Shown in pieces: positions 1 to 64,000 of a stretch of 64,000 bases of DNA. A program made the position numbers and the translations under genes. This stretch comes from Sediminibacterium sp. (GTDB lineage Bacteria; Bacteroidota; Bacteroidia; B-17B0; Aurantibacillaceae), in contig JASGCO010000001.1 in NCBI GenBank assembly GCA_030054095.1, forward strand, positions 210,831 through 274,830, written 5' to 3'. Within the stretch, counting starts at the first letter, position 1; each line of letters starts with the position of its first letter. A model generated the notes under the pieces. It saw only the letters and a list, made by a program, of their open reading frames with translations. It was not told the origin of the DNA and searched no databases.

Positions 1-278
1 ACCATGTTTACAAGATAAGTTTTAAAGGTAATGTAATGGGGTTTACCAATGCGCTTTGGACAGGAGCTGAAGTACTGGAAAAACAAACGGAAGACGAGGT
101 GCATACCTTTACACTTAAAATTGCAAAAGGTGTAACTACCAGTCAGTTATTACAAGCTGTGTTACCAGTATGCGAAATACAAGGTTTTCAGGAAATTCTG
201 CCAAGCATGAACGATATTTTTATACAGAAAGTAAGTAACGACGAAACCATAGGCACTGCCAGTAATTATACAGAATAG
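1..278 (+). CDS. ABC transporter ATP-binding protein, C-terminal fragment
   Basis: The frame is open from the window edge (codons from position 3) to a stop at 278, so this is the tail of a longer gene. The roughly 90 residues resemble the accessory C-terminal domain (DUF4162 type) of NatA/GldA-like export ATPases, including the closing 'PSMNDIFI.KV' segment that usually reads 'PSLEDIFI'. No Walker motifs lie inside the window. It ends 11 nt before an ABC-2 permease, so the two should form one exporter, with this part as the cytoplasmic ATPase. Family assignment rests on the short tail and on context. Confidence 0.75.
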   Translation, partial: HVYKISFKGNVMGFTNALWTGAEVLEKQTEDEVHTFTLKIAKGVTTSQLLQAVLPVCEIQGFQEILPSMNDIFIQKVSNDETIGTASNYTE

Positions 279-289
279 ACATTTTACTC

Positions 290-1624
290 ATGAGCAAATT
301 AGGATTAATCATACGCCGCGAAATTTTATTTAAGCTAAAAAATAAAACCTTTATTATTATGACCCTGCTTACCCCGCTTTTAATTGTAGGGGGAATGGGC
401 TTAATGATTTATCTGGCTAAAAGCGATAAAACAGAACAAAAGATACTCGTACTCGATAATTCACTATTATTCAAAAATACGCTACAAGGCAACAACTACA
501 TATCGTTTACGTTTTCAGATATGTCCATTGAACAGGCTCAAGCCAAACTTCCCAAATCAGATTACACTGGTATTCTTTATGTACCCAAACTGGAAACGGG
601 TGGCATTCTTGGTGCTGTGCGCCTTCTCTATAAAAAAGCACCGGGAATGGCGTTTGAAGAGTACATCAAAAATCAAATGGAGAAAATCTATTACGAAGAC
701 AAACTTCGTGCTAATAACATTGATCCTACTGTTATTAATAATGCCCGGCAAAGTGTAAAACTTATTGGCACCAAAGTAGATGAGAATGGAAACGTTAAAC
801 AACAATCAAACCTTGGCATATTTGGTTTTGTTACAGGCTTATTGATGTTCATGTTCATTTTGCTATATGGCATGATGGTGTTCAGAAGCGTTATGGAAGA
901 AAAAACGAACCGGATTGTTGAAGTTATTATTTCATCCGTAAAACCGTTCGAGTTAATGATGGGTAAAATTATCGGTGTGGCTATTCTTGGCATTATTCAG
1001 TTTGCATCCATTGCCATCATTTCTACCCTTTTAACTACTATACTTTCAGGGATATTCTTAAAAGACATACAACTAAAAAAAGAAAAATTCGACGCGCAAC
1101 AGGAACTGGTTAAAAAAATTGGCACGAATGCCAACCTCTCTGCACTGGAAAACCTGCAGGACAACAAAGAAGTATTTGATGTACTGGATCAGTTAAGTAA
1201 GGTAAATTTTGTAGAAGCCGGCATTTGTTTTGTACTGTTCTTTATCGGCGGCTACCTGTTTTATTCCTCTATTCTGGCCGCCATAGGCAGCGCTGTGGAT
1301 TCAGAAGCCGACTCGCAGCAATTTATGACACCAGTAATGATTCCATTAATGATTGGTTACTTCATGGCCGCCAAAATAATGATGTCGCCCGAAACCACAT
1401 CGGTTATCTGGGGCTCCATGATTCCTTTTACATCCCCTATTGTTATGATGGCGCGTTTACCATTTGGTGTACCTTTGTGGCAAATTGTACTTTCATTGAG
1501 TATTCTGTACACATCGTTTATTGGTACCACATGGTTGGCGGCTAAAATTTACCGTACCGGCATTTTAATGTATGGTAAAAAAGTAACCTGGAAAGAATTG
1601 GGCAAATGGCTATTTTATAAATAG
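290..1624 (+). CDS. ABC-2 type transporter permease (NatB-like)
   Basis: Inner-membrane permease of 444 residues. One N-terminal membrane segment (about residues 20-42) is followed by an extracytoplasmic soluble stretch (about 45-175), then five or so membrane segments from about 178 to 430. The 'MEEKTNRIVEVIISSVKPFELMMGK' region (split here across residues ~200-225) is the characteristic coupling loop of the NatB/YhaP export permeases; Na+ or drug/peptide export are known roles in the family but the substrate cannot be read here. It follows its ATPase by 11 nt and has an ordinary ATG start. Confident as an ABC-2 permease, not on substrate. Confidence 0.88.
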   Translation: MSKLGLIIRREILFKLKNKTFIIMTLLTPLLIVGGMGLMIYLAKSDKTEQKILVLDNSLLFKNTLQGNNYISFTFSDMSIEQAQAKLPKSDYTGILYVPKLETGGILGAVRLLYKKAPGMAFEEYIKNQMEKIYYEDKLRANNIDPTVINNARQSVKLIGTKVDENGNVKQQSNLGIFGFVTGLLMFMFILLYGMMVFRSVMEEKTNRIVEVIISSVKPFELMMGKIIGVAILGIIQFASIAIISTLLTTILSGIFLKDIQLKKEKFDAQQELVKKIGTNANLSALENLQDNKEVFDVLDQLSKVNFVEAGICFVLFFIGGYLFYSSILAAIGSAVDSEADSQQFMTPVMIPLMIGYFMAAKIMMSPETTSVIWGSMIPFTSPIVMMARLPFGVPLWQIVLSLSILYTSFIGTTWLAAKIYRTGILMYGKKVTWKELGKWLFYK

Positions 1625-1679
1625 TCGTTAATTCTTACCTTTACGCCGCCATTATAACCACATTTTAACACAACCCGTT

Positions 1680-2171
1680 TTGGATTTACGCGATAATATC
1701 CTCAAAGTATCATTCCCCTTAAAACAGAATGAAGAAGATCCTTTCATTTTTTGGTTCAGACAAAACCGCTTTATAACCATTCACGTTGTATTTACGCCCG
1801 TAAAACGGAAGCACCACTTTGAAATAAATTTTGGCGTTTTACACAATAATCAACTAAGGGTATTACAAAAAACAAACGCAAACAAAGCGTTACGAACTTT
1901 CAATACGGTTGTTATCGCCATTCTGATCTTTCTTGATCGCAATCCCGAAGCCGCACTTATTTTTAGTGCCAGCGATAAAAAAAGGGCCCGCTTCTACCAA
2001 AACCGCATCATCCGTTTTTTACCACTTATAGAAGAAGAATTCAGGATATGGGGCATTTTCCATTTCAGCGACTCGGATATTTTAAAAGAACCGTATAAAG
2101 TTCACAAACACTACGATGAAATAGTTATCTCACGCGTGCGGCGGCAAACAGAAAACCACTCTAAAAGCTAA
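1680..2171 (+). CDS. DUF6934-like conserved Bacteroidota protein
   Basis: A soluble protein of 163 residues starting at TTG. It has the layout I associate with DUF6934: an N-terminal beta-rich half and a helical 'TVVIAILIFLDRNPEA' segment, then a 'SASDKKRARFYQNRI' segment (about residues 95-112) where the family carries a 'G(S/T)..AR.RLYQ' motif, then 'EEEFRIWG'. Function is unknown in the family, which is often found in small accessory gene pairs. A 53-residue ORF follows 59 nt later and may be its partner. The domain name is from memory and would need an HMM search to confirm. Confidence 0.6.
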   Translation: MDLRDNILKVSFPLKQNEEDPFIFWFRQNRFITIHVVFTPVKRKHHFEINFGVLHNNQLRVLQKTNANKALRTFNTVVIAILIFLDRNPEAALIFSASDKKRARFYQNRIIRFLPLIEEEFRIWGIFHFSDSDILKEPYKVHKHYDEIVISRVRRQTENHSKS

Positions 2172-2230
2172 CTTTTAACATCTTATAGTATCATCAGGTT
2201 CCGAAATTTATTAAATTTGTTATAGAAAGT

Positions 2231-2392
2231 ATGTCAGTTTTTTCTAAAATACCACTTCTTAAACCTGTACAAAAGGTAAAACGTTCAAAGTTTGCGGTTA
2301 AGTCCAGTGAGATTATTATTGAAGATAAAAAGACTTCGGTATATGGCGCTAATCCTGATCTTAAATCGAATGTTAAAATCGTGAAGCGTTAA
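2231..2392 (+). CDS. Small hypothetical protein, 53 residues
   Basis: ATG at 2231, TAA at 2390-2392. The product is short, very basic and has no membrane segment: it begins MSVFSKIPLL, is rich in Lys/Val and ends VKIVKR. It lies 59 nt after the DUF6934-like gene in the same direction and 18 nt before the convergent end of the AlgJ-like gene. Its composition looks like a real small basic protein rather than random translation, and small ORFs are common beside DUF6934-type genes, but I do not recognise a family. Confidence 0.45.
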   Translation: MSVFSKIPLLKPVQKVKRSKFAVKSSEIIIEDKKTSVYGANPDLKSNVKIVKR

Positions 2393-2410
2393 TTTACCCG
2401 CTTTTAATTT

Positions 2411-4030
2411 TCAGGGATTTGCTTGAATAAACGCAGCTTCTATTTTGAGTTGTTCTTCCAAACTCCGTTTTTCCAAAATAGCTTTTTCTTTAACGTATTT
2501 CAACCACTTTTCATCTGAACGGATCCGATTAATAATGGTTTCTAATTCGCCAGATGCGTTTTGCCCTTTCGTATCTGCACCCGCGTCTCCATATATAGCT
2601 TTACGTTCCTCCTTAACCATATAATCTGCGTCCAAAATAAGCTGCTCCTCTATACTACGCTTTTCATCACGGGCTTTTTGTTCTATCTGACTGAACCATG
2701 TGGGATCAGCTTTTATTGTTTTAATCACTTCATTTCGCGGTTCCTCTGTATTCCCGATTTCTTCCAGCAACACATACTTTGCATCCAGATAAAGCTGCTG
2801 TTCCGCGCTGATTCCAGCCTCCTGTGCCTTTCTTACAATACCAGCATACCAAGCCGAATCCGGGCGTATCCGTGCATTCGCTAATTCCCATACCCGCTTG
2901 TTATCAACGCACAACATCTTTTCAAGACGTTCAATAAACCCGTAAGGAAACATATAATAAGTGGCCTCTGTAGATATTAAAACAATTGTTTTACGCTTTC
3001 GTACCTGCTCAAACAAATTAACATAGCGTACCTTATTCTCCTTTTTAGAATTGTTCAGTATGATATCCTTATTGTAAAACCAATACTCATCCTTAGCAAA
3101 AAAATGGCCGGGAAGATTATCACCTACCAGACACCACCAATAACTATCTCCCACAACCAAAACATCCGGTTTTTCCTTGTTTAACTCATTAATCACATAG
3201 TTAGGGTAAGGCATCACTTCCTTAGGAATCTCTTTTTTAAGGTTCATTAAAATCCCAATATCATAGTCATTTCCTTTTGCTGAATTATTTAATGTTACCT
3301 GAGAATAATCAAAATCAGGGACATCTATGTGATGTACTTTTTCAATACGCTTTAATAGTGTATCTAAGCCAATGCACATGGCATAGTGATTCCAGTGCGC
3401 TCCGTTTTTAGGAAAGAACGGGTAGAAGGTTTTACCTTTAATGTTCCGGAAATGCGCATTTAAGTCAATAAAGTTGACACCCTCCTTGTTAAACAAATTC
3501 ACATATGAGGCATAGTTGGTAGAGTCCCTTTTAAGTTTCAGGTATTGGTCCGGGATATTTTCAGACCGAAACGACGCTTTCCCGGGAGCAAACATCACGA
3601 CCAGATCAACCCCCATCTTCTGCAACGAATCCTGCACACGCTTAGTCTTACTTACAATATCGGTCAACACCGGTAATCCTCTGTAATTCCGACCAATGTA
3701 CTCATCTATATACGACTCAATATATAGCTCCCTGTTTTTACCAACCACAACACCGGGTGCACCGGAAACAGAAAACAAACTATACCGTATCTGATTAATA
3801 ACCCTGACCAAAAAAGAGCGGAATCCAAATTGCTCATTTAACCAGGCATTCATTCCCTCCTGATATTTTCCATCCCAGTATGTATCCTTATTAAACTCTG
3901 GTTTTCCCGCAAAATTACTGATTCCCGTGAGTGGCGCCAACTCCATAACAGGCTTGATCTGTTGCATTAAAGGCAATAACAGTACTATCAGAACTCCCCA
4001 CAGTAAAATATATTTTCCACTTATACGCAT
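2411..4030 (-). CDS. AlgJ/AlgX-like SGNH acyltransferase with C-terminal W-KA-DA repeats
   Basis: An N-terminal signal anchor (residues about 5-25 from the ATG at 4030) leads into a periplasmic SGNH-fold domain of the AlgJ/AlgX type, which moves acetyl groups from the MBOAT partner to an exported polysaccharide. The nucleophile motif GDSYWW is present, as is the 'FAPGKASFRSE' block and 'NGAHWNHY'; the last replaces the DTHW of AlgX by GAHW, so the Asp two before His is missing. Residues about 387-424, 437-475 and 502-539 are three copies of a helical repeat (W near the start, KA, then S.EQQ/EEQ, then DA). I chose the start at 4030 because the reading frame extending to 4093 would overlap the MBOAT gene by 62 nt; 4030 follows its stop by one base. 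Last gene of a three-gene operon. Confidence 0.82.
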   Translation of the reverse strand: MRISGKYILLWGVLIVLLLPLMQQIKPVMELAPLTGISNFAGKPEFNKDTYWDGKYQEGMNAWLNEQFGFRSFLVRVINQIRYSLFSVSGAPGVVVGKNRELYIESYIDEYIGRNYRGLPVLTDIVSKTKRVQDSLQKMGVDLVVMFAPGKASFRSENIPDQYLKLKRDSTNYASYVNLFNKEGVNFIDLNAHFRNIKGKTFYPFFPKNGAHWNHYAMCIGLDTLLKRIEKVHHIDVPDFDYSQVTLNNSAKGNDYDIGILMNLKKEIPKEVMPYPNYVINELNKEKPDVLVVGDSYWWCLVGDNLPGHFFAKDEYWFYNKDIILNNSKKENKVRYVNLFEQVRKRKTIVLISTEATYYMFPYGFIERLEKMLCVDNKRVWELANARIRPDSAWYAGIVRKAQEAGISAEQQLYLDAKYVLLEEIGNTEEPRNEVIKTIKADPTWFSQIEQKARDEKRSIEEQLILDADYMVKEERKAIYGDAGADTKGQNASGELETIINRIRSDEKWLKYVKEKAILEKRSLEEQLKIEAAFIQANP

Positions 4031-4031
4031 T

Positions 4032-5456
4032 CTAAAACCGGAAATAAATAAACGGGTTGAACGTTGACGCGGTAATAGATGCCAGACAAACAAAATAAAA
4101 ACCCAGTGCCAACACTGTTAAAACCAAAGTCTGATAGGTAGCATGGGTTTTCCTGTAAAAAAATGTCTGTATCGTCTGCCCGAATGTAAACAAGCCATAA
4201 AAAGAAAAAAGAACAGCAAGCAAAAAGAAAAACAGGTACTCATTATTGAGGATCGTTTGATTCGCAAAATTAAATGTAAACAGACGTTTTGTAAGACCTG
4301 CGGCAAATGCAAACGAATCGGCTCTGAAAAAAACCCACCCGATCATCACAATAACAAACGTAACAACGACAGGAATAACACGCCCAAGCTTTTCATATAC
4401 TTTTAAAAGGAACATACGTTCGAGAATAAGAAAAACACCATGATAAACACCCCAGAAAATAAATGTCCACGAGGCGCCGTGCCAAAATCCGCTAAGTATA
4501 AAAACAATCCAGAGATTCATATACAAACGCGTCTTGCTTTCTACCCTGTTACCCCCCAGTGGAATGTAAAGATAATTCCGCATCCAGGATCCCAAGGTCA
4601 TGTGCCAGCGACGCCAGAATTCAGTAATACTCCCGGAGTTATATGGATTATTGAAATTTTCAGGAAACGTAAAACCAAGCATTTTTCCAATACCAATGGC
4701 CATATCGCTATATCCGCTAAAATCGAAGTAGATCTGGAATGTATAACTCAATGCGCCAATCCAGGCCATACTGGTTGAAATAGATTCTAAAGGCAGGTTA
4801 AATATCTCATCGGCCTTTACTGCCATTACATTGGCAATGAGCACTTTTTTACAGAGGCCGATAACAAACCGGAAAAAACCGGAAAACTTATTATCAATTG
4901 TATCCGTATCGAAGCGTCCTGTAATCTGATCCGATATATCGTGATAACGGATAATTGGCCCTGCAATAAGTTTAGGGAATAGAATAATATATAACTGATA
5001 ATGCCAAAAATTTTCAAGCGGCTTATGCTCCCGGCGATATACATCCATTACATAAGTAAGACTTTCGAACGTATAAAAAGAAATGCCAATAGGCAATACT
5101 ACCTTAGTCCACTCAATATTTTTAGCACCAAATGCCGTTAGGATACCATTAAAATTTTCAATAAAAAAATTACAATATTTAAAGTAAAACAGCATCCCTA
5201 CATTTAAACACAGCGAAAGGATTAAAAACAACTTCTGTTTCTTCCGGTCGCCGGCATTATACATGGCTTTAACCAGAAAAAAATCCAATGTGGTTGTTCC
5301 CAAAATGGCAAAAATAAATTTAGGGGCGCCCCATGCATAAAACGCAATACTGGCTAGTAAGAGAAAAACATTCTTAAATGCTTTGGGTACAATAAAGTAC
5401 AAAACAAGCAGGCAGGGTAAGAAATATACTAAAAAAATACTACTGCTAAATACCAT
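4032..5456 (-). CDS. MBOAT-family O-acyltransferase (AlgI-like)
   Basis: A polytopic inner-membrane protein of 474 residues. It carries the MBOAT hallmarks: 'FSGYSDMAIGIGKMLG' near residue 240, 'FWRRWHMTLGSWMRNYLYIPLGG' around 275-297 (split motif), and the invariant His in 'SGFWHGASWTFIFWG' near 320. AlgI-type proteins pass acetyl groups across the membrane to an AlgJ/AlgX-like periplasmic enzyme, and exactly such a gene follows one base downstream; the upstream GH16-like lipoprotein stops one base before this start. The substrate is presumably an exported glycan, by inference from neighbours. Confidence 0.93.
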   Translation of the reverse strand: MVFSSSIFLVYFLPCLLVLYFIVPKAFKNVFLLLASIAFYAWGAPKFIFAILGTTTLDFFLVKAMYNAGDRKKQKLFLILSLCLNVGMLFYFKYCNFFIENFNGILTAFGAKNIEWTKVVLPIGISFYTFESLTYVMDVYRREHKPLENFWHYQLYIILFPKLIAGPIIRYHDISDQITGRFDTDTIDNKFSGFFRFVIGLCKKVLIANVMAVKADEIFNLPLESISTSMAWIGALSYTFQIYFDFSGYSDMAIGIGKMLGFTFPENFNNPYNSGSITEFWRRWHMTLGSWMRNYLYIPLGGNRVESKTRLYMNLWIVFILSGFWHGASWTFIFWGVYHGVFLILERMFLLKVYEKLGRVIPVVVTFVIVMIGWVFFRADSFAFAAGLTKRLFTFNFANQTILNNEYLFFFLLAVLFSFYGLFTFGQTIQTFFYRKTHATYQTLVLTVLALGFYFVCLASITASTFNPFIYFRF

Positions 5457-5457
5457 A

Positions 5458-7473
5458 TTACTCTACTTCTAATTCTATTAATTTGCCTACCAGATCCTTT
5501 TTAGGGAAAGGTATAAAATTTTGTTTAAAGGGCGATAAAGGCCACCATTCCTGATAATGAAACTCCTGGGTTAACACCATTACCATCTGGTTATTGGGAA
5601 TACTAGTAAACTGGTTATCCATACGGCAAATTTCGCGCATATTCGCTTTATCCTTACCAATACGCCATATTATACGGGTTGGTTGCCAGTCAATTTCATA
5701 ATAGTAATATTCTCCTCCCAGTAATTCTTTGTGGCTTACCTGTACCTTTGAGGTAATGGCCTTATAATAATCGGACCAACGGCCAAAATGATACGTTTTT
5801 CCTTCAATGCTTACATCCTTTGCTCCCACTAAAAAATTCCGGGGTTGATGACAAGCGAGATCCCAGTTAGTACAGGTTACCGTAATGTCATTAGTGTTGT
5901 ATGGATTATCTACGGGCACCTTTCCGCTTTTATAAGTAGATGCAGGCCAATAAGCAGATTCTTTTATTATTTCAAAGTCAATTTCGCTATAAAAATTCTG
6001 ACGGGTACTTTTCCATACAGAACTTTCCTCATCGGGCAGATGTTTGGGAATATAGGCAATCCGGTTTTCACACGGTCTTAGCAAATTCCAGTTGGCCTCA
6101 TCCTGAAAAATAAGCCAATAGGCTGCTGTTAAACCATTCCACACATTATCTTCACTAAGTAATTTCGGAAATTTAATTTTTGCCCTCCATTTACCATAGG
6201 TAAACCCTATTCTGGATGTAACCCCTACCTGTTCCTTTTTAAGGTTTTTCTGTCCTTCATTTCCCGGATTTCGTATCGTAATGCTTTTTTCTTCTTTATC
6301 AACACTTACCGTTTTACATGGGCAGTCTGTAATATTCACGTATTGATTCGTAAGTTGATCGCTTGCTTCATATGTTTCTTTTATAGCTTCATACTCCCGT
6401 CTGGTGTAATTTTCGCCGGTAACATCACGTACTTCTTTGATATTGTTTAATGACTGCGCTTTATTTATGGTGTGAAAATACTGTGCAAACTGAGCTGTAC
6501 GGTATAAATTAACAGAATCATTACACGAAGATGTGTAATACTGACGGGATGGGTTCTTAACAGGAAATTTCAACCGGTCTACGTAAATGCCCGCTCCAGG
6601 ATCCAGTTTCACTTTCACATTGAGCGTTAAAGATGGTGCTTCAATTATTGATTTCTTAAACAAAGACCTGTTTTGTTCAAAGAATACAAATGGATTTCTG
6701 AAACGTCCTGTAGCCGTATCTTTTGAAGAAATATCTTTAACCGGATCAGGAATTTTCACAAAATCCTCATCACTGCACACCACCAGCATAAACCGGTAAT
6801 TCCCAACCCGCGGATTACGTTTCCATCTGTTATTGTGCGTTGTAATCCTGCTGTTTTCATCATTCAACGACCACAAAGCATCATTATAAATCTGCTGTTC
6901 GTAAGATACCTTATTGGCTAGGGAATTCTCTCTGATTTTTTTATCCCAATCCGGCTGCGTTTTAATGTATTCAATCCGCGATTCTATTTTTTCAGGTGTA
7001 ATATAAGCCTGCTCTGGTGGGCGTCCATAAAAAATCTGTTCATTTCTAGGGTTACCTACAATACGAAAACTGTCTGTAACCACACACTCATCTTCAAATT
7101 CGGGTGTAGCTTTAAATTCTATTCCGGTATCTTCCCAACTTCCATAAAAATTTTCATCCGCAAGACTGTCAGTCATTTTGTACGTTTCATTTTGGTAATA
7201 TAGTTTATACCAATAGTGCCTTACATACCCCGAATGATTTACAAGACGAAATGAATATTTGAAATATCCACCTTGCGTTTGTCGCTTCGATGGAAGAATA
7301 ATTCCCTCATAAACAGCATTTGTTAAATCGGCCTCAATAACATAGGTAGAATCATTTAGCCGTCCCTTAAAATTACTTAACAGACTAAGTTCTTTAACTT
7401 CGACACCTTCTTTACATCCAATAAACAGAAGGGTTAAAAATACAGCTACTAGTATTTTAAGTTTTTGTTGCAA
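5458..7473 (-). CDS. GH16-like lipoprotein with N-terminal repeat
   Basis: TTG start at 7473. The signal peptide ends in a lipobox with Cys20 (LFIGC), so it is probably anchored in the outer membrane or periplasm. Residues about 168-206 are one copy of the W...S.EQQ...DA repeat that occurs three times in the AlgJ-like protein of this operon. The C-terminal half (about 400-671) has the look of a family 16 glycoside hydrolase: 'YGKWRAKIKFP', the ExDxE catalytic signature as EIDFE at 497-501, and 'YYEIDWQPTRIIWRIG'. GH16 enzymes cut or transfer beta-1,3/1,4 glucans and galactans. First gene of the operon, so a role in trimming or remodelling the glycan acetylated by the next two proteins is likely. 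GH16 assignment is by motif only. Confidence 0.72.
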   Translation of the reverse strand: MQQKLKILVAVFLTLLFIGCKEGVEVKELSLLSNFKGRLNDSTYVIEADLTNAVYEGIILPSKRQTQGGYFKYSFRLVNHSGYVRHYWYKLYYQNETYKMTDSLADENFYGSWEDTGIEFKATPEFEDECVVTDSFRIVGNPRNEQIFYGRPPEQAYITPEKIESRIEYIKTQPDWDKKIRENSLANKVSYEQQIYNDALWSLNDENSRITTHNNRWKRNPRVGNYRFMLVVCSDEDFVKIPDPVKDISSKDTATGRFRNPFVFFEQNRSLFKKSIIEAPSLTLNVKVKLDPGAGIYVDRLKFPVKNPSRQYYTSSCNDSVNLYRTAQFAQYFHTINKAQSLNNIKEVRDVTGENYTRREYEAIKETYEASDQLTNQYVNITDCPCKTVSVDKEEKSITIRNPGNEGQKNLKKEQVGVTSRIGFTYGKWRAKIKFPKLLSEDNVWNGLTAAYWLIFQDEANWNLLRPCENRIAYIPKHLPDEESSVWKSTRQNFYSEIDFEIIKESAYWPASTYKSGKVPVDNPYNTNDITVTCTNWDLACHQPRNFLVGAKDVSIEGKTYHFGRWSDYYKAITSKVQVSHKELLGGEYYYYEIDWQPTRIIWRIGKDKANMREICRMDNQFTSIPNNQMVMVLTQEFHYQEWWPLSPFKQNFIPFPKKDLVGKLIELEVE

Positions 7474-7514
7474 GGATTATAAAAGTAAGGATTAATCGGT
7501 TCACTGTCAATTCC

Positions 7515-8264
7515 TCATTCCCATTTTTTCAACTCTATCACACCATTCTCCATTACCGCATAGGTATCGTAATGCATCCACTCTCCCAGATTAAAATAGG
7601 TAGCCTTTCCTTCTACGTCCAGAGTTAACGGCAAATGCCGGTGTCCAAAAACAAAATAATCTACAGCATTGTTTTTAAGATACTCCTGACAAAACACATA
7701 TAACCACTCCTTATCTTTTCCTAAAAACGTTTCATCGCTTTTGCCTGTTGCCAGACGGCTTTTCCGGCTAAAATACATGGCTATTCCAAACGCCAGATTA
7801 GGATGAATACGTGCAAAAAGCCACTGACATACTTTACTCGCAAAAAACCATTTCAAAAATTTATACTTATGATCTCCCGGCCCCAATCCATCGCCGTGAC
7901 CAATAAATACTTTTTTGTCCTGCAAAACATGTAGTACAGGCGCTCTATACAATTTCACACCCACCTCATCCGGCAGATACTGTTTCATCCACATATCGTG
8001 GTTACCTGTAAACACATGTACGGGAATGCCCGCATCACATATTTCCGCGATTTTTCCCAACAAACGAACATATCCTCCGGGCACGGTATGCTTGTATTCG
8101 AACCAGAAATCAAAAATATCACCTACCAGATAAATGGCCTCTGCATCCTTTTTAACAACATCAAGCCAGGCCACAATCTTCTTTTCACGGACAAGGCTTT
8201 TTTCGCGCGTTGGAACACCCAGGTGAAAATCACTGGCAAAATATATCCGCTTTTGTTCAGCCAT
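7515..8264 (-). CDS. lpxH: UDP-2,3-diacylglucosamine hydrolase
   Basis: A metallophosphoesterase of 249 residues with all the expected metal-binding motifs: 'ASDFHLG', 'GDIFDFW', 'GNHDMW', 'GHGDG' and 'GHRHLP'. LpxH removes UMP from UDP-2,3-diacylglucosamine to give lipid X in lipid A synthesis, at the inner face of the cytoplasmic membrane. The FDFW variant and the GNHDMW block are typical of the LpxH group rather than general phosphatases. It begins 8 nt after the M1 peptidase gene and is the last gene of that cluster. Confidence 0.9.
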   Translation of the reverse strand: MAEQKRIYFASDFHLGVPTREKSLVREKKIVAWLDVVKKDAEAIYLVGDIFDFWFEYKHTVPGGYVRLLGKIAEICDAGIPVHVFTGNHDMWMKQYLPDEVGVKLYRAPVLHVLQDKKVFIGHGDGLGPGDHKYKFLKWFFASKVCQWLFARIHPNLAFGIAMYFSRKSRLATGKSDETFLGKDKEWLYVFCQEYLKNNAVDYFVFGHRHLPLTLDVEGKATYFNLGEWMHYDTYAVMENGVIELKKWE

Positions 8265-8272
8265 TCAGACTC

Positions 8273-11200
8273 CTAAAATAAGTTATTTTTAATTGCGTTC
8301 TTAAAATCAATTTCATTCAGATTTAAAGTAAAACGGATGGTCTCCCAAAACGTCTTATTGTTCAGTTCCATCGTGCGCCGGATATCTTCTGAATAAATTA
8401 CCGGCACATAAACATCCAGTACATTTTTAAACAGTGTTATATTTATACCGGCGGCATAGAGTACTTTTTCGCGGTTCATACTTCTGGCATCGGCAGAAGC
8501 CACATCAGCAAATACTTTAAAAGGCAGCTTAAACACTTTAGGCGATATAACGTGTGCCGCAACCAGCCACTCCGTTGTTTGCCCTAACGGGGTCCATACT
8601 TTTAAGACACCATCACGTTCCGAAAACTGGGAAAATCCTAAACCATTAAATTCGGAGCGCGCCAGAAAAATTTCATCATACAGATAATCGTGATACCCAT
8701 TGTAACCACTCAGCCGGAACGCGTATGGTCCTCTTGCTTCTTGCTTACCAAACAAAAAGGTTCCTGCAAAAACAGATAACTTAAATTGCCGCCTCTTACT
8801 TACATTTATAAAATAATCCAGATTAGCGCCCAACTTTGCCATCTGACCGGTATGCTGCAGATCTAGTTTGAAATAATAAGGATCCAATGTCCGCCTGTTT
8901 CTTAACTCGTAACTCAGTTCATTTACAAAAAAGTGATATTGCTTAAAAGACGGGCCTTTGTCCGCATACGTTGTCAGTTTATCTGTATCTATTTCCTTCC
9001 TGAAAATCTGGTGACTGGTATAACGTATTACCTGCTGGTTACCATTTCTTGGATGAACCGGACGAAGCACAAATGTAATAGCCGGACTCACTTTACGGTA
9101 ACTTAATACCGGCGAATCATACCCTGTGCTATACAACGCATTTAAGTACTTCGTTTCAAAGCGGTCGTAGGCAAATTGTTTAACCGATACACTAAGGCTT
9201 ATTTTTTCGAACCGGGACGCCGGATACAGATTAAATGCCAGACTTCCCATACCGGTTAATTTTCGGGTTCCGAATGAAAACAGAGGGGCCAAAGCATAAT
9301 CAAACCGTTTGCTGTAAATACCGTAATTATGAACTGCCAGTCCAAGTTGCCACTTATCGTAATAATTATAACCTGCCACCGGTAACCAGTTAACAGATAC
9401 ATAATCAGGGCTTTCGAGGGTCGTTAAAAAATTAATTTTTACCGGCTCACTCTTTCGAAAGGTGCCATGTGTCCGGATGGTATTATTATGCCGGTACAAC
9501 TCAGGCAACATTCCATCACCATCAATCTTAAAATAATCAATATCACTTACCGGAAACTCAAGACGTCCCTTTTTGGCAAATCCATCACTCCATACCTCTC
9601 CAACCAACTTCCCGCCTTTGTACCCTTTAATCACAAACGGTACAACCGACCGGGTTCTGTTCTTTACAAACAAACTGTGGCTACCGTCAGATTGCCGTTT
9701 ATGACCGGCTATTTTATAATCAAACTTAGCGTTCGACAGAATAAAATAATCGCGGAACCAACCAAGATCCGAATCGCTATAATACTGTAGTGTTTTAAAA
9801 AGATCTGAGGTTCCAGGATGCGTAAATTTATAGTTACTGAAATAAAACTGCATGGCCTTATCAAAATTATCGCTGCCCATGTAGTACATCAGATACTGGA
9901 AAGCCACAGCACTCTTACTATAAACAATACCCCCATAGTTGTATTTTGTAAACTGCGCCGAATTCAGGTTAATAGGTTGATCCGTGTTAGCTCTGGCAGC
10001 TATGAGATAAGCAATCTCTTTCTCTTTCCAGTAAGGCAGACGAGAAATACCAAAACGGTTTTTCACTGTATCATTCAGATTTATGTTAAGGTATTCTGTT
10101 AACTTTTTCTCTGGGTACTTAGCCTGCATGTACCGTAATTCATAAAAAGAGTTTAACCCTTCATCCATCGCCGGATAGTCCCGTTCGTTACTAGCCAGCA
10201 TGCCATAAAACCAGTTATGACCAACTTCGTGAGCAATCGTAATATCCAGCTCCATAGCTGAGTTAACATCTCCTATTACCGTAATATTGGGATACTCCAT
10301 GCCACCGCCTGCCATAATAGTACCATCAACCGCCGTTACATGATTATAAGCATACTCCCCTAATAAATAAGAATAAAACAAGGTGGACTCATTTACATAA
10401 TTTAACGCCTCTTTCCAGTACTCCGCATTTTTCTCTGTGAAAAAAATCCAGGTATCCACTACCTTTTTTGTAAGCGGCAGTTCTACCTGATCGTGCAGCA
10501 CCTGCCAGGTTTTATCGGCAAACCATGCAAAATCATGCACCTTATACTGCATAAAACGTACTGTTTTGGTGCGGGCATCAGATGGCGGTACTTCTCTGGA
10601 TGGATTCCATCTGTTTCTTTCCAGCCGATCAATCGTTTCCACTACTCTTTCATTCAGCCAGTCCTCCTCTGCCTCAGCATCCACGCGATCGCCGGTAGCT
10701 GCCAAAAGATAATTGGCCGGCAATGTAATACGCACATCAAAACTACCAAACTCCGAAAAAAACTCACCCTGATCCAAATACGGCATAGGGTGCCATCCTT
10801 CCCTGTCATACACCGCCGGTTTAGGGTACCATTGCGTTATAAAATACGACTGACCTGTATGGCCAAGACGTGAAAACTGAGACCCCGGCAACTTAACAAA
10901 AAAAGGAGTGCGGATTACAAGAGTATCCAACGACTTCAGCGGCTCATTTAAGAGCAACTTAATCACATCAATATGCTCTGTCGCCTCTGTCTTAACCGGT
11001 TTCCCATTAACTGTAAAACTCAGACTATCAATATACCCTCTGTCTTCTTCCTTCGCAAAAATGAGATCAGTTTCGCCGTTAGCCGCTAACTGACGCGCCA
11101 ACGCAGTAGTATTGTTTTTGTAGGCATTGGGCCATAGATGAAAATAAATGTAGTAAAGCGCTTTATTATCCTTATTAATGTACTGAATTTCCTCGAAACC

Positions 11201-11368
11201 TTTTAGCGTATGGTTGCGATCATTTAAACTTACATCTATGCTGTAATTAACTTCCTGCTGAAAATAGGGCTGTTGCGCAAGCGAGTAGTTCACATAAAAA
11301 ACAAAACACGCCATGAAAAAACCATAGCGTGTTACATAACGGATCATTGGAAAATTTTCCGCAAACAT
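8273..11368 (-). CDS. M1-family metallopeptidase fused to probable outer-membrane barrel
   Basis: 1031 residues. A signal peptide ends near residue 31; the segment starting at Met8 (position 11347) gives a more typical signal peptide and may be the true start. The first half is an M1 gluzincin: a 'GGGMEYPN' exopeptidase-loop variant near 354-361, and the zinc site H380-E-x-x-H384 with E403. From about residue 650 to the end the sequence alternates polar and aromatic/hydrophobic residues and ends in Phe, as in outer-membrane beta-barrels. This would tether an aminopeptidase-like domain to the outer membrane. It lies 4 nt after the thioredoxin gene and 8 nt before lpxH. Confidence 0.85.
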   Translation of the reverse strand: MFAENFPMIRYVTRYGFFMACFVFYVNYSLAQQPYFQQEVNYSIDVSLNDRNHTLKGFEEIQYINKDNKALYYIYFHLWPNAYKNNTTALARQLAANGETDLIFAKEEDRGYIDSLSFTVNGKPVKTEATEHIDVIKLLLNEPLKSLDTLVIRTPFFVKLPGSQFSRLGHTGQSYFITQWYPKPAVYDREGWHPMPYLDQGEFFSEFGSFDVRITLPANYLLAATGDRVDAEAEEDWLNERVVETIDRLERNRWNPSREVPPSDARTKTVRFMQYKVHDFAWFADKTWQVLHDQVELPLTKKVVDTWIFFTEKNAEYWKEALNYVNESTLFYSYLLGEYAYNHVTAVDGTIMAGGGMEYPNITVIGDVNSAMELDITIAHEVGHNWFYGMLASNERDYPAMDEGLNSFYELRYMQAKYPEKKLTEYLNINLNDTVKNRFGISRLPYWKEKEIAYLIAARANTDQPINLNSAQFTKYNYGGIVYSKSAVAFQYLMYYMGSDNFDKAMQFYFSNYKFTHPGTSDLFKTLQYYSDSDLGWFRDYFILSNAKFDYKIAGHKRQSDGSHSLFVKNRTRSVVPFVIKGYKGGKLVGEVWSDGFAKKGRLEFPVSDIDYFKIDGDGMLPELYRHNNTIRTHGTFRKSEPVKINFLTTLESPDYVSVNWLPVAGYNYYDKWQLGLAVHNYGIYSKRFDYALAPLFSFGTRKLTGMGSLAFNLYPASRFEKISLSVSVKQFAYDRFETKYLNALYSTGYDSPVLSYRKVSPAITFVLRPVHPRNGNQQVIRYTSHQIFRKEIDTDKLTTYADKGPSFKQYHFFVNELSYELRNRRTLDPYYFKLDLQHTGQMAKLGANLDYFINVSKRRQFKLSVFAGTFLFGKQEARGPYAFRLSGYNGYHDYLYDEIFLARSEFNGLGFSQFSERDGVLKVWTPLGQTTEWLVAAHVISPKVFKLPFKVFADVASADARSMNREKVLYAAGINITLFKNVLDVYVPVIYSEDIRRTMELNNKTFWETIRFTLNLNEIDFKNAIKNNLF

Positions 11369-11372
11369 CAGT

Positions 11373-12494
11373 TTAGTTAAGTACTTCAGCTAACTTCTTA
11401 TCCAATTCTTCGCCCCTCAGGTTCTTGGCAATAATTTTCCCTTCTTTATCCAGCAATACAGTATAAGGTATTCCTTGTACTCCATACAAGCGCGACGCCT
11501 CACAATCCCATGCCTTTAAATCGCTCACCTGAATCCAGGTGATACCATCTTTTACAATGGCTTGTTCCCAACTAGGTTTGTCCATATCCAGCGATACGCC
11601 ATAAATTTCAAAACCTTTATCTTTATACTTAGCATAAGCTTTAACCACGTTTGGCATTTCCTTACGGCAAGGCCCGCACCAACTGGCCCAAAAATCAACC
11701 AATACTACTTTTCCCTTCAGAGAAGACAGACTCACATTTTTACCCGATAAATCGGGAAGGTTAATCTCAGGCGCCTGCTCGCCGATAGTGGTAGCTAACA
11801 TCCGCCCTACTACTTCGTGGAATTTTTTCACATTGCGGTCATCCGGGTATTTTTTACTTAGTCCGGCATCCAGCGCTTTGTAGGTAGCCGCATACTTATC
11901 CGGTTCCAGATTTTGTATAGCTATCATCGAAGCAAACATATCCGGATGCTGAGCAATTTTTTCAGACAACTTCACATTCAGATCATTCATTATTTTATTG
12001 AAAGGAGCTTCAAATGTTTTACTCAACGAATCCATCTTCAGTGAGTCCAGATTACCCATGCTCATTTGCGAGCGAAACGCCTCATTTAATGAATCCATCC
12101 GGCGACTGTTTCCCTCCAGTAATTTATTATATTCCATAAACAAACTGGTTTCCTTTGATCCTTCTACCTTATACGTATTCCGTAAATCCTTGGCGCTACC
12201 GGTTATTGTAATCTGATCGGTACTATCCAAAACCAGCATGGCAAAATCCTTCTGCGAAAGTTTTACCCTGTAAAATCCGATACGGCTACTGCCCGCTTTT
12301 TTGAATTCAAAATTACCATCGTTATCCAACTGAACGCTGTCCAGTACGGTTGGTTGCTGAGCAGCAAGTTCCTCAAAATAAATCATCTCGCCTTTGCTGT
12401 CGCTTAACTTTCCCTTTACTTTAACACTTTTATTTCCTGTATTGCAGGCCGCAAGCATTACCAGCGCAGCCATACATGGGATGTATTTTATCAT
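11373..12494 (-). CDS. TlpA-like thioredoxin lipoprotein with DUF4369-type N-terminus
   Basis: 373 residues. The signal peptide ends at lipobox Cys17 (LAAC). Residues about 23-130 look like the DUF4369 beta-domain common on Bacteroidota thioredoxins, then a helical linker, then an AhpC-TSA/TlpA fold with active site C273-G-P-C276 in 'WASWCGPCRKEMP' and the cis-Pro in 'GIPYTVLLD'. Such proteins act as periplasmic thiol reductants or are linked to cytochrome maturation and oxidative stress. The start overlaps the gatB stop by 4 nt, so it is translationally coupled to gatB, an odd but common kind of housekeeping pairing. Confidence 0.88.
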   Translation of the reverse strand: MIKYIPCMAALVMLAACNTGNKSVKVKGKLSDSKGEMIYFEELAAQQPTVLDSVQLDNDGNFEFKKAGSSRIGFYRVKLSQKDFAMLVLDSTDQITITGSAKDLRNTYKVEGSKETSLFMEYNKLLEGNSRRMDSLNEAFRSQMSMGNLDSLKMDSLSKTFEAPFNKIMNDLNVKLSEKIAQHPDMFASMIAIQNLEPDKYAATYKALDAGLSKKYPDDRNVKKFHEVVGRMLATTIGEQAPEINLPDLSGKNVSLSSLKGKVVLVDFWASWCGPCRKEMPNVVKAYAKYKDKGFEIYGVSLDMDKPSWEQAIVKDGITWIQVSDLKAWDCEASRLYGVQGIPYTVLLDKEGKIIAKNLRGEELDKKLAEVLN

Positions 12495-13945
12495 GCTTTA
12501 TCTAACTTTTCTTTTACCAATTGATTAACCACTTTCGGATCTGCTTTTCCCTTGCTCATACCCATTACCTGTCCCACAAACATCCCCAGCAATCCTACTT
12601 TGCCGCCTCTATACTCCGCTACTTTCTCCGGCATTTTTGCTAAAACAGCGTCCACCATCGCCCCCAATTCACCGGCATCACTATTTTGCAGTAAATCCAG
12701 TTTCTGAGCCATTTCTTCCGCTGTAGCTCCCGGAGTTTCTACCATGGCAGGAAATAAGCGTTGCTGAGCAGCACTTACACTAACCTTCTGAGCATCCACC
12801 AATGCGATAATTTCGGCTAAGGTTGCTGGCGGCATGGCAAATTCTTTTATTGTCATAGCCCGCTCATTCATATACGAACGAACCGTTCCTAACATCCAGT
12901 TAGCAGCGCCCTTATAATTAGTGGTGTGTTTTACCAATTCATTATAATAAGCCGATACTTCCTTTAACTCGGTTAACTGTGTGGCATCATAATCACTTAG
13001 TTTATACTCTTCCGTATATGTTTTAAATAATACAGAAGGCAATACGGGCAAAGACGCTTTCACCTTTTCGATATAATCACTGGTTACCAATACCGGTAAC
13101 AAATCCGGCTCTGGAAAATAACGGTAATCATTCGCGTTTTCCTTACTCCGTAACGTAAATGTAGAACCATTCACCGCATCGAAACTTCTGGTCTCTCCGG
13201 CAATCGGTTCTCCATTCTCTATCACGTCTATCTGACGTTTAATTTCAAAATCAATGGCCCGTTGTACATTCCGGAAAGAGTTCATGTTTTTAACCTCTAC
13301 CTTTTTTCCAAAAGCGGTTTCACCTTTCAGACGTACAGAAATGTTCGCATCACACCGTAAAGACCCCTCTTCCATGTTTCCGTCACATATATCGAGGTAG
13401 CGCACCAGTTTACGTACTTCCGTTAAATACGCGTACGCTTCCTCGCCACTGCGCAAATCCGGCTCTGTTACAATCTCCAGAAGAGGCGTTCCCGCGCGGT
13501 TTAAATCAACCAGCGTCTCAAACGGATCAATATCGTGCAGGCTTTTTCCCGCATCTTCTTCCATGTGAATCCGGGTCAGGTTCACCTGCTTCTCAATGCC
13601 GTCCTTTAATTTGGCTATAATATACCCCCCATTGCAAATTGGGGTTTTATCTTGCGTAATCTGATACCCTTTTGGCAAATCCGCATAAAAATAGTTTTTG
13701 CGCGCAAACTGGTTTTCCTTACGAATGGTGGCGTTTACTGCTATTCCCAAACGCACGGCAAATTCTACAGCCCGCTTGTTAACCATAGGCAATGTTCCCG
13801 GGTGACCTAACGACACCACGCTTACATTCGTATTGGGCAAAGCACCGTACTCCGCCAAATCGTTACTGTACATTTTAGTATGCGTTAATAGCTGAATGTG
13901 ACACTCCAATCCTATTACCGCCTCGTATTTATCGTAAATACTCAT
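12491..13945 (-). CDS. gatB: Asp-tRNA(Asn)/Glu-tRNA(Gln) amidotransferase subunit B
   Basis: 484 residues, full length for GatB. Hallmarks are 'YEAVIGLECHIQL' at the N-terminus, 'RKNYFYADLPKGYQITQ' near 88-104, 'HMEEDAGKSLHD', 'DLNRAGTPLLEIVTEPD', and the 'DYRYFPEPDL' block; the C-terminal helical domain ends with a Yqey-like tail. With GatA and GatC it converts mischarged Glu-tRNA(Gln) or Asp-tRNA(Asn) to the correct amide using glutamine; the other subunits are not in this window. First gene of a minus-strand run ending at lpxH. Confidence 0.97.
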   Translation of the reverse strand: MSIYDKYEAVIGLECHIQLLTHTKMYSNDLAEYGALPNTNVSVVSLGHPGTLPMVNKRAVEFAVRLGIAVNATIRKENQFARKNYFYADLPKGYQITQDKTPICNGGYIIAKLKDGIEKQVNLTRIHMEEDAGKSLHDIDPFETLVDLNRAGTPLLEIVTEPDLRSGEEAYAYLTEVRKLVRYLDICDGNMEEGSLRCDANISVRLKGETAFGKKVEVKNMNSFRNVQRAIDFEIKRQIDVIENGEPIAGETRSFDAVNGSTFTLRSKENANDYRYFPEPDLLPVLVTSDYIEKVKASLPVLPSVLFKTYTEEYKLSDYDATQLTELKEVSAYYNELVKHTTNYKGAANWMLGTVRSYMNERAMTIKEFAMPPATLAEIIALVDAQKVSVSAAQQRLFPAMVETPGATAEEMAQKLDLLQNSDAGELGAMVDAVLAKMPEKVAEYRGGKVGLLGMFVGQVMGMSKGKADPKVVNQLVKEKLDKA

Positions 13946-14087
13946 AAATTAAACGGTTAAAGATACTACTTTTTACCCCAAAATAAGGCTAAAAAAGGAT
14001 AAAATACCGGGCAAAATAAACAGTGTTGTGTGCATAATTGCACTTCAGGAAAGTAAATGGTAGAACTCCATTTCCAATATTTGTACT

Positions 14088-15725
14088 ATGATGACGCGAA
14101 TTTTAACAGCCCTTGCATTTATTCTGTTATTCTGCACCTGCGGAGAAGAAACCAAAACAGAAGATAAGCGAAAGGTATTCAACTATAATGAAATAGCGGG
14201 AATTTCTTCGCTGGATCCTGCTTCGGCCAGCAGTACAGAAAATATCTGGGCCATTAACCAACTGTTTAACGGACTGGTACAAACCGATGATCAACTCAAT
14301 GTAGTACCTGCTATTGCCAAAAAATTCAGCATCAGCAAAGATGGCCTCACCTACACGTTTATTCTGCGAAACGATGTGTACTTTCATGACAATCCCTGCT
14401 TCGAAAACAACAAAGGCCGGCGGGTAACAGCGCGGGACGCTGAATACAGTTTTAACCGCTTATACGATAGCCGGGTCAGCAGTGCCCTGAGTTTACTGAA
14501 CAATATTGATCGTACCGAAAAAACAAACTTTAAAGGATTTGCCGCTTTAAACGATTCTGTATTCCAGATCTACCTGAAAAAACCGTTCAGCGCGTTTCTG
14601 AATATGCTTACCATGAAATATTTCAGCATTGTTCCCGAAGAAGCCGTTGAAAAATACAAACTCGATTTCCGCCGCAATCCGGTAGGAACCGGCCCGTTCC
14701 AGTTTAAATACTGGGAAGAAGGCAACAAACTGATCATGACACGGAATAACCGCTACTTTGAAAAAGATGAACAAAACAATTCTCTACCTTATCTTGATGC
14801 CGTTACAGTTTCATTTATTAAAGATCGCGAAACTTCCTTTATGGAATTACTAAATGGCAAATTTGACATGCTGAGTGGCGCCGATGCCATGAACATTAAT
14901 GAAGTATTAGACAAAAACGGTGAACTGAGAGATGTGTATGCCAAAAAATTTATTCTTCAAAAACAAACTTACCTTAAAACCGATTACATAGGCATTCTGA
15001 TTGATGAAAAAATAGACATTGTGAAACAATCCCCCTTACGGTTAAAAGCAATCCGACAGGCCATCAATTATGGTTTCGACCGCTCAAAAATGATCAAATT
15101 TTTACGCAACAATATCGGCACAGCGGCACAGGCAGGCTTTATCCCCAAGGGAATGAAATCGTTTGATGAAACAGTAGTAAAAGGCTACACCTACGATCCG
15201 GATAAAGTGAGCAAACTTCTGGAAGAAGCCGGCTACCCCGGCGGTAAAGGCTTACCGGAGATTACACTACACACCACCGAAAACTTTAAAGAGCAACTGG
15301 AATTTATTCAGAGCCAGTTAGCAGAAAATAATATCAAAGTGGCAATCAGTATCGAAAAACCCGCTGTGCTTCGTCAGGCCGTAGTATCTTGCCAGTACAC
15401 CATGTTTAAAAAATCGTGGGTAGCCGACTATGCCGATGAGGAAAATTTCTTTAGTTTGTTTTATAGCCCAAACTTTGCGCCCGAAGGATTTAACTACTTT
15501 CATTACAAAAACGAAGCATTCGATGCCGCCTTCGACAAAGCCTTGCAGGAACAGGATATTCCCGCCAAACTAAAACTGTATCAGCAGATGGATCAGATGC
15601 TCATAAACGATGCGCCAGTTATCCCTCTTTTTTACGATCAGGTAATACGATTAGTGCATAAAAACGTGGGGGGGCTTACCACTAATGCCATGAATCTGCT
15701 GGATTTAAGAAGAGTAAAAAAATAA
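14088..15725 (+). CDS. Family 5 extracellular solute-binding lipoprotein (DppA/OppA-like)
   Basis: 545 residues with a signal peptide and Cys16 or Cys18 as lipidation site. The family-5 signature is clear: 'FNGLVQTDDQLNVVPAIAKKFSISKDGLTYTF', split here into 'PAIAKKFSISKDG', then 'YSFNRLYD', 'NPVGTGPFQF' and 'RQAINYGFDRSKMI'. Members bind peptides, nickel or oligosaccharides for an ABC importer. No permease or ATPase gene is adjacent, so it is an orphan here and its transporter must be elsewhere. It is a single-gene unit followed by a GC-rich intergenic repeat. Confidence 0.9.
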   Translation: MMTRILTALAFILLFCTCGEETKTEDKRKVFNYNEIAGISSLDPASASSTENIWAINQLFNGLVQTDDQLNVVPAIAKKFSISKDGLTYTFILRNDVYFHDNPCFENNKGRRVTARDAEYSFNRLYDSRVSSALSLLNNIDRTEKTNFKGFAALNDSVFQIYLKKPFSAFLNMLTMKYFSIVPEEAVEKYKLDFRRNPVGTGPFQFKYWEEGNKLIMTRNNRYFEKDEQNNSLPYLDAVTVSFIKDRETSFMELLNGKFDMLSGADAMNINEVLDKNGELRDVYAKKFILQKQTYLKTDYIGILIDEKIDIVKQSPLRLKAIRQAINYGFDRSKMIKFLRNNIGTAAQAGFIPKGMKSFDETVVKGYTYDPDKVSKLLEEAGYPGGKGLPEITLHTTENFKEQLEFIQSQLAENNIKVAISIEKPAVLRQAVVSCQYTMFKKSWVADYADEENFFSLFYSPNFAPEGFNYFHYKNEAFDAAFDKALQEQDIPAKLKLYQQMDQMLINDAPVIPLFYDQVIRLVHKNVGGLTTNAMNLLDLRRVKK

Positions 15726-15811
15726 TCCGGCATAATATGGCCGTGTCCCCGCTAACGGCATTAAGCGTCTTTAATTCAGGAGGAAAATAATCATTAAAAA
15801 AACACAGTAAT

Positions 15812-15954
15812 TGGGAGCGGGGTCGGGCCATACGCTATAGCCTGCCTGCCCTTTGCGGCTTTTGCTGCGGCTCCGGGGGCTTCTCGGGTCGCCGCCTCGC
15901 CCGCGCAAAATCACGCAAATGTCTATGCAGGGCTGCCGCTTCTGTCCCTCACGG
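15812..15954. repeat. GC-rich intergenic repeat, copy 1
   Basis: A markedly GC-rich block in an AT-leaning genome. It shares three blocks with copy 2 at about 48260-48420 in the same order and spacing: a 27-nt block at 15833-15859 (CGCTATAGC...CTTTGCGGC), GGTCGCCGCC at 15887, and GGCTGCCGCTTC at 15931. Similar elements ending in GCTGCCGCTTC.....C(C/G) occur between genes in many Bacteroidota genomes as far as I recall. The short open frame crossing it on the minus strand is not a gene. The rest of the 373-nt gap (15726-16098) shows nothing else. Confidence 0.7.
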
Positions 15955-16098
15955 AAAAAGTTCAATCAATGCTAACGTTTTACCAACAAATTCTATTATT
16001 CCACAACCGTTCAGGCAATACCAAAAAACAAAAAGAATAAAGAATACCAAAACCAATCTATTGATCAGGGTACTCATTCCTTTACAAAAACAAATCAA

Positions 16099-16674
16099 CT
16101 ACTTTTTATAATACAAGGCCGCGCTCTTCTCTAATTGCTTAAACCATTCTTTTCCATACTTCCGGATAAGCGGCTCCTTTAAGAATTTATACACAGGTAC
16201 ATCCAGCTTTTTACCACACTCGCAGGCAGGTTTACAAATTCCCCAGGAGTGGTAATTAACCGCATCGTAATTTTTATACGGGGTAATACGTATCGGGTAC
16301 AAATGGCAACTAATAGGCTTTTTCCACTTAATATGTCCATCATTGTAAGCCTGCTCAATAGCGCACTTGGCAATCTTTTGTTCATCAAAATACACAAACA
16401 CACATTCGGCCCCTTCACTTACTAACGTTGTAGTATAATCGCCATCACCATCCACTACATAAGGCCCGTATTTTTCAAGCGCCTTTATTCCCTTTTTCAC
16501 CATGTAAGGCTTTACCGCTTCCACCACGCTTTCCAAAACCTGCAGTTCGTCCTTCTCAAGAGGCGCTCCACTGTCTCCGGCCACACAGCATTCACCTTTA
16601 CAGGCATTCAAATCACACACAAATTTACGCTCCAGAATATCTTCCGACACCAGTGCATTTTCGATAGCTATCAT
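16099..16674 (-). CDS. DUF3109 family cysteine-rich protein
   Basis: 191 residues with many conserved cysteines: 'VCDLNACKGECCVAGDSGAPL' near 19-38 (written as two parts VCDLNACKGECC and VAGDSGAPL), then a mid-protein 'CHLYPIRI' and 'ICKPACECG'. This pattern matches the DUF3109 family, which is related in its Cys spacing to YkgJ-type zinc or iron-sulfur proteins. No signal peptide, so it is cytoplasmic. The biochemical role is unknown. It sits alone between the repeat and the beta-CASP gene, transcribed on the minus strand. Confidence 0.85.
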   Translation of the reverse strand: MIAIENALVSEDILERKFVCDLNACKGECCVAGDSGAPLEKDELQVLESVVEAVKPYMVKKGIKALEKYGPYVVDGDGDYTTTLVSEGAECVFVYFDEQKIAKCAIEQAYNDGHIKWKKPISCHLYPIRITPYKNYDAVNYHSWGICKPACECGKKLDVPVYKFLKEPLIRKYGKEWFKQLEKSAALYYKK

Positions 16675-16794
16675 GAATAAACTTTAAATACGTGCAAGAT
16701 ACTAATGATACCTTAAACACATCAATGGAATTACAAACAAAATATAACAGACCGCTTTTAAAGTAACCCAACATGCAGCCTGCCAAACAAGAAA

Positions 16795-18195
16795 CTAAAG
16801 CATAAACGTTTCAGAAGGATGTGGTAATGTTACTCTGGTAAATCCTTCCGCCTGCAGCTTTTCTTTAAACGCCAGTTTGGCTGCCTGCTCGCCATGAACC
16901 AGAAACACCTCCTTTACGGCCTTCTTATCCTGACAGGACAAAAACCGTATCAGTTCCTGATAATCAGCATGCGCGCTGTAATTATCCAGCACTTCAATCC
17001 TCGCTTTTACATCATAAGGCTTCCCGAAAATCCGCACGTGCGCTTTCTTTTCCCTTATATCGCCTCCCAGAGAGCCAGGAGTACAATAACCAACTACCAA
17101 CACGGTATTGCGCGGATTGGAAATGGAATTAGCCAGATGGTGTTTAATTCTTCCGGCATCCATCATACCCGACGCTGCAATTATAATACAGGGTTCTTTA
17201 CTTTCATTAAGCGCCATTGAATCGTTCTTCTCCCGTATGTAACGCAGATTACTAAAACCGAATGGATCTGGATCCGTTTTAATATATTCCTGCAAGCGTT
17301 CATTAAAACACGTTACATGTTCCCGCATTATATCCGTAATATCTGTAGAAAGCGGACTATCCACATATATCTTTATATCCGGTAGCTTTCCGGCATTTTT
17401 AAGCTTATCAAGCACATAAACAATCTCTTGTGTGCGCCCAAGACTAAAGGCCGGAATAATGAGTTTACCGCGTTTCTCCACACAGGTATCCATCACAATC
17501 TCCAGCAGTCTTTCCTCCGCGTTTACATCAGGTTCGTGCAAGCGGTCACCATAGGTAGATTCACATACTATATAATCTGCCTGTGGAAAAACAGCAGGAT
17601 CCTTCAATATTAAATCATTATAACGCCCTACGTCACCCGTGTAACAGAACCGTGTTAACTTGCCATTCTCCTTTACTGTAAGGTTAACCACAGCACTTCC
17701 CAAAATATGTCCTGCATCCGTAAACCTAATGCTAATGGAATTGGTTACGAAAAAATCGGCATTATACGGCACTGTCCTAAAATGCCTGAGGCACTTTTCT
17801 ACATCATGAGGCGTATAAAGGGGTTTCAAAGGCTCTTTATCTTCTGCCTCCCGCTTCTTGTTAATATACGCTATATCGCTTTGCTGAATATGCGCACTAT
17901 CCATCAGTAGCACCTCACATAAAATCAGGGTAGGCAAAGTACAATATATATGCCCCTTAAAACCCTGTTTCACCAATAAAGGAAGGTTTCCCGAATGATC
18001 AATGTGCGCGTGAGAAAGCACAACAGCATCTAATGCTGAAGGGTCAACACCAAGGTGACGATTTAACTCATCCGTTGCTTTTCCTAAACCCTGAAACAAG
18101 CCACAATCCAAAAGGATACGCTCATTCGTTTCTGTTTCCAATAAGTGCTTGCTTCCGGTTACCGTTTCAGTTGCACCAATACATTTCAATCTCAT
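16795..18195 (-). CDS. Beta-CASP metallo-beta-lactamase-fold RNase (CPSF73/YSH1-like)
   Basis: 466 residues. The metallo-beta-lactamase motif is HAHIDHSG near residue 62, followed by 'ESTYGDRLH', the beta-CASP block with 'IIAASGMMDAGRIKHHL', and the C-terminal motif 'DNYSAHADYQEL' with 'VHGEQAA'. These are the features of bacterial homologues of the CPSF73/Ysh1 mRNA 3'-end nuclease, which cut RNA endo- or exonucleolytically using two zinc ions. Cytoplasmic. Monocistronic on the minus strand. Exact RNA substrates are not known for the bacterial group. Confidence 0.92.
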   Translation of the reverse strand: MRLKCIGATETVTGSKHLLETETNERILLDCGLFQGLGKATDELNRHLGVDPSALDAVVLSHAHIDHSGNLPLLVKQGFKGHIYCTLPTLILCEVLLMDSAHIQQSDIAYINKKREAEDKEPLKPLYTPHDVEKCLRHFRTVPYNADFFVTNSISIRFTDAGHILGSAVVNLTVKENGKLTRFCYTGDVGRYNDLILKDPAVFPQADYIVCESTYGDRLHEPDVNAEERLLEIVMDTCVEKRGKLIIPAFSLGRTQEIVYVLDKLKNAGKLPDIKIYVDSPLSTDITDIMREHVTCFNERLQEYIKTDPDPFGFSNLRYIREKNDSMALNESKEPCIIIAASGMMDAGRIKHHLANSISNPRNTVLVVGYCTPGSLGGDIREKKAHVRIFGKPYDVKARIEVLDNYSAHADYQELIRFLSCQDKKAVKEVFLVHGEQAAKLAFKEKLQAEGFTRVTLPHPSETFML

Positions 18196-18229
18196 ATCAA
18201 ATTATTATACCGATACAAACTCATACTCC

Positions 18230-18563
18230 CTAACTTATTGCAGATAAACCTCTACTATCTGATCCCCTAAAAAAGCGATTAATTTGTAAAAACGGCGTTG
18301 TAGTGTCAAAAATAGACATTTTACCATTCTTGCACATGTATTCAGATGTATTATTGCCATAGATTAACTCTTCTATTCTGAGTTCAAATGTAATCTGTCC
18401 GCTCTTATCATACAGTGATAACCGTCACATTTTCAAGCAAACAAACATCACTTTCTCTTACTTTAGTCTTATCCTCATTCATCCATTGCGATCCACAATT
18501 TAACCCGGGCATACGACAAATTACACCTGAATTGATGAAGGTCAGTGGCAAAACGAACTTATA
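18230..18563 (-). pseudogene. Possible frameshifted gene remnant
   Basis: On the minus strand the gap upstream of the DUF465 gene reads as two protein-like stretches in neighbouring frames. The first runs from about 18563 ('FVLPLTFINSGVICRMPG') to '..LLENVTVI', and the second continues one base out of frame as 'LYDKSGQITFELRIEELIYG' and ends at a stop at 18230-18232. Joined by a single-base correction near 18420 they give about 110 residues of plausible protein. There is no clear start codon and no family I recognise. It could be chance. Confidence 0.25.
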
Positions 18564-18589
18564 TCATTTTAAACGGAGAAATAGCGTTC

Positions 18590-18597
18590 TATCTTTG
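18590..18597 (+). promoter_or_regulatory. Promoter -7 element for the DUF465 gene
   Basis: TATCTTTG exactly matches the Bacteroidota -7 consensus TAnnTTTG, 59 nt before the ATG at 18657. The -33 TTG element is not clear (only a T-run about 20 nt upstream). Its position argues against an overlapping short plus-strand frame around 18415-18624 being a gene. Confidence 0.5.
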
Positions 18598-18656
18598 ATA
18601 CATAAGCTAGGAAAAGCCAATTAATAAAGAATAATAAACTAATAAAAATAAAAACG

Positions 18657-18890
18657 ATGGAAAAACACGATTTATTACATGAGTTCCCGGAACACAAACA
18701 AAAAATTCACGATTTGAAAGTAAGTAATACACACTTTAAGAAATTGTTCGACGAATACCATGAAGCGGATCATTCCATTCACAGTATCGAAAGTGGCGCT
18801 ACTTCTACAACCGATGAACACCTTAACGAGTTGCGGCTAAAAAGAGTAAATCTGAAAGATAAGCTTTACACCATTATTACAGAAAGCTAA
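18657..18890 (+). CDS. DUF465/YdcH family small coiled-coil protein
   Basis: 77 residues, almost entirely charged helix. 'LLHEFPEHKQKIHDLK.SN.HFKKLFDEYHEAD..IHSIE' and the closing 'LKRVNLKDKLYTII' match the DUF465 (YdcH) pattern of a helical hairpin with a central 'E' and a 'R..LKD.L' end. Function unknown; members are abundant small cytoplasmic proteins, some stress-related. It has its own TAnnTTTG promoter and is followed by about 130 nt of AT-rich sequence with a weak inverted repeat. Confidence 0.85.
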   Translation: MEKHDLLHEFPEHKQKIHDLKVSNTHFKKLFDEYHEADHSIHSIESGATSTTDEHLNELRLKRVNLKDKLYTIITES

Positions 18891-19020
18891 ATCAGGTTCA
18901 TTCACTCGAGCATCGGGAATTTTATCACCACTAACTGATTAATATCAATAATCAGTTTGATTAAGGTCATAAAATTCCCGTTTTATTTTTAAATACTTTG
19001 CTCCACTAAAATTCGATTCT

Positions 19021-20199
19021 ATGCCCATCTATCAAAAACAGGGAACCGTTCCGGCTAAACGGCACGTAGTATTCCGCAAACCCAACGGTGAACTCTATCA
19101 CGAAGAACTTTTCGGAACCGAAGGGTTTTCGAGTACCTCTTCGCTTGTGTATCACCTCAACCCACCCACTATGGTGAAAGAGATTGGGAGAGCTTACTGG
19201 GCAAAGCCAGAAGCCGGATTAGAAGAAAACCTGAAAGCACTCAGCTTTATGGGCTATAATGTAGAACCCGAAACCGATTATCTGCAAAGTCGCAAGGTAT
19301 TCTTTTTTAACGATGACATGCAAATTGGAATTGCCTGTCCTTCGGCATCTATGGATAACTACTTCTTTAAAAATGCCGATTCGGATGAAATTTTATTTAT
19401 TCATAAAGGCAGTGGACGTTGCAAAACCATGTACGGCACTGTTGACTTTGAATATGGCGATTATGTAATTATACCGCGTGGCGTAGTTTACAAACTTGAG
19501 TTTGACACGAGTGATAACAAGATCCTATTCATTGAATCACATAGTCCCGTTCGTACACCAAAACGTTACCGTAACGAATTCGGGCAACTGCTTGAACATT
19601 CACCATTCTGTGAGAGGGATTTTAAACTCCCCCATAGCTTTGAAACCCATGATGAAAAAGGAGATTTTAAAATCATGATCAAAAAAAGAGGGATGATTTA
19701 CCCTTACGTCTATGAAACACACCCCTTCGATCTCATTGGTTGGGACGGTTATGTGTATCCTTACGCGTTCTCCATTTTTAACTTCGAGCCCATTACCGGA
19801 CGCATTCACATGCCGCCTCCGATTCATCAGCAATTTGAAGGACGGAATTTTGTAATCTGTTCATTTGTTCCAAGGCTTTACGACTATCACCCCGATGCTA
19901 TTCCCGCACCATATCATCACAGCAATATAGATGCCGAAGAAATTCTATACTATGTAGATGGCGACTTCATGAGCCGTAATAACATACAAAAAGGTCAGTT
20001 TACACTCCATCCGGCCGGTGTGCCACACGGGCCACACCCCGGAGCAATTGAACGCAGTATTGGTAAAAAAGAAACCAAAGAACTGGCTGTAATGATTGAT
20101 CCTTTTAACCCACTTAAAATAAGTACTGAAGCTCTTAAATACGAAGTAAAAGACTATTACAAATCCTGGCTCAGCAAGCCGGAAAGCGTACAACTCTAA
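19021..20199 (+). CDS. hmgA: Homogentisate 1,2-dioxygenase
   Basis: 392 residues, cupin-fold Fe(II) dioxygenase that opens the ring of homogentisate to maleylacetoacetate in tyrosine/phenylalanine breakdown. The C-terminal iron-site region 'YHHSNIDAEEILYYVDGDF' and 'HPAGVPHGPHPG' carries the His-Glu-His ligands, and 'SGRCKTMYGTVDFEYGDYV' (split motif SGRCKTMYG / VDFEYGDYV) is typical. Shorter than the human enzyme but normal for the bacterial group. hppD follows after 18 nt, placing the two consecutive steps of the pathway in one operon; fumarylacetoacetase is not in the window. Confidence 0.94.
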   Translation: MPIYQKQGTVPAKRHVVFRKPNGELYHEELFGTEGFSSTSSLVYHLNPPTMVKEIGRAYWAKPEAGLEENLKALSFMGYNVEPETDYLQSRKVFFFNDDMQIGIACPSASMDNYFFKNADSDEILFIHKGSGRCKTMYGTVDFEYGDYVIIPRGVVYKLEFDTSDNKILFIESHSPVRTPKRYRNEFGQLLEHSPFCERDFKLPHSFETHDEKGDFKIMIKKRGMIYPYVYETHPFDLIGWDGYVYPYAFSIFNFEPITGRIHMPPPIHQQFEGRNFVICSFVPRLYDYHPDAIPAPYHHSNIDAEEILYYVDGDFMSRNNIQKGQFTLHPAGVPHGPHPGAIERSIGKKETKELAVMIDPFNPLKISTEALKYEVKDYYKSWLSKPESVQL

Positions 20200-20217
20200 A
20201 TTTAAATTTTAAACTCC

Positions 20218-21375
20218 ATGGCAACAGCAGATTTAACACAGGTAAAAAATTACGACTATAGTGGTGAAAAAGTTTTCGAAAAAGCGCAGGACTTTTTACC
20301 AATTAACGGCACCGACTATGTAGAACTCTACGTTGGTAATGCCAAACAAGCAGCGCATTATTACAAAACCGCTTTCGGATTTCAGGAATTAGCCTATGCC
20401 GGATTGGAAACCGGGCTTCGCGACCGCACGTCGTATGTACTGGTGCAGGATAAAATCCGTTTGGTGCTAACTTCACCATTTGATTCAAACAGTGATATCT
20501 CACATCACATCCGCCTTCATGGCGATGGCGTAAAAGTAATTGCCCTTTGGGTGGACGATGCGCGTTCTGCCTATGCCGAGACTATTAAACGCGGTGCCAA
20601 ATCGTACATGGAACCAACAGTAGTCAGTGATGAAAACGGAGAAATCGTAAAGTCTGGTATTCATACCTATGGCGACACGGTACACTTATTTATTGAACGT
20701 AAAAATTACAAGGGCATCTTTATGCCCGGATTCACAGCCTGGCAAACCGAATACCAGCCCGCGCCAACTGGTTTAAAATACATTGACCACATGGTTGGTA
20801 ATGTAGAACTAGGCGCTATGAATCAATGGGCGACATTCTACGCGGATGTAATGGGATTTGCAAATTTGGTAACGTTCGACGATAAAGATATTTCCACTGA
20901 ATATACTGCTTTGATGAGTAAGGTTATGACGAATGGAAACGGACGCATTAAATTCCCAATAAACGAACCCGCCCATGGTAAGAAAAAATCGCAGGTAGAA
21001 GAGTATCTCGATTTTTACAATGGTCCCGGGTGCCAACACATTGCTGTGGCTACTGATAATATTGTTTTTACCATATCCGAAATGCGCAAGCGTGGCGTTG
21101 AATTTTTATACGTTCCCGGAACCTACTACGATACTGTCAAAAACCGTGTAGGTATTATTGAAGAAGATCTTAATGAACTGAAAAAATGGGGAATTATGGT
21201 AGATCGCGATGAAGACGGATACCTTCTACAGATCTTTACAAAACCTGTTGAAGACCGTCCTACTCTCTTCTTTGAAATTATTCAGCGTAAGGGTGCCAAA
21301 TCGTTTGGCAAAGGTAACTTTCAGGCGCTTTTTGAGTCTATAGAAGCAGAACAAGCCAGAAGAGGCACTTTATAA
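20218..21375 (+). CDS. hppD: 4-hydroxyphenylpyruvate dioxygenase
   Basis: 385 residues, two glyoxalase/VOC-type domains. The iron ligands are His in 'YIDHMVGNVE', His in 'GCQHIAVATDNI', and Glu in the C-terminal 'RPTLFFEIIQRKGA', all characteristic. The enzyme converts 4-hydroxyphenylpyruvate to homogentisate, the substrate of the preceding gene. A strong terminator-like hairpin lies 45 nt after the stop, directly before the chorismate mutase gene. Cytoplasmic, soluble. Confidence 0.96.
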   Translation: MATADLTQVKNYDYSGEKVFEKAQDFLPINGTDYVELYVGNAKQAAHYYKTAFGFQELAYAGLETGLRDRTSYVLVQDKIRLVLTSPFDSNSDISHHIRLHGDGVKVIALWVDDARSAYAETIKRGAKSYMEPTVVSDENGEIVKSGIHTYGDTVHLFIERKNYKGIFMPGFTAWQTEYQPAPTGLKYIDHMVGNVELGAMNQWATFYADVMGFANLVTFDDKDISTEYTALMSKVMTNGNGRIKFPINEPAHGKKKSQVEEYLDFYNGPGCQHIAVATDNIVFTISEMRKRGVEFLYVPGTYYDTVKNRVGIIEEDLNELKKWGIMVDRDEDGYLLQIFTKPVEDRPTLFFEIIQRKGAKSFGKGNFQALFESIEAEQARRGTL

Positions 21376-21417
21376 TAACGGAAAGATATACTGGAAAAAC
21401 AAAACAAACAGACAGAT

Positions 21418-21453
21418 AAGCAGGCACCTGTTCACACAGGTGCTTCTGTTTTT
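21418..21453 (+). terminator. Hairpin plus T-run between hppD and chorismate mutase
   Basis: Perfect 8-bp stem GCACCTGT (21424-21431) / ACAGGTGC (21436-21443), loop TCAC, extended at the base by a wobble and further pairs, then GTTTTT at 21448-21453. It looks like a rho-independent terminator for hmgA-hppD. It ends only 2 nt before the ATG at 21456, so it could instead limit or regulate read-through into the next operon. Confidence 0.75.
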
Positions 21454-21455
21454 AA

Positions 21456-21767
21456 ATGAAAAGGGCTAAACAAAATACGCGTCTGGAAGCAACACTATCT
21501 GACCTGCGAAAAAAAATTCATCGGACCGATCAGGCTATACTCGACTTGCTGGTGCAGCGTCATAACCTTAGCATTACTATTGCCGAAGTTAAGCAAGTAC
21601 AACAGGTTCCCATAAGGCAACAAGCCATCTGGAATAAAAAATGTCAGGAACTCACATCTGACTATAGCAGTAAAGGCCTTGATCCTGATTTCATTAAAGC
21701 ATTGCTAACCCTTCTGCACAAAGAATCCGTTCACACACAAAAAGCAGTATTAAAAACCAAAATATGA
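21456..21767 (+). CDS. Stand-alone chorismate mutase (AroQ type)
   Basis: 103 residues of AroQ helical fold. 'LRKKIHRTDQAILDLLVQRHNLSITIAEVKQ' (residues about 14-45, in short motifs LRKKI.R.D..ILDLL..R and IAEVK) holds the active-site Arg and Lys positions of the family. It converts chorismate to prephenate. No prephenate dehydratase or dehydrogenase domain is attached, and none is adjacent. The stop overlaps the U32 gene start by 4 nt (ATGA), giving translational coupling, so its prephenate may serve the neighbouring tRNA-hydroxylation enzyme rather than amino acid synthesis. Confidence 0.82.
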   Translation: MKRAKQNTRLEATLSDLRKKIHRTDQAILDLLVQRHNLSITIAEVKQVQQVPIRQQAIWNKKCQELTSDYSSKGLDPDFIKALLTLLHKESVHTQKAVLKTKI

Positions 21768-23017
21768 AACGAAGCATAGAACTTATGGCGCCAGCCGGAT
21801 CTTACGAGTCGCTGATGGCCGCTATTAAAGCAGGTTGTAACTCGGTTTACTTTGGCGTGGAACAGTTAAACATGCGCGCCAGATCGAGCAACAACTTTAC
21901 ACTTGATGACCTTAAACGTATAGCTTCAATCGGGAAAGAACATCAGGTCAAAACGTATCTTACGCTCAATACCATCTTATACGATCACGATATCTCGTTG
22001 ATGAAAAAAATCATAGATACTGCTAAGGAAAGTGGCATAACAGCTATTATTGCCTCCGATCACGCGGTAATGAACTATGCCCGTAAAGCCGGTGTAGAAA
22101 TTCATATCTCCACACAAGCCAATGTATCTAATATTGATACCGTTGAATTCTACGCTAACTTTGCTGATGTCGTCGTGTTAGCGCGCGAACTCAGTCTGAA
22201 GCAGGTAGCCAATATCAGTCGCGAGATAAAAAGACGACACATTACAGGGCCTTCCGGAAAACTGATAGAAATTGAAATTTTTGCACATGGTGCACTTTGC
22301 ATGGCTGTTTCCGGAAAATGTTACCTGAGTCTTCATTCCCATTTTGCATCCGCTAACAGAGGGGCCTGTATTCAAAACTGCCGACGCAGCTATGTGGTAA
22401 CCGATAAGGAAGACGGCATCGAATTTGAAGTGGACAATGAATTCATCATGTCTGCCAAAGACCTATGTACGATCGACTTTCTACCTCAAATTCTTGAAGC
22501 CGGGGTAAGTGTATTAAAAATTGAAGGACGTGGACGGTCAGTAGATTATGTGCATACAGTTGTTCAATGCTACAACGAAGCCATTGATGCCTGGTTGACC
22601 GGCATTTACTCAAACGAAAAAATAGCGGACTGGAAAAACCGCTTATCCACTGTATTTAACAGAGGATTCTGGGACGGGTACTACCTTGGGCGGAAAATGG
22701 GGGAATGGTGTAATGAAAACGGATCCAAATCTACCAAACGCAAAATCTATCTGGCCAAAGGCATGAAATACTTTGAAAGAGCGGGTGTTGGCGAATTCAA
22801 ATGCGAGTCGCACTCTCTGTCGGTTGGAGATGAAATAATGGTATCCGGTCCCACAACAGGTTGTCTTATTTTTACAGTTGATGGTTTACGGGTAGATAAC
22901 ATTGAAACACCTAAAGTAGAAAAAGGACATACTTTCACATTACGGGTAACTGAAAAAATAAGACCTTCTGACAAACTGTACAAGTTAGTCCCTGAAAAAC
23001 AAAGCATACCAGTATGA
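21764..23017 (+). CDS. U32 family protein, TrhP-like tRNA hydroxylation enzyme
   Basis: 417 residues. N-terminal TIM-barrel-like U32 domain ('ELMAPAGSYESLMAAIKAGCNSVYFG' as ELMAPAGS / AGCNSVYFG), then the iron-sulfur cysteine cluster 'HGALCMAVSGKCYLS' and 'NRGACIQNCRR' (about residues 171-210), then 'DLCTIDFLPQILEAGV' and 'LKIEGRGRS'. These are the features of the TrhP/YegQ and RlhA group, once annotated as collagenases. In E. coli TrhP makes 5-hydroxyuridine at tRNA position 34 and depends on prephenate and iron-sulfur assembly. Overlaps by 4 nt on both sides, with chorismate mutase before and ferredoxin after, which supports a TrhP-like role. Confidence 0.88.
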   Translation: MKRSIELMAPAGSYESLMAAIKAGCNSVYFGVEQLNMRARSSNNFTLDDLKRIASIGKEHQVKTYLTLNTILYDHDISLMKKIIDTAKESGITAIIASDHAVMNYARKAGVEIHISTQANVSNIDTVEFYANFADVVVLARELSLKQVANISREIKRRHITGPSGKLIEIEIFAHGALCMAVSGKCYLSLHSHFASANRGACIQNCRRSYVVTDKEDGIEFEVDNEFIMSAKDLCTIDFLPQILEAGVSVLKIEGRGRSVDYVHTVVQCYNEAIDAWLTGIYSNEKIADWKNRLSTVFNRGFWDGYYLGRKMGEWCNENGSKSTKRKIYLAKGMKYFERAGVGEFKCESHSLSVGDEIMVSGPTTGCLIFTVDGLRVDNIETPKVEKGHTFTLRVTEKIRPSDKLYKLVPEKQSIPV

Positions 23018-23241
23018 TCAAGATTATTCAACAACGGGAGAAATGTATTGGTTGTAACGCTTGCGTTGAAATAGCTGACTACCGCTGGCGTATTTCTACT
23101 AAAGATGGCCGTTGCACATTAATTGGCGGGGTTGACAAAAAAGGGTTTTTCTCTGTTGCAGTGGGAGATGATGAACTTCAGGATAATTTGCGTGCAGCAG
23201 AAAACTGTCCGGTTAACATAATCAAGATTATTCCATTATAA
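23014..23241 (+). CDS. Single-cluster ferredoxin-like protein
   Basis: 75 residues. Cysteines C11-x2-C14-x2-C17 and a fourth Cys at 65 in 'NCPVNII' give one [4Fe-4S] site of the bacterial monocluster ferredoxin type (the usual CP follows the fourth Cys). It overlaps the U32 gene stop by 4 nt. It may donate electrons to, or mature, the iron-sulfur U32 enzyme. Small, acidic to neutral, cytoplasmic. The alternative is an unrelated redox carrier, but strict overlap argues for a shared job. Confidence 0.87.
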   Translation: MIKIIQQREKCIGCNACVEIADYRWRISTKDGRCTLIGGVDKKGFFSVAVGDDELQDNLRAAENCPVNIIKIIPL

Positions 23242-23265
23242 AACCATCGCATATTTAAGTTATTT

Positions 23266-23733
23266 ATGAAATCAACACGCTCATTTCCTTCTATTATAAG
23301 GGTCTCCAAACAGTTTACGTTTGATATGGCACATGCCCTGTATGGACATGATGGATTGTGTAGGAATATACACGGACATACCTATCATTTAACCATAACC
23401 CTTAAAGGCATAGCGCTACAGAATTCCGGTCACCCAAAGGACGGAATGATCATAGACTTCTCCGATCTTAAAGAGATTGTTCAGAAACAGGTACTATACA
23501 ATTTTGACCACGCCTTAGTATTAAACGAAAAATCGCCGCATGCTGAGTTAACCCTATTAAAAAACAGTTTTGATAAAGTTGTTTTAACCCCCTATCAGCC
23601 CACTTGTGAAAATCTACTTCTGGATATTGTAGAAAAACTAACTAACACTTTACCGGAAAATGTTACACTTTGTGCAGTAAGATTAAACGAAACACCCACA
23701 TCGTATGCAGAATGGTTTCTGCAGGATAATTAG
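23266..23733 (+). CDS. queD: 6-pyruvoyl-tetrahydropterin synthase/QueD family protein
   Basis: 155 residues. The zinc site is His in 'FDMAHAL' plus the pair in 'NIHGHTYHLT', with the catalytic Cys in 'LCRNIHGHTY'; 'GMIIDFSDLK' and 'FDHALVLN' and 'PTCENLLLDIVEKL' complete the family pattern. QueD makes 6-carboxytetrahydropterin, the first dedicated queuosine precursor step; queuosine is also a tRNA position-34 modification. It starts 24 nt after the ferredoxin gene in the same direction, so probably one operon. A few QueD homologues have other pterin roles. Confidence 0.87.
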   Translation: MKSTRSFPSIIRVSKQFTFDMAHALYGHDGLCRNIHGHTYHLTITLKGIALQNSGHPKDGMIIDFSDLKEIVQKQVLYNFDHALVLNEKSPHAELTLLKNSFDKVVLTPYQPTCENLLLDIVEKLTNTLPENVTLCAVRLNETPTSYAEWFLQDN

Positions 23734-23814
23734 AGCCGCTATTTCAATCCGGCATATTTCTTTTATCAGTTTTAAAACTGATTTTCAAAGCAATTACTAT
23801 ACCAGAGAATCCCT

Positions 23815-23822
23815 TAACTTTG
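23815..23822 (+). promoter_or_regulatory. Promoter -7 element for the CoA-transferase gene
   Basis: TAACTTTG matches TAnnTTTG, 25 nt before the ATG at 23848. No clean -33 TTG at the expected spacing. The short leader fits the Bacteroidota pattern. Confidence 0.5.
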
Positions 23823-23847
23823 TACCCCATAAAACAGGAACTTTATT

Positions 23848-25137
23848 ATGAAAATTGATGTGCAGTACTGCAGCCCGGAAACAGCACTTTCCGCCATTCA
23901 AAATAACAACCGTGTATTTATACATGGAAGTGCACAAACGCCTACCTATTTACTCGATTATCTAGCACAAACCAAAGACCGTTTTAAAAATGTCGAATTA
24001 GTCTTTATTTCACTTCAGGGTCATATAAGCCTGGCCAGTCCTGAAACCGCGTCACATTTTCATCTTAATAGTCTTTTTGTAAGCGAACCCGTTCGCGAGG
24101 CGGTAAATCAAGGTTACGCCGATTTCGTTCCAGTGTTTCTAAGCGAAATCCCTGATCTATTTAACAAACAAATCATGCCCCTGGATGTTGCTATCGTTCA
24201 GGTGAGTCCTCCTGATGCCCATGGCTATTGCAGTTTAGGTGCCAGTGTAGATATAGCCAGAAGTGCGGTAAACAATGCCAAAGCAATTATAGCGTTGGTA
24301 AACCCGAATGTACCCCGTACACATGGCGACAGCATGGTACACAGCGTACGGTTTGCTAAAATGGTTTATCACGAGGCGCCTTTACCCGAAGTAGATTACG
24401 GGAGTAAAGTAGGCACCGAAGAATTAAAAATAGGTGAAATTATTGCCGGTATGATTGAGGACGGCAGCACTCTGCAAATGGGAATTGGTACTATACCGGA
24501 TGCTGTTTTAAAATGCCTAGGCAATCACAAAAATCTTGGGGTGCATACTGAAATGTGCAGTGACGGGATCATTTCCCTCTTTGAGAAAGACGTTATTAAT
24601 AACAGTAAAAAAATTATTCATCCTTACAAAACAGTTACCGGTTTTGCGTTGGGGACTAAAAAGCTATATGATTACATTCACGACAATACCGCATTTGCCT
24701 TTTTGGATATAGATTATGTGAATGATCCGCATGTGATAAGGAGGAATCCAAAAGTAATTGCTATTAACAGTGCTATTGAAATTGATCTGAGCGGTCAGGT
24801 ATGCAGCGACAGTATAGGAACCACACAATACAGCGGCATTGGCGGACAAATGGACTTTATGAGAGGAGCCGCTTTAAGCGACGGTGGAAAACCTATTATA
24901 GCTATTACCAGCCGTACCAAAAAAGGACAAAGCCGTATTGTGCCCACTTTAAAAAGCGGAGCTGGCGTTGTTACCAGTCGGGGACACGTTCATTATGTAG
25001 TTACTGAATATGGCATTGCTTACCTTTTTGGGAAAAATCTAAGACAACGCGCCAAAGCCCTTATTGACATCGCACATCCTGATGACAGAGAAATGCTGGA
25101 AAAAGCGGCATTTGAACGATTCAAAGTATTTCACTAA
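23848..25137 (+). CDS. Acetyl-CoA hydrolase/transferase family (4-hydroxybutyrate CoA-transferase-like)
   Basis: 429 residues in two Rossmann-type CoA-transferase domains. Catalytic Glu lies in 'GVHTEMCSDG' (about residue 234), and 'GIGGQMDFMRGA' with 'PTLKSGAGVVTSRGHVHYVVTEYG' (short parts: SGAGVVTSRGHVHY) is the family signature. Such enzymes swap CoA between acetyl-CoA and acids such as 4-hydroxybutyrate, succinate or propionate. Substrate not determinable. Monocistronic: own -7 element upstream and a strong terminator 22 nt after the stop. Confidence 0.9.
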   Translation: MKIDVQYCSPETALSAIQNNNRVFIHGSAQTPTYLLDYLAQTKDRFKNVELVFISLQGHISLASPETASHFHLNSLFVSEPVREAVNQGYADFVPVFLSEIPDLFNKQIMPLDVAIVQVSPPDAHGYCSLGASVDIARSAVNNAKAIIALVNPNVPRTHGDSMVHSVRFAKMVYHEAPLPEVDYGSKVGTEELKIGEIIAGMIEDGSTLQMGIGTIPDAVLKCLGNHKNLGVHTEMCSDGIISLFEKDVINNSKKIIHPYKTVTGFALGTKKLYDYIHDNTAFAFLDIDYVNDPHVIRRNPKVIAINSAIEIDLSGQVCSDSIGTTQYSGIGGQMDFMRGAALSDGGKPIIAITSRTKKGQSRIVPTLKSGAGVVTSRGHVHYVVTEYGIAYLFGKNLRQRAKALIDIAHPDDREMLEKAAFERFKVFH

Positions 25138-25158
25138 ACGCTATTGTTAAAAGAATTC

Positions 25159-25190
25159 AATCCGGATAATTACACTATCCGGATTTTTTT
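25159..25190 (+). terminator. Rho-independent terminator after the CoA-transferase
   Basis: Perfect 10-bp stem AATCCGGATA (25159-25168) / TATCCGGATT (25176-25185), 7-nt loop, then a T-run to 25190. Confidence 0.9.
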
Positions 25191-25270
25191 ATCCTACCGC
25201 TTAACCTTCAGATAACACTTCTTTTACTTAAACTTAAATCTGTGGTAATAGCAATCACACAAAGAGTCGC

Positions 25271-25278
25271 CAACTTTG
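25271..25278 (+). promoter_or_regulatory. Likely promoter -7 element of the T9SS cargo gene
   Basis: CAACTTTG differs from TAnnTTTG at one base and lies 20 nt before the ATG at 25298. Weak call, based on similarity to the preceding promoter. Confidence 0.3.
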
Positions 25279-25297
25279 CTCCATTAAATTATTTAAC

Positions 25298-26953
25298 ATG
25301 AAAAAAATTCTACTTAGCGCAATACTCGCTTTAAGCGCAGGTGTCAGTCAGGCTCAAACTTTCTTTACCTCAACCTCTTACCGGGGAGCCTTTGCTCCGG
25401 CACCAACCCCAATGTGGACAAATAACTGGACCGAATGGGATCCGCAAAACGCTGCTTATCCCGCACCTACTACAACCGTTTCAGGAAATATAACCAGTAA
25501 TACCACCTGGTCAACGGGTCAGGTTGTGTATTTACAAGGTCCCGTATATGTAAAAAACAATTCTGTATTAACCATTCAGCCTGGTGTAATTGTGCGTTGC
25601 TCTAAAGCCATTGCCGGTTCTGGATTATTCGTAACAAAAGGATCACAATTAAACGCTGCCGGTACTGCAACTGCACCCATCGTATTTACATCCGATCAGG
25701 CTCCCGGATCCCGCGGTCTGGGCGACTGGGGAGGAATCATTCTTTTAGGGAAAGCCGATAACAACAATCCTGGTGGAGTTAACTACATTGAAGGAATTGC
25801 ACAATCGCCAGATACGGAATACGGCGGTGGAACGACTCCTGACGACAATGATAACTCCGGAACACTAAAATATGTACGTATAGAATTTGCCGGATACGTT
25901 TACGCCTCTAACAAAGAAATAAACGGATTAACTCTTGGCGCTGTTGGCCGTAATACTACCATAGAATACATTCAATGTTCATTTGTGAATGATGATGCTT
26001 TCGAATGGTTTGGCGGTACAGTAAATTGTAAATACCTTGTAGCCTACAGATGCTTAGATGATAATTGGGATGCCGATAACGGTTACCGTGGTTACGTTCA
26101 ATTCTGTTTAGGTGTTCGCGACCCTCAGATTGCTGATGCCCCTACCGTTTCTACCTCTGAAGGTTTTGAAGTAGATAATGACCCAAATGGTTCTACCAAT
26201 ACACCTATTACTGCGCCAATCTTCTCAAATGTTACTGATATAGGCCCTTTGAGAGGTGTGACCACAGCTACTAGTGCCAGTGGGTTCCGTCGTGGCGCAC
26301 GCTTACGCCGTAACGCTCAAATTAAAATCTACAACAGTATATTTATGGATCACGCTACCCGTGGTTTGTTTATTGACGGTTCTGCTTGTGAAACTAACGC
26401 GAACAATGGTTCACTTAAATTTAAACACAACGTTGTTGCCGGTTATGGTCAACGTGCCATGGAAACAGGAACCGCAGGTGTATTAAGCCCGGCTCCAAAT
26501 ACCTGGATTGCATCACAACCGAATGACACGCTTAAACTTACCACTAACATATTGACTAATCCGTATCAATACCTTACACCGGATTACCGTCCAACAGGAA
26601 CATCTGTTGCTGCGTCTGCCGCGAGCTTTACAGATGCAGCCATTGCACCGTTAACTTCTACTACCAGCAGTATCAGTGAAAAAATTCTGTCTTTAAACAA
26701 CTTAACATTATCTCCAAACCCAGCCAATAAGTACAGCTTATTGAACATTAATGCTTCACAAGCTATGAAAATCAACGTAGAACTTTACAGCATTGATGGA
26801 AAATTAGTTTCAGCACTTTATTATAACGAATCAATCAGTACTGGAAATAATACATTAGAAATTCAAACAGAAAATCTAAGTACTGGCCTTTATTTCGTAA
26901 TCGTTTCTAATGAAGGATCAAAACAAACACTTAAATTAACGGTAACGCACTAA
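25298..26953 (+). CDS. T9SS-secreted protein with beta-helix-like body and Por sorting domain
   Basis: 551 residues. A signal peptide ends after 'GVSQAQ' (about residue 20). The body is Asn/Gly/Thr-rich, with stretches such as 'LTIQPGVIVRCSKAIAGSG' and 'LNAAGTATAPIVFTSDQ' typical of right-handed beta-helix surface proteins of Bacteroidota. The last ~85 residues are a type A C-terminal sorting domain: 'LSPNPANKYSLLNI', 'VELYSIDGKLV', 'LSTGLYFVIV..EG'. So it crosses the outer membrane by type IX secretion and is released or attached to the surface. Function is probably structural or adhesive. A terminator follows. Confidence 0.88.
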   Translation: MKKILLSAILALSAGVSQAQTFFTSTSYRGAFAPAPTPMWTNNWTEWDPQNAAYPAPTTTVSGNITSNTTWSTGQVVYLQGPVYVKNNSVLTIQPGVIVRCSKAIAGSGLFVTKGSQLNAAGTATAPIVFTSDQAPGSRGLGDWGGIILLGKADNNNPGGVNYIEGIAQSPDTEYGGGTTPDDNDNSGTLKYVRIEFAGYVYASNKEINGLTLGAVGRNTTIEYIQCSFVNDDAFEWFGGTVNCKYLVAYRCLDDNWDADNGYRGYVQFCLGVRDPQIADAPTVSTSEGFEVDNDPNGSTNTPITAPIFSNVTDIGPLRGVTTATSASGFRRGARLRRNAQIKIYNSIFMDHATRGLFIDGSACETNANNGSLKFKHNVVAGYGQRAMETGTAGVLSPAPNTWIASQPNDTLKLTTNILTNPYQYLTPDYRPTGTSVAASAASFTDAAIAPLTSTTSSISEKILSLNNLTLSPNPANKYSLLNINASQAMKINVELYSIDGKLVSALYYNESISTGNNTLEIQTENLSTGLYFVIVSNEGSKQTLKLTVTH

Positions 26954-26983
26954 GTACCGAAAACTTAACGCTTTCTTAATACT

Positions 26984-27019
26984 AAAAAAAACGCCTGTTA
27001 ACCTGACAGGCGTTTTTTT
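26984..27019 (+). terminator. Bidirectional-looking terminator after the T9SS gene
   Basis: Stem ACGCCTGT (26991-26998) / ACAGGCGT (27006-27013) with an A7 run before and a T-run after, so the flanks also pair. It ends 10 nt before the next ATG. Confidence 0.88.
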
Positions 27020-27028
27020 GTTTTACGT

Positions 27029-27427
27029 ATGACAACAAAAAAAATCAGCGACCTTATCAATAAAGCTGTACGGAGTTTCGAAAACGGTTATTATATCGAA
27101 TCCTGCATTCTTTGCCACATTCTCATCAAAGAAGAATTTTTGATTCTATATAAACAAATCAACGGCCTTCAAACAATTAAGGGGCTTAAATTCAGTTCAG
27201 CCTTATCCTATCAACTTAGCTCAGAAAATAACGCTTCTAAGAAAGTAATAAAAAAATCGACACTGAAATCCATTCTTATCTGGAAGAAAAAATACGATAC
27301 GTTTTACAAACAATTAAAAAAAACGCTTCCAACCGATGGAAAATTACTTTGTGAAGAAGCATTAGTGATTGGCAAAGCGCTCAATGTTTTAATTCACCGG
27401 TATAACTCGAATCTTTCAAAGAATTAG
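27029..27427 (+). CDS. Helical hypothetical protein, possibly HEPN-like
   Basis: 132 residues, predicted nearly all alpha-helical, basic, no membrane segment. The start 'LINKAVRSFENGYYIESCILCHILIKEEFL' (in short: AVRSFENGYYIESC) resembles the first helices of HEPN domains, and the end 'ALNVLIHRYNS' has an H-R pair, but the canonical R-x4-H motif is absent. I do not recognise a family. It starts 10 nt after a terminator and precedes the SpoIIE-like gene by 90 nt, with its own transcript presumed. Confidence 0.5.
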   Translation: MTTKKISDLINKAVRSFENGYYIESCILCHILIKEEFLILYKQINGLQTIKGLKFSSALSYQLSSENNASKKVIKKSTLKSILIWKKKYDTFYKQLKKTLPTDGKLLCEEALVIGKALNVLIHRYNSNLSKN

Positions 27428-27502
27428 TCTTATAAAAACTATAAATCATCTAAATTAATACTCGCGTAATTTTAGATTGACATTTGAATTGTCTGCCGGG
27501 TC

Positions 27503-27510
27503 TACCTTTG
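27503..27510 (+). promoter_or_regulatory. Promoter -7 element for the SpoIIE-like phosphatase
   Basis: TACCTTTG matches TAnnTTTG exactly, 8 nt before the ATG at 27518, so the mRNA would have almost no leader. A -33 candidate TTTG (27483) is a little too close. Confidence 0.45.
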
Positions 27511-27517
27511 CGGCTGC

Positions 27518-28363
27518 ATGAATGAATTATTGAGTGAGGTTCCTTATCAGGAATTACAAACAGCCTACAAAAAATTATATTCCAGTAACAAGGAGTTAAC
27601 CGACAATCTTTACTACGCTGCCTTTGTTCAGCAGGGAATAATGCCGGGAGAAAGGCATTTTAAAAGGCTAGAAAATGATTACTTCGTTTTTTACAAACCA
27701 TTGCACATTATTGGCGGTGATCTTTACTGGGCTGCCAGAAAAGGAAACTGGCATATTTACGCAGTAGGAGACTGTACAGGACACGGTATAAGTGGCGCTA
27801 TGCTAACTGTTTTAGCTACCAGCTTTTTGAACTACCTTGTATTTAGTAAACGCTGGCGCCACTTGGGCGAATTATTTGATGAGTTGGATCGCAAATGGGT
27901 AGAAACATTCAGCATTGACCAACATACCAATGGCAATAACGACTGGCTCGAAATCAGTATGGTTGCCTACAATTCGATTAGCAGGGAGTTACAATTCTGT
28001 GGTGCCAATAACTACTGCCTCATAGCTGATAAAACGTCGTTTCGGAAGATTAACGGAAACCCCTATCCCATTGGCGGATGGCAGCTGGAAACTAACCGTT
28101 CTTACAAATACTTCAAAACTAAACTGGAAACTAATACGACCATTCTGTTATCAACTGATGGATACACTGATCAATTTGGTGGCCCCAACGACAAACGCTT
28201 CTCTAAACGTAGATGGATAGAAATGATTTCCAACATACATCATCTCAAAGCCAATGAAACAAAACTACTCGTTGAACAAAATTTCAATCAATGGAAAGGA
28301 CATAAAGAACAAACGGATGACATTTGTGTGATGGGCATAAAAATTGATAATATTACTCACTAA
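27518..28363 (+). CDS. SpoIIE/PP2C-type serine phosphatase
   Basis: 281 residues. A helical N-terminus (about 1-50) ends in 'QQGIMPGERHF', then a PPM/SpoIIE catalytic domain: 'IIGGDLYWAA' (about 64-73), 'VGDCTGHGISGAML' with the metal-binding Asp-Gly/His, 'LSTDGYTDQFGG', and 'TDDICVMGI'. All expected metal residues appear present. Such enzymes dephosphorylate anti-anti-sigma-type or other Ser-phosphorylated regulators. It lacks sensory domains. A response regulator with an unusual receiver follows 96 nt later, suggesting a signalling pair. Confidence 0.87.
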   Translation: MNELLSEVPYQELQTAYKKLYSSNKELTDNLYYAAFVQQGIMPGERHFKRLENDYFVFYKPLHIIGGDLYWAARKGNWHIYAVGDCTGHGISGAMLTVLATSFLNYLVFSKRWRHLGELFDELDRKWVETFSIDQHTNGNNDWLEISMVAYNSISRELQFCGANNYCLIADKTSFRKINGNPYPIGGWQLETNRSYKYFKTKLETNTTILLSTDGYTDQFGGPNDKRFSKRRWIEMISNIHHLKANETKLLVEQNFNQWKGHKEQTDDICVMGIKIDNITH

Positions 28364-28459
28364 AGCATGTAAAGCCCACTCTACACTACTTTAACTTCTT
28401 AACACTAAGTTAATGTTTGTATAGACATTAAATAATGCGGTATTTCCATATTTACGCAC

Positions 28460-29143
28460 TTGAAAACAGATACATATACTATTCTATTTCTGGATAATCT
28501 GGTTGCTCACATTTATAAAACAGTTGATTATCTTAAATCCAAAAACTACAACGTTACTGTATGTCAATCCGTTTCTGATTTCTATGAAAAACTGAATAAT
28601 ACTATCCCCTCTGTTATTCTTATACATCTCGATCTGGATGGCAGCGACGGGATAACCCTGATGAACGAATTAAAGGCGAGCAGACCAAATGCAAAATGGT
28701 TTATTGGCATATACTCCAGCAAACAAGACGACTACATTCAGCAGTTGGCTTATGACAATGGCGCCGATGCGTATATCGGGTTTTACGACAAACCCGTTTT
28801 AACCGAACTTTTTATCCGAAACTTACTGAACCGTATAGAAAGACCCGAAAAACACTCATCTAATGGAAAATTATTTCTTGACGAAGAGCACTACTGTATA
28901 AAACTCAACGAACAAAAACATACACTTCCACGTAAAGAATTTCACATCCTTAAACTGTTCATCAATACGCCACACCTTATTCTCTCTAAAACAGATATAG
29001 CAAGGGTTTTATGGAATGACGAACAGATTGCGAGCAAACGTATTATTGACGTTCATATTTATAATATACGTAAAGAACTCGGCCAACACATCATTCTATC
29101 AGTAAAAGGAAAAGGTTATCTCATGAATCAAAAATACCTTTAA
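28460..29143 (+). CDS. Winged-helix response regulator with atypical receiver (His at phospho-site)
   Basis: TTG start, 227 residues. Receiver about 1-118 and OmpR/PhoB-type winged helix about 130-225 ('LPRKEFHILKLF', 'RIIDVHIYNIRKELG', 'VKGKGYLM'). Aligned back from the 'DG' of 'LDGSDG', the phospho-acceptor position is His56 rather than Asp; the acidic pair near the N-terminus is reduced to one Asp (12), while the conserved Lys111 of 'DKP' and Ser86/87 remain. It may act without Asp phosphorylation. Inverted repeats TTAACTT/AAGTTAA (28391-28413) and TTAATGT/ACATTAA (28410-28431) upstream could be operators for autoregulation. Confidence 0.85.
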   Translation: MKTDTYTILFLDNLVAHIYKTVDYLKSKNYNVTVCQSVSDFYEKLNNTIPSVILIHLDLDGSDGITLMNELKASRPNAKWFIGIYSSKQDDYIQQLAYDNGADAYIGFYDKPVLTELFIRNLLNRIERPEKHSSNGKLFLDEEHYCIKLNEQKHTLPRKEFHILKLFINTPHLILSKTDIARVLWNDEQIASKRIIDVHIYNIRKELGQHIILSVKGKGYLMNQKYL

Positions 29144-29183
29144 CGCTAAAACGATTAAATATACAGTGATGCGTTTAGATTGA

Positions 29184-30677
29184 CTAAACTGTTTCGGTAC
29201 TAATAGCTTTAAGCTTACTCCATTCCAGCTTATAAAATATCCATGCATATACTCCTACCAAACTATTATTAAGCACTACACGAATAAATACTGACGAAAT
29301 GCCGGAATACAACCATGACACCATGTACAGGATAAATGCCAGCACAAAAAACACCAACATGGCTCTCAGATTATATTTAATTGGAAAATACTTTTGGCCA
29401 AGTTTGTAACTTAACACCATCATTACGCCAAAAGCCAGTAATGTTGCCCAGGCGCAAGCCATATAACTATAATACGGAACAAAAACTATATTAACCAATA
29501 GTGTAACAACTGCTCCAACCATTGTAATACCCGCGCCGAATTTTGTTTGCTGAGACAATTTGTACCATATTGACAAATTATATACCACTCCTAAAAACAT
29601 ATAAGCAATCAGCAAAACTGGCACCACCGCTAATCCTTCCCTAAAATCCTTTCCTATCAGGTACTGAATCCAGTCAATATTCATCATTGTTGCCAGAAAA
29701 AGGAAAGAACAAAAAATAACGAAATACTTCATCACCAGCGCATACAGTTTTTTGGAATTCTTATCTTTTGCTTTACCAAAAAAGAAAGGTTCGGCGGCAA
29801 AACGAAACGCAGTGGTAAAAATAGCCATCAGTATAGCTACTTTATAACACGCCCCGTAAATTCCCTGTGCCTGTTGTGCCTGTTCCTTATCAGGGATTAA
29901 CCACTTTATAAAAATTTTATCAAACGTATCATTAATCATAGCCCCTATACCCAACACTAAAATAGGCCATCCATAACGCAGCATCTGGCGTAATAACTCC
30001 CGGTCCATTTCTAACCTGATTTTCCGGAACGCGGGTGTCAATGCCACCAAAGTAAACAAGTTAGCAATAAGCCCTGCCAGAAACACATAGCCGATACCAA
30101 TTTCGGGATTATATAATGACGCTAAAAAACCACTTTGTCCCATTTCATAGGCCGGTTTGCAAAACATCACATAAAACACAATTATTCCTGTATTTAAACA
30201 GACATTAAACAACTTGAGTAAAGAAAACCGAATGGCCTTATTTTCTACACGCAGCGTAGCAAAAGGAATGATACACATCGCTTCACTCATCAGAATGAGT
30301 ATGCTCCAGTAAATAAAAACAGGTGGATAGGTAACGGTTGGCGTTGACAACCAATTTGTGATAAGAGGAACGAACAGAAACAACATTATTCCCATACTAA
30401 GCGAACTTATCAGTAAACTAATCGTTGCGGTATTAATAACATCCGCCTTATCATCCCGTTTATTATAGAAGTTGAAAAATGCCGTTTCCATGCCATAACT
30501 AAAAATGACATTCAAAAACGAAATGTACGAGAACAACTCTGTATTAACAGCAAATTCCTTAGGACTGAATGTATACGTCAATACCGGGGTCAGAAAATAA
30601 TTCAGGAAACGGGGAATCATGGTTCCTAAACCATAAACCACTGTTTGTCCGGCTAATTTCTTTAATGGATTCGACAC
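29184..30677 (-). CDS. Polysaccharide/lipid-linked oligosaccharide flippase (MATE/Wzx-like)
   Basis: 497 residues with about 14 membrane segments. 'LAGQTVVYGLGTMIPRFLNYFLTPV' at the N-terminus (in short: YGLGTMIPRFLNYFLTP) is the usual start of the Wzx/RfbX-type family in Bacteroidota. It flips lipid-linked sugars across the inner membrane for O-antigen, capsule or glycoprotein glycan. Last gene of the minus-strand group with rfaE2, though a 55-nt gap separates them. Convergent with the response regulator gene. Confidence 0.88.
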   Translation of the reverse strand: MSNPLKKLAGQTVVYGLGTMIPRFLNYFLTPVLTYTFSPKEFAVNTELFSYISFLNVIFSYGMETAFFNFYNKRDDKADVINTATISLLISSLSMGIMLFLFVPLITNWLSTPTVTYPPVFIYWSILILMSEAMCIIPFATLRVENKAIRFSLLKLFNVCLNTGIIVFYVMFCKPAYEMGQSGFLASLYNPEIGIGYVFLAGLIANLFTLVALTPAFRKIRLEMDRELLRQMLRYGWPILVLGIGAMINDTFDKIFIKWLIPDKEQAQQAQGIYGACYKVAILMAIFTTAFRFAAEPFFFGKAKDKNSKKLYALVMKYFVIFCSFLFLATMMNIDWIQYLIGKDFREGLAVVPVLLIAYMFLGVVYNLSIWYKLSQQTKFGAGITMVGAVVTLLVNIVFVPYYSYMACAWATLLAFGVMMVLSYKLGQKYFPIKYNLRAMLVFFVLAFILYMVSWLYSGISSVFIRVVLNNSLVGVYAWIFYKLEWSKLKAISTETV

Positions 30678-30732
30678 GCTTTATAAAATTATACAATACT
30701 TACTCTGTGCCAAACGCTTATACCGGAAGATA

Positions 30733-31230
30733 TTAACCCCCGCTTTTTAATTGATTTACCAATCGGGTGGTAGAAAACCCTTCCACCAGATCAATGGTTA
30801 AAACGTCCCCACCTAAAGATTTCACAAACTCATAACCTACAATTTTTTCAATTACGTAGTCGCCACCTTTAACAAGTAGCTGAGGCTTTACCTGCCGGAT
30901 CAGATCCAGAGGAGTATCCTCATCAAATACACATACAGCATCAACAGCGGATAAGGCCGCCAGAATAAGGCCACGGGTTGTTTCATTATTAATAGGACGT
31001 TCAGGGCTTTTTCCCTGCCGCCTGACACTATCATCTGAATTAAGCCCTACAATCAATACATCTCCCATATCGCGGGCTTTGAAAAGGTATTCCACATGGC
31101 CCTGATGTAAAATATCGAAACAGCCATTTGTGAATACAATTCGTTTTGACAACAAGTGCTTTGATGCCGCAAAACGTTCTATTTCCTGCCGGGAAATAAT
31201 TTTATGGAGCAGGTGTTGATGAAATGACAT
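30733..31230 (-). CDS. rfaE2: D-glycero-beta-D-manno-heptose 1-phosphate adenylyltransferase-like
   Basis: 165 residues from Met at 31230. Nucleotidyltransferase motifs: 'IVFTNGCFDILHQGHVEYL' as FTNGCFD and HQGH, 'GLNSDDSVRRQGKSPERPI', and a closing 'STTRLVNQLK'. The family adenylylates heptose-1-phosphate for LPS core synthesis (HldE second domain, RfaE2). The frame extends to 31260, but the extension is hydrophobic and would overlap the next gene by 59 nt; the chosen start still overlaps by 29 nt. A glycerol-phosphate cytidylyltransferase is a less likely alternative. Confidence 0.87.
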   Translation of the reverse strand: MSFHQHLLHKIISRQEIERFAASKHLLSKRIVFTNGCFDILHQGHVEYLFKARDMGDVLIVGLNSDDSVRRQGKSPERPINNETTRGLILAALSAVDAVCVFDEDTPLDLIRQVKPQLLVKGGDYVIEKIVGYEFVKSLGGDVLTIDLVEGFSTTRLVNQLKSGG

Positions 31231-32224
31231 CTGATTTACGATTATAAACAGGTAATACAATAAAAGCGATTAAGCCCAGCAGAACAATCAATAAAAACTG
31301 AGCGGTCCATGAGAGCCAGGGGAGCGCAAAAGCAGATACTTCATCCACGCCATACGTTTGTGTGAGAATACCCGTTAAAATCAGAGGGTAAGCACCCAAA
31401 CCTCCCGGCGAAAAAATTACACCAAACGTACCAAACATAGTTAACGTCAAACAAGCCCCATGCGATAAGCCCGATGTACCGCTAATGGCGAAGAAACAAA
31501 AGTAAAGCGCGTAAAAATAACAGGTCCATATTAGCAAACTCAACACTATAAACCGGCCAGGGTGCTCTAATTTACGTATTGACCCTATCCCTTCGCCTAA
31601 TCTGCCTAAAAACTTACCAAACTTCCCCTTAAGTACCGATGCCATCTTTTTACGCAAGAAAACAAAAGCCAAGAACAAAATAATTACGCCAATGATGAGT
31701 CCGTAAAAAAGCACCGGACGTTGCTGCAGAGTTTGCCATTTACCGGACACTTTACTAACGATTAACTCATTTACCAATCCGCCCAATTCGCGAAACTGAA
31801 ATAACATGGTAAAAACTGATATCAGCAGAAACACCAGCATATCCACAATTCGTTCCGTAATAACAGTTCCAAACCCAATTTCGAAAGGCACCTTATCATA
31901 CTTGGCCGAAATAGTACACCGTGTTACCTCTCCCGAACGCGGAATACCATAATTAGCCAGATAGCCAATTAATACTGCGCAGTTAGCATTAATCAGATTT
32001 GTTTTATACCCCAAAGGCTTTAGAAGATAGTTCCAGCGATACGCTCTTAGAAAATGACTGATGGACGCTACCAGTAAAGCTAAAATCACCCATTTATAAT
32101 CTGCCTGTTGAAACGATTTAAGAATCTCATCCTTTTTTTCCGCGACACTTCGCAGCGACAGCCATACCAGCAGGCCTCCAATAGCAAACAAAATAATGAA
32201 TTGAATAACCTGCTTTTTCTTCAT
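31202..32224 (-). CDS. UPF0104/LPG synthase-TM family flippase-like membrane protein
   Basis: 340 residues, seven to eight membrane segments. 'SLRSVAEKKDEI..SFQQADY.WV' and 'RAYRWNYLLKPLG' near the N-terminus, 'GYLANYGIPRSGEVTRC', 'TERIVDMLVF' and a C-terminal 'SPGGLGAYPLILT' are the AglD/MprF-transmembrane family features. Members flip or modify membrane lipids. It overlaps rfaE2 and lies 9 nt after panD. Substrate unknown. Confidence 0.9.
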   Translation of the reverse strand: MKKKQVIQFIILFAIGGLLVWLSLRSVAEKKDEILKSFQQADYKWVILALLVASISHFLRAYRWNYLLKPLGYKTNLINANCAVLIGYLANYGIPRSGEVTRCTISAKYDKVPFEIGFGTVITERIVDMLVFLLISVFTMLFQFRELGGLVNELIVSKVSGKWQTLQQRPVLFYGLIIGVIILFLAFVFLRKKMASVLKGKFGKFLGRLGEGIGSIRKLEHPGRFIVLSLLIWTCYFYALYFCFFAISGTSGLSHGACLTLTMFGTFGVIFSPGGLGAYPLILTGILTQTYGVDEVSAFALPWLSWTAQFLLIVLLGLIAFIVLPVYNRKSDVISSTPAP

Positions 32225-32233
32225 ATCAATTCC

Positions 32234-32584
32234 TTACTTGAGTTTATTGGTTGCCGTATCCGGGAAAACCACCCAGGGCCTGAATTTTTTGGCAGCTTCA
32301 AATTCCATTGTGGCATAAGATATCACAATCAAAACATCACCCAGACTTACTTTTAACGCGGCGGGGCCATTCAGACATATTGTCCCACTTCCACGCTGAC
32401 CGGTTATTACATAAGTAATAAACCGTTCGCCATTATTTTTATTTAAAATATGTACCTGTTCGTTCTCAATCAGGTTAGCAGCGTCCATCAGATCCTCATC
32501 AATGGTAATGCTGCCAATATAATCCAGTTCTGCCTGTGTTACGGAAACACAATGCAGTTTGGATTTCATAACCGTAATTTCCAT
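32234..32584 (-). CDS. panD: Aspartate 1-decarboxylase
   Basis: 116 residues. From the Met at 32584 the self-cleavage site falls exactly at Gly24-Ser25 (YIGS), the canonical position that yields the pyruvoyl cofactor; this favours that start over the upstream ATG at 32593. '[14 protein letters not shown]', '[10 protein letters not shown]' and '[10 protein letters not shown]' complete the match. The enzyme makes beta-alanine for pantothenate and CoA. First gene of the minus-strand cluster, divergent from the small anchored protein. Confidence 0.95.
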
Positions 32585-32659
32585 AAAGCACAAAATTAAT
32601 CATTTTTTTTGGAGTTACCCGGAACCGTATCTGTCTGATTTTTGTATATTTAGTGCAGG

Positions 32660-33187
32660 ATGAAACGTTGTCTTTCCTTCATTTTTATTCTATCCATCCT
32701 TCTCGGATCAGCGGGGCACGTATTCCTTTCCCGTTTATGTATTAAATGGCAAAAACAGGCATTCAGAACCTATACCATTCAAAATCATAGTGGCAGGTGG
32801 CGTCAGCTAAGTGTTTATCCCTACAATTTATATAAAAACAATAGTCATCTGCGATGGCTGGAAAACAACAAAGAAGTAGAAATTAACGGCCAGCGTTACG
32901 ATATTGTAAGTCACTCTCTAAAAAATGGAGTAACCACATTTTTAATTTTAGAAGACACTCAGGAAAACACCTTACTTAGTTTTGGCCTCAAACAGGCAAA
33001 ACAACAAAATAAGGCATTAAGATACATCCAGCTATTGCTTGGAATGCACTATTTAACTACCCCGCCACTTGTATCATCAAACAGATCGGTCGTACAAGAT
33101 CTTCCTTATTCGTTTAAAGATGCTTACATTGTGTATTCTATGGGATTTCGCAATAGCCTAACCAAGCCACCAGCCTCGCTGAGTTAA
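32660..33187 (+). CDS. Small anchored/periplasmic hypothetical protein
   Basis: 175 residues with an N-terminal signal anchor (about 5-26) and a polar C-terminal part: 'LRWLENNKEVEINGQRYDIVSHSLKNG' (in short: EVEINGQRYDIV). I have the impression of a Bacteroidota family that sits before TonB receptors and has this 'E...G..YDIV' motif, but I cannot name it. The receptor gene begins 65 nt downstream in the same direction, so they may share function in nutrient or metal uptake. Contains no catalytic motif I know. Confidence 0.6.
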   Translation: MKRCLSFIFILSILLGSAGHVFLSRLCIKWQKQAFRTYTIQNHSGRWRQLSVYPYNLYKNNSHLRWLENNKEVEINGQRYDIVSHSLKNGVTTFLILEDTQENTLLSFGLKQAKQQNKALRYIQLLLGMHYLTTPPLVSSNRSVVQDLPYSFKDAYIVYSMGFRNSLTKPPASLS

Positions 33188-33252
33188 TTTCTTGTTCTAT
33201 TTTTTGGAGAGTTCTCTCTCTACTCATCTTTTATTAACTCTATATCAAGACT

Positions 33253-35667
33253 ATGAAATACTTTTATTTGCTTGCTTTTGCATGCATGAGTGCGTACTAC
33301 AAATCGCAATCTATTCAACTGATTAACAAATCGGACAAACAACCGATTGCCAACGCGGTGGCCAGAGATAAAGAAAACAAAACTGCATTTTCTTCCGCAA
33401 GGGGGATTGTTCTTTTAGACGGATTAAACAAAACCGACACTATTAAATTATTTTGTACGGGATTTTCGCCAACCTTTATCTTGCCTTCCTTACTCTCTAC
33501 AGAAAAAACTGCGCTCTTTGAAATGGAACCTTATCCATTTACACTCAATGAAATTGTTTTTTCCGCTACACGGTCAGAAGAAAATAAAACCAATATTCCT
33601 AATCAGATCATTACCATTGACAAACGTCAGATTGAGTTTTCGAATCAGCAAAACAGTGCGGATTTGTTACAAAATACGGGACAGGTATTTGTTCAAAAAA
33701 GCCAGATGGGAGGCGGAAGCCCTGTACTGAGAGGCTTTGAAGCCAACCGTGTTATGTTGGTTGTAGATGGTGTTCGTATGAATAACGCGATTTACAGAGG
33801 TGGGCATTTGCAGGATGTCATTTCCTTAGATCCACTCATGCTGGACAGGGTTGAAGTTTTATTCGGACCTGGTGCTACCATGTATGGAAGTGACGCGCTT
33901 GGTGGCGTTATGCACTTCTACACAAAAATCCCAGTCTTCAGCGGTGACGATAAATTACTGGTAAAAACCAATGTCATGGGGCGGTACAGTACCGTTAATC
34001 GTGAAAAAACCGGTCATTTTGATCTAAATCTGGGATGGAAACGATTTGCTTCATTAACTAATATCACTTTTTCTTCATTTGATGACCTCAGAACCGGATC
34101 AACCCTACTTAACGGCTATAATCCAAAATGGTCCAAAGATTATTACGTAAAGCGATTTGGCGACCGAGACAGCATGGTAAAAAATCAAAATAACCGCATC
34201 CAAACCGGAAGTGCTTATCAACAAATAGATATTATGCAGCGATTTAACTACCAGTTATCCGAAAAACTGGTGCTGGGGTTTAATGGACAGTTAAGCACCA
34301 CCGGAAATGTGCCACGCTACGATCGCTTAACGGAATACTCAGGCACTACTTTAAAATTCGCAGAATGGGATTACGGGCCACAAAACAGAGCTTTGGCGGC
34401 GTTTCAATTAAAGAACAGCCAAACTTTAGGGTATATTGACCAAATGAGTATTACGGCCTCCTGGCAATCGGTTGACCAAACGCGAATCAGCAGGAATTTT
34501 AATAATCCGTTACGCAAAACCCAGGAAGAGAATGTAAAAGTATACGGATTAAATGCCGACTTTAAATCCGTTGTAAAAGAATTACATACCCTTCACTATG
34601 GTGCAGAAGTAAATTACAACACTGTAGCATCAAAAGCAACATATAAAAATATCGTTACTAATTCCGTAAGTCCGGCAGATACACGGTATCCTGACGGAGG
34701 AAGCAACATGCTACTGGCTTCGGTTTATATAAGCGATTACTATAAGGTGAATGATATTACTACCCTACATGTAGGCGTTCGCTTTAATCAAACCAGTCTC
34801 TCCTCTAAATTTAAAGACACTACTTTTTTTAAATTCCCTTATCGTGATCTGAAACAAAATAACACTGCTTTAAGTGGTCACATAGGCGTTAGTTTTGCTA
34901 AGGAAAACGAATACAAGGTCAACTTTATGGGCAGCAGTGGTTTCAGAGCACCTAATGTGGATGACATGACAAAACTGTTTGACTCTAAAGCCGGCTCGCA
35001 GGTACTTGTACCCAACCCGGACCTGAAACCTGAACACGCTTACAATCTGGAAATGAGTCTGAGTAAGTTATTTGAGAAAAAATTCCAGTTAGATGTTAGT
35101 GCCTGGGCCACAAGCCTGGAACAAGCCATTGTGGTACGTGAATTCAAATTTAACGGAGCCGACAGTATTGTTTACAATGGGATAAAAACCAAAGTAACCG
35201 CCATGCAAAATGCTGACAGAGCTATGATCCTTGGTGCCAGCATGGGTTTTATCGCTTCATTTAACAATCAACTTTCATTCAAAAACACCTTCACCTATAC
35301 TTACGGTCGTTATACCGATGCTAAAACCCAAACCGTGATTCCACTCGATCACATTCCTCCTGTATTTGGTCAAAGTAGCTTGATTTATAAAGGACGTGGC
35401 TTTGATGGCGAGTTTTTTGTACGCTATAACGGCAAGAAAAACCTCCGCGACTACAGTCCCAGCGGTGAAGACAATCTGCAATATGCCACAGCGGATGGGA
35501 TGCCGGCATGGTACACGTTTAATATCCGAACAGGGTTTAACCTTAGCAAATACCTGCGGGTTGGGTTAGCTTGCGAAAATATTTTTGATGTTCATTACCG
35601 GAATTTTGCCAGCGGTATAAGTGCTCCGGGTCGGAATGTAATTGTAAGCCTTAAATTCAGCTATTAA
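33253..35667 (+). CDS. TonB-dependent outer-membrane receptor (haem/haemoglobin receptor-like)
   Basis: 804 residues. Signal peptide to about 20, a carboxypeptidase-regulatory-like domain (about 20-100), then plug and 22-strand barrel. The plug segment 'GGGSPVLRGFEANRVMLVVDG' (shown as GGGSPVLRGFEANRV / LVVDGVRMNNAIYR) and 'VEVLFGPGATMYGSDALGG' is close to the haem/haemoglobin receptor group (HmuR type). The end 'NVIVSLKFSY' with terminal aromatic is normal for barrels. Energy from TonB-ExbBD; substrate haem, iron complex or corrinoid by family, not proved. A terminator follows. Confidence 0.9.
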   Translation: MKYFYLLAFACMSAYYKSQSIQLINKSDKQPIANAVARDKENKTAFSSARGIVLLDGLNKTDTIKLFCTGFSPTFILPSLLSTEKTALFEMEPYPFTLNEIVFSATRSEENKTNIPNQIITIDKRQIEFSNQQNSADLLQNTGQVFVQKSQMGGGSPVLRGFEANRVMLVVDGVRMNNAIYRGGHLQDVISLDPLMLDRVEVLFGPGATMYGSDALGGVMHFYTKIPVFSGDDKLLVKTNVMGRYSTVNREKTGHFDLNLGWKRFASLTNITFSSFDDLRTGSTLLNGYNPKWSKDYYVKRFGDRDSMVKNQNNRIQTGSAYQQIDIMQRFNYQLSEKLVLGFNGQLSTTGNVPRYDRLTEYSGTTLKFAEWDYGPQNRALAAFQLKNSQTLGYIDQMSITASWQSVDQTRISRNFNNPLRKTQEENVKVYGLNADFKSVVKELHTLHYGAEVNYNTVASKATYKNIVTNSVSPADTRYPDGGSNMLLASVYISDYYKVNDITTLHVGVRFNQTSLSSKFKDTTFFKFPYRDLKQNNTALSGHIGVSFAKENEYKVNFMGSSGFRAPNVDDMTKLFDSKAGSQVLVPNPDLKPEHAYNLEMSLSKLFEKKFQLDVSAWATSLEQAIVVREFKFNGADSIVYNGIKTKVTAMQNADRAMILGASMGFIASFNNQLSFKNTFTYTYGRYTDAKTQTVIPLDHIPPVFGQSSLIYKGRGFDGEFFVRYNGKKNLRDYSPSGEDNLQYATADGMPAWYTFNIRTGFNLSKYLRVGLACENIFDVHYRNFASGISAPGRNVIVSLKFSY

Positions 35668-35692
35668 TCTCCTTGCGTTAGTCGTTAAAAGT

Positions 35693-35727
35693 AAAGCCGG
35701 TAAAAACACCGGCTTTCTTAGTTTTTA
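35693..35727 (+). terminator. Terminator after the TonB receptor
   Basis: Perfect 9-bp stem AAAGCCGGT (35693-35701) / ACCGGCTTT (35708-35716) with an AAAAAC loop, followed by a T-rich stretch. Also lies in the convergent gap before the suf operon end. Confidence 0.85.
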
Positions 35728-35764
35728 TTACTTTATGTTTACAGACTTTTAAATTATTAACCCA

Positions 35765-36094
35765 TTACATAAACCCTAATTCCAACTGTGCCACTTCACT
35801 CATCATGTCTTTTTCCCAGGGCGGTTCAAAGGTTAATTTTAATTCCACAGATTGTATTCCCGGCAATAATTTACATTTATTTTCCACCTCTGCCGGTAAA
35901 CTTTCCGCCGCCGGGCAATTGGGTGAAGTAAGGGTCATTACAATCTTTAATTCATTGGCATCATTAAGATCCAGTTCGTAAATAAGTCCCAACTCCCATA
36001 CATCTACAGGAATCTCCGGATCAAAACATGTCTTTATTTCATCTATTACCCTTTGGGCCAATTCCGTGTTCGTTGCTTTAATAATAGCTGCCAT
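35765..36094 (-). CDS. SUF-associated DUF59/MIP18 family protein (SufT-like)
   Basis: 109 residues of DUF59 (MIP18/PaaD) type: 'VIDEIKTCFDPEIPVDVWELGLIYELDL' (as DPEIPVDVWELGLIYE) and 'TSPNCPAAESLP' with the reactive Cys. This family helps mature iron-sulfur proteins and is fused into SUF operons of many Bacteroidota and Firmicutes as SufT. It is the last gene, 18 nt after sufE. Cytoplasmic. Confidence 0.9.
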   Translation of the reverse strand: MAAIIKATNTELAQRVIDEIKTCFDPEIPVDVWELGLIYELDLNDANELKIVMTLTSPNCPAAESLPAEVENKCKLLPGIQSVELKLTFEPPWEKDMMSEVAQLELGFM

Positions 36095-36112
36095 ATCCCT
36101 TTAATCCACTTA

Positions 36113-36532
36113 TTATTTTGATAAATGCTGAAGCGCCTCTTGTTTCATCCGGTTAATCATGCTTACCAATCCATTAGCACGGGTTGGCGAAAGATGCTCT
36201 TTGAGGCCAATCTGGTCTATAAACTCCAACCGCGCATTAACAATCGCTACTGGTTCCTGATGACTAAGAACACGTACCAATAACGCTACCATTCCTTTGG
36301 TAATAATGGCATCGCTATCCGCCGTAAAAATCATCTTCCCTTCTTTAAAATCCGAATGCATCCATACCCTACTCTGGCAACCCTTTATCAGATTGACATC
36401 CGTTTTATAGCCCGGTTCAATTAAAGGTAACGACTTCCCCAGATCTATCAGGTGTTCATACTTCTGTTCCCAGTCGTCGCCAAACAATTCAAATTCACTA
36501 ATAATTTCCTCTTCTATTTCCCTGATTTGCAT
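36113..36532 (-). CDS. sufE: SufE family sulfur acceptor
   Basis: 139 residues. Catalytic Cys52 in 'IKGCQSRVW' is the SufE hallmark and accepts persulfide sulfur from SufS; the rest has the SufE/IscU-like fold, with 'SDAIITKGMVALLVRVLSHQ' and 'LSPTRANGLVSMINRM'. Placed 2 nt after the sufS stop. Full length for the family. Confidence 0.95.
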   Translation of the reverse strand: MQIREIEEEIISEFELFGDDWEQKYEHLIDLGKSLPLIEPGYKTDVNLIKGCQSRVWMHSDFKEGKMIFTADSDAIITKGMVALLVRVLSHQEPVAIVNARLEFIDQIGLKEHLSPTRANGLVSMINRMKQEALQHLSK

Positions 36533-36534
36533 AA

Positions 36535-37782
36535 TTATGACACTAGCGTTATTACTCTTTTCAGTTTCTCAATAAAGTACTCTACCTCTTCAAGCGTATT
36601 GTAAATAGCAAATGACGCACGTACAGTCCCCTGTACACCCAACAACTGCATAAGCGGCTGAGTACAGTGATGACCTGTTCGCACCGCAATACCGTATTTA
36701 TCAAGTAATGTACCCACATCAAACGGATGCGCTCCTTTTACATTAAACGAGATAACCCCTGCTTTATGCTCACTCTGTCCATACACTTCCACCTCCGGCA
36801 ATTCCAGAAGTCTGGTTTGCGCATAACGCACCAATTCTGATTCATGCTTATAAATAGCGCTCATGTCTATACTGTTCATATAATCAATTGCTGCTGCAAA
36901 TCCAACAGCGCCCGAGATATGAGGGGTACCCGGTTCAAATCGCAAGGCACCTTCCGCATACTCCGTATGCTCAAACGTTACTGTTTTAATAGTTCCGCCT
37001 CCCGTTTTAAAAAGTGGCAATTCCGTTAACCACTTCTCTTTCATGTACAACAAACCTATACCAGTAGGGCCATACATTTTATGAGCACTGCACACAAAAA
37101 AATCCGGATCCAGTTCAGGAAGATTGACCGGCATGTGCGGCGAGGACTGCGCCCCATCTACTACCGTAATAACATTATACTGTTGGGCGATTTTAAACAA
37201 AGCCTGAAGATCTGTTATTAACCCTAAAGTATTGCTAACATGGGCAACTGCCAGTACTTTTGTGCGATCAGTAAACAAAGTCATCGCCGCCGCTATATCT
37301 AAACTCTGATCTGATTTCAGAGGGATCACTTTCAGTTTTAATCCCCTTTCCTGTGCGTGCAATTGCCAGGGTAAGATATTCGAATGGTGCTCGTAGGCTG
37401 TTAAAATAATTTCATCACCTGACCTCAGAATTGCTTTGGATAACCCTCCGGCAATTAGATTTATACCCTCTGTGGTGCCCGAAGTAAAAACACATTGTTG
37501 TGGGTTGGCGACATTAAAATGAGCGGCCACCGTGTTTCGGGCTGTCTCATATAATTCTGTTGCCTCACGGCTGAGTGTATGTACCCCCCTGTGAATATTC
37601 GCATTCGACTGGTAGTAGTAGTTCTCAATCGCCTGAATAACCTGAAGGGGCTTTTGAACGGTGGCACCATTATCAAAATACACCAGTGATTGCCCGTTGA
37701 TCACTTTTTTAAATATGGGAAAATCATTCCGTATCCGTTGAATAGCCGGTCCATCTAATGTATTGCCTTTCCCCTTTTCCAT
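36535..37782 (-). CDS. sufS: Cysteine desulfurase
   Basis: 415 residues. PLP lysine K235 in 'CSAHKMYGPTGIG' and catalytic Cys373 in 'TGHHCTQPLM' (usually HHCAQP) identify a group II desulfurase. It strips sulfur from L-cysteine, passing it to SufE as persulfide. Two-nt spacing to sufD before it and 2 nt to sufE after it show one operon. No unusual features beyond the A-to-T change beside the Cys. Confidence 0.96.
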   Translation of the reverse strand: MEKGKGNTLDGPAIQRIRNDFPIFKKVINGQSLVYFDNGATVQKPLQVIQAIENYYYQSNANIHRGVHTLSREATELYETARNTVAAHFNVANPQQCVFTSGTTEGINLIAGGLSKAILRSGDEIILTAYEHHSNILPWQLHAQERGLKLKVIPLKSDQSLDIAAAMTLFTDRTKVLAVAHVSNTLGLITDLQALFKIAQQYNVITVVDGAQSSPHMPVNLPELDPDFFVCSAHKMYGPTGIGLLYMKEKWLTELPLFKTGGGTIKTVTFEHTEYAEGALRFEPGTPHISGAVGFAAAIDYMNSIDMSAIYKHESELVRYAQTRLLELPEVEVYGQSEHKAGVISFNVKGAHPFDVGTLLDKYGIAVRTGHHCTQPLMQLLGVQGTVRASFAIYNTLEEVEYFIEKLKRVITLVS

Positions 37783-37783
37783 A

Positions 37784-39061
37784 TTAAACTGCTAAATAAT
37801 TCAACCGTTGCTCTACCAATTGCTTTACACTGTCCACTTCCAGTTTATCCGTTACCTCTCCTGAAAAAGCCTGTAATAATAAACGCGCTGCGCTTTCTTT
37901 TCCAATTCCTCTGGCATTTAAGTAAAACATTGCCTGTTCATCTATTTTACCGGTAGAGGTGCCATGCGAACATTTCACATCATCAGCATATATTTCTAAC
38001 TGAGGCTTGGTATTTATGGTAGCCTCATCGCTTAACAAAATATTCTTACTACTCTGATACGCATTGGTTTTCTGGGCATCCTTACGTACAAATATTTTAC
38101 CATTAAATACACCTGTACTCTTTCCGTCAATAATTCCCTTATACAACTCATTACTTTCGCAATGCGGCACTTTATGATCCATCAGCGTGTGATTATCTAC
38201 TAACTGATTACCATTGATTTTAAACAAGCCGTACAAGTGCGCCTGACTATTAGAACCGCTTAACACAACATTATGATTATTACGTACCACCTGACCACTT
38301 AGGGTTACCGTTGTGTTATCGTAATACGCGTCTCTTAACAATTCAACCTGATTTGTATTTACCGAATAGCCAGCCGTTCCCTCATCCTGCAAAGTATATA
38401 CTGTTAAGCGGGCGTTATTCCCAATTTGTTTTTCACTTAGGAAATTACTGAACACCTTACAGTTTTTAATATTCACAAAATGTTCAATTACCGTAGCGGT
38501 GGCGCTATCTTCTACATGAATAAAGTTACGGGCGTGTGTCATTGCCGGATTTTCACTATCTGATACATACAAAATGTGAACCGGAATCATTAACTCCGTA
38601 TTACGCTCTACGGTCATAAAAAAACCTTGACCTGAAAAAGCGGTATTTAATGCCACAAAAGCATCATTTTTCGGATTTGCCTGTTGCGTTAACAAGGTCT
38701 TTTCCTTTTCTGATAAATTTGTAAATGAGGAAATATGAAGTCCTCTCAAAACGGTTTTATCACTCAAATCTTCGCGGAATACGCCGTTAACCATTACCAA
38801 GGTGATGGTGTCTTCCAGTCTTAAAGCATTAATATCAGCACCTGTTTCTGCCGGCGCGCTCAAACTTTTAAACTCGCGTTTTAAAACCGCATCCAGATTA
38901 CAGTACTTATAATCCTCGTGCTTATTAGTTGGTATCCCATAAGTTTCAAGATATCGCAAACTATCCGCCAGAGCAGCATCACTTATAAAATTCACTTTGC
39001 CTGCAAAGCCACTCAAACTATCCATCACCTGCTGAGCCGTATTTGTTTTTTCTGCCAACAT
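37784..39061 (-). CDS. sufD: Fe-S cluster assembly scaffold component SufD
   Basis: 425 residues of the SufBD beta-helix fold. Typical segments: 'YGIPTNKHEDYKYCNL' at the N-terminus, 'VLSGSNSQAHLYGLF', 'DHKVPHCESNELYKGI', 'RKDAQKTNAYQSSKNILLS' (short parts) and 'VKCSHGTSTGKIDEQAMFYL' (as CSHGTSTGKID) with the conserved Cys-Ser-His. Together with SufB and SufC it forms the scaffold that builds and hands over [Fe-S] clusters. Lies 16 nt after sufC. Confidence 0.95.
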   Translation of the reverse strand: MLAEKTNTAQQVMDSLSGFAGKVNFISDAALADSLRYLETYGIPTNKHEDYKYCNLDAVLKREFKSLSAPAETGADINALRLEDTITLVMVNGVFREDLSDKTVLRGLHISSFTNLSEKEKTLLTQQANPKNDAFVALNTAFSGQGFFMTVERNTELMIPVHILYVSDSENPAMTHARNFIHVEDSATATVIEHFVNIKNCKVFSNFLSEKQIGNNARLTVYTLQDEGTAGYSVNTNQVELLRDAYYDNTTVTLSGQVVRNNHNVVLSGSNSQAHLYGLFKINGNQLVDNHTLMDHKVPHCESNELYKGIIDGKSTGVFNGKIFVRKDAQKTNAYQSSKNILLSDEATINTKPQLEIYADDVKCSHGTSTGKIDEQAMFYLNARGIGKESAARLLLQAFSGEVTDKLEVDSVKQLVEQRLNYLAV

Positions 39062-39077
39062 AACTTAATGTGTTCTG

Positions 39078-39830
39078 TTAATGTTCAAATTCCTTTTTAA
39101 TCTCGTCATACCCTTTAGCTTCCAGTTCCAGCGCTAACTCTTTTGTACCACTCTTTACAATACGTCCGTTATAAAGAATATGTACAAAATCGGGAACAAT
39201 ATGATCAAGTAATCGTTGATAATGTGTAATAACGATACAGGCATTATCTTTTGTTTTAAGCGTGTTTACGCCATTAGCCACTATACGCAGGGCATCAATA
39301 TCCAAACCGGAATCCGTTTCATCCAGAATAGCCAGACTGGGTTGCAGCATCGCCATTTGGAATATTTCGTTCCGTTTTTTCTCCCCGCCGCTAAATCCTT
39401 CATTTACGCTACGATTGGCCAGCTTACCATCCAACTCTACTAATTTCTGTTTTTCTTTTACAAGGGTCAGAAACGCTTTAGCGTCTATCGGTTCCATTCC
39501 CTGGTAGGCTCTTTTTTCGTTTAGAGCGGTTTTAAGAAAATTAATATTACTTACGCCCGGAATCTCCACCGGATACTGAAACGCCAGAAACAACCCTTCC
39601 CGCGCCCTATCCTCGGGTTCCATTTCCAGAAGATCTTTACCATTAAATACTACTTCTCCTTCCGTTACCTCATAATCATCCTTACCGGCCAGCACACTCG
39701 ACAAAGTGGACTTTCCTGAACCGTTTGGTCCCATAATAGCGTGTATTTCTCCCGCCTTCACCTCCAGATTAATCCCTTTAAGGATTTCTTTTCCATCAAC
39801 CGATGCGTGTAAGTTTTTAATACTGATCAT
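39078..39830 (-). CDS. sufC: Fe-S cluster assembly ATPase SufC
   Basis: 250 residues. ABC ATPase with Walker A 'GPNGSGKST', signature 'FSGGEKKRNEI', Walker B 'LAILDETDSGLDIDAL' and the SufC-specific 'LAFQYPVEIPGV'. It powers conformational change in the SufBCD scaffold and does not transport. It starts 6 nt after a membrane GT-C gene rather than directly after sufB. Confidence 0.97.
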   Translation of the reverse strand: MISIKNLHASVDGKEILKGINLEVKAGEIHAIMGPNGSGKSTLSSVLAGKDDYEVTEGEVVFNGKDLLEMEPEDRAREGLFLAFQYPVEIPGVSNINFLKTALNEKRAYQGMEPIDAKAFLTLVKEKQKLVELDGKLANRSVNEGFSGGEKKRNEIFQMAMLQPSLAILDETDSGLDIDALRIVANGVNTLKTKDNACIVITHYQRLLDHIVPDFVHILYNGRIVKSGTKELALELEAKGYDEIKKEFEH

Positions 39831-39836
39831 ATTCTT

Positions 39837-41594
39837 TTAGTTTATACTGTAATTATAATTGTAAAGTTTATATCCGAACCGTTTAATACGAAATGCCTGT
39901 TTCGCCTTATTCCAAATGTACATTACGCATCTATCTGATGGTTTAAAATCACCCCCAACATTAATCGCGTACAACCATTCACGGTTTTTAAGGCTTTTCT
40001 CAGAAGACGGTACCCCGTTTAATTTAACCGCACTATACAAATAAGGCTTTCCGGGGTCTGTAGCGTGTTCAAACTGTAATACCAACTGTGCGTCGCTACT
40101 ACTGTTTATAGTGTCTTCTTCGCGCTCCAGGCGAATTTTAAAATGCAGACGGCTACTTTTTACGCCCAAACTATCTAAACGCAGTTCCATCCCAAATTCC
40201 TTTCCTGTATAATCAAACGCCTCTTGTCCCTGCATTTTTTTCTCCATAAATGGCTTCGGATGCTGCTTGGCATAAGGGGTTAAATCATTGGCGCCACCAA
40301 GACATCCCTGATATTGCTTTCCTGTTTTAAAGAAAATATAACGCCACTGTTCAAATGTCATTCCCGCCCGTAGAAGGATTCCCCGGTTATTCTGATAACA
40401 ATATACCAGATTTAATACTACCAAAGCACTTACCAAAACCGCACTCAATATAGTAAAGAGCTTTGTTTGTAACACAAGCTCTGTTAAACGTGCCCCAATA
40501 ACAGCCAGAAAAGCGTAATAATCTACCATTACCCGTATTCCCAATCCATCGAAATACGTATAAGCCCAATACGATGCAAAAAAATAAATCAGTCCTGCTA
40601 AAAAAAGTAAAGCTGCCCAAAAAGCAAAACGGTTTTGCTTGTACCATAACAAAATCCCCGCTATAAAAACCAAACAGAGTGGCGTATAAATAAAAAAACC
40701 ATTATCGAAACCAAACAATAATTTAAGCACCTGAGGATTAAACCAATAAAACCCATCTGCCTTGTAAGTATGATGAAAAAAATGTCCGCTTTGGTAAAAC
40801 CAAACCAGATTTTGAATAAAGACAATAGTCATCGCTGCCAAAACAGAAATATAAAAGCCCGGCAAGCGTACCATCCATTTAAAAAAAGAAGATACTTCGC
40901 TTATTGCATTAAACCATATTCCCGCAGCAAATACTACCAGAATATTATTCGGTCGAAGCAACGTAATCAGACCCAATACTAAAATAGCCCTGAACAAATC
41001 CGGTTTAGAACAAAGTTGAACAGCACGCCTGCTAAAAAACAGAAACAAACTGATAAGACTGAACGAATACACATGTGACATGGCCGGCTCAAAAACTGTA
41101 TAATTAAACAGATTCGTGCCAAATACTAATAAAATTCCGGTGACCGCTACTGTTTTAGCTTTAAACCCAAGTTCCGTTAACAGCCGTAAAAGGTAATGTA
41201 ATCCGGTTAACAGATACGTCAAAGCCGCCAATGCCACTGTAATTTGAAAAGGAAAACTAACTCCGTTAAGTTCCGCTCCGGTAATTATGGCCAACATCCA
41301 GCCGACAAGAAAAAAAGGCAACAGTAAAACCGACTCACCGATAGTATGAACATTAATAGTACCATCTACCGTTTTTAAAAGGTACCAGGCATCGCCGTTC
41401 TGAGAATTCAGATTGTGGTCCACAAAAACAGAAATCAGGTAAGAATAGTAATCCCTTGCATCTCCCACAATAAAATTTACCGGCGTGTAATGGTTATTTC
41501 TCCATACCAGCACAAGTGAAGCTACGGCAAGCAGAAACCCTGTCACTAAAAGAACAACCCTGTTTTGATAATATGTATGTGGTATGCTTAACAC
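39837..41594 (-). CDS. GT-C-like multi-pass membrane protein inside the suf operon
   Basis: 585 residues with about 11-12 membrane segments and a C-terminal soluble domain (about 460-585). The first external loop has an acidic cluster 'FIVGDARDYYSYL' after the first membrane segment, the place of the catalytic acid in GT-C (ArnT/PMT-like) glycosyltransferases that use polyprenyl-phosphate sugars. It is 2 nt after sufB and 6 nt before sufC, so it is embedded in the iron-sulfur operon. It resembles a second protein in this window (46364-48226). The sugar and acceptor are unknown and GT-C is an inference. Confidence 0.75.
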   Translation of the reverse strand: MLSIPHTYYQNRVVLLVTGFLLAVASLVLVWRNNHYTPVNFIVGDARDYYSYLISVFVDHNLNSQNGDAWYLLKTVDGTINVHTIGESVLLLPFFLVGWMLAIITGAELNGVSFPFQITVALAALTYLLTGLHYLLRLLTELGFKAKTVAVTGILLVFGTNLFNYTVFEPAMSHVYSFSLISLFLFFSRRAVQLCSKPDLFRAILVLGLITLLRPNNILVVFAAGIWFNAISEVSSFFKWMVRLPGFYISVLAAMTIVFIQNLVWFYQSGHFFHHTYKADGFYWFNPQVLKLLFGFDNGFFIYTPLCLVFIAGILLWYKQNRFAFWAALLFLAGLIYFFASYWAYTYFDGLGIRVMVDYYAFLAVIGARLTELVLQTKLFTILSAVLVSALVVLNLVYCYQNNRGILLRAGMTFEQWRYIFFKTGKQYQGCLGGANDLTPYAKQHPKPFMEKKMQGQEAFDYTGKEFGMELRLDSLGVKSSRLHFKIRLEREEDTINSSSDAQLVLQFEHATDPGKPYLYSAVKLNGVPSSEKSLKNREWLYAINVGGDFKPSDRCVMYIWNKAKQAFRIKRFGYKLYNYNYSIN

Positions 41595-41596
41595 CC

Positions 41597-43051
41597 TTAA
41601 CCTACGCTACCTTCGAGACTAATTGCCAATAATTTCTGAGCCTCAACTGCAAACTCCATCGGTAATTTGTTTAACACTTCCTTACAGTATCCATTTACAA
41701 TTAAACCTATGGCTTTTTCTGTATCTATTCCCCTTTGTTTACAATAAAACAACTGATCTTCCCCTATTTTACTGGTTGTGGCTTCGTGTTCTACCACCGC
41801 GCTTTTATCTTTTATTTCGATATAAGGAAACGTATGCGCGCCACTGGTATCTGACATCAGTAAACTGTCGCATTGCGAAAAATTACGCGCATTGGTAGCA
41901 CCTTTACGCACCTGCACCAGTCCTCTGTAACTGTTATTACTATACCCTGCCGAAATCCCTTTGGAGATAATGGTGGAACGCGTATTTTTCCCAATATGAA
42001 TCATTTTGGTACCGGTATCCGCTTCCTGTTTATTGTTGGTTACCGCTACCGAATAAAATTCGCCCACCGAATTATCCCCTTTCAGAATAACAGAGGGATA
42101 TTTCCATGTAATAGCAGATCCCGTTTCTACCTGCGTCCAGCTGATCTTCGAATTTTCTTCCAGACAAATACCACGCTTGGTCACAAAATTGTAAATACCG
42201 CCTTTACCATCTTTATCACCGGGATACCAGTTCTGAACGGTACTGTACTTTACTTCCGCGTTTTTATGCGCTATAATTTCCACCACCGCGGCGTGTAATT
42301 GGTTCTCGTCGCGTTGCGGGGCGGTACAACCTTCCAGATAAGACACATAACTTCCTTCATCGGCAACAATCAGCGTACGTTCAAACTGACCGGTTCCGCT
42401 GGCGTTGATCCTGAAATATGTGGACAATTCCATCGGGCAACGCACGCCTTTAGGGATATAACAAAACGAACCATCGCTGAACACCGCGCTGTTTAATGCC
42501 GCAAAATAATTATCCGTAGCTGGCACTACCATGGCCATATATTTTTTTATCAACTCAGGGTGTTCTTGAACCGCTTCACTGAACGAACAAAAAATAATTC
42601 CTTTTTCGGCTAATGTTTCACGAAATGTTGTTTTAACCGACACGCTGTCAAAAACCGCGTCCACCGCTATGTTCGAACTTACACCCGTTAAACGCTTTTG
42701 CTCCTCCAGCGAAATCCCCAATTTTTCAAAGGTTTTCAGCAACTCCGGATCCACCTCGTCCAAACTATTTAGTGTCGGTTTCACTTTTGGCGCCGAATAA
42801 TATGAAATGGACTGATAATCAATTTTAGGGTAAGGCAAATGCGCCCAATGGTTAGGCTCCGGCATATTTTGCCAGGCCCTGAACGCCTTTAAACGAAACT
42901 CCAGCAACCATTCCGGCTCCTGTTTCTTTTTACTCAAAGCCCTCACCACATCTTCAGTAAGTCCCGGCGCAAAAGTATCCGTATCTATATCAGTGGTAAA
43001 TCCCCACTCATAATCTTTCTTTAAATGCTGCTCTAATAGTTCGTTACTCAT
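41597..43051 (-). CDS. sufB: Fe-S cluster assembly scaffold protein SufB
   Basis: 484 residues, full length. '[18 protein letters not shown]' begins the N-terminus; '[21 protein letters not shown]' (as [15 protein letters not shown]), '[10 protein letters not shown]', '[12 protein letters not shown]', 'THIGKNTRS'-like '[17 protein letters not shown]' and '[16 protein letters not shown]' are all diagnostic. The core scaffold on which the cluster is made. 53 nt after sufA. Confidence 0.97.
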
Positions 43052-43104
43052 ATCTATTTCATTATTAGCCCCTACTGCTTACATTAGTCCAATACAACTA
43101 AGCA

Positions 43105-43431
43105 TTATACACTAAAACTTTCCCCACAACCGCAGGTACGGGAAGCATTCGGATTATTAAACACAAAACCTTTGCCATTTAAACCACCGGTATATTCCAG
43201 TTCGGTTCCCACCAGATACAAAAAACTCTTGCGATCCACTACAATTTTAATCCCCTTGTCTTCAAATTGCTGATCCCCCTCTTTCAGTTCTGTATCAAAT
43301 TCCAGTTTATACGACAAACCACTGCAACCACCGCCTTCTACTCCTACACGGATAAAAGCATGTTCCGGGCGATTTTCAGCCTTCATCAATTCCATAGCAT
43401 GATTTCGGGCATTTTCACTTACTGTTATCAT
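43105..43431 (-). CDS. sufA: HesB/IscA-type Fe-S carrier SufA
   Basis: 108 residues. Three conserved cysteines in 'EGGGCSGLSY' and 'SRTCGCGESF' hold the transferred cluster in A-type carriers. It starts the operon and is preceded by a strong Bacteroidota promoter with a palindrome at the transcription start (43470-43523). The A-type carrier passes clusters from SufBCD to client enzymes. Confidence 0.95.
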   Translation of the reverse strand: MITVSENARNHAMELMKAENRPEHAFIRVGVEGGGCSGLSYKLEFDTELKEGDQQFEDKGIKIVVDRKSFLYLVGTELEYTGGLNGKGFVFNNPNASRTCGCGESFSV

Positions 43432-43469
43432 AAAATATTGATTTTAAGATAATTAAAAATTATTCTTAT

Positions 43470-43484
43470 TTAGATTAAATCTAA
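43470..43484. promoter_or_regulatory. Palindromic operator at the suf transcription start
   Basis: TTAGATT-A-AATCTAA is a perfect 7-1-7 inverted repeat placed just downstream of the suf -7 box, where a repressor would block initiation. It is similar in style to DtxR- or Fur-like metal-responsive operators; the regulator is not in the window. Confidence 0.55.
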
Positions 43485-43492
43485 TTTCACTG

Positions 43493-43523
43493 CAAAAATA
43501 CCATATTTATGGTAGATCCACAA
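43493..43523 (-). promoter_or_regulatory. Promoter of the suf operon
   Basis: On the minus strand TATTTTTG (43493-43500) matches TAnnTTTG, with TTG of the -33 box at 43521-43523 and 20 nt between, the standard Bacteroidota spacing. The start site would fall around 43484-43487, about 55 nt before the sufA ATG. Confidence 0.65.
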
Positions 43524-43617
43524 CTAATTAACAACTAATCTGTAAAAAGTGTTGAGTAAGAGGCTTTGATTCCATAAAAACTATTGTGACCTTCGTTTCA
43601 CAATAAAAAGCTAAACC

Positions 43618-44433
43618 ATGAAAAAAGCCTTCATCTTATTTTTATTAACTGTTTCACTTGGAGTGTACTCTCAGAAATTAGACACACTGAATATTTACTA
43701 TCTTAATAATAGTTCATTTGCGTTTCCTGATAACGGCACCGTAAGTGGCATTGAAGCCGATATTATTAAAGAATACGCTGCCTGGTTAAAAGCCAAAAAA
43801 AACATATCTGTTTATCTTAATTTCAAGAGTTTTGATGGTTTTGAAGCTTTATATAACGCCGTAAAAAAAGGCGATAAAAAAGTAATTGGCATGAGCACCG
43901 CCGCCATTAATCCTGAACGTGAAAAAGAAGTGGATTTTTCGCCTCCTTATATGAAAAACGTAAGTGTTTGTATTACTAACGGTACAGCAGGTACTATCCG
44001 CGATAAATCCAGTGCCGAAGTAAACCGGGTATTAGGCAAATTGACAGCTGTTTCCATTCCCAACTCTACGTTTAACACTTACCTTACTAATCTGAAAAAA
44101 ACACTTATTCCGGGACTTAAAATAACAAACGTTACACGGGTAAGTGAAATTCTGGAAAGCATTGCCTCTAACCCTGGTACATTTGGGTATGTTGATGTGG
44201 TTGAATACTGGTACTATCTTAAAAACAATCCAAATAAATACCTTAAAATGCAAAAAGAACTAAACATGAACAATGAACGTTTTGGCTTTATTATGCCCAA
44301 AGGGAATTTGAATAAAGATTTATTAGGCGAATTTTTTGAAAGCGGTTTTGGGTTTACCACTACCAAAACCTACCATCAGATTTTAGAAAAGTATTTAAGC
44401 TACGAGGTATTGCAGACTGTTGAGGTAGATTGA
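43618..44433 (+). CDS. Periplasmic type 2 solute-binding-protein-like protein, paralogue 1
   Basis: 271 residues with a signal peptide ending near 'VYSQ' (19). Body is of SBP_bac_3 (amino-acid-binding) fold: 'GTVSGIEADIIKEYAAWLK', 'IGMSTAAINPEREKEVDFSPPYMKN' (as INPEREKEVDFSPPY), then 'FGYVDVVEYWYYLK'. The adjacent gene at 44623 is a clear tandem copy. No ABC permease or ATPase is near, so the pair may be stand-alone sensors or enzyme-like domains rather than transport subunits. Divergent from the suf operon, and ended by a terminator. Confidence 0.82.
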   Translation: MKKAFILFLLTVSLGVYSQKLDTLNIYYLNNSSFAFPDNGTVSGIEADIIKEYAAWLKAKKNISVYLNFKSFDGFEALYNAVKKGDKKVIGMSTAAINPEREKEVDFSPPYMKNVSVCITNGTAGTIRDKSSAEVNRVLGKLTAVSIPNSTFNTYLTNLKKTLIPGLKITNVTRVSEILESIASNPGTFGYVDVVEYWYYLKNNPNKYLKMQKELNMNNERFGFIMPKGNLNKDLLGEFFESGFGFTTTKTYHQILEKYLSYEVLQTVEVD

Positions 44434-44454
44434 TCCGGTTCTTCTTTTTGAGAC

Positions 44455-44488
44455 GAAAAAAGAGGTTGCCCACGCAGCCTCTTTTTTT
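44455..44488 (+). terminator. Terminator between the two binding-protein genes
   Basis: Stem AGAGGTTGC (44461-44469) / GCAGCCTCT (44474-44482) with one G-U pair, CCAC loop, A-run before and seven T after. Confidence 0.85.
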
Positions 44489-44622
44489 GAAAAAACACGA
44501 TTGATCTAAAATATCACTCATTTCTAAATAGTTTTAAAAAGGTACAAATAAAATAAGTAACTTAAACACCTGAAACCCTTATTGCATCATAAGCATATAA
44601 AGAAAGTGCATACTAACACCTT

Positions 44623-45432
44623 GTGAAGAAGATTTGCTTTATAGTATTTTCATGTTTTTTAGGCATGTTCGTGAGCGCTCAGGTTACACCTGACACGCTC
44701 TATGTTTCCTACATGCCGCATTCCCCCTTTGCATTTAACGATGGGGGTACACTGAAAGGTCTCGAAATTGACATTATCAACGAATACATTATCTGGTTAA
44801 AAACCAACAGGAAACTAAACATTGTTGGCGCTTTTAAAGAGGTGAAAGAATTTGACCCTGTTGGCGAGATGAAAAAATCTAACTCAAAAACAATAGGTCT
44901 TTGTACCGCTACTATTAATCAGGAAAGATTAAAAGACGTTGATTTTACAACACCTTATCTGCAAAATGTAAGTTTTTGCATCACCAATGGCAATGCCCCT
45001 GACGCTAAATCGCGGACTCCTAACGAAATTACGAAAACGCTCGGGTCAATGACTGCCCTCACTGTCGCTAATTCCAGCCTCAGTAAGTACGTGAGCGAAC
45101 TTAAAAAAAACTATCTCCCTAACCTGCCCGTAACGTTAATAGGAAGCCAGTCTCAGATTCTGGACAATATCTCCAAAAACGTTCTTAATTTCGGGTATGT
45201 AGACGCGGTTGAATTTTGGTACTATCTTAAAACCAATCCCGGTAAATTTTTAAAAATTCAGAAACCCCTTAATCAAAGCAAAGAACAATTGGGTTTTTTA
45301 CTGACCAAAGACAGCAAACACAAAGCGTCATTTGACATGTTTTTTACCGAATACAAGGCATCTCCTAAATATAAACAGTTGCTCGAAAAATACCTGGGGG
45401 GCTACATGATGCAGACTATGGCGCTAAAGTAA
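44623..45432 (+). CDS. Periplasmic type 2 solute-binding-protein-like protein, paralogue 2
   Basis: 269 residues starting at GTG, signal peptide to about residue 19 ('FVSAQ'). It shares layout and motifs with the previous gene: 'GGTLKGLEIDIINEYIIWLK', 'TATINQERLKDVDFTTPYLQN' (as INQERLKDVDFTTPY) and 'FGYVDAVEFWYYLK', ending with 'KYLGGYMMQTM'. The RDD-family membrane gene begins 1 nt after its stop, so these two are one transcript. Role unknown; presumably binds an amino acid-like ligand. Confidence 0.82.
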   Translation: MKKICFIVFSCFLGMFVSAQVTPDTLYVSYMPHSPFAFNDGGTLKGLEIDIINEYIIWLKTNRKLNIVGAFKEVKEFDPVGEMKKSNSKTIGLCTATINQERLKDVDFTTPYLQNVSFCITNGNAPDAKSRTPNEITKTLGSMTALTVANSSLSKYVSELKKNYLPNLPVTLIGSQSQILDNISKNVLNFGYVDAVEFWYYLKTNPGKFLKIQKPLNQSKEQLGFLLTKDSKHKASFDMFFTEYKASPKYKQLLEKYLGGYMMQTMALK

Positions 45433-45433
45433 C

Positions 45434-46039
45434 ATGCCCACTAAAATTACCGAAATAAAGCAACAAAAAACCATCACACGCAGAGAAAGGATTAATGGCG
45501 TTTTAACTCCTGTTCAAAAAACCATTACGGGATTTGTCCCCGTTCCCTATGTTACCGGATGGGCGCGTTTTGGACATCATTTATTGGACATCATATTTGT
45601 GTACATACTCAATCTTATCCTCACCACTTTAATTTATACACTGTTTAACCTATTCTCTTTTCAAAGCGGCAGTTACAACGACTTCGAAAACGGAAACACC
45701 GGCATAAGCTTTTTCCTTATTTTTTTCCGATGGCTGATTGTAACGCCAGGGTATTACCTGTTGTTTGAATACGGCATGCAATCATCCCCGGGCAAAGCTA
45801 TACTAGGCCGGATCGTAGTGGACGAGTATGGCGAAAAACCCACACTTAATCAATTGCTGATCCGTTCGTATGTCCGCATTGTGCCGTTTGAAGCGTTTTC
45901 CTGCCTGAGCGATACCGGCTGGCACGACAACTGGAGCAATACGCTGGTTATCCGTAAAACAGATCTTCACAACCTTAAACTCATGCAACGCATTCAGGAA
46001 GTGGAAGGTACTTCTGAAACAAAAACCCCCGGTGCTTAA
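45434..46039 (+). CDS. RDD family membrane protein
   Basis: 201 residues. 'VTGWARFGHHLLDIIF' (about 32-47) and 'SSPGKAILGRIVVDEYG' with 'LLIRSYVRIVPFE' are the RDD pattern of Arg and two Asp positions around two to three membrane segments. A basic N-terminal stretch of about 30 residues precedes it. RDD proteins have no settled function, though a few act as Na+ or other antiporters. Coupled to the binding-protein gene; its stop coincides with the first base of the fold-back element. Confidence 0.88.
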   Translation: MPTKITEIKQQKTITRRERINGVLTPVQKTITGFVPVPYVTGWARFGHHLLDIIFVYILNLILTTLIYTLFNLFSFQSGSYNDFENGNTGISFFLIFFRWLIVTPGYYLLFEYGMQSSPGKAILGRIVVDEYGEKPTLNQLLIRSYVRIVPFEAFSCLSDTGWHDNWSNTLVIRKTDLHNLKLMQRIQEVEGTSETKTPGA

Positions 46040-46217
46040 ACCGTAAATAGACAGTAGATTTTGTAATGAGCGCCAAAAGTTGCAATGGGTTTGAGGAGCG
46101 CAAACTTGAGGACTGTAAGAATATCTAACGATATTTTGAAGACCGGAAAGTTGAGCATTCTCAAACGCAGCCGCAAATTTTGGTGCGTAATAAAAATCCT
46201 ACTGTCTATTTACGGTT
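46039..46217. repeat. 179-nt fold-back (hairpin) element
   Basis: Terminal inverted repeats of 19 nt match exactly: 46039-46057 (AACCGTAAATAGACAGTAG) and its reverse complement at 46199-46217. Inside, further imperfect pairs follow in register ('GAGCGCCAAAAGTTGC' with 'GCAAATTTTGGTGCG'; 'GTTTGAGGAGC' with 'GCATTCTCAAAC'), down to AATATC-TAAC-GATATT at 46120-46135. The exact midpoint is 46128, so the whole element is one symmetric hairpin. No coding frame. Could be a MITE or an RNA structure. The remaining gap to 46363 shows nothing identifiable. Confidence 0.8.
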
Positions 46218-46363
46218 AAATAAATAAGCCTCCATCGGCAGCATTCCTGAAATTTAGGGTTCCACTTCGGCTCCACCACACACTTTGCGCCTTGTAAAAC
46301 AATACTTTTCCATTAAAACCGTTATCTCCTCACAGAAAAAATGTAGCTTTATCAGAACATTTC

Positions 46364-48226
46364 ATGTTAAACACGAACGCGCTTTCTTTATCCGGCACCA
46401 AATGGTGGAAAAGCCCATCAGTAATCGCCATTTTACTATGCATTAGTGTGATAGCCGTTTACAACTATCTCTACTTTTCTACCCGCCTCATTGCCTGGGA
46501 CGTGTTCGGTCATTACTTTTACCTGCACCTCGTTTTTATTAAAGGCGATATCACATTTAAAAACGCGCACTTTGTCGAGTCCATTGTAAGAGAGTACAAC
46601 ATCAGTTCCTCACTTTACCAGTTACACAAATCCGAAACAGGATATTGGGTAATACGCTACCCCGCTGGCGCATCGGTATTGCAACTCCCCTTCTTTTTAA
46701 TAGGTCATCTGGCCGCTAAAATTTTCCATTATAAAGCCGATGGGTTTTCTCTTCCCTACAACTACGCCATGATGGCCTGCAGCTGGTTTTATGCCATAGC
46801 CGGAATGGTGTACCTCCGTAAACTGCTGAAACGCTTTTTTTCAGAACCGGTAGTCGCCATTACCCTGTTGCTGATTGTAGTATCATCAAATACTTACGCC
46901 TACTTTGTACAAAACGTCAGCGTTCATAACCTGCTTTTCTTTTTAACAGCATTTATTCTGCATACCAGTTTTCAATGGACCGAAAAGCCGGGTATTAAAC
47001 ATTCGGTTTTACTCGGCTTTGCCATTGGCATCAGTTTCATTTCCCGCCACACCGAACTTATTGTGTGTGTGTTTCCGGCACTTCTTAACGTCTATAACAA
47101 AGAAAGCGCAATTCAAAAATGGCAGTTTCTCCTCCGGCACAAACGGTACATTTTCATAGCGGGTGGCACCTTTCTCATCGCCATTAGCCCGCAAATCATT
47201 TACTGGAAAATCGTTACCTCCCATTTTCTTTACAATGGCTATTGCGATAACCCCGGCGAAGGACTCGATCTCTTGTATCCGCACCTCGGCGATTACCTCT
47301 TCAGCTTCCGTAAAGGCTGGCTGGTGTATTCCCCCATCATGATTTTTTCCTTAGCGGGGCTGTTCTTTATGTACAAACGCAACAAAACCATTTACTTGTC
47401 CTTTACCCTGTTTTGCGGTATTACCATTTACGTACTCAGCAGCTGGACCATCTGGTGGTATGCCGAAAGTTTCGGGCAACGCTCCATTGTACAAGCGTAT
47501 CCCGTATTTGCCATTCCTATGGGCTTTTTCATTCAACACCTCCTCACGCGTCATGCCTTTCAAAAAATCGTGTTTGCCATTACTGCACTGGCGCTTACCC
47601 TACTCTCGCATTTTCAGTACTGGCAAATTCAGCAGGGTATATTGCACCCTTCGCTCGTAACACCTGCCTACTATTTTAAAACCTTCCTTAAAACCAAATT
47701 AAAAGGTGATGAAGCCAAACTCCTGCTCATTGACCACCATAACCCCAATCTCAAATTCAGCGATGTTAAACACGATTACCATTACCTTAGCACTTACAGC
47801 CTTAATCCGCAAAACGAACCACAACACGAAACCGAAAATGGCATCACTTACCATATTTACACCATGCAAAAAACCGACACATTTAATAAATACATTTTAA
47901 AAGTGCCCTTTCATCAATTGGTGCATAAAGACCACGCCTGGTTCCGCTGTTCTGTAAAAATAAAACGCGATAGCAGCATCCAACACGGAGCCATTATCCT
48001 TTCGCTTGTTAATCACCACTCCTGGAAAACCTACTCCCATCGCTCCGTCGAAAAACCAATCGATTCCATTCCCCCCGGAATCTGGCAGGAAATCACCATG
48101 GAAACGCTTTCCACTGTACCCCGGCATCCCGGAAAAGATGTTGTAAAACTACAATTGTGGAACCGCGATGGTTTAACCTTCGCTATAAAAGACCTTAAAA
48201 TAGACGTGTTTGAAAAAAACGATTAA
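46364..48226 (+). CDS. GT-C-like multi-pass membrane protein, paralogue of the suf-embedded gene
   Basis: 620 residues with about 11-12 membrane segments and a C-terminal soluble beta-rich domain (about 475-620). First external loop 'STRLIAWDVFGHYFYLHLVF' contains the Asp expected for GT-C catalysis. Later blocks 'RYPAGASVLQLPFFLIGHLAAKI' (as RYPAGASVLQLPFFLIGH) and 'SFRKGWLVYSPIMIFSLAGL' (as FRKGWLVYSPIM) parallel 'HTIGESVLLLPFFLVGWML' and 'FDNGFFIYTPLCLVFIAGI' of the protein at 39837-41594, so the two are paralogues. Likely transfers a lipid-phosphate sugar; a DPM1-like GT2 gene lies at 59.6 kb. Its own transcription unit. Confidence 0.75.
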   Translation: MLNTNALSLSGTKWWKSPSVIAILLCISVIAVYNYLYFSTRLIAWDVFGHYFYLHLVFIKGDITFKNAHFVESIVREYNISSSLYQLHKSETGYWVIRYPAGASVLQLPFFLIGHLAAKIFHYKADGFSLPYNYAMMACSWFYAIAGMVYLRKLLKRFFSEPVVAITLLLIVVSSNTYAYFVQNVSVHNLLFFLTAFILHTSFQWTEKPGIKHSVLLGFAIGISFISRHTELIVCVFPALLNVYNKESAIQKWQFLLRHKRYIFIAGGTFLIAISPQIIYWKIVTSHFLYNGYCDNPGEGLDLLYPHLGDYLFSFRKGWLVYSPIMIFSLAGLFFMYKRNKTIYLSFTLFCGITIYVLSSWTIWWYAESFGQRSIVQAYPVFAIPMGFFIQHLLTRHAFQKIVFAITALALTLLSHFQYWQIQQGILHPSLVTPAYYFKTFLKTKLKGDEAKLLLIDHHNPNLKFSDVKHDYHYLSTYSLNPQNEPQHETENGITYHIYTMQKTDTFNKYILKVPFHQLVHKDHAWFRCSVKIKRDSSIQHGAIILSLVNHHSWKTYSHRSVEKPIDSIPPGIWQEITMETLSTVPRHPGKDVVKLQLWNRDGLTFAIKDLKIDVFEKND

Positions 48227-48259
48227 TCCCCGATGTTGATCATCAGGAGCCATTTTTTC

Positions 48260-48420
48260 CGCCCCGCCAGCACTTCTAAAAAACCGCGCTTTTCGCTATA
48301 GCTTGCTTACGCTTTGCGGCATCGCATCAGCGTGCGTGGGCTCCCGCTGGTCGCCGCCACCGCTGTGCGCTGCTCGCAAAGCGCCGCGCAAGGCTGCCGC
48401 TTCAATCGCTTGGCCGGTCG
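48260..48420. repeat. GC-rich intergenic repeat, copy 2
   Basis: Shares with copy 1 (15812-15954) a 27-nt block at 48294-48320, GGTCGCCGCC at 48349 and GGCTGCCGCTTC at 48392, in the same order with spacing within one base. It marks the left side of the AT-rich island. Between here and 48940 the sequence is AT-rich with no gene; an imperfect inverted repeat around 48795-48860 (ACGCAT...ATGCGT) is the only structure seen. Confidence 0.7.
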
Positions 48421-48944
48421 CCAATTATGGTTTTGAATGCATTAACAGTATTGAAATTATATTAGCTTCATCATGCAAGAAAGCAGGCGAAAATTGATCG
48501 CTTACCTTTTTCAATAGCCGTCAGATTACTCTATTTTCGTCGTCCCTCAAAAAGTACTTAAGACTTTAGCCCTTTACACACTCTTTACATCATCTTTGAA
48601 ATTTTCGTGTGTGAAATGGAGTGTTCCAAAAGCTAAGGTTCGTACGAAGAAGATTTACAGCGTCGCGTTACAGGAACAATAGTACCTTTTAAGAGCAAAT
48701 AGCAGTACATCCTTTTCAGGAAATTTGCACCAAACACCGTTTTTGTGATTATGTTTCCCTAATGAAAAACCAATTTTCTTTTTTAAATCAATACTACGCA
48801 TAATGTATATTATTTATCGTGATAGAAACATAAATACATATAATACGAAATGCGTATTATGTATATTTAAACATTAATTTGTTGATAATCAAATAATTAA
48901 GCTTATTTTGTCAGTTTAATTATTTTTGTAATATTGCGTATATA

Positions 48945-48965
48945 AGGGAGTTAGCGGTCAGGCTT
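48945..48965 (+). repeat. Cassette-like boundary upstream of PLD gene
   Basis: GTTAGCGG (48950-48957) followed by TCAGGCTTGG lies 42 nt before the PLD-like ATG. The same GTTAGCGG ends the inverted-repeat element after that gene (50345-50352), as between cassettes of an integron-like array. No matching left arm was found upstream, and no integrase is in the window. Confidence 0.4.
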
Positions 48966-48998
48966 GGACGACCGACCGAATGAAATAAAACGACAGTA

Positions 48999-50189
48999 AT
49001 GAAATTTTTAGCAAACAATAAATCGGACAACCACCTAACAGTTCTCACGGACAATTTAAAACTCTATGACGAAGCTTTCTTTGCTGTTGCATTTCTAAAA
49101 ATTTCGGGACTGAACAAACTAATTCAGACAATAAAGGAATTTCTTAAATCAGGCGGACAAATCACAATCATTGCAGGACAAAATTTTGCATTGACCGAAC
49201 CCGAAGCACTGCACACACTGCGCAAACTTTTTCTGACTTATCCAACATCAAAACTCTATTTAGCAAAAGCAAATTCAGCAAACAGCGTATTTCATCCAAA
49301 GCTATATTTATTCAAATCCAAAAATGACTGTTGCATAATTTCTGGCTCCGCAAATATTACCGAAGGTGGTTTGACCAACAACAAAGAAACCTCTCTCATT
49401 GCCGACTGTAATGACACAGACGCAATTTGGAACGAAGCAAAAAAATATTTTGACACTTTAGTTTCTGCTGACACCTCAGACGAGGCGACTTTACTTGTAA
49501 TAAAACAATATGAGACATTCTACGAACAGCAGAAACAACACAACAAAAAAGCAAAACCAATTCCGACAAAAACAAAATCACAGTTAGCTTTTGACTATAA
49601 TAATCTACTAAAACATTTTCAGAAGTTTGACAACGCAACTCGACAAGAAAATTTCAAGGACAAACTTTACAATTACAGAGAAGCTAAAAAGGTGTTAGAC
49701 GAAATTGCCGACAATTCACGACTGACACAAAAACAATTTGAACCACTCTTGGACACGCTTGTAGGAAGCAAAGAAGAATACAATTTGTGGCACTCTGGGA
49801 GTTTGTTCAGATTACGTAGGTCTGTTTACCCTTACTACAAAGAATTTCGTGATTTAGTAAAATACATCCGTGAAAATAAATCTTTATCGGCAACAGTTGT
49901 TTTTGAAAATGCAAAAGAAAAGGTAAAAATGATTGAAGGCGCAGCTGTGAATTATATCACAGAAATAATGATGACATACAATCCAAAGGACTTTGCCAAT
50001 ATGAACAAAAATCCAATTACGGTTTTAAGACAAGAAGGCGGAGTAAATATTAAAGCATCTTCATCATCGTTTACTGGAGTGGACTATGAAGAATATTGCG
50101 ACTTGGTAAAAGAGATTTCATCGAAACTTGGCTTACAAAATATGCTTGAAGCCGACAGCTTCTTTAACGACATTTACTGGAAAATATAA
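48999..50189 (+). CDS. Phospholipase D-like (PLD fold) protein
   Basis: 396 residues. A single PLD half-site is visible: H99-P-K101 ('FHPKLYLF'), then 'SGSANITEGGL' (S115-N119) and Glu130 ('NNKE'), the degenerate HKD version seen in BfiI/NgoFVII-type and related nucleases, which act as dimers. The C-terminal ~250 residues are helical, charged and not recognised. AT-rich codon use differs from the rest of the window, and the gene is bracketed by cassette-like repeats, so it is probably acquired. A nuclease or defence role is possible but unproved. Confidence 0.72.
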   Translation: MKFLANNKSDNHLTVLTDNLKLYDEAFFAVAFLKISGLNKLIQTIKEFLKSGGQITIIAGQNFALTEPEALHTLRKLFLTYPTSKLYLAKANSANSVFHPKLYLFKSKNDCCIISGSANITEGGLTNNKETSLIADCNDTDAIWNEAKKYFDTLVSADTSDEATLLVIKQYETFYEQQKQHNKKAKPIPTKTKSQLAFDYNNLLKHFQKFDNATRQENFKDKLYNYREAKKVLDEIADNSRLTQKQFEPLLDTLVGSKEEYNLWHSGSLFRLRRSVYPYYKEFRDLVKYIRENKSLSATVVFENAKEKVKMIEGAAVNYITEIMMTYNPKDFANMNKNPITVLRQEGGVNIKASSSSFTGVDYEEYCDLVKEISSKLGLQNMLEADSFFNDIYWKI

Positions 50190-50216
50190 TGACAACGCAA
50201 GACAGAAAAAAGCCCG

Positions 50217-50352
50217 AACCGCTAACAGCACCTACCAGTAATTGGCGCGGACGAGGTAATATAAAGTTTTGTATCTTTAAACAAACATTTGTGGGTATAG
50301 ACAGTTGAGTGTTCCAAAACGCCAACTACTGGTAGCTGCAAACCGTTAGCGG
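50217..50352. repeat. attC-like inverted-repeat element
   Basis: Outer arms CCGCTAAC (50219-50226) and GTTAGCGG (50345-50352) are exact reverse complements. Inner arms 50232-50247 and 50320-50335 pair at 15 of 16 bases (CTACCAGTAATTGGCG type). The layout, with RYYYAAC/GTTRRRY-like ends and a spaced second pair, resembles integron attC recombination sites. It also contains ATAAAGTTTTGT (50261-50272), shared with the element at 55974. The remainder of the gap to 50560 has only a scrap of reading frame. Confidence 0.6.
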
Positions 50353-50555
50353 AAACCCTGTGACAACAGACCAAGCAGACGAACATAAAAGTGACGTTTA
50401 AGCGAGCCTGACAGAATATCTTCCCGCCTTACAAAAAATTGAAGTTTTGCCCGACACACAAGTCAACGCTTCGCAAAACCAAAAGAACCATTTTTTGCCA
50501 CCACACTGACCAAACAATACTAAACATCTTTATAAAATCTTTATACCATAATTAT

Positions 50556-50563
50556 TAGTTTTG
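50556..50563 (+). promoter_or_regulatory. Promoter -7 element for the KdpD-like gene
   Basis: TAGTTTTG matches TAnnTTTG. It overlaps the TTG at 50561, which suggests translation starts further on, for example at the in-frame TTG at 50585. Confidence 0.4.
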
Positions 50564-51664
50564 ACAATAAAAAGGGACAATAAATTGAACTTATTATATA
50601 CAAGAAAATATAGCCTTCATAATCAATACTTCATTAGTATTGCTGTGGTTTTGTTGACCTCTGTTGCATGTTATTTTGGTTCTCAATTTATTGGCTACAA
50701 AACGGTAGCTTTATTGCTACTTGTAACAGTTTCAATTGTAGCAATGTTGTTCGACATTTTACCAGTTTTAACCGCTGCTCTTTTAAGCGCACTAATCTGG
50801 AACTTCTTTTTTATACCCCCTATTTTTACTTTCCATATTGAAAGTGCCGAAGATTTGTTGATGTTTCTTATGTATTTTTTTATTGCATTGGTTAATGCAG
50901 TCTTGACATTAAAAATTCGCAAAGAAGAAATGAAAGCAAGAGACAAAGAAGAAAAAGAGAACACCATAAAATTGTATAATACTTTATTAAATTCTCTTTC
51001 ACACGAATTGCGAACACCAATTTCAACTATAATTGGTGCAATTGACACGTTGAAGGAAAACAAAGAAAAAATTTCAGCAAGCAACCAAAACGAACTACTA
51101 AATCAAATTGACATTGCAAGCATAAGGCTGAATAGACAAGTTGAAAATCTGCTAAATATGAGCAGACTTGAAACTGGAATGTTAAAACTAAATTTGGACT
51201 GGTGCGACACAAATGAATTGATAAATACTGTAATTCAAAAACTTTCAATCCCTTATAATCAAACTATTGTCTTTAAACCGAATGAAAATTTACCCTTATT
51301 TAAATTTGACAGAGGTTTAATAGAACAGGTTTTGCAAAACCTGCTTCATAATGCCATAAACTATACACCTGAAAATACAATTATTGAAGTTGTTGCTTCG
51401 CAACAATTCAATAATTGTGTAATTAGTGTTTCAGACAATGGAATTGGAATACCTGCAAACGAAATAAAATATTTATTTGATAAATTTTACAGGTTGCCTC
51501 AAACTAAAACAGGTGGTAGTGGTCTAGGACTATCCATAGTTAAAGGATTTATTGAAGCTCACAATGGAAATGTGAAAGCTGAAAATAATACAAATAGAGG
51601 CGTATCGTTTACTATTGAATTTCCTGCCGAAGCATCATACTTAAATAACTTAAAAAATGAATAA
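50561..51664 (+). CDS. KdpD-like sensor histidine kinase lacking the N-terminal KdpD domain
   Basis: 367 residues from TTG (or about 359 from TTG at 50585). Four membrane segments of the DUF4118 type, with the KdpD-typical 'LIWNFFFIPPIFTF' (about 79-92), are followed by HisKA with phospho-His148 in 'SLSHELRTPIS' and an HATPase with 'NLLHNAINYTP', 'SDNGIGIP' and 'GSGLGLSIVKGF'. True KdpD has about 400 extra N-terminal residues (KdpD and USP domains), absent here. The stop overlaps the regulator gene by 8 nt. It presumably senses K+ or turgor, but by a shortened input. Confidence 0.87.
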   Translation: MTIKRDNKLNLLYTRKYSLHNQYFISIAVVLLTSVACYFGSQFIGYKTVALLLLVTVSIVAMLFDILPVLTAALLSALIWNFFFIPPIFTFHIESAEDLLMFLMYFFIALVNAVLTLKIRKEEMKARDKEEKENTIKLYNTLLNSLSHELRTPISTIIGAIDTLKENKEKISASNQNELLNQIDIASIRLNRQVENLLNMSRLETGMLKLNLDWCDTNELINTVIQKLSIPYNQTIVFKPNENLPLFKFDRGLIEQVLQNLLHNAINYTPENTIIEVVASQQFNNCVISVSDNGIGIPANEIKYLFDKFYRLPQTKTGGSGLGLSIVKGFIEAHNGNVKAENNTNRGVSFTIEFPAEASYLNNLKNE

Positions 51665-52334
51665 GGCTGAAATTTTAATTATAGACGATGAACCGCAAAT
51701 AAGAAAGTTGCTTGAAATAACTTTAGAAAGTAACGATTATAAAGTGTGGCAGGCAGAGACAGGCAAGGAAGGGATTATTTTGGCTGCGAATCATCCACCA
51801 GAATTAATTTTATTAGACATTGGTTTACCCGACAAAAGCGGACACGAAGTATTAAAAGAATTAAGAACTTGGTACAATAAATCTATCATCATCCTATCCG
51901 TTCAAAACAACGAAACTGATATTGTTTCAGCTTTAGACAATGGAGCTACCGACTATTTAACAAAACCCTTCAGAAGTGCGGAATTGTTGGCACGTATTCG
52001 ATCTGCTATTCGTAGAAACCAATCTGCCAATACGGACAACAAAATTATTTGTGGTGACCTTGAAATAGATATAACAGCTAGAGTTGTAACTAAAAGTAAT
52101 GAAGTTATGAAACTAACTGCAACCGAGTTTAATTTACTGGTTTTACTTGCAAAGAATGAAGGGAGAGTTTTAACGCACCAGTTTATTTTAAAAGAGATCT
52201 GGGGTGTTGGCTCACAAACGGAAACTCAATATTTGAGGGTGTTTGTTGGAACACTTCGCAAAAAAATTGAAACAAATCCCAACCAACCACTACATATTTT
52301 TACAGAAAGCGGAGTTGGTTATCGTTTCGTATAA
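51657..52334 (+). CDS. kdpE: KdpE-like response regulator
   Basis: 225 residues. Receiver with phospho-Asp54 ('LILLDIGLPDKSG'), acidic pair at 10-11 ('IIDDEP'), and Lys of 'TKPF', then a winged helix: 'LTATEFNLLVLLAKNEGRVLTH' (as LTATEFNLLVLL), 'YLRVFVGTLRKKIE' and 'ESGVGYRFV', all like KdpE. The neighbouring kinase overlaps by 8 nt, so the pair is a unit. The usual target kdpFABC is not here; kup follows 93 nt downstream. Confidence 0.9.
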   Translation: MNKAEILIIDDEPQIRKLLEITLESNDYKVWQAETGKEGIILAANHPPELILLDIGLPDKSGHEVLKELRTWYNKSIIILSVQNNETDIVSALDNGATDYLTKPFRSAELLARIRSAIRRNQSANTDNKIICGDLEIDITARVVTKSNEVMKLTATEFNLLVLLAKNEGRVLTHQFILKEIWGVGSQTETQYLRVFVGTLRKKIETNPNQPLHIFTESGVGYRFV

Positions 52335-52400
52335 ATTCCTCTTTATATTTCCTTTATAAAAAGCTAACTACCTTTTACTTTTTACCAATAGTATTAACGC

Positions 52401-52408
52401 CACCTTTG
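52401..52408 (+). promoter_or_regulatory. Possible promoter -7 element for kup
   Basis: CACCTTTG, one mismatch from TAnnTTTG, 19 nt before the kup ATG at 52428. Suggests kup-porin can be transcribed separately from the two-component genes and may be their regulated target. Confidence 0.35.
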
Positions 52409-52427
52409 TACCATTAAAAATTGTGAT

Positions 52428-54395
52428 ATGGACAAAGTTAAAAATGGCATCAACGGTAAAGTAACAACGGCTTCATTATTAGTAGCTCTTGGAATAATTT
52501 ATGGCGACATTGGAACAAGTCCTCTATATGCGCTAAAAGCTGTTATAGGCAACAGAGAAATTACTGAACAGTTGGTTTATGGTGGTGTTTCTTGCATTTT
52601 TTGGACACTCGTATTCCAAACTTCAATCAAATACATTTGGCTAACACTCAAAGCAGATAATCACGGTGAAGGTGGAGTCTTTTCACTGTATTCACTTGTA
52701 AAACGCTATGGCAAAAAACTTGTAATCCCAACTATTCTTGGTGCTACAACATTACTTGCTGATGGCATCATTACCCCACCTATTTCAGTTGCTTCAGCCA
52801 TTGAAGGGTTAAATATGGTAAAAGGTTTAGAAACTATTATTGTACCTGGAAATACATTAACCGTCGGAATAGTAATTGCAATTCTTTCCGTTCTATTCTT
52901 CTTTCAACGATTTGGAACACAAGTAATAGGGAAAGCATTTGGGCCTATTATGACTGTTTGGTTTTCTATGCTTCTTATTATTGGTATTGGAAACGTTGCT
53001 TTACACGTTGAAATTTTAAAAGCATTAAGTCCACATTATGCCATTGATTTATTGATAAATTATCCACAAGGGTTTTGGTTACTTGGAGCCGTATTTCTTT
53101 GCACAACAGGTGCAGAAGCATTATATTCAGATTTAGGCCATTGTGGTATTAAAAATATTCGGATTAGTTGGAGTTTCGTAAAAGTCAGTTTAGTTGCTTG
53201 CTATCTAGGTCAAGCATCTTGGTTAATGCATCAAAGCGGAAATTTACTTGATGGTAGAAATCCATTTTTTGAAATAGTGCCACATTGGTTTTTAATTCCA
53301 AGTATAATCATAGCAACTTTAGCTACAATTATTGCTTCACAGGCATTAATAAGTGGCAGTTTCACCTTAATCAACGAAGCTATTAATCTTAATTTTTGGC
53401 CTAGGGTTTCAGTAAAGCAACCCACTGAAGCCAAAGGACAAATATATATTCCAAGTGTAAACACAATACTTTGGTTTGGTTGTGTGCTGATGATTTTATA
53501 CTTCAAAGAAAGCGGACACATGGAAGCTGCTTATGGCTTTTCAATAACCGTTACAATGCTGATGACAACATTGCTAATGTGCTACTTTTTACTTTATCGT
53601 TTACATTGGAATAAAATTTATGTTGTAGCATTCGCAATTGTCTTCGGCACTATTGAATTATCTTTTTTCATTGCTAACGTAGCCAAGATTAAAGAAAGAT
53701 GGATGTTTCTGTTTTTTGAACTATTCATTTTTATGGTAATGTATATTTGGTATTATGCTCGAAAAATAAATAATAGATACACCAAATTTGAGCAGTTAGG
53801 AAAACACAGCAATCAGTTAAAGGAACTTAGCGAAGACGATGCCATTTCTAAATTCGCTACACATTTAATTTATCTTACCAAAGCAGATAAACGTGACGAA
53901 ATTGAGGAAAAAATTATTAAATCTATCTTTTCAAAGAAACCAAAAAGAGCAGATGTTTATTGGTTTCTGCACCTCAATAGAACAAATGAACCTTACACGT
54001 TATCATACGATGTTACCGAATTATTAGACGACAAAGTAATCAAAGTAAATATCAATGTAGGGTTTCGCATTCAACCAAAAACAGAACTATATTTTAAAAA
54101 AATTGTAATAGAATTAGTTCAAAACAAAGAACTCAATTTGCATATCAGACCCGATGGTTCGACCAAATACAATGCAGAACCTGACTTCAAATTTGTAGTT
54201 ATTGAAAAATTTCTTTCGGTAGAAAATGAATTTACATTAAGAGATGGCCTATTACTCAACGCATATTTTAAATTAAAACAACTAGGCGTAAGTGATGAAA
54301 AAGCATTTGGACTTGACAAAAGTGATGTGGTAATAGAAGATACTCCGCTTTTATATCAACCTATAAATAATATTGAATTAACTCGTAATAAATAA
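52428..54395 (+). CDS. kup: KUP/HAK/KT family potassium uptake protein
   Basis: 655 residues. 'LGIIYGDIGTSPLYALKAV' near residue 20 and 'GTTLLADGIITPPISVASAIEG' (as LADGIITPPISVASA) are the signature of Kup. About 12 membrane segments then a C-terminal cytoplasmic domain (about 460-655). K+ is taken up with protons. It is the likely target of the KdpD/E-like pair upstream, replacing the Kdp ATPase, and a porin gene follows 4 nt after its stop. Confidence 0.94.
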   Translation: MDKVKNGINGKVTTASLLVALGIIYGDIGTSPLYALKAVIGNREITEQLVYGGVSCIFWTLVFQTSIKYIWLTLKADNHGEGGVFSLYSLVKRYGKKLVIPTILGATTLLADGIITPPISVASAIEGLNMVKGLETIIVPGNTLTVGIVIAILSVLFFFQRFGTQVIGKAFGPIMTVWFSMLLIIGIGNVALHVEILKALSPHYAIDLLINYPQGFWLLGAVFLCTTGAEALYSDLGHCGIKNIRISWSFVKVSLVACYLGQASWLMHQSGNLLDGRNPFFEIVPHWFLIPSIIIATLATIIASQALISGSFTLINEAINLNFWPRVSVKQPTEAKGQIYIPSVNTILWFGCVLMILYFKESGHMEAAYGFSITVTMLMTTLLMCYFLLYRLHWNKIYVVAFAIVFGTIELSFFIANVAKIKERWMFLFFELFIFMVMYIWYYARKINNRYTKFEQLGKHSNQLKELSEDDAISKFATHLIYLTKADKRDEIEEKIIKSIFSKKPKRADVYWFLHLNRTNEPYTLSYDVTELLDDKVIKVNINVGFRIQPKTELYFKKIVIELVQNKELNLHIRPDGSTKYNAEPDFKFVVIEKFLSVENEFTLRDGLLLNAYFKLKQLGVSDEKAFGLDKSDVVIEDTPLLYQPINNIELTRNK

Positions 54396-54399
54396 CAAA

Positions 54400-55875
54400 A
54401 TGAAAAAATTATTCATCATAGTTGGTTTATTTATTGCTTTTCAAACTAATGCACAAACATTAAACCCACAAGAAAAGCAAGAAATTATTAACCAACTGAA
54501 AAAAGAACTACTAGACAGTTTAAGCCATAAAACCAGAGTATTAACTGACAGTATTGACAATGAAACCGCAAAAATAAATAAACAAAAAGGCGAACCCTTT
54601 GAAGGCATTGATATGACTTGGCAAAACGGTAGCGACAGAAGAATCAATAATATTTGGAAAGACCTAAAGTATTTTACACCAAGTATTTTGCTAGATGTAA
54701 ACTATACCTACTCATTCAATAATCCAAATGACAACACTGTTGTCGGTTCAACAGCTTTGACTAGAAACAATGAAGTGCAGCTTTCTGCTTTACATTTTGG
54801 AGGCGATTTTTATTACAAAGGAGCAAGAGCAAGAATAATGACACAATTTGGCACACGTTCACAAGTTGTTCCTCGTAATGATTTTAGCCCATATCGAGGG
54901 CAATATCAACTAGCAAATGTTTATCGCTATTTAAGTGAAGCCTATGCCGGTTATCATATTAATAAATGGCACGGAATCAACATTGATGCAGGCCTTTTTA
55001 TGTCTTATATTGGCCTAAACTCATTTTATCAAGCAGAAAATTGGGAATATCAGGCATCCTTTACATCGGATAATACGCCTTGGTTTTTCAACGGTATACG
55101 TTTTCAGATTCACCCAGCCAAACATTTAAAAATAGAACCTTGGATAATAAATGGTTGGCAGAGTTACGGGAAATTTAATAGTATGCCTGGTATTGGCGGA
55201 AACATTACTTGGATACCAAATAGCAATTTAAAAATACTAACTAATAACTATTATGGAACTGATGCAGCAGGTATTCCGGACCGAAAAAGATTTCATTCAG
55301 ATAATAGCGTTTTAGTACGATATTATAATAAACCAACATCCAAAGGCATTACAAAAATGGCCTTTTCATTAACAGGAGATTTTGGTTTTGAAAAAGGCGG
55401 AGGAGTAAACGGTTTTAAAGATGGTGACAGCATACAAGGTCCTGCTCAATACTTTGCAAGTGCAATGTTTTACAATCGAATTTGGTTTGCCAAAAATAAA
55501 TGTGCTTGGACAATTGGTGGCGGAATAATGAACAATCCCGGACGCTATTTAGTGCTCTATCCAACAGGACAAGCAAGTCCTTTACCTAATCCAAATAATC
55601 CGATCCAAACAGAAGGTGCATTCCCTTTTAGTGCAAATCCGGGGGACAAATTTTCGGGTTGGGACTGCTCCACCAACTTTGACTATATGCCTAATCAAAG
55701 TATTACATTCAGAATTGAGTTTGTCTACCGAAACTCAAGCGTTCCTTACTTTGCAGGACAAGGTGGAGTTACTTCTCAAACAGGTTACTTAACAACTTCC
55801 CTAGACCCAAATTGGCGACCAGATTTAGTAAAATCGGAAAGCAGACTTATTTTAGCAATGCTATTTAGACTGTAA
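54400..55875 (+). CDS. Outer-membrane porin-like beta-barrel protein
   Basis: 491 residues. Signal peptide to about residue 19 ('FQTNAQ'), a coiled-coil periplasmic stretch (about 22-60), then a barrel with alternating aromatic strands ('SILLDVNYTYSFN', 'KWHGINIDAGLFMSYIGL', 'WWRPDLV'-like 'NWRPDLVKSES') ending 'LILAMLFRL'. Porins of this BBP2/DcaP-like kind are commonly found in Bacteroidota kdp operons. It presumably lets K+ reach Kup through the outer membrane. Co-transcribed with kup. Confidence 0.83.
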   Translation: MKKLFIIVGLFIAFQTNAQTLNPQEKQEIINQLKKELLDSLSHKTRVLTDSIDNETAKINKQKGEPFEGIDMTWQNGSDRRINNIWKDLKYFTPSILLDVNYTYSFNNPNDNTVVGSTALTRNNEVQLSALHFGGDFYYKGARARIMTQFGTRSQVVPRNDFSPYRGQYQLANVYRYLSEAYAGYHINKWHGINIDAGLFMSYIGLNSFYQAENWEYQASFTSDNTPWFFNGIRFQIHPAKHLKIEPWIINGWQSYGKFNSMPGIGGNITWIPNSNLKILTNNYYGTDAAGIPDRKRFHSDNSVLVRYYNKPTSKGITKMAFSLTGDFGFEKGGGVNGFKDGDSIQGPAQYFASAMFYNRIWFAKNKCAWTIGGGIMNNPGRYLVLYPTGQASPLPNPNNPIQTEGAFPFSANPGDKFSGWDCSTNFDYMPNQSITFRIEFVYRNSSVPYFAGQGGVTSQTGYLTTSLDPNWRPDLVKSESRLILAMLFRL

Positions 55876-55929
55876 AGACAACACACTAATCAAGGACACG
55901 ACTTTTAATAGACAACTGATAGAAGGGCA

Positions 55930-56036
55930 TCCACTAATACAGGTTTAGCAAAATTAGCAGTTCAGTGCTTCGTATAAAGTTTTGTGGTTAAAATCGCCTA
56001 CTTCGCCAAGTCGAGAACCGTTAGGCGCAAGCAATA
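55930..56036. repeat. Second cassette-like repeat
   Basis: Holds ATAAAGTTTTGT (55974-55985) as in the element at 50217, and ends 'AACCGTTAGGC' (56016-56026), matching GTTRRRY; a hairpin CGCCTA / TAGGCG (about 55995-56027) surrounds it. The next small reading frame begins 17 nt later. Boundary positions are approximate. Confidence 0.45.
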
Positions 56037-56043
56037 GACGAAA

Positions 56044-56274
56044 ATGGACATAGAAGAACTTTATGCCAAACTTATCGACGAACCAAAACCTCGACGACAA
56101 CAAGTCAACATAGTGCTCCGACTTCCTTACAACGACACCACCGGCAACAATAATTCAAAACTCATTTAGACATGGCTTGGTATAGCTCTATTATTTATAG
56201 TATTATGGGTTTTCAAAATCGTACACTCAGACTTCTTATTCAATATAATTCCTTTTGGAATAATACTTTGCTGA
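56044..56274 (+). pseudogene. Small membrane-tailed gene interrupted by in-frame TAG
   Basis: From ATG at 56044 a 41-residue basic/acidic head ('MDIEELYAKLIDEPKPRRQQ') ends at TAG (56167-56169), yet the same frame continues as a hydrophobic tail ('WLGIALLFIVLWVFKIV') to TGA at 56272-56274. Without the TAG this would be a 76-residue protein with a C-terminal membrane anchor. Most likely a nonsense-broken cassette gene; suppression is less likely. No family recognised. Confidence 0.5.
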
Positions 56275-56282
56275 TTTATCCG

Positions 56283-56657
56283 TTATTTCTCCTTTTTGTG
56301 CTTCGTAACTTTAGAATGTTCAACGCCAAATTCTTTCATCAAATCTAATCCATAGTTACGAATGGTATCAACAATGACAATCGCTTTTTGACCTCGTTTG
56401 GTAATGGAATATTCAACCTTTGGCGGGACAACGGGAAAAACTTCTCGAGTTATAAAGCCTTCTTCTTCCAATTCTCTTAATTGACTGGTGAGCATTTTAT
56501 GAGTGATGTGTGGAATATCCTTTTTCAACTCACCGTATCGCATCACTTTATCTTTTAACCTCCAAAGAATAGGCATTTTCCATGTTCCTCCTATTCTATC
56601 CATTGCAAACTCGACAGGATTGTAATAAAGTTTGTTTTTGTATAAAAATTCTGGCAT
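56283..56657 (-). CDS. HxlR family transcriptional regulator
   Basis: 124 residues from the Met at 56657; the longer frame to 56762 has an implausible N-terminus. HxlR-type winged helix: 'CPVEFAMDRIGGTWK..ILWRL'-like 'NPVEFAMDRIGGTWKMPIL', 'MRYGELKKDIPHITHKMLTSQLRELE' (as GELKKDIPHITHKMLT), 'ITREVFPVVPPKVEYSIT' (as VFPVVPPKVEYSIT). The usual N-terminal Cys is replaced. Divergent from the DJ-1 gene, 164 nt away, probably its regulator; family members often sense electrophiles or oxidants. Confidence 0.92.
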   Translation of the reverse strand: MPEFLYKNKLYYNPVEFAMDRIGGTWKMPILWRLKDKVMRYGELKKDIPHITHKMLTSQLRELEEEGFITREVFPVVPPKVEYSITKRGQKAIVIVDTIRNYGLDLMKEFGVEHSKVTKHKKEK

Positions 56658-56821
56658 CGCTATAAGTATTGTATTTATTGATACTTTCCAAAAAGTGTGT
56701 ATCACTATTCGGAGTAAGTATATTGGCAAAGGTAACATATAGTTGCAACTTTGCCACATCAAAGTTTAAAAAAAATGAAACCGCTTGCGGTTCACGAATT
56801 CAAAAACAAAAATTAAAGGCC

Positions 56822-57685
56822 ATGAGTAAAAAGACAATACTTGTTATCGCTTCTGCACTGACTTTAATAGGTGGCAGCGTTTACGCACAAAATTCAAAAA
56901 CAATTAAAAACAACAGTAAAATGGAAAAATCAAAAGAAAGACTGAGTTACGTTCACCCACATGGTGCACCCTCAAAAGGAAAAATTTTAATGGTGGCAAG
57001 TTCGCCATCGGTTTCAAAACAAACAGGCTGGCCAATCGGATTTTGGGCTGCTGAATTGACACACCCAATGAGAGTGTTTCAAGAAGCAGGATATGAAATT
57101 GAATTGGTTTCAACCGAAGGTGGCAAATTAGAAATGGACGGATATTCCAATCCGACTGATGCAAGTGGTTATTCTGCACATGACATCATTTCATTGGGCT
57201 ATATGCAAAAACCTGAGTTCAACAAAATGCTGGAAAACACAAAGAAACTAACAGAGGTAAAGCACAACGACTATGTTGCCATCTTCTTAGTCGGTGGTCA
57301 AGGGCCAATGTATACTTTCAGAGGCAATAAAGAATTAGAAAAACTATTTGTTTCGTTTTATGAAGCTGGAAAGCCATCATCAGCGGTTTGCCATTCAACC
57401 ACATTATTGTTAGAAGCAAAAAAATCAAATGGTGAACTTTTGGTAAAGGGTAAAACATGGACTGGATTTGCTGATGCAGAAGAAGAGTATGCCGACAAAG
57501 CTGTAGGGCAAAAAATTCAACCATACAGAATTGAAGATGAAGCTAAGAAACTAACTGGAACAACTTTTAAAGTAGCTGCTCCATTTTCTTCTTATGCAAT
57601 TCAAGACGGAAACTTAGTAACTGGACAACAACAAAATTCAGGTGCTGCTGCGGCTGAATTAGTAGTTGAACTTTTGACAAAATAA
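56822..57685 (+). CDS. DJ-1/PfpI family protein with signal peptide
   Basis: 287 residues from ATG at 56822; a signal peptide ends near residue 22 ('SVYAQ'). Type 1 glutamine amidotransferase-like fold with nucleophile Cys190 in 'SSAVCHSTTLL' followed by His191, and Glu78 of the 'AAELTHP' segment, the pattern of Hsp31/YraA-like glyoxalase III or chaperone proteins. Export to the periplasm is unusual for this group but seen in Bacteroidota. Divergent HxlR regulator suggests induction by reactive aldehydes. The upstream in-frame extension is discarded. Confidence 0.88.
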   Translation: MSKKTILVIASALTLIGGSVYAQNSKTIKNNSKMEKSKERLSYVHPHGAPSKGKILMVASSPSVSKQTGWPIGFWAAELTHPMRVFQEAGYEIELVSTEGGKLEMDGYSNPTDASGYSAHDIISLGYMQKPEFNKMLENTKKLTEVKHNDYVAIFLVGGQGPMYTFRGNKELEKLFVSFYEAGKPSSAVCHSTTLLLEAKKSNGELLVKGKTWTGFADAEEEYADKAVGQKIQPYRIEDEAKKLTGTTFKVAAPFSSYAIQDGNLVTGQQQNSGAAAAELVVELLTK

Positions 57686-57693
57686 AGATCTAA

Positions 57694-57720
57694 AGCAGGT
57701 GGGGCTTCACCCCACCTGCT
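57694..57720 (+). terminator. Strong hairpin after the DJ-1 gene
   Basis: Perfect 11-bp stem AGCAGGTGGGG (57694-57704) / CCCCACCTGCT (57710-57720), CTTCA loop. It lacks a T-run, so termination strength is uncertain, but its GC content stands out in the AT-rich island. Confidence 0.6.
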
Positions 57721-57736
57721 GTTACTTCTGTAAAAA

Positions 57737-58384
57737 ATGAGAAAATTAATATTCATAATCCTAATTGGGATTTGCAGCACTGCAAAGGCACAAATTCCAG
57801 TGGAAATTTTTGCAGGGAATGAACGGACAACGGTTGACATCATGTTTTTTAAATATTTCAAAAACAAACATGGGGAAAATTCTCGTTGGCTTTTCTTTAA
57901 TAGAAACAGGGCAAGTGTTGATTACCGTATAACCAAAACTACTTTCTTGCCACAGTTTGGTTTTACAGAAGCCATATCCTACAATCATGAAAAACTAAAA
58001 GGTTTTGCTCCTGTAATAGTTGGTCAGGTCTTAAGTTGGGGTGTTTATCCGAAAGCAGGTATTCAATATGCTCACATCAATAAAAATATGACCATATTTA
58101 CTTGGTTGGTTTGCGGAATCCTTGAAAAACCAGACTTAGATTACTTCCTTCTTTTCCGATACACGCCAAAACTTACAGAAAAAGCCAATCTGTTTACGCA
58201 AGTAGAAAGTGTAAATGCTTTCCCAACTGTAAGCACCGCTAATTTCAGCTTTACACAGCGATTAAGATTGGGGATTCAGCTGAAAACATATCAGTTTGGA
58301 GCGGGTACCGATTTTAACCAAACAGGCAATACTAAATTCACTAAAATATACACTATTGGCGGCTTTATCAGACACGAATTTTAA
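57737..58384 (+). CDS. Small outer-membrane hypothetical protein
   Basis: 215 residues with a signal peptide to about residue 19 ('STAKAQ'). The body has alternating strand patterns ('NRNRASVDYRITKTTFLPQFGF', 'AGIQYAHI', 'RLRLGIQLKTYQFGAG') and ends 'IGGFIRHEF', consistent with a small beta-barrel. I do not recognise the family. It starts 17 nt after the DJ-1 hairpin and stops 3 nt before the bestrophin gene, so these may be one transcript. Confidence 0.6.
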   Translation: MRKLIFIILIGICSTAKAQIPVEIFAGNERTTVDIMFFKYFKNKHGENSRWLFFNRNRASVDYRITKTTFLPQFGFTEAISYNHEKLKGFAPVIVGQVLSWGVYPKAGIQYAHINKNMTIFTWLVCGILEKPDLDYFLLFRYTPKLTEKANLFTQVESVNAFPTVSTANFSFTQRLRLGIQLKTYQFGAGTDFNQTGNTKFTKIYTIGGFIRHEF

Positions 58385-58387
58385 AAC

Positions 58388-59323
58388 ATGATAGTCAAAA
58401 GAAATTTCAATCCCATCAAAGTAATTCAGTATGTGAAAACTGAATTGGCTTTTGCAGTTATCATAACAGTAGCTGTTTTTGTGTTGCACAAGCAAAACAT
58501 TACCGCTGTTACTTTACCGTTTTCTATTTCAGTCACCTTAGGAAGTGCTTTGGCGATTTTTATTGCTTTTCGCAATAATAGTTCTTATAGCCGTTGGTGG
58601 GAAGCAAGAACACTTTGGGGCGGTATAATCAATTCAAGTCGTGTTTTGGCAAGGTTAATCATCACATTTACGGACAGTCATTCGCACCAACAGAGTTACG
58701 AAAAGGAACGAAGCGAACAATTTAAAAAGGAAATGATTTACAAAGTAATCGCTTGGGTTCATGCTTTGCGATTGCATCTAAGAAAACAAGATAACTGGCA
58801 TGAACTGAAACCCTTTTTATCAGCACAGGAATTTGAGCATTTAGAAAAATCACAGAACAAGCCCAATTATCTGCACCTTGTATCAGGCAAAAAGATTTAT
58901 GAAGCCATGGCAAACGGAACACTTGGTGGTTTCGACAGCTTTCAAATGGAAGGTCAATTATTAGCATTAGCAAATTATCAAGGCGGTTGCGAACGTATTA
59001 AAAACACTCCGTTATTAAGACAATACGACTTTTTTACAAGGTTGTTTCTATACACATTTATGTTAATGCTTCCATTTTCATTGATTGGCGATTTTACTAA
59101 AATGAATATTGATTACTTGATGATACCAGTTTCGGTCATCATTTCTTTTGTTTTTGCCATAATAGGCAAGGTAGGAGAAGTAAACGAAAATCCATTTGAA
59201 AACAGGATTACAGACGTTCCACTAACTGCCATGTGCAACACCATTGAAAGAGATTTACAAGAAATGTTAGGCGAAACCAATTTGCCAACAAAGTTAGAAG
59301 CAGAGAACGGTTTTTTATACTAA
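58388..59323 (+). CDS. Bestrophin-like (UPF0187/RFP-TM) channel protein
   Basis: 311 residues. 'FRNNSSYSRWWEARTLWGGIINSSRVLARLI' (as NNSSYSRWWEARTLWG) is the bacterial bestrophin signature, with two N-terminal membrane segments (about 25-60) and two near 215-265, and the 'ERIKNTPLLRQYDFFTRLFLY' gate region in between. Bacterial bestrophins are often cation-selective pentameric channels (KpBest conducts Na+). Anion-channel activity is the animal role. Its stop overlaps the start of the broken channel gene by one base. Confidence 0.87.
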   Translation: MIVKRNFNPIKVIQYVKTELAFAVIITVAVFVLHKQNITAVTLPFSISVTLGSALAIFIAFRNNSSYSRWWEARTLWGGIINSSRVLARLIITFTDSHSHQQSYEKERSEQFKKEMIYKVIAWVHALRLHLRKQDNWHELKPFLSAQEFEHLEKSQNKPNYLHLVSGKKIYEAMANGTLGGFDSFQMEGQLLALANYQGGCERIKNTPLLRQYDFFTRLFLYTFMLMLPFSLIGDFTKMNIDYLMIPVSVIISFVFAIIGKVGEVNENPFENRITDVPLTAMCNTIERDLQEMLGETNLPTKLEAENGFLY

Positions 59324-59615
59324 TGAATAATATCAACCAAATACTAACCAGCCGGACTGAAGCATTTAATGAAGGCGTAATTGCTATCATTATACTGTTA
59401 TGGTCTTTGACTTGAAATTGCAGGAAATACCGACAGACAAAACGGTTTGGAATGAATTGTCTTTACTTGTTCCCAGGAAAAGATTTTTAATAAATTCAAC
59501 TATTAAGCAAGTAACAGGCTATAATTTTTATCGTAGGTTATTTACTATTCCATTCGTATTTATATGGATCATAATTACATTTAATTGGCTTACCATGAAG
59601 AGAATTATGAACTAA
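59323..59615 (+). pseudogene. Frameshifted, truncated TMEM175/DUF1211-like channel gene
   Basis: The ATG at 59323 gives 'TSRTEAFNEGVIAIIIL..' which is the conserved first helix of TMEM175/DUF1211 K+ channels (RxEAFSDGVxAIIIT), then a stop at 59413. One base out of frame the expected continuation 'MVFDLKLQEIP' appears from 59400 and runs to 59615. So a one-base deletion near 59395 has broken it, and the tail after about residue 55 no longer resembles the family, so it is truncated as well. It would have been a second potassium channel in this island. Confidence 0.7.
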
Positions 59616-59645
59616 TCATTACAGCATCCCCCGGGCAACAAAACA

Positions 59646-60380
59646 CTAGTTCACCTTAAACAAACCATACTTTAAAATACACCAGATAGCTCTGAATCCA
59701 TCTTTCCAGCCAATCTTTTTCCCTTCTTCGTAGGTGCGTCCATAATACGAAATACCCACTTCGTAAATGCGTATATTTTTAATGCGACTGATCTTAGCCG
59801 TTACTTCCGGTTCAAAACCAAACCGTTGTTCACGCAAACGAACCGGCTGAATCACTTCCGCACGAAACACCTTGTAACAGGTTTCCATATCGGTTAAATT
59901 CAGATTTGTAAACATATTACTCAGCGAGGTCAGAAACTTATTTCCGATCGTATGCCAGTAAAACAATATACGGTGCGGTCGCCCTCCTACAAAACGCGAA
60001 CCATACACCACATCCGCGAAACCATCGGTAATGGGCTTTAAAAGGATAGGATATTCTGCCGGATCGTATTCCAGATCCGCGTCTTGTATAATAATGATTT
60101 CGCCTTTGGCTTCTTTAATACCGCGGTGCAGGGCCGCGCCTTTTCCCATATTAACCGGTTGCGAGTACAACTGTATATTCAAATCCGGATGCTCACGGCA
60201 ATACCGCTCCACACTCTCCACCGTATTATCGCGCGAACAATCGTTCACTATAATAATTTCCTTTTCCATCCCCCCTTGCAATACTACCCGTTTAATTTTA
60301 TCAAGGATCAGATGAATTGTAGGCCCTTCATTATACGCGGGAATAACAATGGACAAGGTTTTAAATATCATATCAGCCAT
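59646..60380 (-). CDS. Family 2 glycosyltransferase (DPM1-like polyprenyl-phosphate sugar synthase)
   Basis: 244 residues. GT-A fold with '[10 protein letters not shown]', the metal-binding D100-A-D102 of '[11 protein letters not shown]', '[15 protein letters not shown]' and '[14 protein letters not shown]', the pattern of DPM1/GtrB-like enzymes that load a hexose on polyprenyl phosphate. No membrane segments. Such products feed GT-C transferases like those at 39837-41594 and 46364-48226. It starts 9 nt after the mutase gene ends (or at Met4, 60371), so is in that operon. Confidence 0.88.
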
Positions 60381-60389
60381 TACCTAAAA

Positions 60390-62522
60390 TTACTCTTTGA
60401 GGCGATCAATCAAACGGTTTAAAATCTGTTGCGCTGATTTGGAAATAACCGTTCCCGGGCCAAAAATACCCGAAACACCCGCTTTGTATAAAAAGTCATA
60501 ATCCTGCTGCGGAATAACACCACCTGCCACTACCATAATATCCTCACGTCCGTATTCCTTTAACGCGGCAATCACCTGCGGCACCAGCGTTTTATGGCCG
60601 GCTGCCAGACTACTGACCCCCAATACATGTACATCGTTTTCCACCGCCTGCCGGGCCGCCTCTGCCGGTGTCTGAAACAAAGGGCCAATGTCCACATCAA
60701 ACCCCATATCCGCAAAACTCGTCGCTATTACTTTTGCCCCGCGGTCGTGCCCATCCTGCCCCATTTTTGCAATCATTATCCGTGGCCGGCGACCTTCCAG
60801 CGCCGCAAACGCGTCGGCCAGTTCCCGTGCCTTTACAAAATCTGTATCCATGCTTATCTCTTTACTATATACCCCGGCAATAGAACGGATATTGGCTTTA
60901 TACCGGCCATACACTTTTTCAAGGGCCATCGAAATTTCACCCAATGTACACCTAACCCGTGCCGCGTTAACCGACAACGCCAGTAAATTTCCCTTTCCAC
61001 TGCGTGCTGCTTCTGTTAACGCATTCAGCGCGTCTTCCACCGCTTGGGCATCACGGTTCGCCTTTAGCACTGTTAAACGTTCGATCTGCTGTTGCCGTAC
61101 CTTGGTATTATCAACCTCTAAAATGTCTATTTGCGTCTCTTCCTCTACCTTAAAACTGTTCACCCCTACTATCATATCCTTACCACTATCAATCCGGGCT
61201 TGTTTGCGGGCCGCCGCCTCCTCTATCCGCATCTTGGGCACACCCGTTTCTATCGCCTTAGCCATTCCGCCCAGCGCTTCTACTTCTTCAATCAATGCCC
61301 AGGCTTTCTCTGCAATCGTGTTGGTTAACATTTCTATATGGTAACTCCCCCCCCACGGATCTACTACACGGGTAATATCGGTTTCATGCTGCAAATACAA
61401 TTGCGTATTACGCGCAATACGCGCGCTGAAATCGGTTGGCAAAGCAATCGCCTCATCCAGAGCATTGGTATGCAAACTTTGTGTATGCCCCATCGCCGCA
61501 GCCAGAGCTTCAATGGCCGTACGGGCCACATTATTAAACGGATCCTGTTCCGTTAAACTCCAGCCACTGGTTTGGCAATGCGTACGAAGCGCCAGCGATT
61601 TCGGATTTTTAGGATTAAACTGCTTTACCAGTTTAGCCCATAGTAAACGGGCCGCGCGCATCTTGGCAATTTCCATAAAGTGATTCATCCCTATTGCCCA
61701 GAAAAACGACAAGCGTGGCGCAAACGCGTCAATATCTATCCCCGCTTTAATACCGGTGCGCAGGTACTCCAACCCATCCGCCAGGGTATAAGCCAGTTCA
61801 ATATCGGCCGTGGCTCCCGCTTCCTGCATGTGATAACCACTAATGGAAATGGAATTGAATTTGGGCATGTGCTGCGAAGTAAATTCAAAAATGTCCGCAA
61901 TAATTTTCATGCTGGGTGCCGGTGGGTAAATGTAGGTGTTACGCACCATAAACTCCTTCAGGATATCATTTTGTATGGTTCCGCTCAACTGCGCCAAGCC
62001 CACGCCTTGCTCTTCCGCCGCTACTATATAAAATGCCAGAATGGGCAATACCGCGCCATTCATGGTCATTGATACACTCATTTCGTTTAATGGAATACCA
62101 TCAAACAGTACTTTCATATCCAGTATGCTATCAATGGCTACCCCTGCTTTACCCACATCGCCTTCTACCCGTTCGTTATCGCTATCGTACCCACGGTGGG
62201 TGGCCAAATCAAATGCCACCGACAACCCCTTCTGTCCTGCCGCCAGATTACGCCTGTAAAAGGCGTTACTTTCTTCCGCTGTACTAAACCCGGCATACTG
62301 ACGCACCGTCCAGGGACTCTTTACATACATGCTGCTGTAAGGTCCGCGCAGAAAAGGCGCGATACCGGCTGTAAATCCGGTATGAGGTAATTCTTTCATT
62401 ACTGAAGCATCGTAATTGGCCTGTACTTCAATTTGTTCAGGGCTTACAAATACCTTTGTTTCCCGCTGAGACAAAGGTGTACTTACGCGTTTGTAAGCTA
62501 TTGTTTCAAAAGACTTTCTCAT
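60390..62522 (-). CDS. scpA: Methylmalonyl-CoA mutase large (catalytic) subunit
   Basis: 710 residues, full length. Substrate barrel at the N-terminus ('[22 protein letters not shown]' as [13 protein letters not shown], '[12 protein letters not shown]', '[13 protein letters not shown]'), and a C-terminal cobalamin domain with the base-off motif D590-G-H592-D-R-G ('[13 protein letters not shown]'). It interconverts methylmalonyl-CoA and succinyl-CoA with adenosylcobalamin. Overlaps the small-subunit gene by 4 nt. Confidence 0.96.
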
Positions 62523-63838
62523 AGCGTACCGGTTAAATACTGTTGCACAATAGGTTGAAAAGGACTTGCGACAAGAGGCGCCGCTTTCAGCTTAATATCA
62601 GTCGTTTCTCCCGCGTTCTGAAATTTATTAACGCCTACCATTATTTTTTTGGCGGATTGAACCAGTTCCTGTTGCGCACGGCAATCGGCAGCAATGCGGC
62701 CTTGCAGACTTCCTGTTTCAAATGCTTTAATAAAACCACCTTCGGCTTCTATTTCCTTAAAAATGCCCCATGCCCTTTCGGCCAACTGATCCATTAAATG
62801 CTCTGCATAATACGAACCAGCGCTTACATCTGCCAGCTGATCAAAATAACTTTCTCCTTTCAGTAATAACTGCTGATTACGGGCAATACGCCGCGAAAAA
62901 GACGTATCCGGCTCTAGTCCACGCTTAAACGGCAGCGTAGTTAAACTATTACATCCGCCTAATACCGCGCTCATACTTTCGGTGGTGGTACGTAATAAAT
63001 TTGTATTGACATCTTTCTCACTCTTATTAAAAACGCCCGTTTGCGCGTGAATATGAATGATTGGCGTTACACCGTACTGATCGTACAACAAGGTTAAAAG
63101 ATGGCGGGCCGCTTTTAACTTAGCAATCTCTGTAAAAAAACTACTTCCTATACCAAACGATACATGTAAGACTGACGGAATGTTTGCTTTGACATCAGTT
63201 AAAAACTGAAGGTATTCATTTACATGCGCAAGCAATACGCCTAATTGCGTGGCTGCATAAGCGCCTGCCTCGTAATATAAACTACCATTAACGTTTAAGT
63301 ACGGGCGACCGCATTGCGTCGCCATATCCTCTGCGGCAGAATGATGCCATTCGCCATACTGTGCCAGTAGTGAGAGTGGATCCAACGTCACAAAACATTT
63401 CTGCGTGCCATCAAACGCGTTCGTTTTTCCATCCCATTCTTTAAGCCCTTCCAATACACCAATCGCATCGTTACTGATACTAAACTGCGTATAAATATGT
63501 TCTACGGAAATATCCTTTAATAAAACAGTAAGGTTTACCGGTTTGCGGATATCAAAACACAATCCGCTCGCCCCACCCTGAAGAGCCTCCAGAGCCACGG
63601 CATTCGCCTCTTTCTCGTCCGTTACCACAACGTGTTCACACACCTCCCAATTGGTATGCTCAAAAACAGGCATTGCCGTTTGCTGTAAATGCTCCTGTGT
63701 ATAAAACGGTTCCACGGTAAACCCATTCTCATTTTGCCATAACAAACTCTCGAAGGATTCACCTTTCAGATCTTTTAGCACCTGATCTTTCCATTGTGCA
63801 TAAGAAGATGGGGTAAATTCAGAAAAAAGACATTGCAT
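62519..63838 (-). CDS. Methylmalonyl-CoA mutase small subunit, short form
   Basis: 439 residues. Clearly related to the mutase barrel ('[23 protein letters not shown]', as [13 protein letters not shown]; '[10 protein letters not shown]', '[15 protein letters not shown]'), but with key catalytic motifs degraded, as in the non-catalytic subunit of the heterodimer. It stops after the barrel and lacks the degenerate cobalamin-binding domain that makes the usual small subunit about 600 residues. Needed for stability of the large subunit. First gene of the operon scpA-GT2. Confidence 0.92.
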
Positions 63839-63939
63839 ACACCATTAACTAATCAGACTGAAAGTTACTGATAATAAAGCTGTACAACACTAAAAATTTT
63901 GACTTTTTATTATTGGAATTGTGCCTTTCGGATTCGTTT

Positions 63940-64000
63940 TTATTTTCCGTCGTAAGCCCATTTTACATATATCGCGCCCCAGGTAAAACCGCCACCAAAA
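63940..64000 (-). CDS. FabH-like 3-oxoacyl-ACP synthase III, C-terminal fragment
   Basis: Only 19 codons lie in the window, reading 'FGGGFTWGAIYVKWAYDGK' then TAA at 63940-63942. The 'GFTWGA.Y..W' ending is the characteristic C-terminus of KASIII (FabH), which starts fatty-acid synthesis. The remainder is beyond the window. It lies about 100 nt before the mutase small-subunit gene. Confidence 0.75.
   Translation of the reverse strand, partial: FGGGFTWGAIYVKWAYDGK

What the first reader, a model, noticed from the sequence alone, without database searches (positions are those of the whole stretch)
46039..46217. Symmetric 179-nt fold-back element with 19-nt exact ends
The outer 19 nt pair perfectly, inner segments pair imperfectly in register, and the apical AATATC-TAAC-GATATT sits on the exact midpoint 46128. 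It is thus one long hairpin. It begins on the RDD stop codon, lacks a T-run on either strand, and carries no reading frame. Candidates: a MITE, a structured RNA, or an unusual bidirectional terminator.
Basis: seen in the sequence. Interest (0 to 1): 0.58.

Follow-up and report, generated by a model that had tools for sequence, protein, structure and literature searches.

The report
Hairpin-shaped non-autonomous IS1380 transposon
A short "jumping" DNA element without genes, carrying the ends of an IS1380-type transposon and sitting in many places of this bacterium's genome, whose long hairpin fold has been kept by evolution through matched mutations, mainly on one strand.

Summary
The fold-back is real. 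It is one copy of a dispersed family, not single copy. The element is 46041-46215 (175 nt, CCG...CGG), flanked by the 5-bp duplication TTAAA (46036-46040, 46216-46220); the RDD stop codon lies inside the left duplication. Own genome: 18 places with this family and 25 with a sister family. Many copies carry identical 5-bp flanks (29 of 55; shuffles mean 12.9, maximum 23). Its 17-nt terminal repeat bounds an intact IS1380-family transposase gene in another Bacteroidota genome; the sister family's repeat bounds another IS1380 element with duplication TTCAA. It is therefore a MITE of IS1380 type; no IS1380 transposase was found in this draft genome. Less ordinary: the whole 175-nt hairpin covaries between species (29 of 69 pairs with double changes; 30 of 63 in the sister family). 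The better fold is on the same strand in 27 of 27 and 22 of 22 elements, and fixed G-A mismatches are kept. Selection on a folded single strand, RNA or ssDNA, is the likeliest reason; no transcript was tested. A terminator is not supported. Verdict: new variant of a known kind.

The parts
46041..46215 (+). the element (175 nt palindromic MITE, family 1); + is the strand that folds better and carries the core GAGGACTGTAAGAATA
   Evidence: copy boundaries; fold
46036..46040 (.). left target-site duplication TTAAA (holds the RDD stop codon TAA 46037-46039)
   Evidence: sequence; TSD test
46216..46220 (.). right target-site duplication TTAAA
46041..46057 (+). left terminal inverted repeat CCGTAAATAGACAGTAG
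   Evidence: 17/17 identical to the end of the IS1380 element in L082
46199..46215 (-). right terminal inverted repeat
46063..46070 (+). conserved subterminal block GTAATGAG (lower internal loop, 5' side), shared with family 2
46186..46192 (+). conserved subterminal block CGTAATA (lower internal loop, 3' side), shared with family 2
46108..46123 (+). conserved apical core, 5' side GAGGACTGTAAGAATA
   Evidence: alignment A1
46132..46141 (+). conserved apical core, 3' side TATTTTGAAG
   Evidence: alignment A1
45434..46039 (+). upstream RDD-family gene whose stop codon lies in the left target duplication (context, not part of the element)
46364..48226 (+). downstream PMT_2-family gene (context, not part of the element)

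Best explanation
46041-46215 is a non-autonomous transposable element of IS1380 type. An IS1380 transposase acting in trans recognised its 17-nt terminal repeats and inserted it into the TTAAA that carries the RDD stop codon, duplicating TTAAA and leaving the stop intact. Shown by sequence: dispersed copies, 5-bp duplications, and the same ends on IS1380 transposase genes. Inferred: that this transposase moved it. The hairpin through its whole length is a selected feature, not a mere by-product of inverted ends: interior stems change in matched pairs between species while certain mismatches stay fixed, and one strand folds better. I infer that the element works partly as a folded single strand, most likely as RNA when it is transcribed (about 0.5), otherwise as single-stranded DNA during replication or transposition (about 0.3), and that this fold helps it spread or be tolerated between genes. 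The confidence given is for the IS1380-type MITE; for 'the fold itself is selected' it is about 0.75.
For: Copies: 18 places of family 1 in the own genome by my grouping of the E<=0.01 matches, 8 of them with both ends; three are 97-100% identical and share nothing evident outside. End pattern with up to 3 mismatches: 26 hits against 1 for the reversed control. Target duplications: identical 5-mers on both sides in 29 of 55 elements against a shuffled mean of 12.9 and maximum of 23 in 20,000; among 10 more elements from one relative 8 are identical, including TTGAA, ATTAT (twice) and ATAAT. Parents: an exact-pattern scan found 23 stretches; L082 carries both ends around a 438-aa ORF that scores 256 bits with NF033539 transpos_IS1380 (cut-off 180); L094 carries both ends around a decayed copy. 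Family-2 ends bound an IS1380 gene in L138 with TTCAA on both sides. Fold: A1 93.8% of cells paired, 29 of 69 pairs with double changes, covariation 0.319 against 0.142 shuffled and at most 0.068 when slid; A2 0.335 against 0.161 and at most 0.090. 21 of the 29 lie inside the end helix. Strand: better fold on the sequence-defined strand in 27/27 and 22/22; G-A against C-T mismatches 93:14 and 83:14 cells on strand-neutral structures.
Against: No orthologous empty site was found. No IS1380 transposase is seen in the own assembly, though it is a 74-contig draft and repeats can break contigs. L082 ends at its right repeat, so its target duplication is untested. The strand preference appears with DNA parameters too, so RNA and ssDNA are not separated. 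Elements show no orientation bias to co-directional neighbours (16 with, 12 against), which argues against a role that needs the sense strand of a neighbour's mRNA. Among 15 mostly decayed copies 3 fold better on the other strand, and so does L233. Copies are related, so counts are not independent events. G-T against A-C columns are even in A2 (32:32).
Confidence: 0.9

Rival explanations
1. The palindrome is kept without selection: arm-to-arm template switching (quasipalindrome correction) copies mutations from one arm to the other and so mimics compensatory change in an otherwise ordinary MITE.
For: Explains paired changes in a long palindrome without any function; inferred, the double changes alone do not exclude it.
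Against: It should erase mismatches and be blind to strand, yet fixed mismatches persist (G-A in 17 of 17 at A1 columns 30/188, A-G in 17 of 17 at 85/121), G-A outnumbers C-T by 176:28 cells and one strand folds better throughout.
Confidence: 0.2
2. The hairpin is selected as single-stranded DNA, for example on the lagging strand or as a transposition intermediate, and not as RNA.
For: Same strand preference with DNA energy parameters, 27/27 and 22/22; no orientation bias to genes.
Against: Five-bp target duplications and DDE transposase ends point to ordinary double-strand insertion; the parents I looked at (L082, L138) show no such hairpin beyond the ends on reading.
Confidence: 0.3
3. A cis-acting terminator or mRNA 3'-end element of the RDD gene.
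For: It starts at the stop codon and folds very stably on the coding strand.
Against: It is one insertion of a mobile family that sits in all gene contexts (22 convergent, 16 with, 12 against, 13 divergent); no T-run; the stop-codon position follows from the TTAAA target.
Confidence: 0.08
4. The matched changes in the stems only reflect co-evolution of both ends with the transposase.
For: Both ends must fit the same transposase; end families differ between lineages.
Against: 21 of 29 double-change pairs lie inside the end helix, and the subterminal blocks that families 1 and 2 share lie inside different ends.
Confidence: 0.1

Closest known systems
IS1380 family insertion sequences (NF033539; ISEcp1 as the known relative)
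   Same: Terminal repeats identical to an IS1380 element (L082) and, for the sister family, to L138; 5-bp target duplication as described for ISEcp1 (PMC2887853, passages seen)
   Different: No transposase gene; 175 nt; palindromic through the whole length
ERIC/RU-1 and YPAL/RU-2 palindromic elements of enterobacteria
   Same: Intergenic, about 127 and 168 bp, inverted repeats, foldable as RNA (PMC2229807, passages seen; sizes also in the PMC2759123 abstract start)
   Different: Unrelated host group; here the ends are tied to IS1380 and a 5-bp duplication; their sequences were not compared here
Correia/NEMIS elements of Neisseria
   Same: Small inverted-repeat elements whose transcripts are proposed RNase III substrates (PMC2229807, passages)
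   Different: No transcript or RNase III evidence here; other parent
CIR elements of Caulobacter/Brucella and stem-loop repeats of Borrelia plasmids
   Same: Repeat elements with phylogenetically conserved RNA-type folds (PMC2229807; PMC2674063, passages seen)
   Different: Different sizes and hosts; no IS1380 ends named in the passages seen
MITECca01 of Cardinium (Bacteroidota)
   Same: MITE traced to a parental IS by its ends (PMC9769881, passages seen)
   Different: IS982 family, about 240 bp; no whole-length hairpin in the passages seen

Membership tests
MITE of an IS1380-family element | Terminal inverted repeats shared with an autonomous element | tested here: met
   L082: 17/17 and 16/17 to the window repeat around an IS1380 transposase
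MITE of an IS1380-family element | Target-site duplication of the parent's length | tested here: met
   5 bp in the MITEs; 5 bp TTCAA in L138; L082 right side is missing
MITE of an IS1380-family element | Short, no transposase gene, several dispersed copies | tested here: met
   175 nt, no ORF of 60 aa, 18 places in the own genome
MITE of an IS1380-family element | Actually moved by that transposase | not testable with these tools
   needs a transposition assay
MITE of an IS1380-family element | Parent present in the same genome (usual, not required) | tested here: not met
   0 matches in the 74-contig draft; parent may be lost or unassembled
Structured RNA family | Covariation in stems beyond shuffled and slid controls | tested here: met
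Structured RNA family | Transcribed | not testable with these tools
   no RNA data
Structured RNA family | Match to a curated Rfam family | tested here: not met
   no match at gathering score in the window; only PYLIS_5 at E 3.9, far below its cut-off
Intrinsic terminator | Short G+C-rich hairpin followed by a T-run | tested here: not met
   read directly from the sequence; 175-nt rod, no T-run on either strand

The most novel reading that the evidence does not exclude
A mobile structured RNA (or ssDNA) element: a hairpin with conserved internal loops that spreads through several families of the same bacterial class by wearing the ends of different IS1380 lineages, where the folded strand itself is needed for its spread or for its host to tolerate it.
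Probability: 0.3. Interest if true: 0.7.

Novelty: new variant of a known kind. Interest (0 to 1): 0.45.

Why it matters
Bacterial MITEs are usually treated as inert deletion derivatives. Here a whole-length hairpin with fixed internal loops and one preferred strand has been kept while its sequence turned over and while the transposon ends differ between two families. That makes it testable whether the fold of a MITE, and not only its ends, decides its success. It also explains a class of strong intergenic hairpins in this genus that could be mistaken for terminators or riboswitches.

Tried and rejected
Rfam at gathering score and at E up to 10: nothing credible. Empty site: the downstream gene has homologues of only 30-35% identity in 15 other genomes of the genus; the two whose upstream genes I read (L237, L238) have another neighbour, so no empty site. 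Orientation bias to genes: none (the neighbour calls are simple ORF calls, and an insertion inside a gene would not be recognised by them). Excess at gene 3' ends: 72 facing 3' ends against 54 facing 5' ends in 63 elements, my count, not convincing. Vectors: 0 hits in viral contigs for three patterns, none in plasmids. Repeated inner hairpin module in the longer variants (L005, L006, L071, L208, L210, L211, L224): seen by eye; one rough pattern scan of the 258 loci gave hits in 5 and no answer. Kink-turn or other named RNA motifs: considered from memory, no clear fit.

Rows left out: alignment A1 used 17 of 36 collected family-1-ended elements (dropped: variants with long inserts, near-duplicates, other interiors); A2 used 18 of 22 (four with inserted hairpins left out; 9 of 31 loci gave no pair of ends); the duplication test used 55 of 58 (L085, whose flanks are identical, and L100 and L119, whose flanks are not, were dropped); one search used 27 of 36 and 22 of 22. 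An earlier count said 24 family-2 elements; the right number is 22 (corrected).

Full report
Observation. The fold-back at 46039-46217 is real and far beyond chance: MFE -87.2 kcal/mol for 46019-46237 against -43.1 +/- 4.6 in 200 shuffles, and the strongest inverted repeat reported in the window. Ends, midpoint and apex are as described.

It is a repeat family. In the own genome (4.63 Mb, 74 contigs, window = C38:210831-274830) a DNA search gave 47 matches at E<=10; the matches at E<=0.01 fall into 18 places by my grouping, eight of them with both ends and the rest fragments. Two other copies are 97% identical over the whole length and look unlike it outside. The end AACCGTAAATAGACAGTAG occurs 26 times with up to 3 mismatches against 1 for the reversed control. 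Of 60 relatives searched (own included) 8 have a match, all in the same genus, of which 37 were searched.

Boundaries and target duplication. Comparison of copies sets the element at 46041-46215, CCG...CGG, between two copies of TTAAA (46036-46040, 46216-46220). Over 55 elements of both families (3 of 58 left out) 29 have identical 5-mers on both sides; shuffling partners gives 12.9 on average and at most 23 in 20,000. Ten further elements of relative G027 give 8 identical pairs, among them TTGAA, ATTAT and ATAAT. The RDD stop codon TAA lies inside the left TTAAA, so the insertion left the stop in place; the position at the stop codon is a consequence of the A+T-rich target.

Parent. A scan of the species-genome collection for the 19-nt end gave 23 stretches, mostly Bacteroidota MAGs. 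In L082 (CALMMX010000044.1) the two ends bound a 438-aa ORF that is an IS1380-family transposase (NF033539, 256 bits, cut-off 180; PF13701). L094 has the same ends around a decayed copy. No IS1380 transposase was found in the own assembly by protein (E<=1e-10) or family model (E<=1e-5); in the genus 5 of 40 genomes have a match and 2 pass the cut-off, G036 and G027, both rich in family-2 ends.

Sister family. A covariance model of 17 copies (R1) matched 12 of 40 genus genomes, including hairpins with other ends, CCCAGATTATGCATTAG. These ends bound an IS1380 gene in G036 with TTCAA on both sides (L138). End matches with up to 3 mismatches number 56 in the own genome, 114 in G027 and 48 in G036; 35 of 40 genomes have at least one, but most low counts are near the control level of 0-3. 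A DNA search in the own genome gave 31 matches, 25 places by my grouping. Families 1 and 2 share subterminal blocks (GTAATGAG and CGTAATA in the window copy) inside different ends: the best pairs reach p<0.001 by shuffling, but 7 of the 40 arm comparisons made have p above 0.04. Outside the genus, R1 matched 3 further genomes among 295 of the class and a family-2 model R2 3 further among 395 of the phylum.

The fold is conserved. Alignment A1 (17 elements): RNAalifold gives 63 pairs, 30 with compensatory double changes. On a structure built from Watson-Crick pairs only, so that both strands are treated alike, 93.8% of cells pair, 29 of 69 pairs show double changes, covariation is 0.319 against 0.142 shuffled and at most 0.068 slid. 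By helix, 21 of the 29 lie inside the end helix. Alignment A2 (18 elements) gives 90.1%, 30 of 63, 0.335 against 0.161 and at most 0.090. These controls do not remove relatedness, and the structures were derived from the same alignments.

One strand is preferred. With orientation set by sequence, not by folding, the same strand folds better in 27 of 27 family-1 and 22 of 22 family-2 elements, with RNA and with DNA parameters; for the interior alone 26 of 27 and 22 of 22 (RNA), 27 of 27 and 22 of 22 (DNA). On strand-neutral structures G-A mismatches exceed C-T by 93:14 and 83:14 cells, and G-T exceeds A-C by 65:45 and 79:38; by columns G-T against A-C is 29:14 in A1 but 32:32 in A2. Of ten G027 family-2-ended elements nine carry the motif and fold better on its strand; the tenth, L263, has another interior and does not. 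Exceptions: 3 of 15 mostly decayed copies and L233. In L166, L168, L228 and L230 the model had matched the other strand; reading the motif by eye, the motif strand is again the better fold.

Interpretation. Mobility and IS1380 affiliation rest on several independent sequence features. That the hairpin is itself selected is supported by interior covariation together with fixed mismatches and strand preference, which arm-to-arm correction would not predict. Whether the selected molecule is RNA or ssDNA is open. Elements are not biased in orientation to neighbouring genes (16 with, 12 against; 22 convergent, 13 divergent; of 73 elements 63 had both neighbours called), so a simple sense-strand role in neighbours' mRNA is not favoured.

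Known literature, as far as searched. Small palindromic mobile elements with RNA-level roles are known (ERIC, YPAL, NEMIS, CIR; PMC2229807, passages), conserved stem-loops in repeats too (PMC2674063, passages), and a MITE traced to its IS in Bacteroidota (PMC9769881, passages). ISEcp1, an IS1380 member, makes 5-bp duplications (PMC2887853, passages). Searches combining IS1380 with MITE or non-autonomous, palindromic MITEs in Bacteroidetes or Flavobacteria, NEMIS/ERIC with RNase III, ISEcp1 with 5-bp duplications and covariation with miniature elements listed no paper whose title or abstract start describes an IS1380 MITE of this kind; only the listings and the passages named were read. PMC4133298 (IS1380 passages), PMC10813416 (passages) and PMC2267715 (no searched term found) gave nothing closer.

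Noticed in passing
L005 1507-1752, L006 1506-1751 (own genome), L071 1263-1522 (G010): Longer variants of 246-260 nt carry extra hairpins near the apex; similar modules (GGCA-stem-TGAGC) also sit in family-2 elements L208, L210, L211, L224, as if a smaller hairpin module moves among the elements.
   Followed up: partly
L085, L088 (KLAP24), L130, L131 (G001), L132 (G014), L063 (G036), L263 (G027): Palindromic elements with the same or similar IS1380-type ends but unrelated interiors; some repeat the end sequence inside themselves.
   Followed up: no
window 15928-15942 and 48389-48403; own-genome loci L028 and L179: A G+C-rich sequence (CAAGGCTGCCGCTTC and neighbours) recurs between genes of this genome and looks like another dispersed repeat.
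   Followed up: no
window 43618-44433 and 44623-45432: Two similar adjacent ORFs; the second scores as solute-binding protein family 3 (SBP_bac_3); possibly a tandem duplication.
   Followed up: no
window 48999-50189: ORF with a phospholipase-D-like domain (PLDc_2) beside several short inverted repeats (for example 50228-50339).
   Followed up: no
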